This document shows, piece by piece, positions 1 through 64,000 of a DNA stretch of 64,000 nt. The DNA is taken from assembly GCF_016132545.1 (NCBI RefSeq), contig NZ_CP066167.1:496001-560000 (forward strand), written 5' to 3'. The notes beneath the pieces are model-generated. The model was not told the origin of the DNA. It was given only the letters and a program-made list of their open reading frames with translations, and did no database searches. Position numbers and translations under genes: made by a program. Within the stretch, counting starts at the first letter, position 1, and every line of letters begins with the position of its first letter. The stretch comes from Spongiibacter nanhainus (GTDB taxonomy: Bacteria > Pseudomonadota > Gammaproteobacteria > Pseudomonadales > Spongiibacteraceae).

Positions 1-1
1 G

Positions 2-157
2 ATTAAGTTCAGCAGCCAAATTGATCGCAGCCTGCAGCAAATGATTCGCCTCCTACAGCTCAATTTATTTGAGCGCAGAGAGTTGCTGCCTTTGCTGAGA
101 GGTGATCCTCCAGAGCAACTTAACAACACCATTCATCCGCAGCTCTGCTTGCTATGA
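2..157 (+). mobile_element. 3' end of an IS4-type transposase gene (insertion sequence cut by the window edge)
   Basis: An open frame enters from the left edge and ends at TGA 155-157. Its last residues include LLQLNLFERRELLPLLRGDPP, then end in PQLCLL. The QLNLFERR...L...P...LL pattern resembles the C-terminus of many IS4-family transposases (from memory of the family). The element stops shortly after the transposase stop, somewhere around 158-177, where the reading frame of the minus-strand neighbour loses its natural sequence. The other IS end, the rest of the transposase and any target-site duplication are outside the window, so the exact element cannot be named. Confidence 0.62.
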
Positions 158-476
158 ATATTTGTGGGACAGCAATGAGAATAAATAATGATTTTTCCCA
201 GTAATCTACATCTATAGGACGTAAACCATCCTCCGGCGGGGAGAAGTGTTGTCGAACAATGCGTTTTCCAATTGCACCGTACAGAAAATCTCCTTCTCGC
301 CCGTAGCATAGATAGCTGAATTGTACCCGTCTATGTTGAAATTGCCACACCTTACCAAAAAGCTTAGTTAAAAACTCTGCTCGGCTTGATCGAGTGAATC
401 CTTCTTGTTCGTCACCCTCGAAAAGTGGAGCTTCATGCCTTTCCGTAAGTGAGATACGAAGTAAGTTCCCTTTCAT
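120..476 (-). pseudogene. Small R-M-associated protein, C-terminus lost to an IS insertion
   Basis: This frame starts at ATG 476, 27 bp downstream of the res gene and on the same strand, so it is probably the third gene of the mod-res operon. About 100 N-terminal residues look natural (MKGNLLRISLTER..., with a WQFQHRRVQF stretch). From roughly position 177 down, the translation is only the antisense of the IS end (IAVPQIFIASRAADEWCC). The real protein was therefore longer and is interrupted. Similar small proteins of unknown function are found beside Type III-like restriction genes, from memory; no function is claimed. Whether the shortened product is made or works cannot be seen. Confidence 0.6.
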
Positions 477-503
477 AAAGTTCCTTGAATTTGACTCTTT
501 AAA

Positions 504-3080
504 CTATTGGTAGTTTTCCGCCTCGACGCTGCGGTATAGCACTTCTACATCATCCGCTGCTCGAACAGCGTCCCGTACCTTTTGGTTCTTCATGTCTAGT
601 ACGCGTAGCTTGCCGTCTACTTCCCCAATGGATTCAATCCTGTGGAAGGTGTCACCATAGGCTTCTACGAAATCAGCGAGACCCTTCAGTTTTGGTATGG
701 CGTCGCTGAGATGGATGCCGTGAGGGTCAACGATGGAAGCTTTTACATTGTTTTCGTCACCGTGGAAAAAGATAAAGTCAGGACACATACGCCGCCAGTT
801 CCCGTCACTTCCAGTCCAAGCGACTGCGAGAGCGTCCGCCGATGCTCGTGATGGGTTGCGATACCATGCAAGGAAATCACTTCGTCCCATCTCCTTGTCA
901 ACGACTTTGATTTCCCAGTTGTTTAGGTTTGCAACGGGGAACATGCCGGTAGTATCAGCCATCAGGTGATTACTCCGAGTCTCAAGAAGGTTGCCTTCGC
1001 TATCCTTGGTTTCCTCTGTGCGAATGTGCGGACGCTTAATGTCGATACGCTGGGGCTGCGAGGACATGCCTTTTATGTTGTCGTAGTCAGCCTGCCGTTC
1101 CTCACTAAGGCCCTTTATTGAGACTCTGTACTCATCGAACCAGGCTTTCGCCATCTCATCAGCTTCGGCATCCAGTGCTTCAGTGACTCCGTCAATTTTT
1201 CCAAGTGCGCCTACAGTGATGTGTGCATCTAAAAGGCTATCGTCATCATCTGGATCGGCTAGGTAGTCGGCGTAGCGTTTTGCTAGTTCTGGGGTGAGGA
1301 GCCTACCTGCGGCTTTGTAGTCTGCTTGAATCGCTCTATCGTCTGCGAGTTCGTGAAACACTCCCGCGTCTTCAACATCTCCGCTATGTACACCTACCAC
1401 GATAGTTGCGCCATCGACCTGTAATACGTCCTCCTTGGCCGCTTCGAGTTTGTCAGAGTGTCGGGCTGAGAACCCATCTAAAACCTTGCAGAGCTCGTTA
1501 TAGGCTTCTTTGACGGCGTCGACGCGTAGGCCGTCACGAGACAGGGATTGAGCAAGAGCGGTATAGCGGAAGATTGGCCTTGCTACTTTTCTGGGCAGTG
1601 TTTGTGAGGGGAGAGAGTCAAATAACTCCCAGACACTATCTGGGATATTGGGGTTAGTTCCCATGTCAACCGGTGCAATGAGTACACGTCGGCCCTCACC
1701 GCCTCCTGTACCGTCGCCATCTTCTTTGCGCTGACCGATCATGGCTTTTGCGACTTCGGTAGCTGTGTTGCTATCAAATTCGGGGAGTACGCATTCTACG
1801 GAATTAAGTAGATCGTCTCCGGGTATGCGGCGAGCGAGAGGTGTCCGAACCATGCGGCCAAGCAACTGAGTGATGTATGTGGTGTCTGAGGCGGGTCTGA
1901 ATGAAACAAAGACTTCGGCGCGTGGACAGTCCCAGCCAGTCGAAATTGCATCTTTAGCAAGTAGGACACGGACGTGGGTCTGGTCTTGGATCATCTGCGG
2001 GTGCACATAACGCACGGTGAAATCACCTAACTCAAGGTCGCTATGTTCGCCGAAGACGTTAGCTATGGCATCAGAGGGAATTTCAGGCCACTCATCTCGA
2101 ATAGTCTCAACGGCAGAAAGTAATAATTGGTCAGAGGGAGAGTTGGGGACTTGTACAACTAATAAAGGGACAACTACATCGTCAGTGCTCCCTTCCCGAT
2201 TACAATACGTCTGCCACCTTTCGGTTATGGTCTTTAATTTTCGTGTGGCTCTAGCTAGTAGGCTGGTATTGAAAGTGCCTTTTTCTGTTGGGAAGTCTAA
2301 GCGAATGTCATCCTTCAAAAGTCCCGAATCTTGTACTCTGGCAGGGTCAACAACAACGGGTGGGCGAATGTTTCTTCCTTGCTGCTTTTTCATTGCCTCA
2401 TTAAAGCGTTCTACAGTTGCTGAAATACCCCAAACGACCGGGGTGGGAGGCGCTCCGCTTGTGCCATTAATAAGCTTTTGTACAATGGTCGCCCGTTCTC
2501 TTTCACTATTCATCCCTCTATGAGCTTCATCAAGAACAAGATAGAGAGTTAAATTTTTGTCCTCGATGGTGTTCCTTAGAATGTCCCACATCGTATTGGC
2601 TCGATCGTCCGGTGGGGGGACATTGTCGAGTTGAATTTGTGGATTTCCTGTGTCGTGCTGAGTGACACCTCTAACTAATTTTGCATTTCTGGAGAGCTTC
2701 TGAGCATTCAGGAAGTAAACCTTTCCTGCGTCAAGTTGCTCTTGACTGAAGGAGTTTTCGATAACCACAAGACGAGAGCTGTTTATTTTGTCAGCTGCTG
2801 CCATTAATCGGAAGCGGGTTTGTTCATTTAGGGACGGGTCGTCAGTAAACCAGAGAACCACCGCGCCGGGGTCTGCCTCAAAATTGTTTTCAGCATCACC
2901 GTTAAAAAGTGCCTCAATGACTGCGGCAGCCATCACGGTCTTCCCTGCGCCGGTTGTTGCTGTCAATGAAAAAGCGGAAGTGTCACCATCCTGTTTCCAA
3001 TCTCTAGTAGACTTTTTTAAGTTGGCGAGAACGTCAACTACGGCGTCCTTTTGGTATCCTTTTAACGTGTAACGCATCAA
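504..3080 (-). CDS. res: Type III-like restriction endonuclease subunit Res (SF2 helicase/nuclease)
   Basis: This 858-residue protein is the DNA-translocating and cutting subunit of a Type III-like restriction-modification system. Walker A is TATTGAGKT at 40-48, the DEAH box (VLDEAH) at 182-187, motif III SAT at 220-222, and motifs V/VI are STGWDCPRAE at 380-389 and QLLGRMVR at 405-412. These mark a superfamily 2 ATPase. The C-terminal nuclease candidate is CPDFIFF at 766-772 followed by SIVDPHG near 782-788. The second half therefore reads D-x-H rather than the usual (D/E)-x-K of PD-(D/E)XK nucleases. The start overlaps the mod stop by four bases (ATGA), so translation is coupled. The length is normal to slightly short for Res. 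No frameshift is seen. Confidence 0.9.
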   Translation of the reverse strand: MMRYTLKGYQKDAVVDVLANLKKSTRDWKQDGDTSAFSLTATTGAGKTVMAAAVIEALFNGDAENNFEADPGAVVLWFTDDPSLNEQTRFRLMAAADKINSSRLVVIENSFSQEQLDAGKVYFLNAQKLSRNAKLVRGVTQHDTGNPQIQLDNVPPPDDRANTMWDILRNTIEDKNLTLYLVLDEAHRGMNSERERATIVQKLINGTSGAPPTPVVWGISATVERFNEAMKKQQGRNIRPPVVVDPARVQDSGLLKDDIRLDFPTEKGTFNTSLLARATRKLKTITERWQTYCNREGSTDDVVVPLLVVQVPNSPSDQLLLSAVETIRDEWPEIPSDAIANVFGEHSDLELGDFTVRYVHPQMIQDQTHVRVLLAKDAISTGWDCPRAEVFVSFRPASDTTYITQLLGRMVRTPLARRIPGDDLLNSVECVLPEFDSNTATEVAKAMIGQRKEDGDGTGGGEGRRVLIAPVDMGTNPNIPDSVWELFDSLPSQTLPRKVARPIFRYTALAQSLSRDGLRVDAVKEAYNELCKVLDGFSARHSDKLEAAKEDVLQVDGATIVVGVHSGDVEDAGVFHELADDRAIQADYKAAGRLLTPELAKRYADYLADPDDDDSLLDAHITVGALGKIDGVTEALDAEADEMAKAWFDEYRVSIKGLSEERQADYDNIKGMSSQPQRIDIKRPHIRTEETKDSEGNLLETRSNHLMADTTGMFPVANLNNWEIKVVDKEMGRSDFLAWYRNPSRASADALAVAWTGSDGNWRRMCPDFIFFHGDENNVKASIVDPHGIHLSDAIPKLKGLADFVEAYGDTFHRIESIGEVDGKLRVLDMKNQKVRDAVRAADDVEVLYRSVEAENYQ

Positions 3081-5245
3081 TCTCTTCCCGTGTTGATGGT
3101 GAAATTATTTAGGTATGATTCATACAAGCGTACAGACTCAACATGCGATGGAAGTTCTTCGCAAACAGACTGAAACCCTAAGTCATCGTCGGTGACGATA
3201 AAAGCCATTGTAAGAAGTTGGTTGCCTTGGATTTCTGATAGAAAGTTTTTTGATGCGTCTAAGTCGAATAAAATCGCGTAGTTGTCGGCGATGCCGAAAG
3301 AATTTTCTTTTCGATCGATCCTTCTACCCTTAGCTCCGGCTTTAAGCCATAGAAGAGGTGCGATAGCTTCGAAGGATCGGTTGTGCGCCACGGGAGCTGG
3401 GGCTTCATAAGACAGTGTGAAGAACTCGGCGTTTTCATCGAAGCCATCTGCCATGCTGTATTGTTTATTAAATCGGTATTCTATGCCAATGTCCTCTCCT
3501 TGAGGTGTTCTTCCCGTTATGGCAGATTGAATTCTAGGTTTTGTCACATGGTCGCAGATTCCTAGTGATTCCCATTCGGCGTCTCCGGGTCTAAGCCCTT
3601 TTGTGCTCAGTTCTTTCTGCTCATCGGCAGATACCTCATTGTTAGTTATACTGATGCATTGCCTCTGTCCACTATCCTCTTTGTTAAGGCGCATTACTGC
3701 GTGGGCTGTAGTGCCTGATCCAGAAAAGAAGTCTAAAATAATGGCGTTTGGTTTGTTAGAAACGAAAAAGCGCAAACAATCCTCAACAGCATAAAGTGAT
3801 TTTGGGAATGGGAAATCTCTTCCTGGAATTATGGATCGCACCAGAGATGAGCCGTGTTCACTTGCGCTATGAGATGTTTTGTTCCACATTGTCTTTGGGT
3901 TTTCCAGATGTACGTAGTTATTTGCGTACTCAAGTGAGACGGCTTCAGTTTTATTTTTTCTTGTAACTCTTATGCTGCCATTTTTGATCTGATTAAGGAG
4001 ATTGTCTGTTACATACTTAATCGATGCTCGTCCCGATGGGCTTAGCTTTCCAATCGATGCATACCCCATGTTAAAAAGTTCAGAAAGTCTTTGGTTTCCT
4101 ACTTGCCATCGGCCTTCTGAGCCATCTTTGCGTATTGGCCAAATGGCGACAGTCCCTGTTGGCGGTATCACTTCGTCTCGATTGGCTGAAAGAGGTAATA
4201 ATGCCTCGCCTATGCTATGTAGCTCCCCGGAGTTTTTATTGACAAAGATTGGGTAAAATTGATGCTTCCTGTCTGATCGTTTGGCATCGGTGCCACTCCT
4301 TAGTAAGCTTCCCCACCTGACTTTGGGCGGGTTGGTTTCGGCTTCATTCTCTTTATTGTCTACCCGCTCTTTTGTACTGATCATTGCATGGGTTGATTTC
4401 TGGACGGCTGCCTCGCCTACATAGACGAAAAACAAATACTCCTCAACTCTATAAAATTCTTGGCCTCTGGCTACTCCTTTGGGATTGATAAGGCTCGTAA
4501 CCATTTGAATTTTTGAGTCGTTGAATACTTGGGAAAGTAGTAGCCCTAATCTGTGTACTTCTTTTTCGTCAATGGTTGCTATCAAAACTGAGTTAATGGG
4601 GCATAATAATTTTTTGGCTAGCTTAAGTCGTCTCTCCATCATGGCTAGCCATTTGCTGTGCTTGTACTGGTCGTCTGAGTCAACGTAATCGTTGTTGTAC
4701 TTCCAGTCCTTGTCGCGGGTGTTGTAAGGCGGGTCAATGTAAATTGCGTCTACCTTGCCTTCATGGGTGTATTGAAGGGCTTGTAGGGCGTGGTAATTTT
4801 CTGCATTGATAACGGTGTGGAAGGGCTTGTTGCCCCCGCGTTCAATTTTGCCGGTGGATTTGAGGCCCGGATAAATGGGGTCACGAAACTCTGCAACCAC
4901 TACTAGGTCATCACAGGCTCTGGTGGCTGTTTCTATCTCTCCCAACTCGACTGCTTTTCTAACCAGCTCGGCGGTTCGTATCCCGCCTTCTACTTTGATC
5001 TTGGTTACTCGCCATAGACCCCGATCAACATTCTTTGTCGGCTCCCCTCGTTCGGGTAAGAAGCGGACTTTGTCCCCTCGACGAATGGGGCGGCCCGGGA
5101 GCTCGACGGTTTCCGGGGTGTGCCGCTCAAAATTAAGGCCGAATGCTCGGCGGGATTCGAGGGCCTTGACTTCTCGGGCGAGGTCGGCGGCAAGTTGTGG
5201 GTCTTTTGATTCTACTTGGCGTAGAAGGTTCTTGAGGGTCGACAA
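3077..5245 (-). CDS. mod: Type III-like DNA adenine methyltransferase Mod
   Basis: The 722-residue protein is the modification and specificity subunit partnered with the Res subunit just downstream. The catalytic motif DPPYNT (171-176) comes before the AdoMet-binding motif DFFSGSGTT (505-513), which is the beta-class order typical of Type III Mod N6-adenine methyltransferases. The roughly 230-480 stretch between them should hold the target-recognition domain, so the recognised sequence cannot be predicted from the conserved parts. The N-terminal 150 residues include a beta-rich segment found in many site-specific methyltransferases of this kind. The stop overlaps the res start (ATGA). The gene is A/T-rich compared with the core chromosome, which fits transfer with the island. 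Confidence 0.92.
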   Translation of the reverse strand: MSTLKNLLRQVESKDPQLAADLAREVKALESRRAFGLNFERHTPETVELPGRPIRRGDKVRFLPERGEPTKNVDRGLWRVTKIKVEGGIRTAELVRKAVELGEIETATRACDDLVVVAEFRDPIYPGLKSTGKIERGGNKPFHTVINAENYHALQALQYTHEGKVDAIYIDPPYNTRDKDWKYNNDYVDSDDQYKHSKWLAMMERRLKLAKKLLCPINSVLIATIDEKEVHRLGLLLSQVFNDSKIQMVTSLINPKGVARGQEFYRVEEYLFFVYVGEAAVQKSTHAMISTKERVDNKENEAETNPPKVRWGSLLRSGTDAKRSDRKHQFYPIFVNKNSGELHSIGEALLPLSANRDEVIPPTGTVAIWPIRKDGSEGRWQVGNQRLSELFNMGYASIGKLSPSGRASIKYVTDNLLNQIKNGSIRVTRKNKTEAVSLEYANNYVHLENPKTMWNKTSHSASEHGSSLVRSIIPGRDFPFPKSLYAVEDCLRFFVSNKPNAIILDFFSGSGTTAHAVMRLNKEDSGQRQCISITNNEVSADEQKELSTKGLRPGDAEWESLGICDHVTKPRIQSAITGRTPQGEDIGIEYRFNKQYSMADGFDENAEFFTLSYEAPAPVAHNRSFEAIAPLLWLKAGAKGRRIDRKENSFGIADNYAILFDLDASKNFLSEIQGNQLLTMAFIVTDDDLGFQSVCEELPSHVESVRLYESYLNNFTINTGRD

Positions 5246-5561
5246 TGTGTGATCCTTATCTCAGAGTTCCATTCTGGCGCTGTTTAGGTAGCTATCGCAC
5301 TAATTATCGTTGGTCAGTACTACCCAGCAGTTGGGGATTTTACGTCGCCATCGGGAAAATGATCAACATGGACAGCGATGCGATGCCTTAGGCTGTCCAA
5401 TACTCTTGAGTAAGTAAGGCTCGGCCCAATTTGCACGGGCACTGCCGGGTGGGTCTTAGAGGGGCTCATACTGCGCCCTGTGGCGTTTTGCTGTCCTTCG
5501 TATGCTAGGGCAGGGGCTTTGTTAAATCCATTGAGAGTGACTTGTAGGAGGGAGAGGGCGG
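5246..5561. other. Intergenic stretch between mod and the polymerase-like gene
   Basis: These 316 bp separate two genes on the same strand. The promoter of the mod-res operon is expected here, but I cannot point to a convincing -35/-10 pair. I see no credible reading frame, RNA gene, repeat or clear rho-independent terminator. The stretch is long for an operon junction, so mod-res is probably its own transcription unit, separate from the integrase/polymerase-like group. Confidence 0.5.
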
Positions 5562-7115
5562 CTAGCAGTCAAAGTCATCCTCGCCTGAATATGTGAAAAT
5601 GCCTTCTTTCGTACCTGTTGATCCGTCTGAGCGTTTTACCTTATACAGCGTCATCTCAGGTTTGAAGTTGGGATAGAGCGTCCATAGGGCTTGATCCATC
5701 TCCATTGTCAGCATGGATTCTAAGCAGTCCCAAGTGATAAATGAATCATGAATAGTCAGGCAGGGAAATCCTTTCCGGCCAAAGTTGAGCAAGACTTGTT
5801 CGGCGATGTTGGAGTCTATAAGCTGAAGTTCCTTTCCTGTTTGTCCATCCTGAAAGAACCTGTCTTTAATTGGTGCATGGAAATCTATTAATGGCTCGAT
5901 GAGGTACGCATACTTCTGGCCTAATTTTTTGTTCCTTCGAGCGGCCTTCTTCGCAGAATTTAGGCTTTTACAGTTAATCAGGAGTTGAAAGACTAGCTTC
6001 AGCGCATTTCGTTCATGTGGGGTCTCATAGCCGGGTATTGTGTAAGGGTCGGTGGCAATGTTTATCCCAGCTTGGGCATAGAGCAGGACGGGATGAAGAG
6101 AGGAGAAGTCGATCTCTGAAGTTCCCCAATTCTCGTAATCAATGCCGTGTCCGGCTGTCTTGATGGTAGTGGGTTTGTGCTCAAGCTTCAGGTATGGACG
6201 AGCTTCCGCAGGAATGTTTTGGAACCAGGGGCCATAGAAGCGACCACAGGTAGTAAAACTATCCTGAAAGATACGGGCGTAGTGCATTCTAGTCCCAGGA
6301 GGAATGTTGAAGTCACAAGGCCGCTTTCCTTTCCTTAGGCGCTCCTCGTTTATTTCTGCCTGCAGATCCAAGGTCAAAGGCAAGGAGATACTTAGATCGG
6401 AAAGGAGGCTATTAATCTCCGCAAGGTTCTCTCGAATTGAGGGAATCTCGGGGTGAAGGTTATCGTCATACTCCAGGAGCTTCCGTTTCTTATTGATCTT
6501 CTCAACAAGAACAACAAGTTCCTCGTCGGGGTCGTGCTCGATCATGCAGGGTGTAACGCTGTAAAGCATGTCCCATAACAAATTAGTCCCGAGAATGCGT
6601 GTGCTAAAGGACATGCCATCCTCAAATCCTCCCTCACGAACATACTTGTAGGGGCTCTTATGAATGAGACCAAGGAGGTGGAGGACATCAGTAACGGCTC
6701 GTAACTGGGATGGCTTCCAATGGCACTTGTTGTATCTACTATCATTCCGCAATGAGGCTTCATCAGAGAGCTGTATGGCAATCCAGGGGATACAGTTGCG
6801 GGGTAGAAGGTTGCCTTCAGAATCAAACTGACTAATAGCCAAATCCCAGAGAACCCTCAGAAGGTGGTTGTCAAACTTCTTCCTTCCACCTCCTCTAGAG
6901 CTTGGTAAGCGGACAATAGGGGACTCACGTCCAGAACGTTCAGATTGCTGCTCTTCCTTGGGGGCGGCCCGCTTTCCATTACTAGAAGTACTTTCCAGCT
7001 GCTCTTGAATGAATCTCGCTACTTTCTTCGCTGCGGCAAGGGCCTTTGGGTGATCACTCCGTTGCCATACATCAAGAGGGCGAGAATTATCGAGGTAGTC
7101 GTTTCTATCGTCCAT
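5562..7115 (-). CDS. Family-A polymerase-like protein of a mobile element
   Basis: I know no name for this 517-residue protein, but its C-terminal half carries a recognisable series of family-A polymerase motifs. GRFYGPWFQNIP at 291-302 matches the GR...QNIP segment before the palm of DNA polymerase I. EIDFSSLHP (334-342, D336) fits motif A. R369-x3-K373 in RNALKLVFQLLINCKS fits motif B, although the Tyr-Gly end is missing. LTIHDSFI (453-460, H456-D457) fits motif C and resembles the HDSF of T7-type RNA polymerase. Both metal-binding aspartates are present. There is no 3'-5' exonuclease or 5'-nuclease domain. Residues about 80-190 may be a winged-helix DNA-binding region. The gene follows the integrase and an 82-aa gene on the same strand, with phased repeats just upstream. 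Activity (DNA, RNA or primer synthesis) is unknown. Confidence 0.68.
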   Translation of the reverse strand: MDDRNDYLDNSRPLDVWQRSDHPKALAAAKKVARFIQEQLESTSSNGKRAAPKEEQQSERSGRESPIVRLPSSRGGGRKKFDNHLLRVLWDLAISQFDSEGNLLPRNCIPWIAIQLSDEASLRNDSRYNKCHWKPSQLRAVTDVLHLLGLIHKSPYKYVREGGFEDGMSFSTRILGTNLLWDMLYSVTPCMIEHDPDEELVVLVEKINKKRKLLEYDDNLHPEIPSIRENLAEINSLLSDLSISLPLTLDLQAEINEERLRKGKRPCDFNIPPGTRMHYARIFQDSFTTCGRFYGPWFQNIPAEARPYLKLEHKPTTIKTAGHGIDYENWGTSEIDFSSLHPVLLYAQAGINIATDPYTIPGYETPHERNALKLVFQLLINCKSLNSAKKAARRNKKLGQKYAYLIEPLIDFHAPIKDRFFQDGQTGKELQLIDSNIAEQVLLNFGRKGFPCLTIHDSFITWDCLESMLTMEMDQALWTLYPNFKPEMTLYKVKRSDGSTGTKEGIFTYSGEDDFDC

Positions 7116-7142
7116 CGCTGAATACCTTGTCTCCTTTCACAA

Positions 7143-7200
7143 AGCGGGTAATAACCGGGTAGAAAAGCACCTACAAACCGGGTGGAAACGGGGCGGCAAA
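7143..7200. repeat. Four phased 12-bp repeats (iteron- or operator-like) before the polymerase-like gene
   Basis: The copies are AGCGGGTAATAA (7143-7154), ACCGGGTAGAAA (7154-7165), ACCGGGTGGAAA (7177-7188) and the weaker ACGGGGCGGCAA (7188-7199). Their starts are 11, 23 and 11 bp apart, close to one, two and one helical turns, so all copies face the same side of the DNA. They lie 28 bp upstream of the polymerase-like start codon. Such arrays are bound by replication initiators (iterons) or repressors; which applies here is inference. Confidence 0.55.
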
Positions 7201-7245
7201 TCCGCTACAAGTGGCGCAAGGGGTCGTTGGTTAATTTCAATTAAT

Positions 7246-7494
7246 TCAATGAGATACGATTTTTTTGCTGGCCGGAAGTTGTAGCCGTTGTTTGGCTATC
7301 TTCAGGGCCCACAGATTACGGAAAAAACTCCCTACCAACCCATTGCTTCGTCCTCTACCCGCTGTAAAGTTTTTCAGCAATGCAGGATCTTCAGTGGTAC
7401 AGCCGAACCGAATACGCCTCGAATTGGTAGCTGTTCCTGCCTCCTGGTGCCATTCCTCGGGTATGAGGTCAATGTCCAATCCCTGTCCTTCCAT
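7246..7494 (-). CDS. Small protein of unknown function coupled to the integrase
   Basis: This 82-residue frame begins with ATG sharing one base with the integrase stop (TAATG at 7496-7492), a common sign of translational coupling. I do not recognise the protein. It is acidic at the N-terminus and basic toward the end (RGRSNGLVGSFFRNLWALKI), with no membrane segment and no cysteine pairs. Its position between integrase and polymerase-like gene suggests a small DNA-binding helper such as an excisionase, but no clear helix-turn-helix can be read. It could also be a chance frame, although the exact junction argues for a real gene. Confidence 0.5.
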   Translation of the reverse strand: MEGQGLDIDLIPEEWHQEAGTATNSRRIRFGCTTEDPALLKNFTAGRGRSNGLVGSFFRNLWALKIAKQRLQLPASKKIVSH

Positions 7495-9161
7495 TAATGG
7501 CTGCTAAGAAAAGTTCGCCGCTCCTGTAATAGTTCGAGCTCGGATTTGACCTGAGCCCCTTTCATGGCCTCATCCTTCCTCCTTTGGTAGAACAAATCCT
7601 CTGTCAGGGCTATAAATTCTCTATCTGATAGCCGCATAAGGTCTTGGAATGATCGGGGTGGTTTGGAGCAGATTGTTAGGTTTGCTATGGTTTGACCGTC
7701 GGCATAGAAGCCCACTAGGTCGCGAAACCTGTGCTCGAATGGCTCCCTGTATGGGTCGATAGGGTTGCCGCCGATCCGAATAACTCGCCTGCCCGTTTGG
7801 TGCCGGCTTTGAGTGGTGTTCGCCTTCTGCTCTGTTTCGTTGTTCTCTGAGAGTATCTCGCTCTGTGGGTTGGCGCCTAACGCTCGCAATAGCTCTTCGT
7901 GTTCGGGAGTGAGCTTCTGTCTGCGTGTGCGTCTCCCGTCGGCCTCTTCTTTGCTTCGTTCAAGAAGCCAGAGTTGGTAGGTTTCTAGAGCCTGCATCAA
8001 AGTATCGTAACTATTCTGAATGTAGCGTTCGGTGATGTTGCTGCGCGAGTGGTTCAGTATGAGGCTGATCGTTTCTTGTGGGATGCCAGCAGAGACCATG
8101 TGGGTGGCTGCTGTTCTCCTGAGGTCATGCACCTGTAAACACCTACCTCGCTCCCTTTGAGGTGTCCAAAGCACTTCCGGGCTGATGCTGTTAAGTATGG
8201 TTTTTCGGACGTCAGTCAATCTGGTGCCATTGACTCTCCCCGGAAACACCCACGGGTTGCTCCCACGGCGAATCTCGTCTTGCCTTCTGAGAATGAGGTA
8301 CATCAGGCAAGTCATGGGGAGTTCGTGATCACGTTTGTTCTTTGTATTCCTGAAGGTCACGGTTTCCATGCCCCAGTTGACGTCGTCCCAGCAGAGCTGC
8401 ATTGCCTCTGATTTACGGCAACCTGTCAGGAGGACGAAAAGGAGGAAGTTCCCGTGGGTACGGTGCTTTGATCGAAGGGCGAATAGCTCCCGAACCAGCT
8501 GTCCCACGTGGGTATCAGGAACGAAGCCTTCCTTCCCTTTTACGGTCTGTGCAACCCCCTTCAAGCTTGCAACGGGATTGGCCATTTCCAGACCGTACTC
8601 GGATACCGCGAAGCCAATGACAGCTGATAGCGCCCGTCGGAGTTTGGCTGAAGTCGCTTGGCTTTTCTCCCGCTCTACTCGACGGAGCTGACGGCGAACA
8701 TTGTCAATGTTGAGGTCAGTGATCCGGGACCTCAGCAAGGGGCCGGCATGATTCGTGATAGAGGAGCGGTAGTCTCTCTGGGTGGATGGTTTGAGCTCTG
8801 TGCGGGTCTCTAGGAGCTGTTGTAGTGCATTTAGTACCGTGACCCGGCTCTGTACTTCTTTGCTCTGTGCGGCCTTCTGCGTCGCTGTGACGTCTTCACC
8901 ACTGCGTAGCCTGGCAACAATAACCCTCGCTTTTTCCTTGGCTTCATTTAAAAGTTCCGGCTCGGCTGGGCCTATCGTTATTCTGCGTGCCCTACCTTGG
9001 CCCCGTACCTTGGCTTCGACTATGAAGGAGGCCTTGTCGCTGCCCTTGAAACGCCTGACTCCCAGCCCGTCAGGAGCCCGGAGGTACTGGTCTTTTGCAG
9101 GCGTTGGGCCTGATAGAAACTTCTTGAGTGTCGTGGTGGTAATTGCTTCCCGCGCTGCCAT
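7494..9161 (-). CDS. Tyrosine recombinase/integrase of the tRNA-Phe genomic island
   Basis: This 555-residue protein should integrate and excise the island at the neighbouring tRNA-Phe gene. Catalytic residues of the family can be placed: R249 in TGCRKSE, H345 and R348 in VHDLRRT, H371 in LNHS, and the nucleophile Y380 in TERYIQ. The N-terminal 100 residues resemble the arm-binding region of prophage/island integrases (LRAPDGLGVRR, then a basic segment). About 150 residues follow the catalytic tyrosine, an unusually long C-terminal tail. The start lies 119 bp from the tRNA 3' end and the gene points away from it, the usual layout for tRNA-integrated islands. All catalytic residues are intact, so the enzyme may still work. 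Confidence 0.92.
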   Translation of the reverse strand: MAAREAITTTTLKKFLSGPTPAKDQYLRAPDGLGVRRFKGSDKASFIVEAKVRGQGRARRITIGPAEPELLNEAKEKARVIVARLRSGEDVTATQKAAQSKEVQSRVTVLNALQQLLETRTELKPSTQRDYRSSITNHAGPLLRSRITDLNIDNVRRQLRRVEREKSQATSAKLRRALSAVIGFAVSEYGLEMANPVASLKGVAQTVKGKEGFVPDTHVGQLVRELFALRSKHRTHGNFLLFVLLTGCRKSEAMQLCWDDVNWGMETVTFRNTKNKRDHELPMTCLMYLILRRQDEIRRGSNPWVFPGRVNGTRLTDVRKTILNSISPEVLWTPQRERGRCLQVHDLRRTAATHMVSAGIPQETISLILNHSRSNITERYIQNSYDTLMQALETYQLWLLERSKEEADGRRTRRQKLTPEHEELLRALGANPQSEILSENNETEQKANTTQSRHQTGRRVIRIGGNPIDPYREPFEHRFRDLVGFYADGQTIANLTICSKPPRSFQDLMRLSDREFIALTEDLFYQRRKDEAMKGAQVKSELELLQERRTFLSSH

Positions 9162-9190
9162 AGGTCAACCTCGCTACGGTTAATTGAACA

Positions 9191-9210
9191 CGTAGACTCT
9201 GGCGTAGACT
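9191..9210. repeat. CGTAGACT direct repeats between integrase and tRNA
   Basis: CGTAGACT occurs at 9191-9198 and again at 9203-9210, 12 bp apart, in the 119-bp stretch between the integrase start and the tRNA-Phe 3' end. Short direct repeats in this place are often arm-type sites for the integrase or its excisionase. That role is inferred from position only. Confidence 0.35.
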
Positions 9211-9280
9211 TTGAAACTCGATTTCTGGCAATTCTGGCGGTTTAGGAAACCCTGTGAATATAGGGGAAAGCCGCAAGGAG

Positions 9281-9356
9281 TGGTGCCCAGAGGCGGAATC
9301 GAACCACCGACACGAGGATTTTCAATCCACTGCTCTACCGACTGAGCTATCTGGGC
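9281..9356 (-). tRNA. tRNA-Phe (anticodon GAA)
   Basis: On the minus strand the sequence folds as a full 76-nt tRNA. The acceptor stem is GCCCAGA with TCTGGGC, followed by discriminator A and an encoded CCA (9281-9283). The D arm is AGCTCAGTCGGTAGAGC, the anticodon arm contains GGATTGAAAATCC with GAA, and the T arm has GTTCGATTC. The gene is intact. Its 3' end faces the integrase, so this end is the probable attachment site of the island, and the copy restored on integration is complete. Confidence 0.96.
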
Positions 9357-9441
9357 ATATTGGAAATGTCTGGGCCTCTGGCCGCAGAAGGCGCGTATTA
9401 AACCTGACCCGTTTCGGGGAGTCAAGTCGATCGCGACAGCT

Positions 9442-9714
9442 TTATTCGCTGGGGGGAACGTAACCCTCGGCTTGGTCGTAGTCGCTACCGGCAAAGAACT
9501 TTTCCATCTCCTGTTGCAGGTACTTGCGTGCGCTGGGGTCCACCATGCTGAGGTGTTTTTCATTGATTAGCATGGTTTGGTGGGCCTGCCACTCTTCCCA
9601 GGCCCGCTTGGAGATGTTGTCGAAGATGTCCTGGCCTTTGCTGCCGGGGTAGGGGGGCTTGTCCAGACCGGGTAGGTCTTGTTGGTACTTTCGACAGAAT
9701 ACCGTTCGGGTCAT
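9442..9714 (-). CDS. yggX: Probable Fe(2+)-trafficking protein YggX
   Basis: The 90-residue protein is a full-length Ygg[19 protein letters not shown] at the start with the conserved Cys7, then GQ(D/R)I...[10 protein letters not shown] and the ...LINE..L....[12 protein letters not shown] core. YggX is a cytoplasmic protein linked to protection of Fe-S clusters and iron handling under oxidative stress. It lies 17 bp downstream of mutY, an arrangement common in gammaproteobacteria. MutY itself is a 4Fe-4S enzyme, so joint expression makes sense. Confidence 0.95.
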
Positions 9715-9731
9715 GGTGTTGATTCCCTTTT

Positions 9732-10814
9732 TTAATCGGCCATTGGGTTGGTGAGCAGATCGCGCTGTATCCAGCTGTCCAGCAATTTTTTGACGGGGGC
9801 CGCCAGGCCCAACTGCTGGGGCCCACCGTTATACCAGAGGGCTTGCTGGTCTTCCATGATAAGGGTGGGGGCGCGGTGTAACTGGATGTGAATTGGCTGG
9901 ATGTCCAGGTGGTAGTGGCTGAAGGTGTGACGCAGTGGCGTCAGGGCTGTCGAGTCGCCGCTCTCGTTCAAGCGTTGTTGCAGAAAATCGCCTGGGTCGG
10001 TGTCGGTGGCCAGCTCCGGTAGGCTCCACAGTCCGCCCCAGATGCCGCTGGGCGGGCGCTTTTCCAACAGGATGCCACCGTCGGGGTGCTCGATCAGCAG
10101 CATTTGGCACTGTTTAACGGGGATTGTCTTCTTTGGCTTTTTGCCCGGGTAGCGGGTCTGCTCGCCAGTGGCGTAGGCCTGGCAATCTTCGCTGACAGGG
10201 CATTCGCTGCACTGGGGGCGGCTGCGGCTGCAAAGGCTGGCGCCGAGGTCCATGATGGCCTGGGTGTAGTCGGCCACCCGCTGCTCGGGGGTATGTTGTT
10301 CAGATAGCGCCCAGAGCTGGTTTTCCACTGCTTTTTGTCCCGGCCAGCCGTCGATGGCGGCGTGTCGCGCCAGCACCCTTTTGACGTTGCCGTCGAGGAT
10401 CGGCGCCCGCCCGCCGCAGGCGATGCTAAAGATGGCGCCGGCGGTTGAGCGACCGATGCCGGGCAGTTGTTGCAGGGCTTCCAGGTCGCAGGGGAAGTCG
10501 CCGTTGTGCTCGTCCCTCACTTGCTGTGCGGCGCGGTGGAGGTTGCGGGCCCGGGCGTAGTAGCCGAGGCCAGTCCACAGCGCCAGAACCTCGTCCTGAG
10601 GGGCGTCGGCAAGGCTGAGCACATCCGGGAAGCGCGCCATAAAGCGCTCAAAATAGGGTATTACTGTGCTCACCTGGGTCTGCTGGAGCATGATCTCCGA
10701 CACCCACACTCGGTAGGGGCTGATGTCCTTTTGCCAGGGCAGGTTCTTGCGGCCGTGGCGATCGAACCAGTCCAGCAATCGGGTGCTGAAGTGTTGTGGC
10801 GCGGTTCTAGTCAC
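9732..10814 (-). CDS. mutY: Adenine DNA glycosylase MutY
   Basis: This 360-residue enzyme removes adenine mispaired with 8-oxoguanine. The helix-hairpin-helix GPD fold is clear: E40 in [23 protein letters not shown] around 117-128, and D141 in [12 protein letters not shown], matching the catalytic Glu and Asp of E. coli MutY. The 4Fe-4S ligands are C195, C202, C205 and C211 (C-x6-C-x2-C-x5-C). The C-terminal third is the MutT-like domain that reads 8-oxoG ([19 protein letters not shown]). The length is normal. It precedes yggX on the same strand. Confidence 0.96.
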
Positions 10815-10826
10815 AGTGACGGGGGC

Positions 10827-11225
10827 TTAGTGTTGCGGGCGCTGCCAGCGCCAGTAGGTACTCACTTGAGTAAAGCCGAGATCGCTGAACAGGTTGACCA
10901 GGCCGGGTGCGCTGCGCAGATCGGCGGAGATGCTTTTCAGGTCATCGGGGAGCTGTTTGAAGGTTTGGATCAGCAGTTGGCGGGCCACGCCCCGGCCGCG
11001 GGTGATTTCCCTGACGGTAAGGCGGGCCATCTGGTAGTCGCCATCGTGGATGGGAGTCAGGGTCAGGGCGGCGATCAGGCGTCCGTTAAAACGCCCTCCC
11101 ACCAAAATAAGTTTGCCTTTATCGGCGGCGGCAAGCAGCTTATCGCTGTCTTTGGGGTAAAGCAGAGCGATGTCGTCAGCGTCCGCGGGTTCGGGCTGGC
11201 TAATGATCTCGGCGTAGACCGGCAT
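10827..11225 (-). CDS. panZ: PanZ/PanM-like GNAT protein, aspartate decarboxylase maturation factor
   Basis: This is a 132-residue GNAT-fold protein. The acetyl-CoA-binding segment reads VREITRGRGVARQLL (71-85), very close to the VREVTRRRGVG segment of E. coli PanZ (PanM) as I remember it. The short length and the ...FSDLGFTQ...WRW end also fit. PanZ binds PanD, promotes its self-cleavage into the active pyruvoyl enzyme, and in the acetyl-CoA-bound form restrains it. The PanD substrate is in this window (60067-60447). An ordinary GNAT acetyltransferase is the alternative. The gene is divergent from hisB and just downstream of nothing obvious on its own strand. Confidence 0.72.
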   Translation of the reverse strand: MPVYAEIISQPEPADADDIALLYPKDSDKLLAAADKGKLILVGGRFNGRLIAALTLTPIHDGDYQMARLTVREITRGRGVARQLLIQTFKQLPDDLKSISADLRSAPGLVNLFSDLGFTQVSTYWRWQRPQH

Positions 11226-11240
11226 AGGGCTTCAGGTTAT

Positions 11241-11273
11241 TTGCTGTTATACGGAACGGGAATTTTTTATAAT
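11241..11273 (+). promoter_or_regulatory. Likely sigma-70 promoter of hisBHAF
   Basis: A perfect -10 box TATAAT lies at 11268-11273, about 52 bp before the hisB ATG. The -35 is poor: TTGCTG at 11241-11246 would need a long spacer (21 bp). The divergent panZ-like gene starts at 11225. Confidence 0.45.
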
Positions 11274-11324
11274 ACACGATTCTGCCACTTTTAAGTGCTT
11301 CCGCTGGATACTGTTGAGACGTCG

Positions 11325-11918
11325 ATGAGCGAACGCAAGGCCACCATTAGCCGCAATACGCTGGAAACCCAAATCACCGTGACGGTGAATCTGGATGGCA
11401 GCGGCCAATCCCAATTTGAGACCGGGGTTCCCTTCCTCGACCACATGATGGACCAGATAGCCCGTCACGGCATGATCGACCTGGTGGTGCAGGCCAAGGG
11501 CGATCTGCATATCGATGACCACCACACGGTGGAGGATATCGGCATCACCCTGGGCCAGGCTTTTGCCGAGGCGGTGGGGGATAAAAAAGGCATTTTCCGC
11601 TACGGCCACGCCTATGTGCCACTGGATGAGGCACTGTCCCGGGTGGTAATCGACTTTTCCGGTCGGCCCGGGCTGGAATACCACGTGCCTTACACCCGGG
11701 CCAGCGTCGGCGGCTTTGATGTCGACCTGTTCTCGGAGTTCTTCCACGGCTTTGTCAATCACGCCCGAGTGACCCTGCATATCGATAATCTGCGGGGCAC
11801 CAACACTCACCACCAGGCCGAAACCGTATTTAAAGCCTTCGGTCGGGCGCTGCGCATGGCGCTGTCAGTAGACGAGCGCATGGCCGGTATCACGCCCTCT
11901 ACCAAGGGCTGTCTGTAG
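11325..11918 (+). CDS. hisB: Imidazoleglycerol-phosphate dehydratase HisB
   Basis: This 197-residue single-domain HisB dehydrates imidazoleglycerol phosphate in histidine synthesis. The paired metal-binding repeats are plain: [13 protein letters not shown] and [11 protein letters not shown] near the start, then [14 protein letters not shown] and [19 protein letters not shown] near the end. I prefer ATG 11325 ([12 protein letters not shown]) to the GTG at 11295, because the protein then has the usual N-terminus. It lacks the phosphatase half seen in the E. coli bifunctional enzyme, as is usual outside the enterobacteria. It is the first gene of hisBHAF. Confidence 0.96.
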
Positions 11919-11937
11919 TTTTACTCGCGAGTTTTAC

Positions 11938-12609
11938 ATGAGCACAACAAGCGTTGCCGTTATCGACTACGGCATGGGCAATCTGCACTCCGTGGCCAGT
12001 GCCCTGGAAAAAGTCGGCGACGGTGTGACCGTCCACGTCACCGACTCCCCTGAGCTTATTTTTGCCGCCGACAAGGTGATTTTTCCCGGTGTGGGGGCGA
12101 TCCGTGACTGCATGGCCGAATTGAAGGCCCGAGAGCTGGACGAAGTGGTCCAGGAGGTGGCTGCCAGCAAACCGATGCTGGGTATCTGCGTCGGCATGCA
12201 GGCGCTGATGGAACACAGCGAGGAGAATGGCGGTGTTGACTGCCTGGATGTGCTGCCCGGTGAAGTGAAGTTCTTCGGTCGCGACCTGCGCGATGCCAAT
12301 GGTCAGCGCTTGAAAGTCCCCCATATGGGCTGGAACACGGTGAGTCAGCGCATCGACCACCCGCTGTGGGAAGGCATTGCCGACAACACCCGCTTCTATT
12401 TTGTACACAGCTACTACATCCACGCGCCGGAGTTTGTCGCCGCCACCGCCGATTACGGGGTGGAGATCCACGCCGCCATGGCTTGTGAAAACGTGTTTGC
12501 GGTGCAATTCCACCCGGAGAAAAGCGGTGACGCCGGGCTGCAGTTATTGCGAAATTTTTTGCGCTGGGATGGTGGTTTGCCTGCCTTCCGGCCAGTGAGT
12601 GAGTTTTAA
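11938..12609 (+). CDS. hisH: Imidazole glycerol phosphate synthase glutaminase subunit HisH
   Basis: The 223-residue protein is the class I glutamine amidotransferase that feeds ammonia to HisF. The nucleophile C84 sits in [10 protein letters not shown], and the other triad members are H192 and E194 in FHPEKSG. The N-terminal [11 protein letters not shown] and FPGVGA segments are typical. It follows hisB by 19 bp and comes just before hisA. The product pairs with HisF encoded two genes later. Confidence 0.96.
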
Positions 12610-12613
12610 AGCT

Positions 12614-13348
12614 ATGTTGATTATTCCCGCTATCGATCTTAAGGACGGCCAGTGCGTGCGCCTGCGTCAGGGCGAAATGGATGATGCCACGGTCTACGGC
12701 AGTGACCCGGTGGAAATGGCGGCCCGCTGGGTCGAGCAGGGTGCCCGCCGTCTGCATTTGGTGGATCTGAATGGCGCCTTTGACGGCAAGCCAGTGAACG
12801 GCGAGGCGGTGATGGCGATTGCCAAGGCCTACCCCGAGTTGCCCATCCAGATTGGCGGCGGTATCCGCTCGCTGCAAACCATTGAGCAGTACCTGGAGGC
12901 CGGCGTTAACTACGTGATTATCGGCACCAAGGCAGTTAAAGAGCCCGAGTTTGTGACTGAAGCCTGCCGGGAATTTCCCGACTCGGTGATCGTCGGGCTG
13001 GACGCCAAAAACGGCCTGGTGGCCACCGACGGCTGGGCGAAAGTGTCTGAAATCAAGGCCACCGAGCTTGCCAAGCGTTTTGAGCAGGACGGCGTCAGTT
13101 CTATCATTTACACCGACATCAGCCGGGATGGCATGATGCAAGGCGTGAATATTGACGCCACGGTGGAAATGGCCAAGGCGTCGGGCCTTAAAGTGATAGC
13201 CTCGGGAGGCGTGACCAACATGGACGACATCCGCGCCTTACAAGACGTGGCTGACGCCGGCATCCTCGGCGCCATCACCGGCCGCGCCATCTACGAAGGG
13301 CAGCTGGATCTGGCCGAGGCCCAATCCTACTGCGACGCCGAGTCCTAG
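12614..13348 (+). CDS. hisA: ProFAR isomerase HisA
   Basis: HisA is a TIM-barrel isomerase that opens the ribose ring of ProFAR. The start [20 protein letters not shown] contains the first catalytic Asp, and the second half has [21 protein letters not shown] and ASGGV bind the two phosphates. I choose ATG 12614, four bases after the hisH stop, over the GTG at 12599 that would overlap hisH. The protein is 244 residues, the standard size. Confidence 0.96.
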
Positions 13349-13356
13349 GAGGCACA

Positions 13357-14130
13357 ATGGCACTGGCAAAACGCATTATTCCCTGCCTGGATGTCGACAA
13401 GGGCCGAGTGGTGAAGGGCGTCAACTTTGTGGGGATTCGCGACGCTGGCGATCCTGTCGAGGTGGCCAAACGCTACAACGAGCAGGGCGCCGATGAAATT
13501 ACTTTTCTGGATATCACCGCCACCCACGAGGAGCGGGATACCACCGTGCACACTGTGGAGCAGATTGCCGCCGAGGTGTTTATTCCCCTGACGGTGGGCG
13601 GCGGGATTCGCGAGATCAAAGACATTCGCGCCATGCTCAATGCCGGCGCTGACAAAGTCGCTATCAATTCAGCGGCGATCCACAACCCCGATTTTGTGCG
13701 GGAAGCAGCGGAACGTTTTGGCTCCCAATGCATTGTTATCGCCATCGATGCCAAGCGGGTAGAGGATGTCGACGGCCAGCCACGCTGGGAAATCTTCACC
13801 CACGGCGGCCGCAAACCCACCGGCATCAATGCTGTGGAGTGGGCGGAGCGAATGGTGGAGCTGGGGGCCGGCGAAGTGCTGCTGACCAGTATGGACGGCG
13901 ATGGCACCAAGAACGGCTACGACCTGGCTCTTACCCGTGCGATTGCCGATGCGGTGTCGGTGCCGGTGATTGCCTCAGGGGGTGTAGGCACCCTGGAGCA
14001 CCTGGTGGAAGGGGTAACTGAAGGCGGCGCCGATGCGGTGCTCGCCGCCAGTATTTTTCACTTCGGTGAGCATACCGTGCCGGAAGCCAAGGCCTACATG
14101 GCCGAGCGCGGTGTGGAAGTCCGCTTGTAG
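13357..14130 (+). CDS. hisF: Imidazole glycerol phosphate synthase cyclase subunit HisF
   Basis: The 257-residue TIM-barrel protein is the synthase half of the HisH-HisF complex, linking histidine and purine synthesis (it yields IGP and AICAR). [15 protein letters not shown] holds the first catalytic Asp and [10 protein letters not shown] the second; VGGGIR and ASGGVGT are phosphate sites. A strong ribosome-binding site (AGGAGG) sits just before the ATG. The stop codon lies inside the loop of the operon terminator. Confidence 0.97.
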
Positions 14131-14146
14131 CGGACTTCCCGTTTTA
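14116..14146 (+). terminator. Terminator after hisF
   Basis: GAAGTCCGCT (14116-14125) and AGCGGACTTC (14129-14138) form a perfect 10-bp stem with a 3-base loop, followed by CCGTTTTA. The hisF stop codon falls in the loop/stem. The U-tract is short, but the stem is very stable. Confidence 0.7.
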
Positions 14147-14163
14147 CACCCGCGACACCGTCC

Positions 14164-14197
14164 ATGTGTTGGGTTTCGTACCTCAACCCAACCTACC
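14164..14197. repeat. REP-like palindrome between hisF and ctpA
   Basis: TTGGGTT (14169-14175) pairs with AACCCAA (14185-14191), followed by CCTACC. Elements of the form TTGGGTTTCG...AACCCAACCTAC are widespread extragenic palindromes in proteobacteria (from memory). It lies between two convergent genes, the usual place for REP elements. Confidence 0.5.
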
Positions 14198-14199
14198 GG

Positions 14200-15543
14200 C
14201 TACTGGGCCGCTTCCTCTTTCGCTTTCTGTATCGCCTGCTTGGCTGAAGACATGATGTTTAGTCCTTTCAGCAAGTTGAGGGCTTCATACAGCTGGTTGT
14301 CATTGGCGGCCAGTTCGGCGTTATCGCTGTCGCCATTGCGGCTAGCGCCGTTGCTCTCTCTGCCATCGTCCCGGCCCAGATGGCCGGCCAGATCCGCTTC
14401 GGTGACCTGATTGCCGGGTTTCAGTGCTTCGATTTTTGCCCGTTCAACCACGATGTCGGGGATGATGCCCTGAGCCTGGATGGATTTGCCACTTGGTGTG
14501 TAGTAACGGGCGGTGGTGAGCTTGATGGCACTTTCTTCCGACAGCGGCAGCACGGTTTGCACCGAGCCCTTGCCGAAGCTCTGGGTGCCCAAAATGATGG
14601 CCCGGCGGTGATCCTGCAGCGCGCCGGCCACGATTTCAGACGCCGAAGCCGAGCCGCCGTTGATCAGTACCACCAATGGTGTGTCTCCAGCTTGAGTCTG
14701 CGCCGAGGCATTGTAGCGGCTGTAGGCGTCGGGCAGGCGGCCTTGGGTGTAAACGATCAGGCCGTCATCCAGGAAGGTATCGGTGACTTGAACAGAGGCC
14801 TGCAACAGGCCGCCGGGGTTGTTGCGCAGGTCTAATACCAAGCCTTTGAGCTCGCCATCCATTGCCTGGAGTTTGGCCAGTTCATTGCGCAGGTCTCGAG
14901 CGGTGCGGCTCTGGAACTGGGAGATGCGCAGGTAGCCGTAGCCGGGCTGCAGCATTTTGCTGCGCACGCTGGCGACGGTGATGGTGTCCCGCCGCAGCTC
15001 CACGTCAAAGGGGGCATTAACGCCATCTCGGAGGATAGTCAGCACCACTTTGCTGCCTTTGGGGCCGCGCATCATGGTGACGGCTTCCTGCAGGCTGAGG
15101 CCTTTCACCGGTTTGTTGTCGATCTGAATGATCAGGTCACCGCTCTGCAAGCCGGCCCGCTGCGCGGGGGTGTCGTCGATAGGTGCGACCACTTTCACAA
15201 AGCCATTTTCCATGCCGACTTCAATGCCCAGGCCGCCAAATTCGCCGGTGGTGTGGCTTTGCAGGTTGTCGAAGGAGTCGGAATCCAGGTAATCCGAGTG
15301 GGGGTCCAGGCCACTGAGCATGCCGCGGATGGCGTTTTCAAGCAGTGTCTCATCGGCCACTTCCTCCACGTAGCTGTGGCGGATTTGGTTGAACACGTCG
15401 GCAAAGTTGCGCAGTGCATCCAGTGGCAGTTGTCCCTGTGGCTCGCTGCTCTGGGCGGTGTTATCCCCGGTGCTTTGTGCCTGGGCGCCCAGGCAGATCA
15501 ATGCCACTAGCAGCGCGGCGGAGAAACGGTACAGCTTCGACAT
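14200..15543 (-). CDS. ctpA: Carboxy-terminal processing protease (S41, CtpA-like)
   Basis: This 447-residue periplasmic protease has a signal peptide (about 1-22, LLVALICLGAQAQ), a PDZ domain (about 104-170) and the S41 catalytic core. The serine lies in GGSASASE (296-303) and the lysine is K325 in SFGKGSVQT. Such enzymes trim exported or misfolded proteins and regulate peptidoglycan enzymes. I start at ATG 15543, since AGGAT sits eight bases upstream and the signal peptide then begins correctly; an in-frame start nine codons earlier exists. It follows the envC-like and gpmI genes on the same strand, an order seen in other gammaproteobacteria. Confidence 0.92.
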   Translation of the reverse strand: MSKLYRFSAALLVALICLGAQAQSTGDNTAQSSEPQGQLPLDALRNFADVFNQIRHSYVEEVADETLLENAIRGMLSGLDPHSDYLDSDSFDNLQSHTTGEFGGLGIEVGMENGFVKVVAPIDDTPAQRAGLQSGDLIIQIDNKPVKGLSLQEAVTMMRGPKGSKVVLTILRDGVNAPFDVELRRDTITVASVRSKMLQPGYGYLRISQFQSRTARDLRNELAKLQAMDGELKGLVLDLRNNPGGLLQASVQVTDTFLDDGLIVYTQGRLPDAYSRYNASAQTQAGDTPLVVLINGGSASASEIVAGALQDHRRAIILGTQSFGKGSVQTVLPLSEESAIKLTTARYYTPSGKSIQAQGIIPDIVVERAKIEALKPGNQVTEADLAGHLGRDDGRESNGASRNGDSDNAELAANDNQLYEALNLLKGLNIMSSAKQAIQKAKEEAAQ

Positions 15544-15646
15544 TGGCGTTATCCTGAAAAAAGACTTCAAACCGGTTTATTGTATAGCTTCTGCTCAGAT
15601 CGTGCTTGGATCGTGCAACACTGCGTCAGTTCAGTGGGGCGCAGGA

Positions 15647-15685
15647 TCAGTTGCACCGTTCAGTTGCGCAATTCAGTTGCACCAT
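15647..15685. repeat. Three 13-bp tandem repeats at the end of the envC-like gene
   Basis: The copies on the plus strand are TCAGTTGCACCGT (15647-15659), TCAGTTGCGCAAT (15660-15672) and TCAGTTGCACCAT (15673-15685). The last one encodes the end of the envC-like gene (Cys-Asn-stop on the minus strand), so the repeat starts inside the coding region and runs into the gap. Each copy carries the same in-frame-looking TGA on the minus strand. Confidence 0.6.
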
Positions 15686-16806
15686 GCAGCGGGGTCCCGG
15701 GGCCGGCCCTTGTGGCGAATTTCAAAGTACACCCCGGCCTGGCGGCGTCCGCCGCTATTGCCGACGGTGGCGATGGCTTCTCCCCCTCGCACCCAGTCTC
15801 CCTCTTGCCGCAACAAGCTTTCGTTGTGGGCGTAAAGGCTGAGGTAGTCGTCACCGTGATCGACGATTATGAGTAGCCCGGCACCCCGCAGCCAATCCGC
15901 AAAAACCACCCGGCCATTGTGGATACTGTGGATGCTGTCGCCCTCGTTGCCGGCGATTTGAATGCCCTGCCAGCGAATGGCACTGCCCTGACGGGAGGAG
16001 CCGTAGCTATTGAGGCGTCGCCCGGCCACCGGCCAGGGCAGTTTGCCGCGCATCTCTTTAAAGGGTTTGTAGCTGGCGGGAATAGCGATGTTGGTAATGT
16101 CTTGCTCAATGGCCTTGAGCACGCTTTCCAGGCCTTTGCGCTCGCTGTCCAGATTGCTGAGCTGTGAGCTTTGGCTGCTGAGTTCCCGGTCAATGCCGGC
16201 GAGGATGTCGGCGCGTTTTTGTTTTTGCTCTTGGAGTTCCGCCTGCTGTTCCTGCAGTTCCTCTTCAGCGTCGGCGAGTTTTTCAGTCTCGCTGGCGATC
16301 TCCGGGATCAGCGCTTGCAGTGAGCTAAGGGTCTGGCGATAGCGCTCCAGTTGCTCGCTGCGGGCTTCGTTGAAGTAGTCGTAGTAGGTCAGCATGCGGC
16401 TGAGCTTTTCCGGGTCTTCCTGGTTGAGCAGCATTTTGATACGCCGTTCCTGACCCAGGGTATAGGCGTCGCGGATTTGCTCGGCGATGATGGCTTTTTG
16501 CTTGCTCTGTTGCTGACGCAGCAGGCCCTGGCGGCGCTGCAGGTCATCGAGCTTGTTCTGGTGGGCATCGCGCTGGGTTTTAACGCGGTGCAGTTCGGCG
16601 GCGACTCGGCCGACGTCCTTTTCTATCGCGCGGAGTTTGCGGGCCTCGCGGGTACGCTCAGCCTGATTGTCGCCGATGGTGTCTTTGAGCTGGCGGATTT
16701 CCCGGTCCAGCTGCTTGAGCTGGGCGCGGGTGGCCTCGGCGTCCTCAGCCCGGGCGCCGGGCAATACTAGCCAGGCACAAAGCAGTAGCAGGCCAGCCCG
16801 CCGCAC
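15673..16806 (-). CDS. envC: EnvC-like murein hydrolase activator
   Basis: This 377-residue exported protein has an N-terminal signal peptide (LLLLCAWLVLPGARA), a long coiled coil (about 25-250, rich in Glu, Gln, Leu and Lys) and a C-terminal LytM/M23 domain (about 259-377). The first metal-binding His-x3-Asp of active M23 peptidases is missing (RWQGIQIAG in its place), as in E. coli EnvC. It is therefore probably an activator of amidases at the division septum, not a peptidase. It lies 12 bp downstream of gpmI and upstream of ctpA, a common neighbourhood. Confidence 0.88.
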   Translation of the reverse strand: MRRAGLLLLCAWLVLPGARAEDAEATRAQLKQLDREIRQLKDTIGDNQAERTREARKLRAIEKDVGRVAAELHRVKTQRDAHQNKLDDLQRRQGLLRQQQSKQKAIIAEQIRDAYTLGQERRIKMLLNQEDPEKLSRMLTYYDYFNEARSEQLERYRQTLSSLQALIPEIASETEKLADAEEELQEQQAELQEQKQKRADILAGIDRELSSQSSQLSNLDSERKGLESVLKAIEQDITNIAIPASYKPFKEMRGKLPWPVAGRRLNSYGSSRQGSAIRWQGIQIAGNEGDSIHSIHNGRVVFADWLRGAGLLIIVDHGDDYLSLYAHNESLLRQEGDWVRGGEAIATVGNSGGRRQAGVYFEIRHKGRPRDPAAWCN

Positions 16807-16817
16807 CTCAGATCGCT

Positions 16818-18377
16818 CTAGGATTGGATCAAATTGCGGCCAGACATCGCCGCGGGCTGTTCGACCCCCATCAGGGCCAGCAGGGTGGGGGCAATATCTG
16901 ACAGGCGGCCGCCTTCAGGCAGCAGGGTAACGTTCTGTTTGCTGCCGACATAAACCAGGGGCACCAGCTCGGTAGTGTGCTGGGTGTGGGGCTGCTCGGC
17001 GTCGTAGTCCAGCATTTGCTCGCAGTTGCCGTGATCGGCGGTAATCAGGCAGTGTCCGCCCACTTCCAGTACCGCCTCGGTCACTTGTTTCAGGCTGTCG
17101 TCCAGCGCTTCTACCGCCTTGACCGCGGCGTCAAAGACGCCGGTATGACCCACCATATCGCCGTTGGCGTAATTGCAGATAATGGCGTCGTACTGGCCGC
17201 TGCGAATGGCGTCACAGAGGTCGGCGGTGACTTCCGGGGCGCTCATCTCTGGCTTGAGATCGTAGGTGGCCACATCTGGCGAGGGGATAAGTTTGCGGTC
17301 TTCACCCTGGTACAGCGCCTCGCGGCCACCGCTAAAGAAGAAGGTGACGTGGGCGTACTTTTCGGTTTCGGCAATGCGCAGCTGGGTTTTGCCGGTTTTT
17401 TCCAGCACTTCGCCAAAGCTGTCGACAATCTCTTCCGGGGGGTAAGCCACCGACGACTGAATATCGTCAGCGTACTGGGCGGTAGTGACAAAGGCACCCA
17501 GCTTGGGTGCCTTGCGGCGCTGGAAGCCGTCGAAGCTGGTGTCGGTCAGGGCGTAGCTCATTTCCCGGGCGCGGTCGGCGCGGAAATTCATAAAGATCAC
17601 CGCGTCGCCATCGTCGATGGCTGCCAGCTCTTGCCCATCGGCTTGAATCACCGAGGCACTGACAAATTCGTCGTTTTCGTCACGGGCGTAGGCGGCATCC
17701 AGAGCGGCAACGGCGCTGTCGTAGCGATATTCGGCCTCGGCTTCGGTGAGCAGGCGGTAGGCTTTTTCCACCCGGTCCCAGCGCTTATCCCGGTCCATGG
17801 CGTAGTAGCGACCCACCAGCGAGGCGGTCCGGCCGCGACCCAGCTCGGCGAATTTGGCGTCGACTTTCTCCAGCGAGGCCTTGGCACTGCGCGGCGGCGT
17901 GTCGCGGCCATCGAGGAATGCGTGCAGATAGATCTTGTCGGCGCCGCGTTTGGCCGCCAGTTCCATCATCGCCAGGATGTGGTTCTCGTGACTGTGGACA
18001 CCGCCGGGGGACAGCAAGCCCAGAATATGTACCGCTTTGCCCTTGCTCACCGCATCATCCACCGCTTGGGTGTAGGCGGGGTTGTCAAAAAAGTCGCCGT
18101 CGGCGATGGCCTTGTCGATGCGAGTAATGCTCTGGTAAATGATGCGACCCGAGCCCAGGCTCATGTGGCCCACCTCGGAGTTGCCCATTTGCCCGTCTGG
18201 TAAGCCCACGTCCAGCCCGGAGCCGGAGATCAAGGTGTGGGGGCGCTGTGACCACAGCGCATCCCAGGTGGGGGTGTTGGCGTGGTAGATAGCGTTGTCC
18301 TCGGGGGCTTCCCGGTAGCCAAAGCCGTCGAGAATAATAAGTACCACCGGAGTTTTGCGTTGGGCGCTGTCGGTCAT
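16818..18377 (-). CDS. gpmI: 2,3-bisphosphoglycerate-independent phosphoglycerate mutase GpmI
   Basis: This alkaline-phosphatase-fold, Mn-dependent enzyme interconverts 3- and 2-phosphoglycerate. [12 protein letters not shown] carries the first metal ligand and [17 protein letters not shown] the phosphoserine; ITADHGNCE and [12 protein letters not shown]-type segments close the site. With ATG 18377 ([12 protein letters not shown]) the protein has 519 residues, near the usual 510-515. In-frame starts exist up to 18464, and none has a clear ribosome-binding site. It is the first gene of gpmI-envC-ctpA and is divergent from the rhodanese gene. Confidence 0.94.
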
Positions 18378-18533
18378 AGGGCTGTGTGAGTCGCTCGGTA
18401 GGTCAGAGTGCATGGTTGCTTGGTCTATCCTGCTATTGTACCCAGTGCCGGGGCTGGAGGTCACGTTCTGGCGGATGAGAATTGCCGTCGCGGGGTGTAT
18501 ACTGCCCGGCTTTCTGATCTTGTGTGAATTTCC

Positions 18534-18950
18534 ATGGAAAAGCTGATTCTGTTTATCGCCGAGCAGTGGATACTGGTGGCGGCCCTACTGAGCTGCGTGG
18601 TGCTGCTGAGCTATCACGAATCCCGGCGCGCTGGTAAGAACCTGAGCCCCCAGCAGATAGTGGGTCTGCTCAATCAGGAGCAGGCGGTGGTGATCGACCT
18701 GCGCGACAAAGGTGAATATGGCAAGGGCCACATTCTGGACTCGGTGAATCTACCTTTTAATAAGCTCGACAAAGAAATCGACCGGGTGGTGAGTGACAAG
18801 GACAAGGCGGTGGTGCTGGTGTGCAAACACGGTCAGCACTCATCGGCGGCGGGTAAGAAGTTGGCCTCGCTGGGCTACAGTAATGTTCAGCGGCTTAAAG
18901 GCGGCATCACTGAGTGGCAGGCGATGCAGATGCCGCTGGTTAAAAGCTAG
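18534..18950 (+). CDS. Membrane-anchored rhodanese-like protein (YibN type)
   Basis: The 138-residue protein has one N-terminal membrane helix (about 9-25, [16 protein letters not shown]) and a rhodanese domain. The active cysteine lies in [12 protein letters not shown], with [15 protein letters not shown] before it. The order rhodanese-grxC-secB matches the E. coli yibN-grxC-secB locus. The domain may handle persulfide sulfur, but the substrate is unknown. An extended -10-like TGTATACT lies about 30 bp before the ATG. Confidence 0.88.
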
Positions 18951-18959
18951 GATTCAATC

Positions 18960-19214
18960 ATGGCAGCAGTCACCATTTACACCACCCGTTTTTGCCCTTT
19001 CTGTGTTCGCGCCAAGCATCTGCTGGGCAGCAAGGGCGTGCAGTACTCAGAAGTTGCTGTGGACGGCCGGCAAGACCTCCGTCAGGAACTTTTACAGCGG
19101 ACCGGGCAGCGGACTGTGCCGCAAATCTGGATTGGCGATACCCATGTGGGCGGCTGCGATGAGCTGTTTGCTCTGGAGCGGCAGGGCGCCTTGGATGCCA
19201 TGCTCAGTGCTTGA
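18960..19214 (+). CDS. grxC: Glutaredoxin 3
   Basis: The 84-residue thioredoxin-fold protein has the active site CPFC in TTRFCPFCVRAKHLL; E. coli Grx3 has CPYC. The cis-proline TVPQIWIG and the glutathione-site GGCDEL are also present. It reduces disulfides using glutathione in the cytoplasm. It lies nine bases after the rhodanese gene and before secB. Confidence 0.95.
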   Translation: MAAVTIYTTRFCPFCVRAKHLLGSKGVQYSEVAVDGRQDLRQELLQRTGQRTVPQIWIGDTHVGGCDELFALERQGALDAMLSA

Positions 19215-19306
19215 GTTGGCACAGGGCAGCAAATTCAGACTTAAACGAAAGAGTTCAACAAGATAAAGGCTAGTGAAACTAGCTGCATTAGGAGTTGGTA
19301 AGCGTT

Positions 19307-19807
19307 ATGGCAGAGCAAGATCAAGGCACTACTCAGGCAGAGCAAAATCAAGCCGGACAACCCAAGTTTATGTTGCAGCGCATCTATGTGAAGGACTCGT
19401 CCTTTGAGTCTCCCAGCGCGCCGCTGGTATTCACCAAAGAGTGGAAGCCGAAGATGTCGGTGGACCTGAATACCCAGAGCAAAAAGATTGCCGATAATAA
19501 CTACGAGGTGGAGTTGTCGGTGACCGTGACGGCGAAAGTCGACGACGACCAAACCGCATTTTTGGTGGAGGTCGTTCAGGGTGGCCTGTTTTATGTACAG
19601 GGCATCGAGGGCGAAGGACTGAGCCAGGCACTGGGTATTGCCTGCCCCAATATGCTGTTCCCCTATCTGCGCGAAGCGGTGGATTCAATGGTCGTTAAGG
19701 GTGGTTTCCCGGCGCTGGCATTGCAACCGGTAAATTTTGAAACCCTCTACCGTCAGGCCAAGAAAGAGCACGCGGAAAAACAGGCCGCGGCATCTACTAC
19801 CCACTAG
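19307..19807 (+). CDS. secB: Protein-export chaperone SecB
   Basis: This 166-residue tetrameric chaperone keeps preproteins unfolded for SecA. The family signature FMLQRIYVKDSSFE, then PKMSVDLN, is at the start, and ACPNMLFPYLREAVD...GGFPALALQPVNFETLY is near the end. I use ATG 19307; the frame also opens at TTG 19295, but that codon abuts the AGGAG sequence directly, so it is unlikely to be used. The C-terminus is a short flexible tail. Confidence 0.96.
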   Translation: MAEQDQGTTQAEQNQAGQPKFMLQRIYVKDSSFESPSAPLVFTKEWKPKMSVDLNTQSKKIADNNYEVELSVTVTAKVDDDQTAFLVEVVQGGLFYVQGIEGEGLSQALGIACPNMLFPYLREAVDSMVVKGGFPALALQPVNFETLYRQAKKEHAEKQAAASTTH

Positions 19808-19837
19808 TGGTGGCAGGCTCTAGTTGAAGCGCGGCAG

Positions 19838-20299
19838 ATGTTCCATATAGCCCTACACGAGCCGCGCATCGCCCCCAATACCGGCAATATTATTCGCTTG
19901 GTAGCCAACAACGGCTGCCATCTTCACCTGATTGAGCCTATGGGTTTTGATCTGGAGGAGAAAAAGCTGCGTCGGGCCGGGCTCGATTATGCCGACCTGG
20001 CCAGAGTGAGTCGCTACCCCGACTATCCTGCTTTTTTGGCGGCGATGGGCTCGAGGCGAATCTTCGCCCTCACTACCAAGGGCACGCGCAGCTACACCGA
20101 TGTGGCCTATCGCGAAGACGACGTGTTGCTGTTTGGCTCCGAGACCGCGGGCTTGCCGGCGGAAATCCGCGAGGCCTTGGGCTTAGATCACTGCTTGCGT
20201 ATACCGATGATGCCGGGGGCGCGGAGTTTAAACCTGTCTAACGCGGTGGCGCTGGTTAGCTACGAGGCCTGGCGCCAGTGCGACTTTGCCGGGCTGTAG
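19838..20299 (+). CDS. trmL: tRNA (cytidine/uridine-34 2'-O)-methyltransferase TrmL
   Basis: The 153-residue SPOUT (trefoil-knot) methyltransferase modifies the wobble base of tRNA-Leu isoacceptors. The family signs are [14 protein letters not shown] near the start, [10 protein letters not shown], and the knot segment [22 protein letters not shown]. The length is normal. It follows secB by 30 bp and is convergent with ntrC. Confidence 0.95.
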
Positions 20300-20332
20300 C
20301 GCGGGCTTTTACCTGTAAAACGGGCGGGACGC

Positions 20333-21760
20333 TCAGTCTTCGTCCTCACCCCCCATACCGAGTTCCTTGATTTTGCGGGTCAGCGTATTGCGGCCCCAGC
20401 CCAGTAAGTTGGCGGCATCCCGGCGGCGGCCGTGGGTGTACTTCAGGGCCGCTTCAATCATGATTTGCTCAAACTGGGGCACTGCCCGGTCCAGTAGCTT
20501 GTCTTTACCCAGCATCAGTTCCTGATCTGCCCAGCGGCGCAGGTTGTCTTGCCAGTTGGAGGCGGGAGCTGCATCGCCACTGGGGCGCTCCAGCAATTCT
20601 GGCGGCAGGTCGTCGATGTGGATTTCCCGCCCCGAGGCCATGACAGTCAGCCAGCGGCAGGTGTTTTCCAATTGGCGGACGTTGCCGGGCCAGTCCAGTT
20701 GGCAGAGGTATTCTTCCGTCTCCGAGCGCAGCCGTTTGGGCTCCACATCCAGCTCGTTGCCGGCCTTGGTGAAGAAGTGCTGCATCAACCGGGGAATGTC
20801 TTCCCGGCGTTCTGCCAACTTGGGCAGGTGAATGCGAATAACATTGAGGCGGTGGAACAAGTCTTCCCGGAAGGTGTTGTTCTGTACTAATTTTTCCAGG
20901 TTTTGGTGGGTGGCGGCGATGATCCTCACGTCCACTTTGACCGGGGTATGGCCGCCAACTCGGTAAAATTCGCCATCTGCCAATACTCGCAACAAACGGG
21001 TTTGGGTGTCCGGCGGCATATCGCCGATCTCGTCCAGGAACAAGGTGCCGCCGTTGGCCTGCTCGAAACGCCCCCGACGCTGGGCGCTGGCGCCGGTAAA
21101 GGCGCCTTTCTCGTGGCCAAACAGCTCAGACTCCATCAGGTCTTTGGGAATGGCAGCCATATTCAGAGCGATAAAGGGTTTTGCCGCCCGGGGGCTGTGG
21201 CGATGCAGGGCCTGGGCTACCAATTCCTTACCGGTGCCGGATTCGCCATTGATCAGCACGGTGATATTGGATTGGGACAGACGCCCAATGGCCCGGAAAA
21301 CCTCCTGCATGGCCGGGGCCTCACCGATAATCTCGGTGGTTTCCATCGGCGGCTCTTCCGGCATTACGGTCTTGTTCTTGTTGGCGTGTTGCAGCGCGCG
21401 CTGGGTGGTGGCGACTGCCTCGTCAACATCAAAGGGCTTGGGCAGATACTCGAAGGCGCCACCCTGGTAAGAGGCCACCGCGCTGTCCAGGTCGGAGTGG
21501 GCGGTGGTAATGATCACCGGCAGGCCGGGATGAATCTCGCTGATCCGCGACAGCAGCTTGAGGCCGTCAATGCCGGGCATGCGGATATCGCTGATGATGG
21601 CGTCCGGAGCATCGTGCTCCAGTTGGCTGAGCAAAGCGTCCCCGGATTCAAAACTGCGGGTAACGATACCGGCCTGGTTGAGGGCTTTCTCAAGCACCCA
21701 GCGAATGGAGCGGTCGTCGTCGGCGATCCAGACGGCGTTGTCGGTGGTAGAAGACGTCAT
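20333..21760 (-). CDS. glnG: Nitrogen regulator NtrC (sigma-54 activator)
   Basis: This 475-residue response regulator has a receiver domain (phospho-acceptor D58 in ISDIRMPG), an AAA+ domain (Walker A GESGTGKE 172-179; GAFTGA 219-224, which contacts sigma-54) and a Fis-type HTH at the end (RRRDAANLLGWGRNTLTRKI). It activates nitrogen-limitation genes, probably including the glnA promoter in this window (25273-25287). Its start overlaps the ntrB stop by four bases. Confidence 0.97.
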   Translation of the reverse strand: MTSSTTDNAVWIADDDRSIRWVLEKALNQAGIVTRSFESGDALLSQLEHDAPDAIISDIRMPGIDGLKLLSRISEIHPGLPVIITTAHSDLDSAVASYQGGAFEYLPKPFDVDEAVATTQRALQHANKNKTVMPEEPPMETTEIIGEAPAMQEVFRAIGRLSQSNITVLINGESGTGKELVAQALHRHSPRAAKPFIALNMAAIPKDLMESELFGHEKGAFTGASAQRRGRFEQANGGTLFLDEIGDMPPDTQTRLLRVLADGEFYRVGGHTPVKVDVRIIAATHQNLEKLVQNNTFREDLFHRLNVIRIHLPKLAERREDIPRLMQHFFTKAGNELDVEPKRLRSETEEYLCQLDWPGNVRQLENTCRWLTVMASGREIHIDDLPPELLERPSGDAAPASNWQDNLRRWADQELMLGKDKLLDRAVPQFEQIMIEAALKYTHGRRRDAANLLGWGRNTLTRKIKELGMGGEDED

Positions 21761-22833
21761 CGATTTCTCTCCACGGGAATGAACAGCGAGAACTCAGTGC
21801 GTCCGGGTTCGCTGCGACATTCGATTAGTCCTTTGTGATGGTTGAGGATGGACTGGGATATGGATAGGCCCAGCCCTGAGCCCTCCGCGCGGCCGCTGAT
21901 CATCGGCAAAAAGATAGAAGGTTGCAGATCTTCGGGAATGCCAGGGCCGTTGTCGATCACATCGACCCGGCATACCAGCCGGTGGCGATGGGAGCCGATG
22001 GTAAATTGGCGCAGGGTGCGGCTGCGCAACATAATTGTAGGTGGCTCGTCACTGGGTGGCTCTTGCCGCAGCGCTTGCTGGGCATTGCGAACCACATTGA
22101 GGAAGGCCTGAATCAGCTGCTCCCGGTCGCCGATAATGTCGGGAATACTGGGGTCGTAATCCCGCAATACCTGGATACTGCCTTCGTTCTCTACTTCGAT
22201 TAACTGGCGAACGCGCTCCAGCACCTCGTGAATATTGGTGGATTGCCGCTCCGGCGCCTTGTGGGGGCCCAGCATCGTATCCACCAAGTTGCGTAGGCGG
22301 TCGGCTTCTTCGATGATGATGTTGGTGTAGTCGTGGAGCTTGGGGTCGTCGAGCTCCCTGGCCAGCAGCTGTGCAGCACCTCGCAAGCCCCCCAGGGGGT
22401 TTTTGACTTCGTGGGCAATGCCCCGAATCAGTGCCTGGCTATTCTGCTGGGATGACAACAAACCTTCCTCTCGGCTGATTCTCAGCAGCCGGTCCAAGGG
22501 CTGCAGCTCAATGATCAATGAGGTCCGATCCCCTTCGGCGATGGGGGTCACCGCGTAGTCAACGGTAATTTCTGTGCCGGAGCGCAGGGTCAGAACCGTT
22601 TCGCGTTTTGTGTAGGCCTCGCGATTGTTGATAGCGTCCAGCAGCTTGACCAGCGTGTCCTCCTGTTCATGGAACAACTTGGTGATCGCTTCACCGTGGA
22701 TGCGCTGGTCAGATACCGCCAATAGTGACTCTGCAGCCGGGTTGATATAGCTCACCGTCAGGTTCGGCTCGACCAACAGGATCGCCGTTTTCAAGTTGTC
22801 GAGAATGTGGTGGTGAATGCTATTGGGTGGCAT
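21757..22833 (-). CDS. glnL: Nitrogen sensor kinase/phosphatase NtrB
   Basis: The 358-residue protein has an N-terminal PAS domain (about 8-110), the phospho-accepting H141 in RGIAHEVKNPLGGL and a C-terminal ATPase domain (NVVRNAQQAL, DNGPGIP, GSGLGLSI). It lacks membrane segments, as expected for the cytoplasmic NtrB that reads PII. It phosphorylates NtrC. In many relatives glnA-glnL-glnG form one cluster; here a DUF4124 gene lies between. Confidence 0.96.
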   Translation of the reverse strand: MPPNSIHHHILDNLKTAILLVEPNLTVSYINPAAESLLAVSDQRIHGEAITKLFHEQEDTLVKLLDAINNREAYTKRETVLTLRSGTEITVDYAVTPIAEGDRTSLIIELQPLDRLLRISREEGLLSSQQNSQALIRGIAHEVKNPLGGLRGAAQLLARELDDPKLHDYTNIIIEEADRLRNLVDTMLGPHKAPERQSTNIHEVLERVRQLIEVENEGSIQVLRDYDPSIPDIIGDREQLIQAFLNVVRNAQQALRQEPPSDEPPTIMLRSRTLRQFTIGSHRHRLVCRVDVIDNGPGIPEDLQPSIFLPMISGRAEGSGLGLSISQSILNHHKGLIECRSEPGRTEFSLFIPVERNR

Positions 22834-22970
22834 ACCGTAGCTGCTTTCGTCGTTATGGGTTGGGTGATAGCAAAATTCAGGCCATAGGAAGCCAAGGTCC
22901 CCCGGTGGCGCAAATACACGCTGAGAGCGGCCAACTGCCGAGAGCGCATTGTTTTAGTGCGGCGCTTTCG

Positions 22971-22987
22971 AGCAGGCAGTGCCTGCT
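22971..22987. promoter_or_regulatory. 17-bp perfect palindrome upstream of ntrB
   Basis: AGCAGGCA-G-TGCCTGCT at 22971-22987 has perfect 8-bp arms around one base. It lies about 140 bp upstream of the ntrB start in a 274-bp gap that otherwise shows no gene. A TGGTGCA half-site like that of NtrC is at 23053-23059. This may be an operator or a small hairpin in the leader. Confidence 0.4.
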
Positions 22988-23107
22988 TATAGGACATTTT
23001 GCGGTAAGTATAAGCGGCGCAAAGCACAATGATAGTGCATTAGTTAATAATTGGTGCACTCGAGTGATAGAAGATTGGGCCTGTGTGATCGTGGTGCGAA
23101 GTGGAGC

Positions 23108-23620
23108 TTATCCGCCCGGCCAGTGCACGATAATGTGAGTGCTGTCGCTGCTTAAGACTTTGCCGTTGGCGCCCTTTAGTGTGGCTTTTAGGGTGTGGGG
23201 TCCCCGGGAAAGCAGAGGGATGCGGTGTGTTGTTGGGGTAGTGGCTGACAGTGTGTGGGGGGTGCCGTCGATACTGAGGGTGAGCTGGTGTTCCGCCCGT
23301 AGCGGGAGGTCGCTGTCTATCCTGACGGTGGTGGGAAGTCGACCGTTGGGCAGTACCTGACCGTCGGTGGGTTGAGTAATGCGGATGCGCGGCGCGTAGC
23401 TGTCGTTGTTATCGTCATTCTGGGGGCGTGATGGGGGAGTCGGTTCTACGGCAGGGGTGGTGTTGGGTTGTTGCAGGTCCACTTCCTGGCTGCCTGGGGT
23501 GGCGGTGTCGGAATACACCGGGTTGCCCCTGTCGTCGGTGGAGCGGTAAATCTCTGCGCTGGCTGTAACTGAAGTACACAGCAGCGCCAATAGGGCGATG
23601 ATGATGGTGGCTGGCTGCAT
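23108..23620 (-). CDS. Exported DUF4124-domain protein
   Basis: The 170-residue protein begins with a signal peptide (about 1-22, IIALLALLCTSVTASA). A short DUF4124 region follows (EIYRSTDDRGNPVYSDTATPG), the fold that often reads 'Y+W.D..G...ySD.P'. A Pro/Asn/Asp-rich linker leads to an Ig-like beta domain (about 80-168: RITQPTDGQVLPNGRLPTTV..., SIDGTPH). The function of the family is unknown. Such genes often sit beside ntrBC/glnA in gammaproteobacteria. It is probably periplasmic. Confidence 0.85.
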   Translation of the reverse strand: MQPATIIIALLALLCTSVTASAEIYRSTDDRGNPVYSDTATPGSQEVDLQQPNTTPAVEPTPPSRPQNDDNNDSYAPRIRITQPTDGQVLPNGRLPTTVRIDSDLPLRAEHQLTLSIDGTPHTLSATTPTTHRIPLLSRGPHTLKATLKGANGKVLSSDSTHIIVHWPGG

Positions 23621-23688
23621 AGCGGCGACTCTAAACGCTTGCTCTTATATTGCGCCTCCCGGTGCTGGCGAGCAATATCTACAGACAT

Positions 23689-23714
23689 AAAAAAAGCCCG
23701 CCGGAGCGGGCTTT
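23689..23714 (-). terminator. Rho-independent terminator of glnA
   Basis: On the minus strand, AAAGCCCG and CGGGCTTT (plus positions 23707-23714 and 23693-23700) form a stem around a 6-base loop, followed by a run of T. It begins 20 bp after the glnA stop. Confidence 0.88.
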
Positions 23715-23733
23715 GTGTTCAGCTGAGTCAGCC

Positions 23734-25140
23734 TTACACGCTGTAGTACATCTCGAACTCGACCGGGTGAGTGGTCATGTTCAGGCGCTCAATTTCTTCG
23801 CGCTTCAGCTCGATGTAGCCGTCGATCATATCGTCGTCGAAGACGCCGCCGGCGGTCAGGAAGCTGCGGTCCGCATCCAGTGCGTCCAGAGCCATTTCCA
23901 GGCTGGAAGCCACAGTCGGGATGTTGGCAGCTTCTTCTGCGGGCAGGTCGTACAGATCTTTATCTGCCGCGTCGCCGGGGTGGATCTTGTTCTGGATGCC
24001 GTCCAGGCCTGCCATCAGCATGGCCGCAAAGGCCAGGTAAGGGTTGGCAGAGGGGTCGGGGAAGCGAACTTCGATACGGCGCGCTTTAGGGTTGGGGATC
24101 CAGGGGATCCGGATAGACGCCGAGCGGTTACGAGCTGAGTAGGCCAGCATAACCGGTGCTTCAAAGCCGGGAACCAGGCGCTTGTAGGAGTTGGTAGACG
24201 CGTTGGTGAAGGCGTTGATAGCGCGGGCGTGCTTGATGATACCGCCGATGTAGAACAGGGCAGTTTCAGACAGGCCGCCGTAGGCGTCGCCAGAGAACAG
24301 GTTCTGGCCGTCTTTGCTCAGAGATTGGTGAACGTGCATGCCGCTACCGTTGTCGCCAACGACAGGCTTGGGCATGAAGGTGGCTGTTTTGCCGTAAGCG
24401 TGAGCAACGTTGTGTACGCAGTACTTAAGTACTTGCACTTCGTCGGCTTTCTTAACGGCAGTATTGGGGCCAACACCGATTTCACACTGGCCTGCAGTAC
24501 CCACTTCGTGGTGGTGTACTTCCACTTCCAGGCCCATATCGGTCATGGCGTTACACATGGCGCCACGCAGGTCGTGCAGGCTGTCTACTGGGGGAACGGG
24601 GAAGTAGCCGCCTTTAACGCCAGGACGGTGACCGATGTTGCCTTCGTCAAAGTTGTCGCCGGATTTCCAGGCGGCTTCGTCAGAGGCGATCGCGTAGCTG
24701 GCGCCTTCCATGCTGACTTTCCATTTGACGTCGTCAAAAATGAAAAACTCGGGCTCGGGGCCAAACAGTACGCCGTCGGCAATGCCGGTAGAGCGCATGT
24801 AATCTTCAGCGCGCTGGGCAATAGAACGAGGGTCGCGGTTGTAGCCCTGCATGGTGGAGGGCTCAACGATGCCGCAGCGGATGTTTACAGTGGCTTCGTC
24901 GGTGAAGGGGTCCAGCAATGAGGCCTCGTCATCCGGCATCAGGATCATGTCGGACTCATTGATGCCTTTCCAGCCGGCGATGGAAGAGCCGTCGAACATC
25001 TTACCGTCTTCGAAGAAGCCAGCATCGATTTCGCTCGCGGGTACGGTTACGTGTTGCTCTTTACCTTTAGTGTCGGTGAAGCGCAGGTCCGCCCACTTCA
25101 CGTCGTTATCGGCGATTAACTTCAGAGTCTTCTCTGACAT
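23734..25140 (-). CDS. glnA: Glutamine synthetase, type I
   Basis: This 468-residue dodecameric enzyme makes glutamine from glutamate, ammonia and ATP. The adenylylation tyrosine is Y397 in DLYDLP, so the protein should be controlled by Gln[12 protein letters not shown] (48-58), [11 protein letters not shown] (264-274) and the metal ligands in [10 protein letters not shown] are standard. GGAGGA lies nine bases before the ATG. Expression is probably driven by the sigma-54/NtrC promoter 130-270 bp upstream. Confidence 0.98.
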
Positions 25141-25272
25141 TCTTAACGTCCTCCAAAAAGAGAGTCTTTATATGGTTTGTGCCTCGGCGAAGCCGAAAGC
25201 AGCGATTATATGCTCCAGGCCAACCGCCGCATAGCGGAGCCTTCCGGCAAGCAAATCTCAGCGATTTTGCAA

Positions 25273-25287
25273 GCAAGGTGTATGCCA
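25273..25287 (-). promoter_or_regulatory. Sigma-54 promoter of glnA
   Basis: The minus strand reads TGGCATACACCTTGC: GG and GC are 10 bases apart, matching the TGGCAC-N5-TTGC consensus except for one base. The transcript would start near 25261, giving a leader of about 120 nt before the glnA ATG. Confidence 0.82.
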
Positions 25288-25367
25288 TATTTGGGTGCCC
25301 ATTCCTGCGGGAATTGAAGGGCGCCTGGCGGGCTGTGCGTAATAATTGTGCGTGGCGCCGCGCATGG

Positions 25368-25415
25368 TGACACAATATAGTGCAAAATGATGCTTATGTG
25401 ATCCATTTTGGTGCT
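25368..25415 (-). promoter_or_regulatory. Two NtrC-like enhancer sites upstream of glnA
   Basis: On the minus strand, TGCACTATATTGTGTCA (plus 25368-25384) and AGCACCAAAATGGATCA (plus 25399-25415) each resemble TGCACY-N5-GGTGCA with a few mismatches. Their centres are 31 bp apart, about three helical turns, and lie near -115 and -146 from the predicted start. This is close to the paired sites of E. coli glnA. The divergent thiI gene starts about 90 bp further on. Confidence 0.6.
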
Positions 25416-25506
25416 TTTGCCGATTTGGCGCTGAGAATATCTACGGATGCTGGTGTTGCCATCACCCGCTATAATGCCCGCCCTGCTCAACAGCCCCGGT
25501 GGGTCC

Positions 25507-26958
25507 ATGAAGTTCGTCGTCAAGCTATTCCCTGAAATCATCATCAAGAGCAAACCGGTGCGCCGGAAGTTTATCAAGCAGCTGCGGGACAACCTGCGCA
25601 AGTTGCTGCTGCCAATTGACGATGCCATACAGGTAGAGCGTGACTGGGACCGTATTACGGTAACCAGCGATGCGGACAGCGAGCTGCTGCCGGATATCGT
25701 CGCGGTGCTGAGCAATACCCCGGGCATCGCCCACATCGAAGAGGTGGCGGACTACCCCTTCGATGATCTTCACGACATCTACGAAAAAACCCGGGCAGCG
25801 GTGGGCGACAGCCTTGAGGGCAAGCGCTTTGCGGTGCGCTGTAAGCGAACCGGGACTCACGATTTCAACTCCAGTGAAGTAGAGCGTTACGTCGGCGGTG
25901 GCCTTAATCAGCATACTGGCGCCGCCGGCGTCGATCTCAGCAAGCCGGAAGTGGTGGTGCGCATTGAGGTGCGTGGAGACCGCTTGTTTGTGGTGCGGCG
26001 ACGCTATGAGGGCTTGGGTGGTTTTCCCATTGGCAGCGTTGATTCAGTAATGTCGCTGATATCCGGTGGCTTTGATTCCACGGTGTCCAGCTACCTCACC
26101 ATGAAGCGGGGTCTGCGCACGCACTTTGTGTTTTTTAATCTCGGCGGTCGCGAGCACGAAATTGGCGTGAAAGAGGTGGCGCTGTATTTGTGGCTCAAAT
26201 ATGGCGCGTCCCACCGGGTTAAGTTTGTCAGTGTGCCCTTTGAGGACGTGGTGGCGGAGATCCTTAAAAATGTAGAAAACTCCCAGATGGGGGTTATCCT
26301 CAAGCGCATGATGCTGCGAGCTGCCTCCCAGGTCGCCGAGGCAATGGAGGCGCCTGCACTGGTGACCGGTGAAAGCGTGGCTCAGGTGTCCAGTCAGACC
26401 CTGGCCAATCTTTCGGTGATCGACAGTGTGACCAATACTTTGGTGCTGCGGCCGCTTATCACCATGGACAAGCAGGATATTATCCACACCGCAGCCAAGA
26501 TCGGCACAGAAGAATTTGCCGCCAATATGCCGGAATACTGCGGGGTGATCTCGGTTAAGCCAACGACTCGGGCCAAGCCAGAGAAGATCGCGGCCCAAGA
26601 GGCCAATTTCGACTTTGCGATACTGGAACAGGCGGTCGCCAATGCTGAGTACCTCAACATCGATGAGCTTGCCGACGAGGATCGCAGCTTGCCAGAGGTG
26701 GAGGTGCTGCCCATCCCGCTGGCGGAGGCGGTCATATTGGATGTTCGTCACCCTAACGAGGTGGACCGCCATCCTCTTAAATTGGCTAACGGTGAAGTTC
26801 AGTCGCTGCCTTTCTATGAGTTGCACCAACGCTTTGAGCAGCTCGACCAGAGCCGCACCTACCAACTCTACTGTGACAAGGGCGTGATGAGCCGTTTGCA
26901 CGCGGCCCACCTTGTGGAGCAGGGTTTCACTAACGTAAAGGTTTATCGCCCATCATGA
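25507..26958 (+). CDS. thiI: tRNA 4-thiouridine synthase / thiamine sulfur transferase ThiI
   Basis: This 483-residue protein has the full three-part form: an N-terminal ferredoxin-like/THUMP region (about 1-165), a PP-loop ATPase (SGGFDS 186-191) and a C-terminal rhodanese domain. The persulfide cysteine is C456 in LYCDKGVMSRLHAAHL. It activates U8 of tRNA and can also pass sulfur to thiazole synthesis. I start at ATG 25507 (MKFVVKLFPEI), which matches the family. It overlaps the next gene by four bases. Confidence 0.96.
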   Translation: MKFVVKLFPEIIIKSKPVRRKFIKQLRDNLRKLLLPIDDAIQVERDWDRITVTSDADSELLPDIVAVLSNTPGIAHIEEVADYPFDDLHDIYEKTRAAVGDSLEGKRFAVRCKRTGTHDFNSSEVERYVGGGLNQHTGAAGVDLSKPEVVVRIEVRGDRLFVVRRRYEGLGGFPIGSVDSVMSLISGGFDSTVSSYLTMKRGLRTHFVFFNLGGREHEIGVKEVALYLWLKYGASHRVKFVSVPFEDVVAEILKNVENSQMGVILKRMMLRAASQVAEAMEAPALVTGESVAQVSSQTLANLSVIDSVTNTLVLRPLITMDKQDIIHTAAKIGTEEFAANMPEYCGVISVKPTTRAKPEKIAAQEANFDFAILEQAVANAEYLNIDELADEDRSLPEVEVLPIPLAEAVILDVRHPNEVDRHPLKLANGEVQSLPFYELHQRFEQLDQSRTYQLYCDKGVMSRLHAAHLVEQGFTNVKVYRPS

Positions 26959-27383
26959 GTAACGATGTTATCCCCCTTTTTGACGAACTCATTTATCCCC
27001 GCTGGTTTGACCACGATGCCATGGGGCATATCAATCACGTGCAATACTTTCGCTACTTGGAAGAAGCGCGAGTTAACTGGATTGTAAAAGGCAAGCTCGA
27101 GGCTCTGTCCGCCGGAGGTAAGCACGCTATGGTCGTCGCTAGCGGTGGGCTGGATTTTCGCGCCGAATGGCGCCATCCCAATCCGCTGCGTGCTCGGGCC
27201 TGGGTGCGTCGCATTGGCAATACCAGTTTCACCCTTTATCAGTCGCTGCACTCGGAGGACGGGGAGATTCTGGTGGCAGATGGCGATATGACCTTTGTGT
27301 GGGTGGATGTCGACCAGCATCGACCTCAGCCTGTGTCAGAGTCCCTGCGGAAAGTGCTGTCAAAGAGCCTGTTGAGCGATTAA
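26955..27383 (+). CDS. Acyl-CoA thioesterase, 4-hydroxybenzoyl-CoA thioesterase family
   Basis: The 142-residue hot-dog-fold protein carries the YbgC/4HBT pattern DHDAMGHINHVQYFRYLEEAR, with the catalytic Asp near residue 20, and ends with a hot-dog beta sheet (ADGDMTFVWVDVD). It hydrolyses acyl-CoA or acyl-ACP esters; the substrate cannot be told. ATGA overlap with thiI indicates a two-gene operon. Confidence 0.85.
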   Translation: MSNDVIPLFDELIYPRWFDHDAMGHINHVQYFRYLEEARVNWIVKGKLEALSAGGKHAMVVASGGLDFRAEWRHPNPLRARAWVRRIGNTSFTLYQSLHSEDGEILVADGDMTFVWVDVDQHRPQPVSESLRKVLSKSLLSD

Positions 27384-27389
27384 GCAGCG

Positions 27390-27824
27390 CTACTCAATAT
27401 TGCCGAGATTAAAGTTGTAGAGCTTGAAGCGCTGATCTTGCAGAGTCAGCGTGGCGGTCATGATGGATTTGCCATGCTCAAAGGTGACCCGGCTGCTATA
27501 ACTTAGTTTTGGCGCACCGCCAAACAGCGACAGGGCGGCGCTGATACGCGACAGTTGCGGCTCATCCATGGATTGGTAGCGCCCCAGGTGGCGGTAGTGG
27601 TCCACCAGCTTTTCCAGAGTCTCATCGCTCACCTGCGCGAGTGCCTCCTGTGCCAGCAGCGGCTTCATACGCGATGCTTCCCAATAGCTGATCTCCGTCA
27701 GGGCCTGGTCCAAATAGCGGCTAGCGTTCTCCTGATAGTGGTCTTTTACTTGCCCGCTGTAATAGTAAAGCATGGCGAACAATACCAAGCTGGCAAAGAC
27801 AAACAGACGCAGAAGGTTTTTCAT
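27390..27824 (-). CDS. Membrane-anchored protein of unknown function
   Basis: The 144-residue protein has one N-terminal hydrophobic helix (about 5-24, LFVFASLVLFAMLYYYSG) that is probably an uncleaved anchor, then a helical region and a beta-rich end (YSSRVTFEHGKSIMTATLTLQDQ). I do not recognise a family. It lies downstream of the Na+ symporter on the same strand and meets the thioesterase gene tail to tail with six bases between. Confidence 0.7.
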   Translation of the reverse strand: MKNLLRLFVFASLVLFAMLYYYSGQVKDHYQENASRYLDQALTEISYWEASRMKPLLAQEALAQVSDETLEKLVDHYRHLGRYQSMDEPQLSRISAALSLFGGAPKLSYSSRVTFEHGKSIMTATLTLQDQRFKLYNFNLGNIE

Positions 27825-27881
27825 TGGGTATCGCTTATATTGATGGTTACTAATATTGAAGTTGACTGGGAGCCTATCGGC

Positions 27882-29192
27882 TTACAGGAAGCTGTTGATA
27901 AACACCACCAGGATGCCGATGGGAGCAATGTAGCGCAGCACAAAGCGCCAGCTGCGGTAGGCGGGGCCGCCGGCCATGCCGCTCTCGTAAAGTGTGCGCT
28001 GGGCGGGCATCACCCAGCCCACAAACAAGGCGATAAACAAACCACCTAGGGGGAGCATGATATTGGCGGTAATGTAGTCCAGCGCGTTAAAGACCGCGCC
28101 GTAGTGAATGCTGAAATACCCACCCACCCAGGCGACGCCGGCCAGCATCAATGTGGCGATGGGGCGTTTGAGACCGCGTTTTTCCATCCAGGCCACGCCG
28201 GGTTCAATCAAAGAGATTGATGAACTCAGGGCGGCGATGCTGACCAGAATAAAGAATATGCTACCGAAAAAGGCGCCGCCTTCAATTTGCGAGAAGGCGA
28301 TGGGCAGGGTGACAAACATCAGCCCGGGGCCTTGCCCGGGGGTGAGGTCATTGGCAAAGACCAGCGGAAACATCGCCGCCCCCGCCATCAGGGCGATGAC
28401 GGTGTCCATCGCGGCGATCGCCAACACGGTTTTACCAATGGAGGCGTGGCCGGGGAAGTAAGCGCCGTAGGCCATGATTGCCCCCATGCCCAGGCTCAAG
28501 GTAAAGAAAGCGTGGCCCATGGCTACCAAAATGGCTTCGCCGCTGAGCTTGCTGAAATCGGCGTCGAACATAAAATGCATGCCGGCGGCAAAGTCGCCTT
28601 TAACAAAGGCGTAGACTACCAGCATCACCATAAACAGCAGCAGGGTGGGCATTAAAATATCCACCGCCCGGCCAATGCCCCGGGTGACCCCGGCCGCCAC
28701 CACGGCAGCGGTGATAGCGGCAAAAAGCGTATGCCACAGCAGCTGCTGAGAGTCACTGCTCAGTAGGGTGTTAAAGTGGGCTTCGATACTCTCTGCAGAG
28801 TCGCCGTAGCCGCCGGTGATGCTTTGCCACACATAGTCCAGCGCCCAACCAGCCACGACGCTGTAAAACATCATAATCATCAGGCCGGCCAACATGCCCA
28901 GCCCGCCGATAAGTCCCCAAGCCGGTGTGGCCTTGGATTCCCGTGCCAGCGCCGCCATCGAGTGTGCCGGATCGGTGCGCCCGGCCCGGCCGGCCATGAT
29001 CTCGGCAATCATCACCGGAATACCGATCAACAAAATGCAGGCCAAGTAGACCAGTACAAAGGCGCCGCCGCCGTTCTCGCCAGTGATGTAGGGAAACTTC
29101 CATATATTGCCCAGGCCGACGGCTGAGCCGGTGGCGGCGAGAATAAAGGTGAGGCGTGAGTTCCAGGTAATCGGGGCAGGGCTCTGAGCCAT
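27882..29192 (-). CDS. Sodium-dependent transporter, NSS/SNF family
   Basis: The integral membrane protein has about 11-12 helices and the family signature ILAATGSAVGLGNIWKFPY at the first helix, where Na+ and substrate bind (LeuT fold). It imports amino acids or related amines with sodium; the substrate cannot be read. I prefer ATG 29192 (MAQSPAPITWNSR, 436 residues), since the upstream 20 residues of the longer frame (to 29252) are not like a transporter N-terminus. Confidence 0.9.
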   Translation of the reverse strand: MAQSPAPITWNSRLTFILAATGSAVGLGNIWKFPYITGENGGGAFVLVYLACILLIGIPVMIAEIMAGRAGRTDPAHSMAALARESKATPAWGLIGGLGMLAGLMIMMFYSVVAGWALDYVWQSITGGYGDSAESIEAHFNTLLSSDSQQLLWHTLFAAITAAVVAAGVTRGIGRAVDILMPTLLLFMVMLVVYAFVKGDFAAGMHFMFDADFSKLSGEAILVAMGHAFFTLSLGMGAIMAYGAYFPGHASIGKTVLAIAAMDTVIALMAGAAMFPLVFANDLTPGQGPGLMFVTLPIAFSQIEGGAFFGSIFFILVSIAALSSSISLIEPGVAWMEKRGLKRPIATLMLAGVAWVGGYFSIHYGAVFNALDYITANIMLPLGGLFIALFVGWVMPAQRTLYESGMAGGPAYRSWRFVLRYIAPIGILVVFINSFL

Positions 29193-29299
29193 AGTCGCTG
29201 TCCGGCTTGTGGTTGGCTTTTGTTGTCGGCTTGCGGTGGATTGTAGCGGCAAAGCGCGCTGGGCCCAAATTGCGCGTGCTGAGCTAGCTGTTTAGTGGG

Positions 29300-30301
29300 T
29301 CAAAATCCAAATAACGCTGTGAAAGAGACCTCGTTTTCGGTGTCGTTGATATCAAAAAGTACCGCATCCAACTCGATGCCGCTGCGGTCGTTTTGGCTGT
29401 ATATCACGTCCTCGGGACTATCGCTGGCACCGTAAAACGCGTCCTCGCCGCCGAAATAAACTTGAGCGTAGCGTATTTCTGAGTTTGCTAGCTCACGAAG
29501 GCTGATGCTGATGGTATTGCCGCCATTGCCACTGCGTGGCGTTAACACGAACGAGGTCAGCGTGCCCTCTTGAGCTTGGCTTAGGCCGCCACTGTTGCTA
29601 AAGCGGCGGAGATCCCCTTCGGCTTGCAGCACGCATTTCGCCTCTGAGAAGTTGGCTGAGTTCTGACGGCTATCGTAGCGATAGAACAGGTCAATGTGTC
29701 CGGGAGGGAGATTGCCTTGCTGGGAAAGCTTGCGGGCGTGGACTGTGCTGCGCTCTACAGTCACTTGTTGCAAAGGGCTGGCAGCATCAGAAGTTTGGTG
29801 CTCGCCCTGCAAGGTGTGCGGGTCGACTACCGAGAAATGGATGTCGGCATTGCTCATGGGATCTCGGATGGTGAAGCTGTCACTGCCCTTGGGGATAAGC
29901 GCCTGCAGTGGCGCTGCGTTGGGAATGGCCTCATCCGGGCAGTAACTGACCTTGAGTTGGGTGCTATTGTGTTCAGTGATGTGCATGGTCATGCGCATCA
30001 CCCCATTGAACTCAGTGTGGGAAAGAGCGGCGCCGGTGATATGCGCATCAGCCACTACCATCCAGGTGCCGATAAGGCCGGTATTCTGATCGCCACAGCC
30101 GTAGTAGCTAGCGATATCGTAGGGTGACTCTCCGCTTGGCACAACGCTGCAGCTTGCCGTGTTCCGGGTGGAGCTGATGGGAGTATAGTCGCCACTGGGT
30201 TGGCTTGGGTTGGAACTGCTTCCGCCGCCTCCACCACCACACCCGGACAGCAGGGCGGTCACGGTAAATGCGACTGCGAAAAAGTGGCGATGTATTGGCA
30301 C
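29300..30301 (-). CDS. Lipoprotein of unknown function with a poly-glycine linker
   Basis: The 333-residue protein starts with a lipoprotein signal (LLSGC, Cys21), then a run of glycine and serine. Such GC(G)n starts are common in lipoproteins of marine gammaproteobacteria. The rest contains beta-rich segments and six further cysteines or so (for example CSVVPSGES, YYGCGDQN), with no family I can name. It is divergent from typA and lies 48 bp downstream of no gene on its own strand. Confidence 0.72.
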   Translation of the reverse strand: MPIHRHFFAVAFTVTALLSGCGGGGGGSSSNPSQPSGDYTPISSTRNTASCSVVPSGESPYDIASYYGCGDQNTGLIGTWMVVADAHITGAALSHTEFNGVMRMTMHITEHNSTQLKVSYCPDEAIPNAAPLQALIPKGSDSFTIRDPMSNADIHFSVVDPHTLQGEHQTSDAASPLQQVTVERSTVHARKLSQQGNLPPGHIDLFYRYDSRQNSANFSEAKCVLQAEGDLRRFSNSGGLSQAQEGTLTSFVLTPRSGNGGNTISISLRELANSEIRYAQVYFGGEDAFYGASDSPEDVIYSQNDRSGIELDAVLFDINDTENEVSFTALFGF

Positions 30302-30491
30302 GGGTTCCTCCTTAAACCGCGATATTCAATGTTCAGCATAGCCCGGTTTTCTGCCCTCCTCCAGGCAGAATCGGTATGCTCCGGCGTTGTGCTGCCTACC
30401 GGTGGCGGTAAATTCGGTGATTTTGCGGCAAAAAGGCGCATCCGCCCCTTGGCTCGGGCAATTTGTCGTGCTTCCGTCATGTAAACACCGG

Positions 30492-30497
30492 TATAAT
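30492..30497 (+). promoter_or_regulatory. Likely -10 box of typA/bipA
   Basis: TATAAT at 30492-30497 lies 92 bp before the typA ATG in a 287-bp gap between divergent genes. No good -35 is seen at 16-18 bp, so recognition may need an activator. The rest of the gap has no gene that I can support. Confidence 0.4.
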
Positions 30498-30588
30498 CGC
30501 GACCTTTTACGCAATCCCCCCTCCGCAATTCATGGTCCACCGGTCCTGTGTTTGGCGCTGACCGGGGCACATCGAGCACGAAAGTATT

Positions 30589-32406
30589 ATGTCTACTGAG
30601 ATCAACCAGTTACGCAACATCGCGATTATCGCCCACGTCGACCACGGCAAGACCACTCTGGTGGATAAATTGCTTAGCCAGTCCGGCACCCTGGACCGCC
30701 GCAACGAGGGCGCCGAGCGGATTATGGACTCCAACGATCAGGAGAAAGAGCGGGGCATTACCATCCTTGCCAAAAACACCGCGATCCGTTGGAACGACTA
30801 CCGCATCAATATCGTCGACACCCCAGGGCACGCCGACTTTGGCGGCGAAGTGGAGCGGGTGTTGTCGATGGTGGATTCGGTGCTGCTGCTGGTGGATGCC
30901 GTAGACGGACCGATGCCACAAACCCGTTTTGTAACTCAGAAGGCCTTTGAGCGGGGTCTCAAGCCCATCGTAGTGGTCAACAAAGTCGACCGCCCCGGTG
31001 CGCGTCCGGATTGGGTTATCGACCAGGTTTTTGACCTGTTCGATCGCTTGGGTGCCACCGACGAGCAGTTGGACTTCCCCATCGTTTACGCTTCGGCCCT
31101 GAACGGCGTGGCGGGAATGGAGGCCGACGAGCTGGCTGAGGACATGACGCCGCTGTTCGAGATGATTGTCGACAAGGTGCCGGTCCCTGATGTGGATGTC
31201 GATGGGCCGCTGCAGATGCAGGTGTCGGCACTGGACTACAACAGCTATGTGGGTGTTATCGGTGTTGGCCGGATCAGCCGGGGCAGCATGGCCACCAACG
31301 AGCAGGTGGTGGTGGTTGGTGCCGACGGCAAGCAGCGCAAGGGTCGGGTGTTGACGGTAATGGGTTACCACGGCCTGGAGCGAGTGGAAGTCGACAAGGC
31401 TCAAGCAGGGGACATTGTCTGTATTACCGGTGTTGAGGGGCTGAATATCTCCGATACCCTGTGTAATCCCGCCCACCCCGAAGCGCTGCCGGCACTGTCG
31501 GTGGACGAGCCCACCGTGAGCATGACCTTCCAGGTCAACGACTCGCCCTTTGCCGGTAAAGAGGGCAAGTTTATTACCTCCCGCAATATCAAGGACCGTT
31601 TGGATCAGGAGCTGATCCACAACGTTGCCTTGCGGGTGGCGCAGGGCGACAGCCCCGATAAATTTAAGGTGTCCGGCCGCGGTGAATTGCACCTGTCGGT
31701 ATTGATCGAAACCATGCGCCGCGAAGGCTTTGAGTTGGGTGTTTCCCGCCCCGAAGTAGTACAAAAAGAAGTGGATGGCGTTGTTCAGGAGCCCTACGAG
31801 CTGGTGGTGATTGATGTTGAAGAGCAGCATCAAGGCGCCGTGATGGAAGAGCTGGGCCTGCGCCGGGCGGAAATGACCAACATGGAGCCCGACGGTAAAG
31901 GTCGCGTTAAATTAGAGTTTATGGCGCCGGCTCGGGGCCTTATCGGCTTCCGCGGCCAGTTCCTAACGTTGACCTCCGGCAGCGGCATTATGACTACAGT
32001 GTTTGACCACTACGGTGAAGTGAAGGGCGGCGAGATGGCCACCCGCCAAAATGGCGTGTTGGTATCCATGGTCAAGGGCAAGACTTTGAGTTACGCGCTT
32101 TACAACCTGCAGGATCGCGGCCGGCTGTTTCTGGGCCACGGTGAGGAAATCTACGAAGGCCAGATCATTGGTCTTCACGCCCGCTCCAACGACCTGGTGG
32201 TTAACCCGACTAAAGCCAAGCAGCTCACCAATGTCCGCGCCGCCGGTACTGACGAGGCGCTAACGCTGACGCCGCCAGTTCGCCATACCCTGGAGCAGGC
32301 CCTGGAATTTATTGAAGACGACGAGCTGGTGGAAGTGACGCCGGAAAGCATTCGTCTGCGCAAGAAACTGCTCACTGAAAACGAGCGCAAGCGCGCCACC
32401 AAGTAG
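30589..32406 (+). CDS. typA: Ribosome-binding GTPase TypA/BipA
   Basis: This 605-residue translational GTPase has the G1 motif [10 protein letters not shown] (16-25), G3 [12 protein letters not shown] and G4 [12 protein letters not shown]. The EF-G-like domains and the BipA-specific C-terminal domain ([27 protein letters not shown]) follow. It helps 50S assembly and growth at low temperature or under stress. The length and motifs are fully standard. Confidence 0.97.
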
Positions 32407-32424
32407 AATCCACCCTCACTCGAT

Positions 32425-32472
32425 AGGGCCTTCTGCGCTACACTGGTAAAACACCAGTGTGGAGAAGGCCCT
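32425..32472 (+). promoter_or_regulatory. Long hairpin that buries the pip ribosome-binding site
   Basis: AGGGCCTTCT (32425-32434) pairs with AGAAGGCCCT (32463-32472), and inside it ACACTGGT (32440-32447) pairs with ACCAGTGT (32453-32460) around AAAAC. All 18 pairs are perfect, with a small asymmetric internal loop. The structure ends one base before the pip ATG, and the ribosome-binding site GGAGAAGG (32461-32468) lies in its 3' arm. It could be a terminator for typA without a U-tract, a translation switch, or both. Confidence 0.7.
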
Positions 32473-32473
32473 T

Positions 32474-33445
32474 ATGCAGTCGCTCTATCCCGATATCAAA
32501 CCCTATGCGACCCACCAAATTGCGGTGGATGCCCCCCATGTGCTCTACGTTGAGGAAAGCGGCAACCCCGACGGCTTGCCGGTGGTGTTTCTGCACGGCG
32601 GGCCCGGTGTGGGCTGCAATCCCAAGGCGCGCTGCTTTTTCGACCCGGAGCGCTACCGTATTGTCTGCTTTGATCAGCGCGGCAGCGGCCGCTCAACGCC
32701 CCACGCCTGCTTAGAGAACAACACCACAGCGCACCTTATTGCCGATATTGAGGTGATTCGCCAGCAGCTGGGCATAGAGCGCTGGGTGGTGTTTGGGGGT
32801 TCCTGGGGTTCGACCTTGGGGCTGGCCTACGCTCAGGCTCACCCGCAGCGAGCTGCCGCGCTGATATTGCGGGGCATTTTCCTGTGCCGCGCCCAGGACT
32901 TGAACTGGTTCTACAGCGAGGGCGGTGCCAGCCGGGTTTATCCGGACTATTGGCAGGATTTTGCCGAGGGTGTGGAGCGCATTGGCGATGAAAACTGGAT
33001 TGAGGCCTACCACCGGGCCCTGCACGACGATAACGAAGTCGCCCGTATGGCCGCCGCCAAAGCCTGGTCGCTGTGGGAGGCGCGCTGCAGCACGCTGCGC
33101 CCCAGTCACGATATCGAGGAACAGATGACCAATGCCCATGTGGCCGTGTCGATGTCCCACATCGAGACCCACTATTTTATCAATCACTGTTTTCTCGCCG
33201 ATAACCAGTTGCTGGAGAACATGGATAGCATTGCCGATATCCCCGGTATTATTGTGCACGGTCGCTACGACTTGTTGTGTCCGTTAGATCAGGCGGTAGC
33301 CATTCATCGGCTTTGGCCCGCGGCTGAACTGCACGTTATCCGCGAGGCGGGACACTCTGCCTTTGAGCCGGGCATTACCGATGCGCTGGTCAAAGCCAGC
33401 GACGAGATCGCCGACCTGCTGGCCGATGAGGGGCCCACTTACTAG
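32474..33445 (+). CDS. pip: Proline iminopeptidase
   Basis: The 323-residue alpha/beta hydrolase removes N-terminal proline from peptides. The nucleophile elbow is GGSWGS (S110), the oxyanion strand HGGPGVG (41-47), and the late Asp and His sit in HGRYDLLCP and EAGHSAFEP. I start at ATG 32474 (MQSLYPDIKPY), which has GGAGAAGG before it; a GTG at 32459 is in frame but less likely. The whole spacer after typA is a strong hairpin. Confidence 0.93.
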   Translation: MQSLYPDIKPYATHQIAVDAPHVLYVEESGNPDGLPVVFLHGGPGVGCNPKARCFFDPERYRIVCFDQRGSGRSTPHACLENNTTAHLIADIEVIRQQLGIERWVVFGGSWGSTLGLAYAQAHPQRAAALILRGIFLCRAQDLNWFYSEGGASRVYPDYWQDFAEGVERIGDENWIEAYHRALHDDNEVARMAAAKAWSLWEARCSTLRPSHDIEEQMTNAHVAVSMSHIETHYFINHCFLADNQLLENMDSIADIPGIIVHGRYDLLCPLDQAVAIHRLWPAAELHVIREAGHSAFEPGITDALVKASDEIADLLADEGPTY

Positions 33446-33510
33446 GGTCTGTTCACACTCACTGCAATGTGTTCGCTGGCGGTCTTCGTCATTCAACGTA
33501 GGGAACAATT

Positions 33511-33948
33511 TTGAAAATTTTGCTACAACGGGTTCGCCACGCTCGAGTCGAGGTAGGGGGCAGTGTGGTGGGAGAAATCCAACAGGGGCTGCTGGCCTTT
33601 GTGGGTATCGAGAAACAGGACGATCAATTTAGCGCCGAAAAGTTACTCGATAAAATGCTAGCCTACCGGGTCTTTGCCGATGAGCAGGGCAAAATGAATC
33701 GCTCGGTGGCGGATATCGACGGCGGCGTGCTGCTGGTGTCGCAATTCACCCTGGCGGCAGACACCCGTAAGGGCTTGCGCCCCAGCTTTTCTTCGGCGGC
33801 GCCGCCCGAGCAGGCCAAGGCCTTGTATGAACACTGCGTGGCCTATACCGAGGCTAAGCACCACACCGTTGCCCAGGGCGAATTTGCCGCTGATATGCAA
33901 ATTACCCTGCTTAACGATGGACCGGTCACCTTTTTGCTGGAGAGCTAG
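33511..33948 (+). CDS. dtd: D-aminoacyl-tRNA deacylase
   Basis: The 145-residue protein removes D-amino acids (and glycine) wrongly attached to tRNA. The family's two motifs are SQFTLAADTRKGLRPSF and NDGPVTFLLES. The start codon is TTG (MKILLQRVRHARVEV), with AGGGAA eight bases upstream; no ATG or GTG would give the conserved N-terminus. It follows pip, the usual partner in many gammaproteobacteria. Confidence 0.94.
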   Translation: MKILLQRVRHARVEVGGSVVGEIQQGLLAFVGIEKQDDQFSAEKLLDKMLAYRVFADEQGKMNRSVADIDGGVLLVSQFTLAADTRKGLRPSFSSAAPPEQAKALYEHCVAYTEAKHHTVAQGEFAADMQITLLNDGPVTFLLES

Positions 33949-33955
33949 GGAACCT

Positions 33956-34018
33956 CTGCACAACCTGATGATACCTCAGGCTTTGCCTTAAACTGTTCAG
34001 CAAGGCGGCGTTGTGCAG
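33956..34018. repeat. 63-bp cloverleaf-like structure between dtd and the oxidoreductase gene
   Basis: The outer arms CTGCACAAC (33956-33964) and GTTGTGCAG (34010-34018) are perfect. Inside, CCTGA/TCAGG (33964-33968 with 33976-33980) and GCCTT/AAGGC (33985-33989 with 34002-34006) form two more hairpins, giving a three-way shape. One base of the first inner arm is shared with the outer arm. It could be a miniature inverted-repeat element, a REP-type sequence or a processing/termination structure. Confidence 0.45.
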
Positions 34019-34069
34019 CCAACTAGTAAAATTGTGTAGCCCACTAATAAACAGGAAAGCGGTAGCGGT

Positions 34070-36250
34070 ATGACTGAAAAACGCGTCATTGGCGGCGGCC
34101 CCAAGAAAGTCCTCTACACCCTCAATACAGCCCGAAAGATCGGCCTGCTGAATTCCGCCAAAGCCCTCAATGCCAAAAATGCCTGCAAGGCCTGTGGCCT
34201 GGGTATGGGTGGGCAGCGCGGCGGCATGACCAATGAGTTGGATGAATTCCCCTCGGTGTGTAACAAGAGCATTCAGGCCCAGTCCACCGATATTCAGCCG
34301 CCCATTCCCGGCGATGTGTTTAACCACAGTCTGGCTGAGTTTCGGCAACTGTCCGCGCGAGAGCTGGAGCATCTGGGCAGACTGGGCAAGCCGATTTACA
34401 AAGCCGCTGGCCAGGATCGGTACCAGGAGGTCGACTGGGACTGGGCCATTGACCGGGTTGCGCAGCGCTTTGGCAAAACCGACCCCGCCCGCAGCTTTTT
34501 TTACAGCTCGGGCCGCTCCTCCAACGAGGCGGGGTTTGTGCTACAACTGATGGCCAGGTTGTATGGCACTAACAATATCAGCAACTGCTCTTACTACTGC
34601 CACCAGGCTACCGGTGAAGCACTGGCCTCCACAATCGGTACTGGCACTGCCACGGTGGAGCTGGAGGATATCAAGCACTGCGATACCTTCTTTCTGATTG
34701 GTGCCAACCCTGCCTCCAATCATCCCCGTTTGCTGCACAAGCTTATCGAGCTGCGCCGTCGCGGCGGCACGGTGGTGGTCATCAACCCGCTGCGGGAGGC
34801 CGGACTGGTACAGTTCGCGGCCCCCAAAATGGTCAGCTCCATGATCAAGGGCGGCGACGAGGTGGCGAGCCTCTATTTACAGCCGCGAATCGGTAGCGAC
34901 ATTGCCTTGTTTATCGCATTGGCCAAGGCGGTATTGGAGAGGGGGGCTATCGATAAAGGTTTTATCGACAGCCACTGTGACGGCTATGCCGAGCTGGTGG
35001 ATTACCTGCTGCAGCAGTCCTGGCCGAATCTGGAAAAGCAGTGTGGGATAGCCCGGGCCGATATCGACAAAGTGGCGGAGGCCTACAGTCAGTCCAATAA
35101 GGCCATTTTTGCCTGGGGCATGGGCATGACCCACCACCGCCACGGTGTCGACAATATCGAGTGGATCAGCAACTTGGCTTTGTTGCGAGGCATGGTGGGC
35201 AAGGTTGGCGCCGGACTGCTGCCACTGCGTGGGCACAGTAATGTGCAGGGAATCGGTACCATCGGCGTCAAGCCGGTACTGCCCGCCCAGGTGTTTGAGC
35301 GCATCGAGCAGTCCTTTGGCGTGTCGCTGCCGCAAACGCCGGGCCTACACACCTTGGCTTCGTTGGACGCGGCCCACCGCGGCGACATGGATGCGGCGCT
35401 GATGATGGGGGGCAACCTTTACGAGGCCACGCCGGACAGCGAATGGGCGCGTCAGGCCATGGATAATATCGGTTTTAAAGTATTTCTAACCACAACTTTA
35501 AACCGCGGTCATGTCACTGGAGTCGACGCCGGGGAAGCAATTGTTCTGCCGGTTTGCGCCCGGGATGAAGAGCCGGAGCCCACGACTCAAGAGTCGATGT
35601 TTAACTATGTGCGCTTGAGCGATGGCGGTATCAGTCGCATTGCCTCGGTGCGCTCGGAGGTGGCGGTGCTGGCCGATATTGGCCAGCGATTGCTGAAGGA
35701 CACCGGGGTGAACTTTGCCGAGTTCAAGCGCCATCAGTCGGTTCGGGAAGCGATCGCCCGGGTGGTGCCGGGGATGGAAGCATTGGCTGATATTGAGGTG
35801 GCCAAGCGCGAGTTCTATGTTAAAGGGCGCATCAAGCACCAGCCCGAGTTTGCCACTGCCAATGGCCGCGCCCGCTTCGTGCTGCCAGCGGGTAAGGATT
35901 CTGAGAGCGATGAGCTTCATCCTTTTACCTTGATGACACTGCGTAGCGAAGGCCAGTTCAACTCCATTATCTATGAAGAGAAAGACAGCTATCGGGGTGT
36001 GTTGCATCGTTGGGTAGTGCTGGTTAATCAACAAGATGCGCTGGAGCATGGCGTTCGGGAAGGCGATCGGGTGGATCTGCGATCAAATAGCGGGACCATG
36101 GAGCAGGTGGAGGTGAAGTTAGCCAATATTCCCCAAGGCTGCCTGGCGGCTTATTACCCCGAGGCCAACGTGCTTAGCTCCCGGCGCACCGACCCCAGGA
36201 GCCATACGCCGGAATTTAAATCGGTTCCGGTCTCCCTGCTGCGGCGTTGA
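34070..36250 (+). CDS. FdhF/YdeP-family molybdopterin oxidoreductase
   Basis: The 726-residue protein is a soluble, formate-dehydrogenase-alpha-like enzyme of the bis-MGD molybdenum family, closest in style to E. coli YdeP. The likely Mo ligand is C177 followed by H178 in SYYCHQATGEAL, where FdhF has selenocysteine-His. The N-terminal [4Fe-4S] site looks incomplete: C39, C42 and C64 are seen, but the third Cys of the usual C-x2-C-x3-C is a glycine. There is no Tat signal, so it is cytoplasmic. The substrate is unknown and no partner subunit lies next to it. Confidence 0.85.
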   Translation: MTEKRVIGGGPKKVLYTLNTARKIGLLNSAKALNAKNACKACGLGMGGQRGGMTNELDEFPSVCNKSIQAQSTDIQPPIPGDVFNHSLAEFRQLSARELEHLGRLGKPIYKAAGQDRYQEVDWDWAIDRVAQRFGKTDPARSFFYSSGRSSNEAGFVLQLMARLYGTNNISNCSYYCHQATGEALASTIGTGTATVELEDIKHCDTFFLIGANPASNHPRLLHKLIELRRRGGTVVVINPLREAGLVQFAAPKMVSSMIKGGDEVASLYLQPRIGSDIALFIALAKAVLERGAIDKGFIDSHCDGYAELVDYLLQQSWPNLEKQCGIARADIDKVAEAYSQSNKAIFAWGMGMTHHRHGVDNIEWISNLALLRGMVGKVGAGLLPLRGHSNVQGIGTIGVKPVLPAQVFERIEQSFGVSLPQTPGLHTLASLDAAHRGDMDAALMMGGNLYEATPDSEWARQAMDNIGFKVFLTTTLNRGHVTGVDAGEAIVLPVCARDEEPEPTTQESMFNYVRLSDGGISRIASVRSEVAVLADIGQRLLKDTGVNFAEFKRHQSVREAIARVVPGMEALADIEVAKREFYVKGRIKHQPEFATANGRARFVLPAGKDSESDELHPFTLMTLRSEGQFNSIIYEEKDSYRGVLHRWVVLVNQQDALEHGVREGDRVDLRSNSGTMEQVEVKLANIPQGCLAAYYPEANVLSSRRTDPRSHTPEFKSVPVSLLRR

Positions 36251-36258
36251 GTGTCGCC

Positions 36259-38010
36259 TTAGTCGCTGAGACTGTTGTTGCCATCGGCCCGCTGCTGAAA
36301 GCGCTGCTTCTTGCGATAGGGGAACACGTCAGCCACGTAACCCTGGCTGATTCGATCCTGCAGATCCCGCCAGTAGTCTGGGTCATAGAGGTCGCTGTGT
36401 AATTCATCGAAGACTTTCTTGGCCTTCTGATTGCCGGAGAAGAATAAACGGAATTCTTCCGGGAATACGTCTTCCGGTTTGACCTCGTACCAGGGGTGGG
36501 TGGCCATGGCCTGCTCTTCGGTTTTGGGTTCCGGCAAGCGGCGGAAGTTACAGTCGGTGAGGGGGCAGATTTCATCGTAGTCGTAAAATACCACCCGGCC
36601 GTGACGGGTAACGCCAAAGTTTTTTAGCAGCATATCGCCGGGGAAGAGGTTACCCGCCGCCAGCTGCTTGATGGCCTTGCCGTACTCGTCCATCACGCTG
36701 TACAGCTGCTGCTCGTCGCACTCTTTCAGATAGAGGTTGAGGGGCACCATTTTGCGCTCGATATAGACGTGTTTGAGGATCAGCACATTGCCGTTTTCCT
36801 CCACCAGTGACGGCGCCTCTTTATACAGCTCGGCCATCAGTTCGTCGGAAAAACGCCGGCGATCAAAGGCCAGATTATTGAACTCCTGGGTATCTGCCAT
36901 GCGCCCACCCCGGTCCCAGCGTTTGACCAGGCTGTAGCACTTCTTCACGTGATCCCGAGTCATTTCCTTGGGTGGGGTAAAGCGGTCCTTGATGACCTTG
37001 TAGACGTAGTCGAAATCCGGGCGGGTAAACACCAGCATCACCATACCCTTGATGCCCGGGGCTATGACATAGGGCTCGGCACTGTTGATGGTGTCGGCCA
37101 CCGCAAAACGGAAGAATTCGGTTTTACCGTGCTTGGGCATCCCCAGCGCGTTATAGAGCTCGAAGACTTCCTTGTGGGGCATCAAGCGACGCAAAAAGGC
37201 CACGTATTCCGAGGGGATGGAGGCATCCACCATAAAATAGCTGCGGCTGAAGCTGAACAGAATGGAGATGTCGTCGGGGTCGTAAAGTAGGGTATCGACG
37301 TAAATGGCGTTTTCTTCAGTGTGAAGAATCGGCAGCACAAAGGGCAGGCTGAAGCGCCCGCTGTAGACCCGCCCCACCAGATACGCTGCTTTGTTGCGGA
37401 AAAACAACGACTCCAGGGTTTCCACCCAGATATCGCCGCTGCCTTTGGGAATTCGCGGAATAAGTTCGTCGTTAACCACATTGAGGATAAAGTCGATATC
37501 CCGGCTCTTGTCCTCCCAGGGGATATTGAACTCGCAGTTGTCCAGCATGCGGCTGATAATCTCGGCGGCGTTGTTGCCGCCGAAGTGATAGCGATGCAGG
37601 ATCGACTCGCTGTCGATAGGGCCGCGATGCTCCATGGGCACCAGGGCAAAGGTGTGTTGCTCGCGGATTTTTTCGTGATTGAATACGGTGCAGTAAATAG
37701 AGTTGAAGAAGGATTGGGCAATCTCAAAATTGTCGTGATTCTGGATCAGCTCGGCGTATTCCTGCTTGGCCACTTCCCAGTTATCCCGATCCTCCACACT
37801 GCCACCGGTGATGGTGTAGGCCGCCTCGGCGACAATGGCGCGCTTTTGCTTCCACAAGTCCAGCCGCGCCCGCATGGCTTTTTGCGCACCCTGCCAGTCC
37901 GCCGCTTCAAAGCGGGCCTGTGCTCCCAGCGTAATATTTTTGTACTCGGCAAAAAAAGCATCAAAGCCGTTGAGAATGGCCATGGCCAAGCGGCGGGTGA
38001 CGGCGGTCAT
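36259..38010 (-). CDS. aceK: Isocitrate dehydrogenase kinase/phosphatase AceK
   Basis: The 583-residue bifunctional enzyme inactivates isocitrate dehydrogenase by phosphorylation on two-carbon substrates, diverting isocitrate to the glyoxylate shunt. The kinase-like core shows PGIKGMVMLVFTRPDFDYVYKVIKDRF, with the ATP-site lysine, and GDMLLKNFGVTRHGRVVFYDYDEI. The length agrees with E. coli AceK (about 578). It lies near aceA and glcB, but an LLM oxidoreductase and an RraA gene separate it from aceA, so it is not in an aceBAK operon. Confidence 0.95.
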   Translation of the reverse strand: MTAVTRRLAMAILNGFDAFFAEYKNITLGAQARFEAADWQGAQKAMRARLDLWKQKRAIVAEAAYTITGGSVEDRDNWEVAKQEYAELIQNHDNFEIAQSFFNSIYCTVFNHEKIREQHTFALVPMEHRGPIDSESILHRYHFGGNNAAEIISRMLDNCEFNIPWEDKSRDIDFILNVVNDELIPRIPKGSGDIWVETLESLFFRNKAAYLVGRVYSGRFSLPFVLPILHTEENAIYVDTLLYDPDDISILFSFSRSYFMVDASIPSEYVAFLRRLMPHKEVFELYNALGMPKHGKTEFFRFAVADTINSAEPYVIAPGIKGMVMLVFTRPDFDYVYKVIKDRFTPPKEMTRDHVKKCYSLVKRWDRGGRMADTQEFNNLAFDRRRFSDELMAELYKEAPSLVEENGNVLILKHVYIERKMVPLNLYLKECDEQQLYSVMDEYGKAIKQLAAGNLFPGDMLLKNFGVTRHGRVVFYDYDEICPLTDCNFRRLPEPKTEEQAMATHPWYEVKPEDVFPEEFRLFFSGNQKAKKVFDELHSDLYDPDYWRDLQDRISQGYVADVFPYRKKQRFQQRADGNNSLSD

Positions 38011-38075
38011 GGGGTCTATTAATTCCTATAAAAATCGATTTCAGCAGTCTGCCTGACTTTGTCGGCAAAGCGAAG

Positions 38076-38100
38076 CCCGGCGCCCTGATCTGACGCCGGG
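38076..38100 (-). terminator. Hairpin between the LLM oxidoreductase and aceK
   Basis: CCCGGCG (38076-38082) pairs with CGCCGGG (38094-38100), just after the LLM gene stop on the minus strand. It is followed by CTTCGCTTTG with no clean U-run, so it may be a weak terminator that partly separates the LLM gene from aceK. Confidence 0.42.
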
Positions 38101-38119
38101 TGCTGGGTTTATGAGGCGA

Positions 38120-39154
38120 TTACAGGAAGCAATCGGCCACCACTTCTCGGGCCTCGGCCTGCTGACAGTTGAGGATCATGGTGCCCACTTCACCGCGCTT
38201 TTCTGCGGCCAACCAGTCTTTGGCTCGCTCGCGAATCCGCGCTTCGGGGCCGACCAGCGCGATCTCGTCAACCAGCTCATTGGGCACCGCTTCCCGGGCC
38301 TCGTCTTTGTTGCCTGCCAGATAGAGGTCCTGCACTTTTTCGGCGGCGTCACCGTAGCCCATGCGGGTGGCGTAATCGGTGTAGAAGTTTTTGCCTTTGG
38401 CGCCCATGCCACCAATGTAGAGTGCCAGGAAGTCTTTGATGAAGTAGCGGCAGCCGTCCAGGTTGTCATCCATGATCACACCGACAAAGGGCGCGACATC
38501 AAAATCGGCTTTTGTGCGGCCGCTTTTCTCTAAACCTTTGTTGATGCTGGGCTCTAGTACCGAGTACTTTTCCGGGCTCATCCACACCGGGAATACACCG
38601 TCGGCCACTTCCGCAGAGGCGGCAACGCCGTTGGGGGTAATAGAGGCGGTGTAAATGGGAATGGCCGGGTTGCCATGGAGAATGGACTTCAATGGCTTAC
38701 CCAGGCCAGTAGTGCCTTCGCCTTTGTTGGGCATTTGGTACATTTTGCCATCAAATTCTACCGGCCCTTTGCGCTCAAAAATTTGCTTCATAATCTTGAT
38801 GTATTCCCGGGTCCGGGTCACCGGTTTGCCATAGGGCACGCCGTGCCAGCCCTCTACCACCTGGGGGCCAGAGGCGCCCAGACCGACAATAAAACGGCCG
38901 CCGGAAAGGGCATCCAGACTCATGGCCGTCATCGCGGTCATCGCCGGGGTGCGGGCGGGCATCTGCATAATGGCCGTGCCCACTTTAATGGTTTTGGTCT
39001 GAGCGAGAATCCAGGCCGCTGGGCTGACAGCGTCAGATCCATAGGCCTCGGCGGTCCACACTGAGTCAAAACCCAGGGATTCAGCGTGTTGGATATCGTC
39101 CATGGGCAGCTTCAGTTCGGCGCCGGAGTACCCCAGCAGTAGTCCCAGTTTCAT
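38120..39154 (-). CDS. LLM-class (luciferase-like) F420/flavin-dependent oxidoreductase
   Basis: The 344-residue TIM-barrel protein has the family features: GLLLGYSGAELKLPMDDIQHAESLGFDSVWTAE at the start and SLDALSGGRFIVGLGASGPQVVEGWHG in the middle. These resemble the F420-type LLM enzymes common in mycobacteria but also found in marine gammaproteobacteria. Whether it uses FMN or F420 cannot be told. No F420 synthesis genes are in the window. Its location between rraA and aceK is unexplained. Confidence 0.83.
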   Translation of the reverse strand: MKLGLLLGYSGAELKLPMDDIQHAESLGFDSVWTAEAYGSDAVSPAAWILAQTKTIKVGTAIMQMPARTPAMTAMTAMSLDALSGGRFIVGLGASGPQVVEGWHGVPYGKPVTRTREYIKIMKQIFERKGPVEFDGKMYQMPNKGEGTTGLGKPLKSILHGNPAIPIYTASITPNGVAASAEVADGVFPVWMSPEKYSVLEPSINKGLEKSGRTKADFDVAPFVGVIMDDNLDGCRYFIKDFLALYIGGMGAKGKNFYTDYATRMGYGDAAEKVQDLYLAGNKDEAREAVPNELVDEIALVGPEARIRERAKDWLAAEKRGEVGTMILNCQQAEAREVVADCFL

Positions 39155-39209
39155 AGTGCATCCTCAAATGTTGTTATCGACTATTGGGTGGTGATTTGCG
39201 TGTGCGGTA

Positions 39210-39692
39210 TTAACCCTGCAGGGCCTGGCTGGCGACAATGACGCCGGTTTCATCGGCATAGAGGAAGTCACCACAGCCAATTTCGCAGCCGCCAAAGTGC
39301 AAGTTTACGCCAAGCTGACCTTCGCCGCGCTTTTCGGTCTTGCGGGGGACGCTGCCCAGGGCCATAACGCCCAGCTCCATCGGTGCAATTTCCTCAACGT
39401 CTCGCAGGTAGCCAAAAATAACAATACCCGCCCAGCCGTTTTTTACCGCCGCGCTGGCCAAGTTGTCACCCAGCAGGGAGCGCCGGGGCGAGCCGCCGCC
39501 ATCGACCACCAGCACGCGACCTTCGCCTGGGGTTTTAACTTGCTCGGCGACCAGAGAGTTGTCCTCAAAACACTTAATGGTCTGCACCTGGCCACCGAAT
39601 TGGGTTACCGCGCCGTAGTGGCGGAACTGCAGTTCAATGACGCGAACGGCGTCGCCGTGTTCGTCGCAGAGGTCGGGGGTGGAAATCGACAT
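39210..39692 (-). CDS. rraA: RraA-family protein (RNase E activity regulator or aldolase-like)
   Basis: The 160-residue protein has the RraA fold: TPDLCDEHGD at the start, VLVVDGGGSPRRSLLGDNLASAAVKNGWAGIVIFGYLRDVEEI in the centre, and a C-terminal DFLYADETGVIVA. E. coli RraA binds RNase E and dampens it; close relatives are HMG/CHA aldolases, and length alone cannot decide. A strong AGGAGG ribosome-binding site precedes the ATG. It lies between aceA and the LLM oxidoreductase. Confidence 0.85.
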   Translation of the reverse strand: MSISTPDLCDEHGDAVRVIELQFRHYGAVTQFGGQVQTIKCFEDNSLVAEQVKTPGEGRVLVVDGGGSPRRSLLGDNLASAAVKNGWAGIVIFGYLRDVEEIAPMELGVMALGSVPRKTEKRGEGQLGVNLHFGGCEIGCGDFLYADETGVIVASQALQG

Positions 39693-39718
39693 GGGGCCTC
39701 CTTAATGCAAGTGTTGGA

Positions 39719-39835
39719 GGTGGACATAAAAGGGCAATGTCCACCCTACGGGTTCGTTGTGTGTCCGCCGCGTCCATATTTATGGTGTGGCGGTGCCCGG
39801 TGGACATAAACGGCGATGTCCACCCTACTGATTCG
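39719..39835. repeat. Pair of hairpin repeats (REP/BIME-like) between rraA and aceA
   Basis: Two near-identical units, 39719-39756 and 39799-39835, start 80 bp apart. Each has perfect 9-bp arms GGTGGACAT and ATGTCCACC, followed by CTAC. The sequence after each unit is also partly repeated (CGTCCATATTTATGG near 39771 and TTGTCCATATTTGTG near 39862), so a block of about 80 bp has been duplicated. A weaker copy lies at 61542-61576. Confidence 0.7.
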
Positions 39836-39951
39836 GTGGGTGGGGCGTTGCTGTGGCTACCTTGTCCATATTTGTGCCGGCCCCATTCCATGGGGTGTCC
39901 GCCACGTCAATATTGGAGTTGCCGCCACCACGGTGGGAGTCTTACCCAGAT

Positions 39952-39985
39952 ACAAAAAAGGGCGACATCGCTGCCGCCCTTCTTT
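39952..39985 (-). terminator. Rho-independent terminator of aceA
   Basis: On the minus strand AAGGGCG and CGCCCTT (plus 39975-39981 and 39958-39964) form a stem with a 10-base loop, and a run of T follows at plus 39953-39959. It starts about 25 bp after the aceA stop and is a clear terminator. Confidence 0.85.
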
Positions 39986-40007
39986 ATACACCACTGTACC
40001 TTTGGTA

Positions 40008-41606
40008 TCAGCCAAATTGGTTCATGGTGTTGTCTTTACCACCGGCTTTCAGCGCGGCGTCACCAGCAAAGTACTCTTTGTGGTCGTCGCCGATGTTAGA
40101 GCCAGCCATATCCTGGTGCTTAACCGTAGCGATACCTTCGCGAATCTCTTTGCGCTGAACACCACCAGCGTAGGCCAGCATGCCTTCGTCACCGAAGTAA
40201 CCTTTGGCCAGGTTGTCAGTAGACAGGGCCGCAGTGTGGTAAGTCGGCAGGGTGATCAGGTGGTGGAAGATACCGGCTTCCCGAGACGCGTCGGCCTGGA
40301 AGGTACGGATCTTCTCGTCGGCTTCAGCAGCCAGCTCGGTCTCGTCGTACTCAACGCTCATCAACTTGGCGCGGTCGTAGGCGGAGACGTCTTTACCTGC
40401 TTCACTCCACGCGTCGAACACTTGCTGACGGAAGTTCAGGGTCCAGTTGAAGGACGGGCTGTTGTTGTAGACCAGCTTGGCATTGGGAACCACTTCGCGG
40501 ATACGATTAACCATGCCGCCGATTTGGCCAACGTGGGGCTTCTCGGTCTCGATCCACAGCAGGTCGGCGCCGTTTTGCAGGCTGGTGATGCAGTCCAGTA
40601 CCACGCGGTCTTCGCCAGAGCCGGGCTTGAATTGGAACAGGCCGCTTTGCAGACGCTTGGGCTTGAGCAGTTTGCCGTTGGCTTTGATGACCACGTCGCC
40701 ATTGTTGATGTCGGCGGCGCTATCAATGTAATCGCCGTCCAGGAAGGCGTTGTACTGGTCGCCCAGGTCGCCGGGCTCGTTAGTTACGGCGATTTGCTTG
40801 GTCAGGCCGGCGCCCAGAGAGTCGGTACGGGCAACGATAACACCATTGTCCACGCCCAGCTCCAGGAAGGCGTAGCGCACGGCGCGGATCTTGGCCAGGA
40901 AGTCCTCGTGGGGAACGGTAACTTTACCGTCCTGGTGGCCGCACTGCTTCTCGTCGGAAACCTGGTTTTCGATTTGGATACAGCAGGCACCCGCCTCGAT
41001 CAGTTTTTTGGCCAGCAGGTAGGTCGCCTCGGCATTACCAAAGCCAGCGTCGATGTCGGCAATGATGGGCACCACGTGGGTTTCAAAATTGTCGATTTTG
41101 GCAGTGATTTCCTCGGCCTTGGCGGTATCGCCAGCGTCACGGGCGGCATCCAGGTCACGGAACAGGTGGTTCAGTTCCCAGGCGTCTGCTTGCTTAAGGA
41201 AGGTGTACAGCTCGCGAATCAGGTCGGCAACCACTGTTTTCTCGTGCATGGACTGGTCGGGCAGAGGGCCGAACTCAGAGCGCAGCGCCGCAACCATCCA
41301 GCCAGACAGGTACAAGTAGCGCTTGTCGGTGTGGCCGAAGTGCTTTTTGATGGAGATCAGCTTTTGTTGGCCGATAAAGCCGTGCCAGCAGCCCAGTGAC
41401 TGGGTGTACTTGCTGGTGTCAGCATCGTACTCGTCCATGTCTTTGCGCATGATATCGGCGGTGTACTTGGCGATATCCAGGTGCGTGTTGAAACGGTTCT
41501 GGGTTTTCATGCGGGCGGCATATTCTGGATTGATATCTCTCCAGCCGCTGCCCATGGCTTCGCGAAGATTTGCGATCGCTTGGATGTCTTGTTGATAGTT
41601 GGACAT
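40008..41606 (-). CDS. aceA: Isocitrate lyase, long form
   Basis: The 532-residue enzyme splits isocitrate to succinate and glyoxylate. The catalytic loop reads KQCGHQDGK (220-228, C222) where E. coli has KKCGHLGGK. The long form with extra helices is typical of Pseudomonas-type and marine isocitrate lyases. I start at ATG 41606 (MSNYQQDIQA), since the longer frame opens with TTG at 41612. It is divergent from glcB across 323 bp and has its own terminator. Confidence 0.97.
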   Translation of the reverse strand: MSNYQQDIQAIANLREAMGSGWRDINPEYAARMKTQNRFNTHLDIAKYTADIMRKDMDEYDADTSKYTQSLGCWHGFIGQQKLISIKKHFGHTDKRYLYLSGWMVAALRSEFGPLPDQSMHEKTVVADLIRELYTFLKQADAWELNHLFRDLDAARDAGDTAKAEEITAKIDNFETHVVPIIADIDAGFGNAEATYLLAKKLIEAGACCIQIENQVSDEKQCGHQDGKVTVPHEDFLAKIRAVRYAFLELGVDNGVIVARTDSLGAGLTKQIAVTNEPGDLGDQYNAFLDGDYIDSAADINNGDVVIKANGKLLKPKRLQSGLFQFKPGSGEDRVVLDCITSLQNGADLLWIETEKPHVGQIGGMVNRIREVVPNAKLVYNNSPSFNWTLNFRQQVFDAWSEAGKDVSAYDRAKLMSVEYDETELAAEADEKIRTFQADASREAGIFHHLITLPTYHTAALSTDNLAKGYFGDEGMLAYAGGVQRKEIREGIATVKHQDMAGSNIGDDHKEYFAGDAALKAGGKDNTMNQFG

Positions 41607-41929
41607 AATCAATCCCTTCCTGCGTGTGGCGTTAGTGGTACACGCTGCGCAGTGTAGGCCTATGGGGCGAATTAATCTAATTTATAGTTTTTATTCCCGC
41701 TATTTTTTTGGGAAATCTTTGGTGGGGCGAACCGCTTGGCTATTTATAGGTAATTTTTCAGCCAGTTCGGGGCCTGAGGGATAGAAGATAACACAGTGAA
41801 AACATTTATGGCGTGAATAGCGCCAATAATATGGATAAATTTGCGGAATTATAAAACCGGCACTAGGATAGAGTCACGTAAACGCCCGGGGTGGTTGTTC
41901 GCCCCTGCGCATTGTGTGAGGAAATCCCC
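41607..41929. other. Divergent aceA/glcB intergenic region
   Basis: This 323-bp A/T-rich region separates the two glyoxylate-shunt genes and must hold both promoters and any shared operator. Several TATAAT-like strings occur (for example ATTATAAAAC near 41850), but no single promoter or palindrome stands out. I see no hidden gene or RNA. Confidence 0.5.
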
Positions 41930-44131
41930 GTGTCTGATCAAACTGCTTCCAGCCCAGCCAACCAACGCATCGAGCACAGCGGCTTACAGATTGCCGAGGT
42001 ATTGTACACCCTGGTGAACGAGCGCATTGCGCCGGGGACTGGCATCGAGCCCGATCATTTCTGGAGCGAGCTGGCTGCCATCCTTAAAGACTTGGCGCCT
42101 CGCAACGCCGAGCTGCTGGCCAAGCGCGATGCTATTCAGGCGCAGATTGACCAGTGGCACAGAGACAACCCCGGTGCGATTGAGCCTGCCGCTTATAAAG
42201 GCTTTTTGCAGGAAATTGGCTACTTGCTTCCAGAGCCGGCTGACTTCTCTATTACAACAGAAAATGTCGACGCCGAAATCGCCACCCTCGCTGGCCCCCA
42301 GCTAGTGGTGCCGGTAATGAATGCCCGCTACGCACTCAACGCGGCCAACGCCCGTTGGGGTAGCCTCTACGACGCACTGTACGGCACCGATGTTATCCCT
42401 GAAGACGGTGGCGCTGAAAAAGCCGGCGCCTACAACCCGGTGCGCGGTGACAAGGTTATTGCCTACGCCAAGGCCTTCCTCGACCGCCACGCGCCTTTGG
42501 CGGCAGGCAGCTATGCCGATGCCGCCGCCCTGCGGGTGGCCAACGGTGCCCTGCAGATCGTGTTGAAAGACGGCGCCACCACCGAGCTACAAAACGCGGA
42601 GCAATTTGCCGGCTTTGCTGGCGATGCCAGCGCGCCCACCAATGTACTGCTGGCTAACAACGGTCTGCATATCGATATTCAGATCGATGGCAGCCATCCG
42701 ATCGGCAAAACCGATCTCGCAGGCATCAAAGACGTGGTGCTGGAGTCAGCCCTCACCACCATCCAGGACTGCGAGGACTCCGTCGCCGCCGTCGATGCCG
42801 AAGACAAAGCCCTGGTCTACAGCAACTGGCTGGGTCTGATGAAGGGCGATCTGGAGGAGCAGCTGGAAAAGGGCGGCAAAACTCTGACCCGTCGCATGGC
42901 GGCTGACCGCACTTTTACCGCCCCGGACGGCAGCGAAAAAATCCTCCACGGCCGCAGCTTGTTGCTGGTGCGTAATGTCGGCCACCTGATGACCAATCCG
43001 GCGATTCTCGATCCCCAGGGTAATGAAGTCCCGGAAGGCATTATGGATGCCATGGTTACCGGCCTGGCGTCTATTCACGATCTCAAAAATACCGGCGCGC
43101 TTAGCAATAGCCGCACTGGCAGTGTCTATATTGTTAAGCCGAAAATGCACGGTCCTGAAGAGGTCGCCTTCGCTGCCGAGCTGTTTAGCCGGGTAGAAGA
43201 CGCGCTGGGTCTGGCTCGAAATACCCTGAAGATCGGCATTATGGACGAGGAGCGTCGCACCACGGTCAATCTAAAAGCTTGTATCGAAGCCGCCAAAGAG
43301 CGAGTGATTTTTATCAACACCGGCTTTTTGGACCGTACCGGCGATGAGATTCATACCTCCATGGAAGCCGGTGCCTTTGTCCGCAAAGCCGATATGAAGC
43401 AGCAGGCCTGGATCAAAGCTTACGAAGATTGGAACGTGGATATCGGCCTGGCCACCGGCCTCAGCGGCCGTGCCCAAATCGGTAAAGGCATGTGGGCCAT
43501 GCCCGATGAAATGGCGGCAATGATGGAGGCCAAAATCGGCCACCCCAAATCCGGGGCCAACTGCGCCTGGGTGCCTTCACCGACCGCGGCAACACTGCAC
43601 GTGATGCACTACCACCAGGTCGACGTTTTGAGCCTGCACGAGCAGATCGCCCAGCGTCAGCGCGCCGCCTTGGACGACATTCTCACCGTGCCGCTGGCTG
43701 CAGAAACCAACTGGTCTGCCGACGAGATTCAGCAAGAGCTGGATAACAATGCCCAGGGCATCCTCGGTTATGTGGTGCGCTGGATCGACCAGGGTGTCGG
43801 TTGTTCCAAGGTGCCCGATATTAACGATGTTGGCCTGATGGAAGACCGCGCCACGTTGCGTATCTCCAGTCAGCATATTGCCAACTGGTTGCGCCACGGT
43901 GTGTGCAGCGAAGAGCAGGTGATGGAGACCCTCAAGCGCATGGCGGCGGTGGTGGATCGTCAAAATGCCGGCGACCCCGAGTACATCAATATGGCGCCCA
44001 ACTTTGACGATAGCGTGGCTTTTCAGGCTGCCTGTGAGTTGGTCTTCAAAGGTTGCGAGCAGCCTAACGGCTACACTGAGCCGGTTTTGCACCGTCGCCG
44101 TATCGAGTTCAAGGCCAAACACGGCCGTTAA
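41930..44131 (+). CDS. glcB: Malate synthase G
   Basis: The 733-residue monomeric enzyme joins glyoxylate and acetyl-CoA to malate. The start is a GTG at 41930 ([12 protein letters not shown]), with GAGGAA six bases upstream; the frame opens earlier (41891), but those 13 residues have no ribosome-binding site. [43 protein letters not shown] and [13 protein letters not shown] are typical of the G isoform. The long loops distinguishing it from malate synthase A are present. The terminator follows 58 bp later. Confidence 0.97.
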
Positions 44132-44189
44132 ATTCAGGCCCGGTCCGGTCGCGCAGCTCGGGCCTACCTTTTTCCTGTCAGTGAGGCTT

Positions 44190-44217
44190 GGCCCGGGTTT
44201 GTCCCGGGCCTTTTTTT
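44190..44217 (+). terminator. Terminator of glcB (shared with the symporter gene)
   Basis: GGCCCGGG (44190-44197) and CCCGGGCC (44203-44210) form a strong 8-bp stem with loop TTTGT, followed by seven T. The minus-strand symporter stop codon lies within the T-run, so the two convergent genes share the site. Confidence 0.92.
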
Positions 44218-45562
44218 ATTCTGCGTTTACGCTGACCGTTTGCTTATGCCGCGCGCCGTTAGACAGTGACTGTACCGCAGCACAGGCAACCACATCGCCC
44301 AGTATATTCACCGAAGTCCTGCACATATCCAGTACCCGGTCTACGCCCAATATAAGTGCCACGCCCGCTGCGGGAATGCCAACACCCTCTAGAACCATGC
44401 TCAGAATGATAATGCCTGCCCCCGGTGTTGCTGGTGAACCTATAGAAGCCGCCACGGCCATGGTTACCACAAACAAGTAGTTGGTGAGTCCCAGTTCTAC
44501 CTGAAACACCTGGGCCAGAAAAACGGTTGCCACGCCTTGATATAAGGCCGTGCCTGTCATATTGATTGTGGCGCCCAAGGGGACTAAAAAGCGGGCAATT
44601 TCCGGGTTGATGGCCAGTCTGTTTTCAGCCACTTCCAGGGTGATAGGCATGACTGCTGCCGAGCTGCTGGTGGAGAACGACAGTAGCAATAGTTCGCGAA
44701 CATGGCCGAGAAAGGCGGTAATTTTGATCGTTAGCGTCAGTTTGGCGACGATAATGTACATCCCCGCAACACACAGCAGGCCCACTAAAACAGTGGCGAC
44801 GTAGATCGCCATACCGGTGAGCACTTCAATACCCAAGTTGGCAACCAGCTTGGTGATCAGTCCGAATACCGCCAATGGCGCCAGCATCATTGCCCAGGAC
44901 ACGATGCGCAGGCTCACCTCCTGTAGGGCAGTGAGCAGTTCAAACAGTGGCCGGGATTGTTTGGCGGGAATGGAGAGCAGTGCCGCGCCCAATACGGCGG
45001 CGAATAAGATGACTTGCAGCATCTCGCCGGAGGCCATAGAAGCGAGCGGGTTTTTCGGAATGAGGGCCGACACCTTTGAGGGTAGTTCGGCGGCCTCGGG
45101 GAAGCCCTTGGCAACAGTGCTGGTTAGCGGCGCGACTTGTGCGTCACTGAGCGTGGAGGCGTCGATGTAGTTGCCCGGCTGAATATACAGTGCCAAAGCA
45201 ATACCGATACTGGCCGCCAGAGCGGTGAATGCGGTAATAAACCCCAGGGCGAGAATGCCGTTTTTCTTCATCGCCGAGATATCTTTGTTGGCGGCGAGCC
45301 CGCCAACCACCGAGGCCAGCACCAGCGGTACCACGATCATTTGGATAATGGAAAGAAACAGTTGACCGGGCAGGGCCAGCCAGGCGGTTATGGTGCGAAC
45401 GGTCTCGACGCTGAACAGGCCGAGATCAGGCCCCAGCGCGATACCGGCGAGAATACCCAGGCCCAAGCCGATTAGGACCTTGAGCCACAAGCGGCCGCGG
45501 ATCAGTTTGTCGATGTGTGCTGACAGGGCTTTGAGGGGGGAGAGAATGACCGTATACGCCAT
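44216..45562 (-). CDS. Dicarboxylate/amino acid:cation symporter (GltP/DctA family)
   Basis: The 448-residue membrane protein has about eight helices plus the re-entrant hairpins of the family. LLLLSFSTSSSAAVMP is the serine-rich HP1 segment and GATINMTGTALYQG the substrate/Na+ site of helix 7; most relatives read NMDGTA there, so the third residue is Thr instead of Asp. AASIGSPATPGAG marks HP2. It takes up glutamate, aspartate or C4-dicarboxylates with Na+ or H+. It sits next to glcB, convergent. Confidence 0.9.
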   Translation of the reverse strand: MAYTVILSPLKALSAHIDKLIRGRLWLKVLIGLGLGILAGIALGPDLGLFSVETVRTITAWLALPGQLFLSIIQMIVVPLVLASVVGGLAANKDISAMKKNGILALGFITAFTALAASIGIALALYIQPGNYIDASTLSDAQVAPLTSTVAKGFPEAAELPSKVSALIPKNPLASMASGEMLQVILFAAVLGAALLSIPAKQSRPLFELLTALQEVSLRIVSWAMMLAPLAVFGLITKLVANLGIEVLTGMAIYVATVLVGLLCVAGMYIIVAKLTLTIKITAFLGHVRELLLLSFSTSSSAAVMPITLEVAENRLAINPEIARFLVPLGATINMTGTALYQGVATVFLAQVFQVELGLTNYLFVVTMAVAASIGSPATPGAGIIILSMVLEGVGIPAAGVALILGVDRVLDMCRTSVNILGDVVACAAVQSLSNGARHKQTVSVNAE

Positions 45563-45564
45563 GG

Positions 45565-47610
45565 CTAGGCCGCCGATAATGGCCGTATCATGTCCGCGTT
45601 GTTCAACGCTGGCGGGCTAAATACGGTGACCTTGGGGTCCAGGGATTGCAGCGCCTCTGCCGCCGAGCCCAGGGCTAGACTTAGACCCGCTTTCGCCGGA
45701 AAGCTGAACCAGACTGTCATCAGGTCCTGGATCAGGTCGCGCTGGGGCAGTCCTTGGTAAAGCCCCAGAAATGAGCCAGTCATTGCCGATAGGGACCGGG
45801 ACAAGTGAAGGTACTCGCCGCGCACTGGAATCCCTTGCCGGGACAGGTTGGCCAGCAGGTTGAGCGCTACCTCTATGCGTTTTTTAAGGCCCGACTTGCC
45901 CTCCCGCAGTACGCGGATAGCGTGGCGTAATTCCAGCGGAGTCAGCTCCGCTTGTTGAAAGGTCTTGTCGGCAATTCCGGCAATGTCTTCCAGCGAGGCG
46001 CGAGCTTGCTGGGGATCGGGGGACATGGCAATCAAGCTTTGTGCAGTCGCCTGGGCATTGCAGCTGCAGACCGCAGCGAGGTAGCCCAGCACCGGCCGCC
46101 AGATCTCCCTCAGATCGACGGTGTTGCCCCAGTCGATAAAAAATAACTCGCGCTGGGCGCGGACCATGATATTGCCTTGGTGCAGGTCGCCGTGAAACTC
46201 CTTGTCCACCAGCATATGGGTCAGCATGGCGTGGAGGTATTGGCGGGCAATACGCCGCCGGCGCTTGCGGGATTGGCGCTTGGGTAACTTGGTAAAGGCT
46301 TTGTTCAGGCTCTCGGCGTTCTCTATCAGTTCCATTTCGATAATGCGCCGGGTGCCCCGGTAGACGTCTGGGACATTCCAGTCGGGATTAAAGCGCGCCC
46401 GGTGGCGGAAGCGTTGCTGGTTTTCTGCTTCGGCTTCAAAGTCCAGCTCTTCGCGGAAGCCCTCGACAAAGATGTCGGTCTGGTTCAGCCAGGAATGGAG
46501 GAAGGGCGTGAGCTTGGAGTGGGGAGCCCAGTACTGACTGGTGAGAATAAACAGTTTGATCACAGTTTTGCCGATCAAAAACTCCCGCTCCAGATTGTGC
46601 CGGCCTACTTTCAGCAGCACGGGAACCATGTTGGTGATCCGCTGCTTGTCCTGGCTGGAGTCTCCGGGGGGCGATTCGGCCGGGCGGTAAGCGGTGTAGA
46701 CCGAGGCAATGGAGCCGGACTTGAGGGGCTTTTCCGGATCAAAACCAAAATACAGCCGCTCCGGGCGTTGCTGGAAGGATTCCAGAAAGGCCTGTTCCAC
46801 TTCACTGGCATTCATCGGCTCGACATCTTCCTGGAACACCGCCAGGGCATCGGCCATTTCCTCTGGTAGAAAGTCCGAGTTGGCGGCGGCCACTTGGGCG
46901 ATTTTTATAAAGAAAGGCCCAAACTCCCTAACCATTTGGGCGACGATGTCGGCCTGGGCACGGAAGTCGTCTTCGGGGATCTGGAAAAATGTGCGAATGT
47001 GCCGCAGCGCCTTGATTTGTCGCCGGAAGATTACCAGGTCGCTGCGGATAACACTGACGCCGCCGACGGCGCGCCGCAGTTGCTCATCGTTGCTGCGACG
47101 CAACTCCTTGAGTTGATTCAGGGTGTCGGCAATCAGAGGCTCGTAAGTGCTCAGTAGGATGCGGCCGATATCCAGACCGATTTCTCCCAGCCCACTCAGC
47201 TCCGGCTCGCCGGCCAGCTCGTTAAAGAAATGCCAGAACTCGTCGGTGACTTCCTGGGGTACGACATTGGCCGTAAGCGCTGTGAAGCGGTTCATCATGG
47301 CGCCCATCAGCGCCTCGGTGCTCTGCTCGTTGGGCAGCAGGTTCCACTGGCGCAGACCGTTGGTCAGGCCCCGCAACTGGTCGTTGACTGGGTGCTTGGC
47401 CAGAGCCTTAAACAAGGTGTCGATGGCATGGTGAAGCTCGCCCTCGGTAATGGCAGCGTCGCGGTTTATCAGGTCTGTTAGAGGTGTGATGGCACTATAG
47501 ATGCCCACCGTGCCGGTAGCCAGGTTCTTGGTGAAGCGCAGTGCTTGTTCTGCCCGCTGTCGGAGCCCGGAATCGCCGGGAGCGGCGCGGTTGTCTTGGC
47601 TGTTCGACAA
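45565..47610 (-). CDS. Divergent ABC1/UbiB-like protein kinase
   Basis: The 681-residue protein belongs to the ABC1/ADCK/UbiB family of atypical kinases, but with a longer N-terminus. The family KxGQ signature reads K236-I-A-Q, so its glycine is alanine. The alanine-rich loop that replaces the P-loop reads KSGS (297-300). HGDLHQGNIM (473-482) and FIDWGN (491-496) keep the catalytic and metal-binding Asp residues. There is no clear membrane helix at the end. The start is TTG 47610 with AAGGA nine bases upstream. Its stop is two bases after the symporter start, so they may be cotranscribed. Substrate unknown; a quinone-related role is not certain. Confidence 0.8.
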   Translation of the reverse strand: MSNSQDNRAAPGDSGLRQRAEQALRFTKNLATGTVGIYSAITPLTDLINRDAAITEGELHHAIDTLFKALAKHPVNDQLRGLTNGLRQWNLLPNEQSTEALMGAMMNRFTALTANVVPQEVTDEFWHFFNELAGEPELSGLGEIGLDIGRILLSTYEPLIADTLNQLKELRRSNDEQLRRAVGGVSVIRSDLVIFRRQIKALRHIRTFFQIPEDDFRAQADIVAQMVREFGPFFIKIAQVAAANSDFLPEEMADALAVFQEDVEPMNASEVEQAFLESFQQRPERLYFGFDPEKPLKSGSIASVYTAYRPAESPPGDSSQDKQRITNMVPVLLKVGRHNLEREFLIGKTVIKLFILTSQYWAPHSKLTPFLHSWLNQTDIFVEGFREELDFEAEAENQQRFRHRARFNPDWNVPDVYRGTRRIIEMELIENAESLNKAFTKLPKRQSRKRRRRIARQYLHAMLTHMLVDKEFHGDLHQGNIMVRAQRELFFIDWGNTVDLREIWRPVLGYLAAVCSCNAQATAQSLIAMSPDPQQARASLEDIAGIADKTFQQAELTPLELRHAIRVLREGKSGLKKRIEVALNLLANLSRQGIPVRGEYLHLSRSLSAMTGSFLGLYQGLPQRDLIQDLMTVWFSFPAKAGLSLALGSAAEALQSLDPKVTVFSPPALNNADMIRPLSAA

Positions 47611-47876
47611 AGTCTGTGTCCTTGCGTTGGCTTCTATGGGCGCACAATCCGGGTGTATAACGATGCGCTTTACTAACTGATTATTATGCGTTTAAGTGGG
47701 CCTAAGGGGAGCCCGAGGCCGACAGGGTTTTCGAGCGCAGTGGCCGACAGATGGGGCTCTGCGAAACGCCCGAGTGCGGATTTATTGTGTTGCAAAGCGC
47801 GATGGCTGACAAGGGCGCGCAAGCAAATGATTTGTGCCTGTCGGCGCTATCACGACGGCGATGGGGTTTGAGAGAT

Positions 47877-48968
47877 ATGGCAAAGGGCGATTCAGAAAAA
47901 CAGCCGGGTGACGGCAAAAGCGGCAAAGCGGCCAAGAAAGAAGGTGGCCGCGGTATTGAGCGGCGTCTGGCGGGTATGCTGAACAGTGCGGCAGGGCTGT
48001 CTGGAAAAGCCTTTAAGCGCGCGGCCAACTCGAGCTTGCTGGCTGACACTCTGTTCAAGTCACCGGAACGCCTGGAGCTAATGGGCAAGGCGGGCCGGGC
48101 CTTGAAGGATATGCGCCAAACCGCGGGCCTGTCGGTGGAGGAATTGTCCTCCATTATCGATCTTAACGACCCCGATATTCTTCGGGCGGTGGAAGAGGGC
48201 AAGACCGGGCTGCCTGTGGACGTTATGCTGCGTTTGGCATCCTACTATTCCCGCAATGACCCACTGCCATTTATTATCCGCTTTTCACGTACTTACCATC
48301 CCTGGTTGAGTCAGTTTCTTAATATGACTGGCCTGGACCGCTTGATGATCAAGGCGGAGCGGGAGCGCAAATTTTTAAAGATTTATCGCAACGTCGACAA
48401 TGCCCGCAAGCTCTCCGACGAAGACTTCGAGGAAGTGCTGGCCTTCACCCGCCGGGCGTTTAATATGGCGCTTCATTTTGCGGAAGACCGGGAGCGGGTG
48501 GAGCCCTCACGCCGCAAGAAAGCCAAGTCGGCAAAAACTAAACACCGGGATAAGGATAAGGCGGCGTCGAGTTCCGGCGCCGACGCCAGCCCGTCCGGCT
48601 CCGGGGGCAATACCGGCGAGACGCCAAAGGCAGAAGCGGAAACGCCACTCACGGAAGAGACTCTGGATCAGCTCGATAGCATGGTGCAATCGGAGTTCGA
48701 GGCCTCAATGGCAGAGGAGGGCGGGGACTCCGATCAGGTGGTTCAGGGCAGACAATCCGAGCCCGATGGCGGTACTGCCCAAGAAGAAAGCGCGGCGACC
48801 AGCGGGCGAGCCGCGGCCCCAAAAAAAGCACCGGCTCGCAAAAAGGCTGCCAGCTCCAATCGGCGTAAGGCCTCTGCCGCCGCGTCGACCCGTCGCAAAG
48901 CCGCCTCCGGGGGATCGAAGGCCGAAAATAAGGCCCCGGTGGGCAGGGAAGATTCCTCAAAAGCGTGA
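47877..48968 (+). CDS. HTH-domain protein with a long Lys/Ala-rich tail
   Basis: The 363-residue protein has a helix-turn-helix of XRE type at about 73-127 (LKDMRQTAGLSVEELSSII, then ILRAVEEGKTGLPVDVMLRLASYY). A helical middle and a C-terminal half rich in Lys, Ala, Ser and Gly follow, ending in repeated KKA/RRKA blocks. The tail resembles histone-H1-like DNA-binding segments. Start ATG 47877 is supported by GAGAG before it; the frame also opens at 47751 without a site. I cannot name the family. It is divergent from the UbiB-like gene. Confidence 0.7.
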   Translation: MAKGDSEKQPGDGKSGKAAKKEGGRGIERRLAGMLNSAAGLSGKAFKRAANSSLLADTLFKSPERLELMGKAGRALKDMRQTAGLSVEELSSIIDLNDPDILRAVEEGKTGLPVDVMLRLASYYSRNDPLPFIIRFSRTYHPWLSQFLNMTGLDRLMIKAERERKFLKIYRNVDNARKLSDEDFEEVLAFTRRAFNMALHFAEDRERVEPSRRKKAKSAKTKHRDKDKAASSSGADASPSGSGGNTGETPKAEAETPLTEETLDQLDSMVQSEFEASMAEEGGDSDQVVQGRQSEPDGGTAQEESAATSGRAAAPKKAPARKKAASSNRRKASAAASTRRKAASGGSKAENKAPVGREDSSKA

Positions 48969-49071
48969 TTTGGGACCTCATAAAGCGGTAATAAATGCAC
49001 AGCGCTGTGGTAGGTGGGGGCGGAAAGCTTCATAATTCCAGCCTATTTTGGTTCTTCTGATTATTAATGCC

Positions 49072-50019
49072 ATGAATTTATCCTGCGTCGATCTCAACCT
49101 GATGGTGTATCTGGATGTGCTGCTTAGGGAGAAAAACGTCACCCGGGCAGCCGAGCAACTGGGCATCACCCAACCAGCACTGAGCAATGGCCTGCGCCGC
49201 CTGCGGGACTTGTTCAATGATCCTCTGCTGGTGCGGACCAGCGAAGGTATGACCCCCACTGAGCGGGCGCTGGAGTTGCAGCCCCAGATTCGCCATATTT
49301 TGGCGTCGGTAGAGCAGGCGGTGCTGCCGGTGAGCGATTTTGAGGTCACCAAAAGCAGCCGGGTGTTTCGGATTATGGCCAGCGACTACGCTGAATCCAC
49401 CCTCCTGACCGCGCTGTTGTTTCAGCTGCGCGAAGACGCACCCAATATCACCTTGGATATTCTTACCCCCAGTGATGTGACCTTTCAGGACCTGGAGCAG
49501 GGCAAAATCGATATGGCGGTAAACCGCTTTGATCGCCTGCCTCAGTCCTTCCATCAGGCGACAGTCTGGCGGGACAGTTTTTCTTGTTTGATGAGTAGCG
49601 AAAACCCCGCCCGGGATAATTTTGATATGGACGCCTTTCTCAGTGCTCCCCATATCTGGGTGAGTAAAACCGGCATGGGGGTGGGTCGGGGGATGAGCCA
49701 CCGCGATAGCCAGCGCTTGGGTTGGGTGGACGAGGCCCTGGCGGAGTTCGGTCATGAGCGGCAAATCCGGGTGTTTACCCGCCACTATCAAGTGGCAGCC
49801 TTGCTGGCGCGCCACCGCGATTTGATTGCCACGCTGCCCACCCAGGTCGCCAAACTCTACGACGACGATCCCCGGGTGGTGATCCGCAAGCCGCCCTTTA
49901 TGATTATCCCCATCGAATTAAAGTTGGCGTGGAGCCCGCTCTTGCAACACGATCCGGGCCACATCTGGTTGCGGCGTAAAATCGTCGATGTGGGACAGGC
50001 AATTATTGATCCTAATTGA
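49072..50019 (+). CDS. LysR-family transcriptional regulator
   Basis: The 315-residue regulator has the N-terminal winged helix NLMVYLDVLLREKNVTRAAEQLGITQPALSNGLRRLRDLFNDPLLVRTSEGMTPTERA and a C-terminal substrate-binding domain. The subfamily looks like the NodD/NahR/PcpR group by its LLVRTSEGMTPTERALEL stretch. The effector and target genes are unknown. Downstream genes on the same strand are an unknown protein and an SlyD-like isomerase, neither an obvious target. ATG 49072 is chosen over a start at 49048. Confidence 0.88.
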   Translation: MNLSCVDLNLMVYLDVLLREKNVTRAAEQLGITQPALSNGLRRLRDLFNDPLLVRTSEGMTPTERALELQPQIRHILASVEQAVLPVSDFEVTKSSRVFRIMASDYAESTLLTALLFQLREDAPNITLDILTPSDVTFQDLEQGKIDMAVNRFDRLPQSFHQATVWRDSFSCLMSSENPARDNFDMDAFLSAPHIWVSKTGMGVGRGMSHRDSQRLGWVDEALAEFGHERQIRVFTRHYQVAALLARHRDLIATLPTQVAKLYDDDPRVVIRKPPFMIIPIELKLAWSPLLQHDPGHIWLRRKIVDVGQAIIDPN

Positions 50020-50141
50020 GGGTGCCGACTGCTGTGCTGATTAAACAGTAGGCAGTAATAACCCAACGATTACGGGCGATTACGGATACGCGGCAAGCGC
50101 GCCGGCGCGTAGGCTGAGGCTTTTTGGTGTTGGGAGTCGTA

Positions 50142-50570
50142 ATGCCACACACCCACCTCAGTTTTGCCACCTTGACCCAACTGCACCCCCGCATTGTCTG
50201 TATGACGGTCAATGAGGGCATCGAGCTGGATGTCGACCAGTGCCGGGAGTACGAAGACTGGCGTTGTGACAATGTGCGACAGTCTTACGGCCTGTTGTTG
50301 GACAAAAGCTCCAGTTTTTCCTGGAGTTACGAGGCCCAACAGTGGTTGGTGCGGGCGCCATCCCTGGCGGTGATGGCGGTACTGAGCTACACCCGGATGT
50401 CGGACCTCAGTTTCGAGGTGCTCAAGTCAATTCCGGGCCGGGGCGACCGCCCCATGGCCCTTTTCCATAATCGCGCCAATGCTATGCACTGGCTATATCA
50501 GCAGCTTGAATGCGCCGATCAATCGCGTTTTTTCCGGGAAGCGTCGCAGATTATCCTGCCCAGCGCGTGA
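50142..50570 (+). CDS. Protein of unknown function with an STAS/SpoIIAA-like look
   Basis: The 142-residue protein (from ATG 50142; a GTG lies 18 bases earlier) has an alternating beta/alpha layout. It contains IVCMTVNEGIELDVDQCREYEDW, SFSWSYEAQQWLVRAPSLAVMAVLSYT and FHNRANAMHWL. Small STAS-like proteins with such a pattern occur in marine bacteria, but that is a loose resemblance and I would not name the gene. It is unrelated to the LysR gene before it as far as I can see. Confidence 0.6.
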   Translation: MPHTHLSFATLTQLHPRIVCMTVNEGIELDVDQCREYEDWRCDNVRQSYGLLLDKSSSFSWSYEAQQWLVRAPSLAVMAVLSYTRMSDLSFEVLKSIPGRGDRPMALFHNRANAMHWLYQQLECADQSRFFREASQIILPSA

Positions 50571-50669
50571 AATAGCGGACCAAAGCTGTCATCCTTAACT
50601 ATCACTACGGTGCCTGAGTCGCCCTCTGGCCGTCTGCGCCGTTAATTTTTTGCAGTTTTGGAGGATTCC

Positions 50670-51134
50670 ATGCAAGTTGCCAACAATTGTGTCGTCGCAT
50701 TTCACTATACCCTTACCAGTGATGACGGCGTCGAACTCGACTCGTCCAAGGGCAAAGACCCCCTGGCCTATCTCCACGGTCACGGCGGTATTATCCCTGG
50801 ACTGGAGCGGGAACTGGAAGGCAAAGCGGCGGGCGATAACTTAAAGGTTACCGTTGAACCGGCCGATGCCTACGGCGAAGTTAACCCCGAGCTGGTTCAG
50901 CCTGTACCCCGGGAAGCTTTTCAAGGTGTCGACAGCATTGAAGTCGGTATGCAGTTTCAGGCCCAGGGCAGCAATGGCCAAGTACAGATGGTCGTGGTAA
51001 AAGACGTCAGCGACGAGACTGTCACCGTGGATGCCAACCACCCGCTGGCCGGCCAAACCCTGCACTTCGACGTCGCTATCGAAGACGTGCGCGAGGCCAG
51101 TGAGGAAGAACTCGAGCACGGTCACGTTCACTAA
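50670..51134 (+). CDS. FKBP-type peptidyl-prolyl isomerase, SlyD-like
   Basis: The 154-residue protein has the FKBP core split by an insert-in-flap chaperone domain, as in SlyD. YTLTSDDGVELDSSKGKDPLAYLHGHGGIIPGLERELEGK leads in, then PADAYGEVNPELVQPVPREAF. It lacks the long His-rich metal tail of E. coli SlyD; only HGHVH ends it. It folds proteins in the cytoplasm. ATG 50670 has GAGGA upstream. Confidence 0.9.
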   Translation: MQVANNCVVAFHYTLTSDDGVELDSSKGKDPLAYLHGHGGIIPGLERELEGKAAGDNLKVTVEPADAYGEVNPELVQPVPREAFQGVDSIEVGMQFQAQGSNGQVQMVVVKDVSDETVTVDANHPLAGQTLHFDVAIEDVREASEEELEHGHVH

Positions 51135-51238
51135 TGAGCGCCTGCCACGCTTTTCTCCGCGGACGGTTTCGGCCATCCGCAGGGGAGGGGCTGGCAAGAA
51201 ATCTGCTTGTCATTCCGGTGTGATCACCCTGAGGTAGG

Positions 51239-52177
51239 GTGTCAGCGAATTCATCACCGGGAGAATCTACTTTGTCCGCATCCGCTGAGAGCCTTACCAC
51301 TTTCCTGATCCAAGAGCAGCTGCCCGACAGCTACCGCGAGCAGGTCAATAATCACTTCCTGCCTTTTATCAATCTGTTAAAGCCTCGCATTGCCGCCGGC
51401 CGCCTTCGGGTGCTTGGGATCCACGGAGCCCAGGGCAGCGGTAAGTCGACCCTGGCCAGCTTTCTGTGTTGGTATCTGGGGGAGCGCCAGGGCCTGCGTG
51501 TTGCCCAATTATCACTGGATGATTTCTACCTGCGCCGGTCCGAGCGCCAGGCTTTGGCCGAGCGTATTCATCCGCTATTGGCGACTCGCGGCGTGCCCGG
51601 AACCCATGACGTCAAACTGGCCTTGCGAACATTGCACCGTCTACAAGGGCTGCAGCCCGGAGAATCGATGTTGCTGCCGCGCTTTGACAAGGCCAGCGAT
51701 GACCGCTTTGATGAGAGTGAGTGGCCACAGATAAGCGGTCCGGTGGATTTGGTGATTTTTGAGGGCTGGTGCCTTGGAGCCGGCCCCCAAGCGGAGTCCG
51801 AGTTGCTGTCTCCAGTCAATGTACTGGAGGCCAATGAAGACGCCGATGGCGATTGGCGGCGCTATGCCAATGATCAGCTGGCGGGGGACTATCAGCGCTT
51901 GTTTGCCGAAGTAGATTACCTGCTGATGCTGAAAGCACCGAGTTTTGATTGTGTTGCCGGCTGGCGGCAGCAGCAGGAGCGTCACCTGGCGAGTCGCCGT
52001 CAGGGTAAGCAAATTATGAGTGAGGCAGATATCGTACGTTTTGTGCAGCACTACGAACGTTTGACTCGCCACTGTCTTGAGACACTGCCGGCCCGGGCCG
52101 ACTGCGTGATGACCATGGCACAAGACCGCAGTGTTGAAGAGGTACATTGTAAGGAAGGAGAGCTAGGGCATGACTGA
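51239..52177 (+). CDS. D-glycerate kinase (P-loop GLYK type)
   Basis: The 312-residue P-loop kinase has Walker A GAQGSGKST, then LSLDDFYLRRSERQALAERIHPLLATRGVPGTHD, and WCLGAGPQAESEL later, like the plant/yeast-type D-glycerate 3-kinases. It would return the D-glycerate released by the phosphorylase at the end of the operon to glycolysis. The start is a GTG at 51239; an alternative TTG at 51272 has GGGAGA before it and also fits. It overlaps the phosphatase gene by eight bases. A pantothenate- or uridine-kinase-like function is less likely given the neighbours. Confidence 0.75.
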   Translation: MSANSSPGESTLSASAESLTTFLIQEQLPDSYREQVNNHFLPFINLLKPRIAAGRLRVLGIHGAQGSGKSTLASFLCWYLGERQGLRVAQLSLDDFYLRRSERQALAERIHPLLATRGVPGTHDVKLALRTLHRLQGLQPGESMLLPRFDKASDDRFDESEWPQISGPVDLVIFEGWCLGAGPQAESELLSPVNVLEANEDADGDWRRYANDQLAGDYQRLFAEVDYLLMLKAPSFDCVAGWRQQQERHLASRRQGKQIMSEADIVRFVQHYERLTRHCLETLPARADCVMTMAQDRSVEEVHCKEGELGHD

Positions 52178-52994
52178 GCGGAACACCGTGGTGTTCACCG
52201 ACCTGGATGGCACCTTATTGGATCATAACGATTACAGCTTTTCAGCGGCCGAGCCCGCGCTACAGCGGCTGCAGCAATTGGCCGTGCCCTGGGTATTGAA
52301 CACCAGTAAGACCCGCGCCGAGCTGATGAGTCTTAAGCAGCGCCTCAACAACCCCTGGCCACTGATTGTGGAGAACGGTGCCGCCGTGGTGATCCCGGCC
52401 GGGGGCGCGATTTCCGGCATGGAGGACTGCCAGCGGGTTGATGGCCTGGCGTGTTACGAGTTTGCGCCCCGCCGGGAACGGGTGCTGGATGCCATTCACG
52501 GCTGGCGTGACACCCTGGGTTTTGATTTCAGTGGCTTTGCCGATTGGGATGAGTACGAGCTGGGTGACATCGCCGGCCTGCCGGTCAGTGATGCCCGGCT
52601 GGCATTAAATCGCAACTATTCCGAGCCCATACTGTGGCAGGACTCCGAGGAACAGTATCAGCGTTTTTTGGACATGCTGGCGGTGGAGGGGCTGCAGGCC
52701 CTGAGCGGCGGTCGGTTTATTCACATTATGGGGCAGTGCGACAAGGGCGCCGCCATGCGCTGGTTGGCGCCGCGGCTGATTGCCGCAGACAGCCAGCCCC
52801 GGGTGATCGCCCTGGGGGACAGCGATAACGATCTGGCGATGTTGCGGGCGGCCGATATTGCCGTGATAGTGCGGCGCCCACACCGGCCGCCGCTGGATGT
52901 GGTCGATGCCCAGGGCGAGGTGATCATTACTGAGGAAGTGGGCCCGCTGGGCTGGAATAACACACTACTGTCGTTGTTGAACGACGCAGATTAG
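52170..52994 (+). CDS. HAD-family glucosyl(mannosyl)-3-phosphoglycerate phosphatase
   Basis: The 274-residue HAD type IIB phosphatase has motif I FTDLDGTLLDH (9-19, nucleophile D11) and motif IV ALGDSDNDLAML. The cap region carries the MPGP-family pattern (LNTSKTRAELMSLKQ, FSGFADW). Close relatives are annotated as mannosyl-3-phosphoglycerate phosphatases, and many also accept glucosyl-3-phosphoglycerate. Next to a GpgS-like synthase, dephosphorylation of glucosyl-3-phosphoglycerate to glucosylglycerate is the best reading. Confidence 0.83.
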   Translation: MTERNTVVFTDLDGTLLDHNDYSFSAAEPALQRLQQLAVPWVLNTSKTRAELMSLKQRLNNPWPLIVENGAAVVIPAGGAISGMEDCQRVDGLACYEFAPRRERVLDAIHGWRDTLGFDFSGFADWDEYELGDIAGLPVSDARLALNRNYSEPILWQDSEEQYQRFLDMLAVEGLQALSGGRFIHIMGQCDKGAAMRWLAPRLIAADSQPRVIALGDSDNDLAMLRAADIAVIVRRPHRPPLDVVDAQGEVIITEEVGPLGWNNTLLSLLNDAD

Positions 52995-53023
52995 CAAGAA
53001 TAACGAACAAGGAAATTATTCGC

Positions 53024-54244
53024 ATGGCGGATTTTTATCAAAACGGCATTATCACCACTCTGCACAATTTGGTTGATCGGCCTATTGCCGATTTGGAAGC
53101 GGAGTTGGCTCAGTTTGCCCGGGCGCGCCCGATGGCGCTGGTGTTGCCGTCACTGTACTCCGAACTGGAGGGGCCGGCGCTGGCCAATATTATTGAGCAG
53201 ATCGCCCAGGTCGATTATATCGACGAGATCATTATCGGCCTGGATCAGGCCGACGAGGCCCAGTACCGGCACGCACTGAAGTTTTTTGGCCGACTGCCAC
53301 AGCGGCACCACGTGCTGTGGAACGACGGACCCCGGCTGCGGGCCATCGATCAGCGCTTGAGCGACAAGGCCCTGGCCCCCATGGAGGCGGGAAAGGGCCG
53401 CAACGTCTGGTATTGTCTGGGTTTTGCCCTGGCGTCCAATCGCGCCGAAGCGATTGCCTTGCACGACTGCGACATCCTGACCTACGACCGCCGCTTGTTG
53501 GCGCAGTTGTTCTACCCCATCGCCAACCCGGGCTTTAACTACGAGTTTTGTAAGGGCTTTTATGCCCGGGTGGCCGACGGCCGGGTCAATGGCCGGGTCA
53601 GTCGTCTGTTGGTGACGCCGCTTATTCGCTCGCTAAAGAAAATTTTTGGCGATCTGGATTACCTGGAGTATCTGGACAGTTATCGCTACCCCCTGTCCGG
53701 GGAGTTTTCCATGCGCAAAGATGTGCTGACGGATCTGCGCATACCCAGCGACTGGGGCCTGGAGATCGGCGTGTTGTCGGAGGTGTACCGCAATTACTCC
53801 ACTAACCGCCTGTGTCAGGTGGATATTGCCGACGCCTACGACCACAAGCACCAGTCGCTGTCCGCCGACAATGACAGTGGCGGCCTGTCAAAAATGTCCA
53901 TCGATATTGCCAAAGCGGTATTCCGCAAATTGGCCACCAACGGCGTGGTGTTCACCAGTGAAACTTTCCGCTCCATCAAGGCCACCTATTTTCGAGTGGC
54001 GCTGGATTTTGTGGAGAGCTATCGCAACGACGCGGTAATGAACGGTTTGGAACTGGATTTGCATCGGGAAGAGGAAGCTGTGGAATTGTTTGCCCAGAAT
54101 ATCGTCAAGGCGGGCAACACCTTTTTGGAGAACCCTATGGAAACGCCCTTTATTCCAGCCTGGAACCGTGTATGTAGCGCACTGCCCGGGGTCCTGGAAG
54201 ATATCAAGGCGGCGGTGGCCGAGGATCAGCGGGAATACAGCTGA
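53024..54244 (+). CDS. gpgS: Glucosyl-3-phosphoglycerate synthase (GpgS-like glycosyltransferase)
   Basis: The 406-residue GT-A glycosyltransferase has LVLPSLYSELEG near the start and a metal-binding DCD (148-150) in ALHDCDIL. NPGFNYEFCKGFYARV and YPLSGEFSMRKDVL are typical of GpgS/GT81 enzymes. It should transfer glucose from a nucleotide sugar to 3-phosphoglycerate, the first step of the compatible solute glucosylglycerate. Mannose instead of glucose cannot be excluded by sequence. It follows the phosphatase by 30 bp and shares one base with the next gene (TGATG). Confidence 0.83.
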   Translation: MADFYQNGIITTLHNLVDRPIADLEAELAQFARARPMALVLPSLYSELEGPALANIIEQIAQVDYIDEIIIGLDQADEAQYRHALKFFGRLPQRHHVLWNDGPRLRAIDQRLSDKALAPMEAGKGRNVWYCLGFALASNRAEAIALHDCDILTYDRRLLAQLFYPIANPGFNYEFCKGFYARVADGRVNGRVSRLLVTPLIRSLKKIFGDLDYLEYLDSYRYPLSGEFSMRKDVLTDLRIPSDWGLEIGVLSEVYRNYSTNRLCQVDIADAYDHKHQSLSADNDSGGLSKMSIDIAKAVFRKLATNGVVFTSETFRSIKATYFRVALDFVESYRNDAVMNGLELDLHREEEAVELFAQNIVKAGNTFLENPMETPFIPAWNRVCSALPGVLEDIKAAVAEDQREYS

Positions 54245-56001
54245 TGAGTAGCGCTGATGACCATCTTCGCCAGAGACTGGCGGCGCATTTAAACGTTCTG
54301 TATCCCGAACTGGACCGAGTGACCCTGGCGGAGGAAATCATCGCCCTGATGGCACTGGACCAGCGCTGTTTTATGCCGGAGGCCCACAAAAACCTCTGGG
54401 ATGAAAGCGATGTATTGCTGATCACCTATGGCGATTCCATTCTTCGCGACGGTGAGTTTCCGCTGCATACCCTGCACGACTTTTTGCGGCGGGAGCTGAA
54501 GGGGCTGATTACCGGCGTGCACATTCTGCCTTTCTATCCCTGGAGCTCGGACGACGGCTTCGCGGTGATCAACTATGTGGAGGTCAACGCCGCGCTGGGC
54601 GAGTGGCAGGATATCAACGCCATCGCCCGGGATTTTGATTTAATGGCGGACTTGGTCATCAACCACTGCTCCGCTCGCAGTCAGTGGTTTGAAAACTTCA
54701 AACAGCGCAAGCATCCGGGCATGGACTATTTTGTCGAAGCCGACCCCGAGGGGGATTACAGCGAGGTAGTGCGGCCCCGCACCAGTCCGCTGTTGGCTGA
54801 GGTGCAGACGCTGGATGGCAAGCGCCACGTGTGGTGTACCTTCAGTCACGACCAGGTCGACCTGAATTTTGAGAACCCCCAGGTGCTGCTGGAATTTATC
54901 CGCATTGTCCGCCACTACCTGGATCAGGGGGTAAAAATATTCCGCCTGGATGCAGTGGCTTTTTTGTGGAAGATTCCCGGCACCAGCTGCCTTAACCTGG
55001 AGCAGACCCACGAAGCGGTGCGCCTGCTTAGAACGGTGATTGAGCACGCGGCGCCGGACGCCATTATCATTACCGAAACCAACATCCCCCTGCGGGAAAA
55101 TCTGGCCTACTTCGGCAATGCCAACGAGGCCCATCTGGTTTACAACTTCTCGTTGCCGCCGCTACTGCTCAACACCATGGTCAGCGGTGACTGCCGGGCG
55201 CTGAAGTCTTGGATGATGGGCATGCCCGCCGCCCAGGATGGCACCACCTACTTCAACTTCATCGCCTCCCACGACGGCATCGGCCTGCGCCCCGCCGAGG
55301 GTTTGCTGTCCGACAACGAGGTGGGTGAGCTGGTGGAATTGATGCAGGAAAGCGGCGGCCGGGTGTCCTGGCGTGCCCTGGGTAATGGCGAAAGCCGGCC
55401 CTACGAAATCAATATCAGCCTGTTTGACGCCATGCGCCGCAGCATGGCTGGTGGCGAAGACGGCTATCAAGAGGCGCGCTTTATCTGTGCCCACGCGTTA
55501 ATGCTGGCCATTCAGGGGCTGCCTGCCTTTTACATCCACAGCTTGTTGGCCACTGAAAATGACAACAATCGGGTTGAGCACACTGGCCACAATCGCGCGG
55601 TGAATCGTCACCAGTGGGATGTCGATAATCTGGAGCGGGCATTGTCCGGCGACACCCACCATGCCCGTATGTTCAAGGAGCTTAAAACGCTGATTGAGCT
55701 GCGCACCAAGCAGCCGGCTTTCCACCCCAATGCTTCACAGTATCCCCTGCACATTGGCGACGAGGTGTTTGGCGTGCGCAGGGAGACCCGCAGCAAAGAA
55801 AGTAGCCACCGACACCAATCCCTGGTGGCGCTGTACAATGTCACCTCACAACCCCAGGCGGTGCCGCTGGCAGAGCTTAACCTCGATGACTGCCTGCGCT
55901 GGACCGACCTGCTCAGCGGCGCCGATGTGGTAGGGGACGCCGGTGCCCTGCGCCTGCCGCCCTACGGTTTTTGCTGGCTGCAGGCCGAGGGCCAACGCTG
56001 A
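54244..56001 (+). CDS. GH13_18 phosphorylase, probably glucosylglycerate phosphorylase
   Basis: The 585-residue alpha-amylase-fold enzyme has nucleophile D236 in FRLDAVAFLWK, acid/base E278 in IITETN and stabiliser D344 in IASHDGIGL, as in sucrose-phosphorylase-like enzymes. Within that subfamily some members split glucosylglycerate with phosphate to glucose-1-phosphate and D-glycerate. The neighbours (GpgS, phosphatase, glycerate kinase) make that activity most likely here. Sucrose or sucrose-6-phosphate phosphorolysis is the alternative. The start shares one base with the gpgS stop. Confidence 0.82.
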   Translation: MSSADDHLRQRLAAHLNVLYPELDRVTLAEEIIALMALDQRCFMPEAHKNLWDESDVLLITYGDSILRDGEFPLHTLHDFLRRELKGLITGVHILPFYPWSSDDGFAVINYVEVNAALGEWQDINAIARDFDLMADLVINHCSARSQWFENFKQRKHPGMDYFVEADPEGDYSEVVRPRTSPLLAEVQTLDGKRHVWCTFSHDQVDLNFENPQVLLEFIRIVRHYLDQGVKIFRLDAVAFLWKIPGTSCLNLEQTHEAVRLLRTVIEHAAPDAIIITETNIPLRENLAYFGNANEAHLVYNFSLPPLLLNTMVSGDCRALKSWMMGMPAAQDGTTYFNFIASHDGIGLRPAEGLLSDNEVGELVELMQESGGRVSWRALGNGESRPYEINISLFDAMRRSMAGGEDGYQEARFICAHALMLAIQGLPAFYIHSLLATENDNNRVEHTGHNRAVNRHQWDVDNLERALSGDTHHARMFKELKTLIELRTKQPAFHPNASQYPLHIGDEVFGVRRETRSKESSHRHQSLVALYNVTSQPQAVPLAELNLDDCLRWTDLLSGADVVGDAGALRLPPYGFCWLQAEGQR

Positions 56002-56127
56002 TCCCACGCCGTTACCTTGGCGACGCTGAGGGCACAAAGTGTTGCTTTGTTGACCGGCAATGTCACTGGTTGACGGCGGTGCCTTTGCTAGCCTTGCGTT
56101 TATTGTGGTCAACGTGTGAGGTTAGCA

Positions 56128-57927
56128 ATGGTGGACTACCGCGCGCCCCGTCGGGATATCGATTTTGTTCTAAAAGACTTGCTGGTCAGTGAGCAGCACT
56201 ACGGTGCTTTGCAGGGCTGTGAGCCCGTTAACAATGCCTTGATGGATGCCATCATAGATGAAGGTGCCAAATTTGCCGAATCGGTGGTTAGTCCCATTGC
56301 CGCCGAAGGCGACGCCCTGGGCTGTCAGTTCAGTGATGGTAAGGTCACTACACCGCCGGGGTATAAAGAGGCCTTTCGTCTGTGGGGTGACGGCGGCTGG
56401 CAGTCGCTGGCAGTGCCGGCGGAAGACGGCGGTCAGGGCTTGCCCTCGTCGCTCGGGACAGTAATCGGTGAAATGGTGGGAGCCCCCAGCTGGGCCTTCA
56501 GCATGTATACCGGCCTGGCCTTAGCGCCGGTAACCTGCCTGCTTAACGGCGGTACCGAGGCGCAAAAGCAGCGCTATCTACCCAAAATCCTCAGCGGCGA
56601 GTGGGCCGGCACTATGTGCCTGACCGAAGCTCACTGCGGCTCTGATGTCGGCCTGTTGCGTACCAAGGCCCGCAAGAACGACGACGGCACCTATACCCTG
56701 ACCGGCAGCAAGATATTTATCTCCGGCGGCGAGCAGGATCTCAGTGACAATATCATCCACGCCATTCTGGCGCGGGTAGAAGGGGCGCCGGAGGGCACCA
56801 AGGGCATTTCTCTGTTTATTGCTCCCAAGTACTGGGTTGAAGAAGACGGCTCGATGGGAGAGTTCAACAATATCCACTGCGGTGCCATCGAGAAAAAAAT
56901 GGGCCTGAAAGCCTCCGCCACCTGTGTAATGAATTACGATGGCGCTCGGGCGGTGTTGCTGGGTGAAGAAAACCGCGGCCTGGAAATTATGTTCAACCTG
57001 ATGAACACCGCCCGGCTGGGGACGGCGCTACAGGGGCTGGCCATGGGCGAGATCGCCTACCAGGGAGCGCTGAAATACTCCCGGGAGCGACTGCAAATGC
57101 GTTCGCTAACCGGAGCTAAAAATCCTGACGGCCCCGCCGATCCCATCATGGTACACCCGGATGTTCGGCGTATGCTGTTGACCCAAAAAGCCTTGGTGGA
57201 GGGGCAGCGGGCACTGATCTACTGGCTGAGTCAGCAAGTGGATTTAACGAAACACGGCAGCGAGGCTCAGCGTGAAGACGCCAATACCCTGCTGGAACTA
57301 CTGACCCCGGTAGCCAAGGGCTTTTGTACCGAAACCGCTCAGGAAGTGACCTACCTGGGCATGCAGGTATTCGGCGGCCACGGCTATATCAGCGAGCACG
57401 GCATGGAGCGCATTGCCCGGGATAACCGAATCTCGTCGGTTTACGAGGGCACAACGGGCATTCAGGCTCTGGACCTGATCGGCCGCAAGGTGTTGGGCAG
57501 TGGTGGCAATGTGTTGCGCCACTTTACCAAGCGTGTGCACAAGTTCTGTCAGTCCCATCAGGATAATCCCGCCATGGCGGAGTTTGTCGAGCCCCTGGCC
57601 AAGCTCAATGGCGAGTGGGGGGAGCTGACCATGGCAGTGGGCGAGAAAGCCATGACCAATGCCGAGGAAGTGGGCGCGGCGTCGGTGGATTATCTGATGT
57701 ACTCGGGTTATGTGGCGCTGGCCTATATGTGGGCGCGGATGGCTGAGGTGGCCCAGCAGCGCATCGACGCCGGTATCGACGACCCTATTTACCGGGCCAA
57801 AATCAAAACCGCGCGCTTCTACTTCCAGCGATTGCTGCCGCGCACTGCCAGCCACAAAGCCGCAGCGCTTGCCGGAGCTGACGCGCTAATGGATATATCG
57901 GATGAGGAGTTTGCCTGCCAGAATTGA
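56128..57927 (+). CDS. Acyl-CoA dehydrogenase (long, FadE/DmdC-like)
   Basis: The 599-residue flavoenzyme is longer than the classic 380-residue form, with an N-terminal extension and a C-terminal domain like those of 3-methylmercaptopropionyl-CoA dehydrogenase (DmdC) and some FadE. LTEAHCGSDVGLLRTKA, the FAD-binding FGGHGYISEHG and the base Glu in SSVYEGTTGIQALDLIGRK are seen. The acyl substrate is not readable. ATG 56128 has GAGG seven bases upstream; the frame also opens at GTG 56116. Its end forms a hairpin with the start of the next spacer. Confidence 0.9.
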   Translation: MVDYRAPRRDIDFVLKDLLVSEQHYGALQGCEPVNNALMDAIIDEGAKFAESVVSPIAAEGDALGCQFSDGKVTTPPGYKEAFRLWGDGGWQSLAVPAEDGGQGLPSSLGTVIGEMVGAPSWAFSMYTGLALAPVTCLLNGGTEAQKQRYLPKILSGEWAGTMCLTEAHCGSDVGLLRTKARKNDDGTYTLTGSKIFISGGEQDLSDNIIHAILARVEGAPEGTKGISLFIAPKYWVEEDGSMGEFNNIHCGAIEKKMGLKASATCVMNYDGARAVLLGEENRGLEIMFNLMNTARLGTALQGLAMGEIAYQGALKYSRERLQMRSLTGAKNPDGPADPIMVHPDVRRMLLTQKALVEGQRALIYWLSQQVDLTKHGSEAQREDANTLLELLTPVAKGFCTETAQEVTYLGMQVFGGHGYISEHGMERIARDNRISSVYEGTTGIQALDLIGRKVLGSGGNVLRHFTKRVHKFCQSHQDNPAMAEFVEPLAKLNGEWGELTMAVGEKAMTNAEEVGAASVDYLMYSGYVALAYMWARMAEVAQQRIDAGIDDPIYRAKIKTARFYFQRLLPRTASHKAAALAGADALMDISDEEFACQN

Positions 57928-57937
57928 TCTGGCAGGC
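57913..57937. terminator. Hairpin shared by the acyl-CoA dehydrogenase and acs ends
   Basis: GCCTGCCAG (57913-57921) and CTGGCAGGC (57929-57937) form a perfect 9-bp stem with loop AATTGAT, holding the dehydrogenase stop codon. The two genes converge here. No T-run is seen on either side. Confidence 0.6.
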
Positions 57938-57949
57938 GGGGTGTCGTCA

Positions 57950-59884
57950 CTATTGGTTGTGGCGGTGCTCGATCAGCTCGTCCACTACCGAGGGATCAGC
58001 CAGGGTCGAAGTATCACCCAGGCTGTCCAGCTCATTGGCGGCGATTTTGCGCAGAATCCGACGCATGATTTTGCCCGAGCGGGTCTTGGGTAGACCCGGT
58101 GCCCACTGGATCAGATCCGGTTTGGCAATGGGGCCGATTTCCTTTACGCACAGTGCGGTCAGTTCTTTGATCAGTTCGTCATTGCCCACTTCGTCGTGCA
58201 TCAGCGTCACATAGGCATAGATGCCCTGGCCTTTAACGTCGTGGGGGTAGCCCACCACGGCAGCTTCCGCCACCTTGTCGTGGAGTACCAGGGCGCTTTC
58301 CACTTCGGCGGTGCCCATGCGGTGGCCGGAGATATTGAGGACATCGTCCACCCGCCCGGTAATCCAGTAATCACCGTCTTTATCTCGCTTAGCGCCGTCA
58401 CCGGTGAAGTAATAGCCGGGGTGGGTTTTAAAGTAGGTGTCGATCATGCGCTGATGGTCGCCATAGACGCTGCGAATCTGGCTGGGCCAGGAGCGTTTGA
58501 TTACCAGCAAGCCTTCGCCGGGGCCTTCTATCTCTTGGTCGTTGCTGTCCAGCAGTGCCGGCTCAACGCCAAAGAAGGGTTTGGTGGCGGCGCCGGGCTT
58601 CATGGGGGTGGCGCCGGGTAATGGCGTCAGCATATGGGCACCGGTTTCGGTCTGCCACCAGGTATCGACAATGGGGCAGCGGCTGTCGCCCACCACCCGG
58701 AAGTACCACTCCCAGGCCTCGGGGTTGATGGGTTCACCCACGGTACCCAGCAGGCGCAGGCTTTGCCGGCTGCCGGTAACATACTCGTCCCCTTCGCCCA
58801 TCAGCGCGCGAATTGCCGTCGGAGCGGTGTAGAAGGTGGCGACTTTGTGCTTGTCGACCACCTGCCAGCAGCGGGAGGCGTCGGGGTAGGTGGGCACGCC
58901 TTCAAACAACAGCGTAGTGGCGCCGTTGGCCAGCGGGCCGTACACAATGTAGCTGTGGCCGGTGACCCAACCCACATCGGCGGTACACCAGAACACTTCG
59001 CCGTCGCGATAGTCGAATACATACTTGTGGGTCATGGCACTTTGCAGCAGGTAGCCGCCGGTGGTGTGCATCACGCCCTTGGGTTTGCCGGTGGAGCCAG
59101 AGGTATAAAGAATGAACAGCGGCGCTTCGCTGTCCATGGAGGTGGGCGGGCAGTCCGCCGAGACCGCCGCCGTCGCGTCGTGATACCAGACATCCCGGCC
59201 GTCCTGCCAGCCGACATTGCCGCCGGTGCGTTTGACGACAATGCAGCTTTCGATAGTGGGACACTCGGGCAGAGCTTTATCTGCGTTGGCTTTTAGGGGC
59301 ACCGTTTTGCCACCGCGAACGCCTTCGTCGGCGGTGATCAGCAGCTTGCATTCAGCATTTTGGATGCGGTCTTTCAGCGCCTCGGGGGAGAAGCCACCGA
59401 AGACCACCGAGTGGATGGCGCCAATCCGGGCACAGGCCAGCATGGCGTATGCGGCCTCGGGAATCATCGGCATGTAGATACACACCCGATCACCGGCACC
59501 GACGCCTTGGGCCTTAAAGGCGTTGGCCAATCGGCATACCGCTTCGTGCAATTGACGGTAGCTGATGTGGGCACTTTCTTCTGGATTGTCGCCTTCCCAG
59601 ATAATGGCGGTTTGATCGCCGCGGGTCTCGAGGTGACGATCGATACAGTTGTAGGCAACATTGAGTTTGCCGCCATCAAACCAGCTGGCTTGGCCCTTGG
59701 GGAAGTCGTAGTCGCAGACCGAGTTCCACTCCTGGTCCCAGGTCAAAAACTCCCTGGCCTGTTCTGCCCAGAATGTATCGGGTTCGTCGATAGACTGCCG
59801 ATACATGGTTTCGTAGCGCTCCGCGTCAATCTGTGCGGTTTTGGCAAACTCCTCAAATACGGGGTGCAGGGTATAGGTCGTCAT
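57950..59884 (-). CDS. acs: Acetyl-CoA synthetase
   Basis: The 644-residue AMP-forming enzyme activates acetate. The ATP loop is [20 protein letters not shown], and the C-terminal lysine that is acetylated in relatives is in [27 protein letters not shown] and the [10 protein letters not shown] stretch are typical. A ribosome-binding site (AAGG) precedes the ATG. It fits the glyoxylate shunt genes upstream: acetate to acetyl-CoA to malate. Confidence 0.97.
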
Positions 59885-60030
59885 GCTGTTACCTTTTTGG
59901 CCGTCATTATTTTCAGCCCGAACTTGGGCGCGTCATGGTGGCAGGATAACCCTTGGTGAGTGGGGAATGAAGAACCCCTAGACCAAAGTAGGAAGCACGG
60001 CGAGGTAAAAAGGAGAGAGGAGGGGAAGCG

Positions 60031-60050
60031 GGCGGGGTGACTACCCCGCC
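60031..60050 (-). terminator. GC-rich hairpin after panD
   Basis: GCGGGGT (60032-60038) and ACCCCGC (60043-60049) form a perfect stem with loop GACT, 17 bp after the panD stop on the minus strand. No T-run follows, so it may be only a weak terminator or a 3'-end stabiliser. The rest of the 182-bp gap before the acs gene holds nothing else that I can see. Confidence 0.5.
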
Positions 60051-60066
60051 GCAAAACTGACGCTGT

Positions 60067-60447
60067 TTAGGCGACCTGAACAGGGATGGCGTTGCTGGAG
60101 TGGCTGACGCTGTTATCCGGGTTCATATAAATAAGGCGGGGCTTAAAGTTGATCAGCTCCGCTTCGGTATAGTTGGCGTAGGCACAGATAATAATAGTGT
60201 CGCCAACGTCGGCCTTATGGGCCGCGGCTCCATTAATGGAGATGATGCCGCTGTTGTCCTCGCCGCGAATGGCGTAGGTGGTAAAGCGCTCACCATTAGT
60301 CACATTGTAGATTTGGATTTGTTCGAACTCGCGAATGCCGGACATATCCAGCAGTTTGCCGTCGATGGCGCAAGAGCCTTCGTAATCCAGCACAGCGTGG
60401 GTTACTCGAGCTTTGTGGAGTTTGGCTTTCAGCATAGTGGACTGCAT
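60067..60447 (-). CDS. panD: Aspartate 1-decarboxylase PanD (proenzyme)
   Basis: The 126-residue proenzyme makes beta-alanine for pantothenate. Self-cleavage occurs at G24-S25 in DYEGSCAID, giving the pyruvoyl group. [15 protein letters not shown] at the start and [16 protein letters not shown] are standard. In gammaproteobacteria cleavage is helped by PanZ (PanM); a candidate is at 10827-11225. It follows panC by 51 bp on the same strand. Confidence 0.97.
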
Positions 60448-60498
60448 AACGCTGTTCCTTCCTCGTCGGTCTCGGCGGGCCGGGTCTCTCTACAGACC

Positions 60499-61383
60499 CT
60501 AGTTGGTGGCCAGCATACCCCAGTCGGCGCTGGGATTCAGGTTCAGGGTCACGTTGTCAATCAGTCTGGTGCTGCCAAGTTTGGCGGCGACCAGTATAAC
60601 AACTTCCTCGGTTTGTGGGCCAACCTCACGGAGGCTGCCCGCGTCGCAAATCGCAAAATAGTCCGGCTCAAAGCCAGCTTCCCGCAAGGTCAGTACGGCG
60701 TGTTGCTCCAGTTCCCGGTAGCTGTCATAACCGCAGGCGATCGCTTCGCGACACTCCTGCAGTACGCGGTGGAGAACGGGGGCGCTACGACGGTGCTGAT
60801 CGCTGAGGTAGCCATTGCGGGAGCTGAGTGCCAGGCCGTCATCGGCTCGCGCAGTGGCGACGCCAACAATGTCGATAGGCATACATAAGTCCCGCACCAT
60901 TTTGCGGATCACACTTAATTGCTGAAAATCTTTTTCGCCAAATACGGCGCTGTCGGGCTGGACGATGTTAAACAGCTTGTTGACGATGGTGGTCACGCCG
61001 GTGAAGTGGCCCGGGCGGCTGGCGCCGCAGTGGCGTTCTGACAAGTCCGGTACGCTCACTTTGCTGTGGAGGTCCATGCCCTCGGGGTAAATCTCGTCGA
61101 CCTGTGGCAAAAACAGGCACTGTACCCCTTCGGCAAACAATTTTTCTTTATCGGCGGCCAAGGTTCTGGGGTAACTGTCCAGATCCTCGTTGGCGCCAAA
61201 TTGCAGGGGATTGACAAAAATACTCACCACCACCACGTCGCCCAGTTGACGGGCGCGACGTACCAGACGCAGATGGCCTTCGTGGAGGTTGCCCATGGTG
61301 GGCACAAATGAAATTGTCTTGCCGGCCCGGCGGGCGGCATTGAGGGTGGCGCGAAGGCTCGCGGTTGTGCTGTATGTTTTCAT
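60499..61383 (-). CDS. panC: Pantothenate synthetase PanC
   Basis: The 294-residue enzyme joins pantoate and beta-alanine with ATP. VPTMGNLHEGHLRLVR contains the HxGH nucleotide site; PLQFGANEDLDSYPRT and FGEKDFQQL are typical, as is SSRNGYLS. I start at ATG 61383 (MKTYSTTASLRATL); the longer frame to 61458 adds 25 residues that look unlike the family. It is separated from panB by 409 bp. Confidence 0.96.
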   Translation of the reverse strand: MKTYSTTASLRATLNAARRAGKTISFVPTMGNLHEGHLRLVRRARQLGDVVVVSIFVNPLQFGANEDLDSYPRTLAADKEKLFAEGVQCLFLPQVDEIYPEGMDLHSKVSVPDLSERHCGASRPGHFTGVTTIVNKLFNIVQPDSAVFGEKDFQQLSVIRKMVRDLCMPIDIVGVATARADDGLALSSRNGYLSDQHRRSAPVLHRVLQECREAIACGYDSYRELEQHAVLTLREAGFEPDYFAICDAGSLREVGPQTEEVVILVAAKLGSTRLIDNVTLNLNPSADWGMLATN

Positions 61384-61792
61384 ACTACCCAACTTCCCAA
61401 TCTCGATCCCCGCGCTAACCGTTGCGAGGGCAGTTTGCTGTGAAGTCAGTCCGCGCACACCGCGGGCTGGCGACCTGGGGGCTGATAAACCCCGTTAAAT
61501 TACATTGCGCGACTCGTTGTTCCCTGTCCCGAATGCCGGCGTTGGTGGCGGCATGTAGCGCGATATCCACCCTTAATACGCCAGTTTTGTTTGTTCACAA
61601 TCTGACCAGTTCGTCAGGTGGCGGGCAAGTATGCCCGAATCAACATGGCCGTTCAATGGCCCGGTAACAAAAAATTCACGGGAGTGTTACCGGTAATTTT
61701 GTTTCTACCGGTAACACGCAGAAAATTCAATCACTTGCCGGCTTTTTGTAGAAAAAATGCCTATAGTTCGGTCGCTTAAAGGCGGGGAGAAG
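61384..61792. other. 409-bp panB-panC gap with palindromes
   Basis: This gap is much longer than usual between panB and panC. It contains a weakly conserved copy of the GGTGGACAT hairpin repeat (61542-61576) and the TACCGGTA palindromes at 61661-61716. I see no credible gene. The promoter of panC-panD should be here, but I cannot place it with confidence. Confidence 0.5.
61661..61716. promoter_or_regulatory. Cluster of TTACCGGTAA palindromes (operator-like)
   Basis: TGTTACCGGTA (61685-61695) and TACCGGTAACA (61706-61716) are perfect inverted arms around 10 bases. The first contains the full palindrome TTACCGGTAA (61687-61696), and CCGGTAACA recurs at 61661-61669. Sites of this shape are bound by LacI-type regulators such as GntR/IdnR in enterobacteria. 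They lie about 300 bp upstream of panC and about 80 bp after panB, so what they control is not clear. Confidence 0.5.
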
Positions 61793-62584
61793 TCAATCGA
61801 AACCGTGCTCTTGGCCCGGAAAACTGCCGTTTTCCACAGCGCTGCGGTAACGCTCCAGGGCGTCCTGGATGCCGGCGCTGCCGGCGGCGAAGTTGCGGAC
61901 AAACTTAGGGGCACGGGGGCTGACACCGAGCAGGTCGTGGAGAACGAGGACCTGGGCGTCGGTATCGGCGCCGGCACCAATGCCCACCACGGGAATGCTC
62001 AGCGCGCGGCTGAGCTCGGCGCCCAGGGCCCGGGGAACGCACTCTACAACGAGCAGGCTGGCGCCGGCAGCCTCCAGGGCCTTGGCGTCCTCGATAATGG
62101 CCTGGGCCTGCTCTTGTTCCCGGCCTTGGACCCGAAAGCCGCCCAGCACATTCACCGATTGGGGGGTGAGGCCCAAATGGCCACACACCGGTATGCCAAT
62201 GCGGGTCAATTTGCTGATGGTGTCGCACAGCCAGGTGCCGCCCTCCAGCTTGACCATATGGGCGCCAGCCCGCATCAGGGAGGTGGCGTTGTTCAGGCAC
62301 TGCTCTTCGCTGTGATAGCTGCCGAAGGGCAGGTCGCTAACAATCAGAGGGCTGCTGCAGCCCCGAGCCACGCAAGCGGTGTGGTAGGCCATATCTTCGA
62401 CGGTCACCGGCAGGGTAGAGCTGTGGCCTTGCAGAACATTGCCCAGCGAGTCGCCCACCAAAATCACATCGATGCCGGCGCGCTCGACGGCGCCGGCAAA
62501 GCTGGCGTCGTAGCAGGTCACCACTGCAAATTTTTGACTGTTGCGCTTTTTGGCTAGCAGGGTAGGAATGCTGACCTTGCTCAT
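61793..62584 (-). CDS. panB: 3-methyl-2-oxobutanoate hydroxymethyltransferase PanB
   Basis: The 263-residue TIM-barrel enzyme adds a hydroxymethyl group from 5,10-methylene-THF to ketoisovalerate, the first step to pantoate. [15 protein letters not shown] carries the Mg ligand Asp, and MVKLEGG and [10 protein letters not shown] are the standard segments. It lies 33 bp downstream of the dNK gene. The link to folate fits the nearby folK. Confidence 0.96.
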
Positions 62585-62617
62585 GGGCTTACCTCGGCGG
62601 ACGGTGACGGCGGGGCG

Positions 62618-63298
62618 TCATAAAAAAGTCGGGTTAAAGTAATGGCGCCCGCTGCGAATTTCCAGCAGGTAGTCCAGAAGCTGCTGATAATCCCTATCGT
62701 TGTGGGCAAAGTCAATTTCTGCCGCGTTGACGATCACCAGCGGCGATTGGTGGTAGGAGTGGAAGAACTCGCTGTAGGCGCGATTGACCTGTTCCAGGTA
62801 GTCCGCGTCCATGTTGCGCTCGAAGGCGATGCCCCGCTGCTTAATGCGTTCCCGCAATACTTTGACCGGCGCCTGCAGGTAGATCACCAGATCCGGTTGG
62901 GGCACTTCCACCTGCAGCTGTTGATAGACTTTGCGGTATAGCTCCAGTTCATTGGCGTCCAAGGTGACCTCGGCAAACAGCGCGTCTTTCTGAAAGAGAA
63001 AGTCGGCGATATAGCTGCCTCCAATCAGGTCCTGCTGGGGTAGCTCGCCCAGTTGTTGGACCCGTTGGAAAAAAAAGAATAGTTGCGCGGACAGGGCGGC
63101 GTGCTGGCGCTTGGCGTAAAAGCGCTCCAGAAAGGGGTTGTCCTCGGCTTGCTCCATCAGGGTTTGATAACCGAGGGAGTGGGCGAGGCGGCGGGTCAGC
63201 GTACTTTTGCCGACCCCGATGGGGCCTTCCACGGCGATAAATCGCGGCGGCGTGTCGGGGTTGATAATGGCCGGTTTGCTGAGGTCCTGGTTGTTCAC
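62618..63298 (-). CDS. Deoxynucleoside kinase (dNK/dAK family)
   Basis: The 226-residue P-loop kinase has Walker A EGPIGVGKST, followed by MEQAEDNPFLERFY with the catalytic acid. A Lys/Arg-rich lid (LRERIKQRG) lies later. Such kinases, between folK and panB in many gammaproteobacteria, phosphorylate deoxyadenosine or related deoxynucleosides; the exact substrate is not readable. It precedes panB on the same strand. Confidence 0.88.
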   Translation of the reverse strand: MNNQDLSKPAIINPDTPPRFIAVEGPIGVGKSTLTRRLAHSLGYQTLMEQAEDNPFLERFYAKRQHAALSAQLFFFFQRVQQLGELPQQDLIGGSYIADFLFQKDALFAEVTLDANELELYRKVYQQLQVEVPQPDLVIYLQAPVKVLRERIKQRGIAFERNMDADYLEQVNRAYSEFFHSYHQSPLVIVNAAEIDFAHNDRDYQQLLDYLLEIRSGRHYFNPTFL

Positions 63299-63370
63299 AT
63301 CGTCTTCCCGCAGGTGCTGTTTATCTCGCTGCCGGCGGCAACGGTGCCGCCTGGGTCGGAGCTGGTGGGC

Positions 63371-63877
63371 TCAGCGAAAGTGCGTGACCGCAGTGCTATC
63401 CTCCAGCAGCCAAACATCGTCCCTAAGCCGATAGTCTACGTGGCTGCTACCGCTCAGGCCATGGCGCTGAATAAAGTCGGGGTGAATATCCGCCAGCGGG
63501 CACAGTACAAAGGCGCGCTCCATCATCCGCGGGTGGGGGATCTGCAGGCGCGGTGTGTCGATGGTCTCGTCACCGTAGAGCAGTATGTCCAGGTCGAGAC
63601 TGCGGGGCCCCCAGCGTACCTCCCGCAGCCGACCGTGCTCGGTTTCTATCCGCTGTAACGCGTCCAGTAGAGCCTCGGCGCCGAGGGCCGTGTCCAGAGC
63701 CACTACCGCATTGATGTAGTCGTCCTGTTTGCCCGGGCCGACGGCAGTGGTGCCGAACAGCCGGGACACCGTCACCAGCTGGGAATCGGGCAGATTGGCC
63801 AATGAGGTCAAGGCGGAGTCGATATGTTGCCGGGGCTGTCCGCGATTGCTGCCCAGGGCTATGTAGCTTCGAATCAT
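63371..63877 (-). CDS. folK: HPPK, 6-hydroxymethyl-dihydropterin pyrophosphokinase
   Basis: The 168-residue folate enzyme has YIALGSNRGQPRQHID near the start and the substrate/ATP region EVRWGPRSLDLDILLYGDE, then IPHPRMMERAFVLCPLADI. It lies 16 bp downstream of pcnB and upstream of the deoxynucleoside kinase gene, the usual pcnB-folK-panBC order. Confidence 0.96.
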   Translation of the reverse strand: MIRSYIALGSNRGQPRQHIDSALTSLANLPDSQLVTVSRLFGTTAVGPGKQDDYINAVVALDTALGAEALLDALQRIETEHGRLREVRWGPRSLDLDILLYGDETIDTPRLQIPHPRMMERAFVLCPLADIHPDFIQRHGLSGSSHVDYRLRDDVWLLEDSTAVTHFR

Positions 63878-63893
63878 GAAAGGTAACAGCGGG

Positions 63894-64000
63894 TCATGAG
63901 GGCGATTTGGGGCGGCGGCGGCGGCGACGGCGCTTGGGCGGCGGTGAGTCGCTGTGCTTTACCATGCCGTCGCGGGTGTCGGGCTGAGCCTCTTGGAAGG
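63894..64000 (-). CDS. pcnB: Poly(A) polymerase PcnB, C-terminal end only
   Basis: The right edge cuts a minus-strand frame that ends at TGA 63896-63894. The visible 34 residues are polar, followed by a block of seven arginines, and end PKSPS. PcnB proteins often end in such basic, poorly conserved tails, and pcnB directly upstream of folK is a standard order. The identity therefore rests on position and tail composition, not on a catalytic motif. Confidence 0.62.
   Translation of the reverse strand, partial: FQEAQPDTRDGMVKHSDSPPPKRRRRRRRPKSPS

Follow-up and report, generated by a model that had tools for sequence, protein, structure and literature searches.

The window analyzed here, a stretch of 64,000 nucleotides from Spongiibacter nanhainus, holds a conserved family-A polymerase gene within a bounded mobile element. 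The product of this gene, a pared-down enzyme resembling DNA polymerase I, fits the TV-Pols, a known but little-studied family, and what we describe is a known kind of system rather than an undescribed one. On balance, we favor the view that this minimal polymerase of family A, a TV-Pol, serves a small site-specific integrative element as its dedicated replication protein. A preliminary description of the same DNA had recognized polymerase motifs in a stand-alone protein on a tRNA island, and its interpretation as a whole is partly supported; its statement that no described system has this make-up does not hold, since TV-Pols were described in 2008 (PMC2579912) and the phage group divPolA2 in 2024 (PMC11348598).

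A polymerase gene in a bounded element at tRNA-Phe

The open reading frame (ORF) is real (517 amino acids, ATG start) and lies on the minus strand, which the preliminary description had not given. Its placement beside an integrase on a tRNA island is borne out by the tRNA-Phe (9281-9356) and the tyrosine integrase (7494-9161) that adjoin the gene. The features of the element are as follows.

1..157, plus strand: 3' end of a DDE transposase gene (PF01609), which begins outside the window at C1:495006
504..3080, minus strand: type III restriction enzyme, cargo (PF04851, E 4.4e-13; PADLOC REase_III, E 7.1e-09)
3077..5245, minus strand: type III restriction methyltransferase, cargo (PADLOC PDLC03645, E 2.6e-260)
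5562..7115, minus strand: polymerase gene, TV-Pol-like family A, 517 aa, ATG start (motifs, AlphaFold model, PHROG 4756)
5676..6278, minus strand: polymerase core (template hairpin, palm, fingers), residues 280-480 (alignment, AF2, Foldseek)
6585..6887, minus strand: predicted winged-helix domain, about residues 77-177 (AF2 model of the N terminus; no significant match)
7246..7494, minus strand: 82-aa ORF without a family, between integrase and polymerase (ORF list)
7494..9161, minus strand: tyrosine integrase, 555 aa (PF00589, E 6.5e-21)
9279..9326, no strand: attachment repeat on the tRNA side, 48 bp, perfect direct repeat of C1:493301-493348, outside the window
9281..9356, minus strand: tRNA-Phe(GAA), integration target (Rfam)
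C1:493918-494804 (L307 15918-16367 and 16364-16804), minus strand: two adjacent unannotated element ORFs of 149 aa and 146 aa (no Pfam match)

A 48-bp perfect repeat of the 3' half of tRNA-Phe bounds an element of 12.0 kb (window 9279-9326 to C1:493301-493348), which contains the integrase, the 82-aa ORF, the polymerase, the type III methyltransferase and restriction enzyme, the DDE transposase (presumably of the IS4 type), and the two small ORFs. GC content is 0.491 in window positions 1-9278 versus 0.580 in the window to the right of the repeat. When the insertion site around tRNA-Phe was compared in 4 of the 17 congeners, the DNA to the right of the tRNA was conserved in all four (69-74%). 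On the other side, three of them (G382, G384, and G385; 5-6 kb compared) had no blastn match to window positions 1-9278, while in the fourth (G381) the start of a related integrase matched over 409 bp at 77.5%, with another copy of the 48-bp repeat about 2.3 kb away. An Rfam search of window positions 1-12000 found the tRNA alone. The 82-aa ORF had no match in Pfam, PHROGs, PADLOC, or NCBIfam, and an iterated search of the fetched loci returned only its own genomic copies. The 149-aa ORF appears, judged by eye, to be membrane spanning, and together with its 146-aa neighbor it possibly forms a further cargo module.

A third copy of the repeat (76 bp, 99%) lies at C1:424874 and suggests that a second, larger island with its own integrase sits in tandem at the same tRNA-Phe. 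This apparent island spans about 68 kb (C1:424874-493348; L307 and L353) and has an integrase at L307 14066-15136 (PF00589); in its examined part, translations judged by eye point to two P450-like ORFs as well as aldehyde dehydrogenase-like, alcohol dehydrogenase-like, and acyl-CoA ligase-like ORFs.

Conserved residues and the predicted fold

The 517-aa protein matches PHROG 4756, a family of unknown function, at an E value of 5.7e-33, and it matches no family in Pfam, NCBIfam, or PADLOC at E values up to 1. No exonuclease domain was found in it, in agreement with the preliminary description, nor any other nuclease domain (Pfam at E up to 1; PDB profile search), and its aligned relatives likewise showed none (Pfam). 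Membership in Pol I proper (PolA1) was rejected given the absence of a PF00476 match and of exonuclease domains; the host genome has one PF00476 gene, its own Pol I, located elsewhere.

To the window protein we aligned 101 relatives, each 18-31% identical to it. The resulting alignment has 102 rows; L135, L142, and L018 were left out of a possible 105, made up of the window and 104 non-redundant rows from the loci. Residues G291, R292, R306, D336, Y358, K373, H456, and D457 are invariant in 102/102 sequences, R369 is an arginine in 101, and D356 is conserved in 99. The series noted in the preliminary description, namely GR (291-292) followed by QNIP, D336 in EIDFSSLHP, R369-xxx-K373, and H456-D457 in HDSF, is present at exactly these residues and, with its key residues invariant across the alignment or, for R369, nearly so, is not a chance occurrence. 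In motif C the residue after HD is a serine in 100/102 sequences, and this HDS is shared with T7 RNA polymerase (RNAP), while T7 DNA polymerase (DNAP) and the host Pol I have HDE; the earlier reading of motif C as RNA-polymerase-like is thereby upheld.

The positions that gate nucleotide choice were located from their distance to conserved motifs (five residues after the catalytic D; four and eight after the K of RxxxK), an assignment verified against the host Pol I, T7 DNAP, and T7 RNAP. The position of Pol I E710 is occupied by histidine in 92 of the 102 sequences and never by glutamate, and that of F762 by asparagine in 60, leucine in 30, and phenylalanine in one. A third position, taken as that of Pol I Y766 and T7 RNAP Y639, is an asparagine in 95/102. 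E710 and F762 discriminate against ribonucleotides, and both are reported as conserved in CCPol (PMC7581432), from which the family of the window protein differs at both. Since both ribonucleotide-rejecting positions are changed, RNA priming by the window protein is plausible from its sequence.

An AlphaFold2 (AF2) model built with the 102 sequences as input reached a pLDDT of 84.9 and a pTM of 0.86. Its top Foldseek match in the PDB was human mitochondrial RNA polymerase (E 1.3e-4), followed by Bacillus Pol I, the apicoplast polymerase, and yeast mitochondrial RNAP. There were 25 matches at E values of at most 0.001, and the structural match is partial, as query-length TM-scores were only 0.25-0.39 among the 50 matches listed. 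In the model, D336 lies on a predicted strand (332-336) and D457 between two others (452-455 and 458-462), a placement expected of a polymerase palm. The template hairpin is formed by predicted strands 280-284 and 290-294, with R292 present in 102/102 sequences, and is preceded by predicted helices 224-239 and 249-261, candidates for the two-helix coiled-coil thumb that TV-Pols have at this place. The conserved motifs and the best PDB matches of the model agree with the family-A palm and fingers proposed in the preliminary description; no unrelated well-known family was matched, and the predicted structure resembles family-A polymerases. Against predicted viral proteins, Foldseek returned uncharacterized Aeromonas and other phage proteins with E values down to 8e-20, including one annotated as the DNA polymerase of Rheinheimera phage Barba31A (E 2.0e-16). 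Profile searches gave no significant link of the family to T7 RNAP, T7 DNAP, or the host Pol I, and the kinship proposed with them is drawn from motifs and predicted fold. For T7 RNAP in particular, motif C alone aligns, and PF00940 (RNA_pol) is matched weakly by 5/102 members, with a best, nonsignificant E value of 0.0061.

Modeled alone, residues 1-196 gave a pLDDT of 83.5 and a pTM of 0.80, with elements in the order helix-strand-helix-helix-strand-strand, which is that of a winged helix. Foldseek found nothing significant for this region (best E 0.065, to a mitochondrial RNAP). Many of the 50 matches listed are PadR-, GntR-, or MarR-type winged helices, and ORC proteins appear too, alongside methyltransferases and plant EDS1 complexes, which have unrelated folds; by profile, PadR 1xma matched at an E value of 0.062. 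The model thus suggests that the N-terminal third contains a winged helix.

Relatives in small integrative elements and in phages

With the window protein as query, tblastn matched 20 phage records and 2 plasmid records, and a single-protein viral scan found nothing. A profile-guided scan of bacterial genomes yielded 324 relatives, and a viral scan yielded 50 loci with relatives. The best 80 of the 324, ranked by their match to one sequence (L068), come, judging by record titles, mostly from Alphaproteobacteria (Rhodobacterales and SAR116); smaller numbers are from Gamma-, Beta-, and Deltaproteobacteria, and a few from elsewhere. The gene is rare within the taxonomic class of the window: of 369 genomes, a protein search detected it in 3 and a profile search in 4, the window genome being counted each time. 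A plasmid Rep function is unlikely, as only 2 of 72,556 plasmid records, 128 kb and 2.2 Mb in length, match the window protein, and the L098 polymerase has 3 matches, all on replicons of 128 kb to 2.2 Mb.

Neighborhoods were counted over 83 loci (the window, 80 genome loci, L006, and L007). All of them were fetched through the polymerase, so its constancy is given by construction, and the result lies in the integrase pairing and the variable cargo. A tyrosine integrase is present in 66/83 loci (a count that includes the window); among the 49 loci in which both flanks extend for 7 kb or more, 45 have one. The 17 loci without an integrase include 4 with flanks of this length. The baseline in the host genome is 13 PF00589 places in 4.08 Mb, or about 6% per 19-kb stretch. 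A tRNA or tmRNA gene lies within 500 bp of the integrase in 34 of the 66 loci. In 34 loci, polymerase and integrase are enclosed by tRNA-anchored direct repeats 4.9-15.0 kb apart (median 8.8 kb); 35 loci had the polymerase inside a repeat pair, of which L128 (2.4 kb, no integrase) was excluded, and the repeat of L086 measures only 15 bp. Across the 80 loci, 33 of 51 tRNA or tmRNA genes are repeated over 17 bp or more at a second place in the same locus, compared with 3 of 153 cross-locus control pairings (longest 60 bp). L086 itself has two polymerases of the family, at 8785-10464 (plus strand) and 14578-16326 (minus strand), about 4 kb apart with an integrase and a tRNA-Leu between them; perhaps these are two elements side by side.

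No conserved partner emerged: the biggest cluster of non-integrase neighbors (about 204 aa) occurs in 17/83 loci and every other cluster in at most 7, at the level of BLAST clustering, which would miss divergent proteins. Neither a CCPol-like partner nor a small SSB-like neighbor recurs by the same clustering, divergent OB folds being beyond its reach. A type III-like methylase is found in 6/83 loci. Among 105 of the 132 listed cargo proteins of at least 130 aa, scanned singly, 10 match the PF00239 resolvase family and 6 N6_Mtase; helicase-type families (ResIII, 5; DEAD, 3; Helicase_C, 2), read at the family level, are of kinds common in restriction enzymes, and single proteins match nSTAND3, Cas1, and (in L138) a caspase domain. 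Of the 62 Pfam families in these proteins, the 25 commonest include no recognizable replicative helicase or primase; of the 93 PHROG families, the 25 commonest include none of a structural kind, which speaks against prophages. The smallest elements (L138, 4.9 kb; L098, 5.9 kb; L120, 6.3 kb) consist of integrase, polymerase, and one further gene of more than 100 aa, which encodes a caspase-domain protein in L138, an Mrr-nSTAND3 protein in L098, and a weakly AAA/NACHT-like protein in L120. Six Rhodobacterales loci (L075, L080, L083, L104, L107, and L115) share a tRNA-Cys target and an opposite-strand integrase downstream of the polymerase and differ in cargo.

Measured by motifs, architecture, and neighborhood against the published description, the window protein fits the TV-Pols of Iyer, Abhiman, and Aravind (2008), which are exonuclease-less family-A polymerases of integrase- or resolvase-bearing mobile elements beside restriction-modification genes and are proposed to prime and polymerize (PMC2579912). 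The shared traits are a nuclease-free family-A core of 400-600 aa; a template-binding arginine hairpin, two palm aspartates (102/102 here), and a fingers aspartate with RxxxK; an N-terminal globular domain, present in a subset of TV-Pols; neighbors such as lambda-type integrases, gamma-delta resolvases, transposases, and restriction-modification operons; and many alphaproteobacterial hosts. The RRM-like fold is read here from AF2 and Foldseek only. Two differences stand out: the N-terminal domain is predicted to be all-helical in PMC2579912, whereas here a winged helix with strands is predicted, and the 105 cargo proteins show no D5-like helicase within the 25 commonest of their 62 Pfam families. 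Microcystis phage Ma-LMM01, the source of a TV-Pol named in the 2008 work, was searched piecewise; its TV-Pol gene was not pinpointed, and no significant match was found.

On the phage side, the divPolA2 representative AUR84708 matched our profile of cellular relatives at an E value of 2.3e-29, with an hhalign probability of 99.3% over 247 columns. As that profile (A6; 72 rows, window plus cellular loci) has no phage rows, the match places divPolA2 and the relatives of the window protein in one family. The divPolA2 proteins were described by Yutin et al. (2024). They have no exonuclease, like ours, and no usual thumb; they differ in being carried by phages that have a regular DNA polymerase as well, and they were suggested as possible repair DNAPs or RNAPs (PMC11348598; PMC11188092 is an apparent preprint). 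Integrases have no mention in the main text of that study; TV-Pol is named once, for small viruses, and the consulted part draws no link to divPolA2. A separate canonical PolA was found in 19 of 30 phage records with a relative (28 of the 50 viral contigs plus 2 phage records), 18 of them over the cutoff, so the relative is probably not the main replicase of those phages. The Vibrio phage homologue P0003 is matched by 278 phage records; a relative annotated as hypothetical is also carried by Vibrio cholerae phage ICP1 (HQ641354.1, 59648-60772; E 1e-7 to P0003). In a quick tree of 103 rows, from which one of the two L086 rows is missing, phage and cellular labels change 3 times, versus about 27 when shuffled; support is weak at many of the deep forks, and the window protein sits on a long branch of unsure placement.

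Two further systems invite comparison. CCPol of SCCmec, which according to Bebel et al. (2020, PMC7581432) was placed among the TV-Pols by Iyer et al., works as a DNA polymerase and turns into a primase once its partner protein MP is present. Like the window protein, the CCPol-MP and PolA-SSB primases involve a family-A polymerase in a site-specific mobile element (SCC) (PMC7581432, PMC10061031); CCPol too is without exonucleases, and de novo priming was shown for CCPol-MP. Pipolins resemble the present elements as integrative elements with their own polymerase, but their piPolB belongs to family B. A search confined to the open-access literature for a family-A polymerase combined with integration returned no paper.

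A proposed role in replication and its alternatives

With its catalytic residues, predicted family-A fold, bounded element, frequent integrase pairing, and no other widely shared neighbor at the BLAST level, the protein is most likely the element's initiator or primase-polymerase, and it probably starts or copies the DNA of the 12-kb element. Primer maker and replicase of the element, two roles raised in the preliminary description, are sound candidates as judged from the sequence. Recombination between the two 48-bp tRNA-Phe repeats, carried out by the integrase, would excise the element, and the winged-helix N terminus may bring the polymerase to a site on the circle, a putative origin. The core would make a primer de novo, possibly of RNA or mixed composition, since it has neither of the residues with which Pol I rejects ribonucleotides; host enzymes or the polymerase itself would extend it, and the integrase would reinsert the copy. 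It is tempting to speculate, as a doubtful proposal rather than an expected outcome, that winged helix and family-A core form a one-protein initiator-primase-polymerase that, having lost both ribonucleotide-rejecting residues, starts replication from self-made RNA primers, provides the only replication function of tiny integrating elements (some with no more than an integrase, the polymerase, and one defense-type gene), and is shared with large phages as divPolA2.

An unlikely but specific alternative is a single-subunit RNA polymerase that transcribes genes of the element or phage, the winged helix being its promoter-binding part. The HDS of motif C, the near absence of Pol I residues at the gate (E never at the E710 position, where 92/102 have H; F in 1/102 at that of F762), the mitochondrial RNAP as first Foldseek match, the weak PF00940 matches, and the RNAP role raised for divPolA2 (PMC11348598) would all suit it. 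However, the protein has 517 aa compared with the 883 aa of T7 RNAP and aligns with it in motif C alone, the tyrosine of T7 RNAP Y639 is replaced by asparagine in 95/102, and elements of 5-12 kb with few cargo genes would hardly need their own transcriptase.

Carriage as cargo, with the polymerase acting as a defense effector or regulator like other polymerase-based defense proteins, appears quite improbable. The surroundings do abound in defense-type genes (restriction systems, a caspase-domain protein, STAND- and NACHT-type NTPases), yet these vary between elements while the integrase is found in 66/83 loci, phages carry relatives too (the 278 records of P0003), and no PADLOC model matches the polymerase, so that a known defense protein was rejected. 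Least probable, in our judgment, is a repair or gap-filling DNA polymerase that helps the integrase finish integration: the integrase pairing and the lack of a recognized replicative-type helicase (25 commonest of 62 Pfam families) would be in its favor, but tyrosine recombinases recombine without leaving gaps, 17/83 loci are without an integrase (including 4 whose flanks both extend for 7 kb or more), and in two phages none is annotated in the 12.6 kb around the gene.

For the preferred reading, a replication protein of the element, the interest lies in how a fused branch with changed gate positions and no replicative helicase recognized nearby starts DNA synthesis. What this analysis contributes is the delimitation of small tRNA-anchored elements around the branch with a fused N-terminal domain and the joining of this branch to phage divPolA2. 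The changed ribonucleotide-gate positions are a specific, testable difference, and minimal elements such as L098 would make directly testable what a family-A polymerase needs for DNA priming.

Directly upstream of the polymerase gene, at 7141-7197, lie imperfect CCCGGTT-like repeats with an 11-bp period. Such repeats average 1.93 copies before 76 polymerase genes versus 1.93 before 793 other genes; as they are not enriched, an iteron origin was rejected and no origin was identified. In the window itself, the repeats could be a local binding site.
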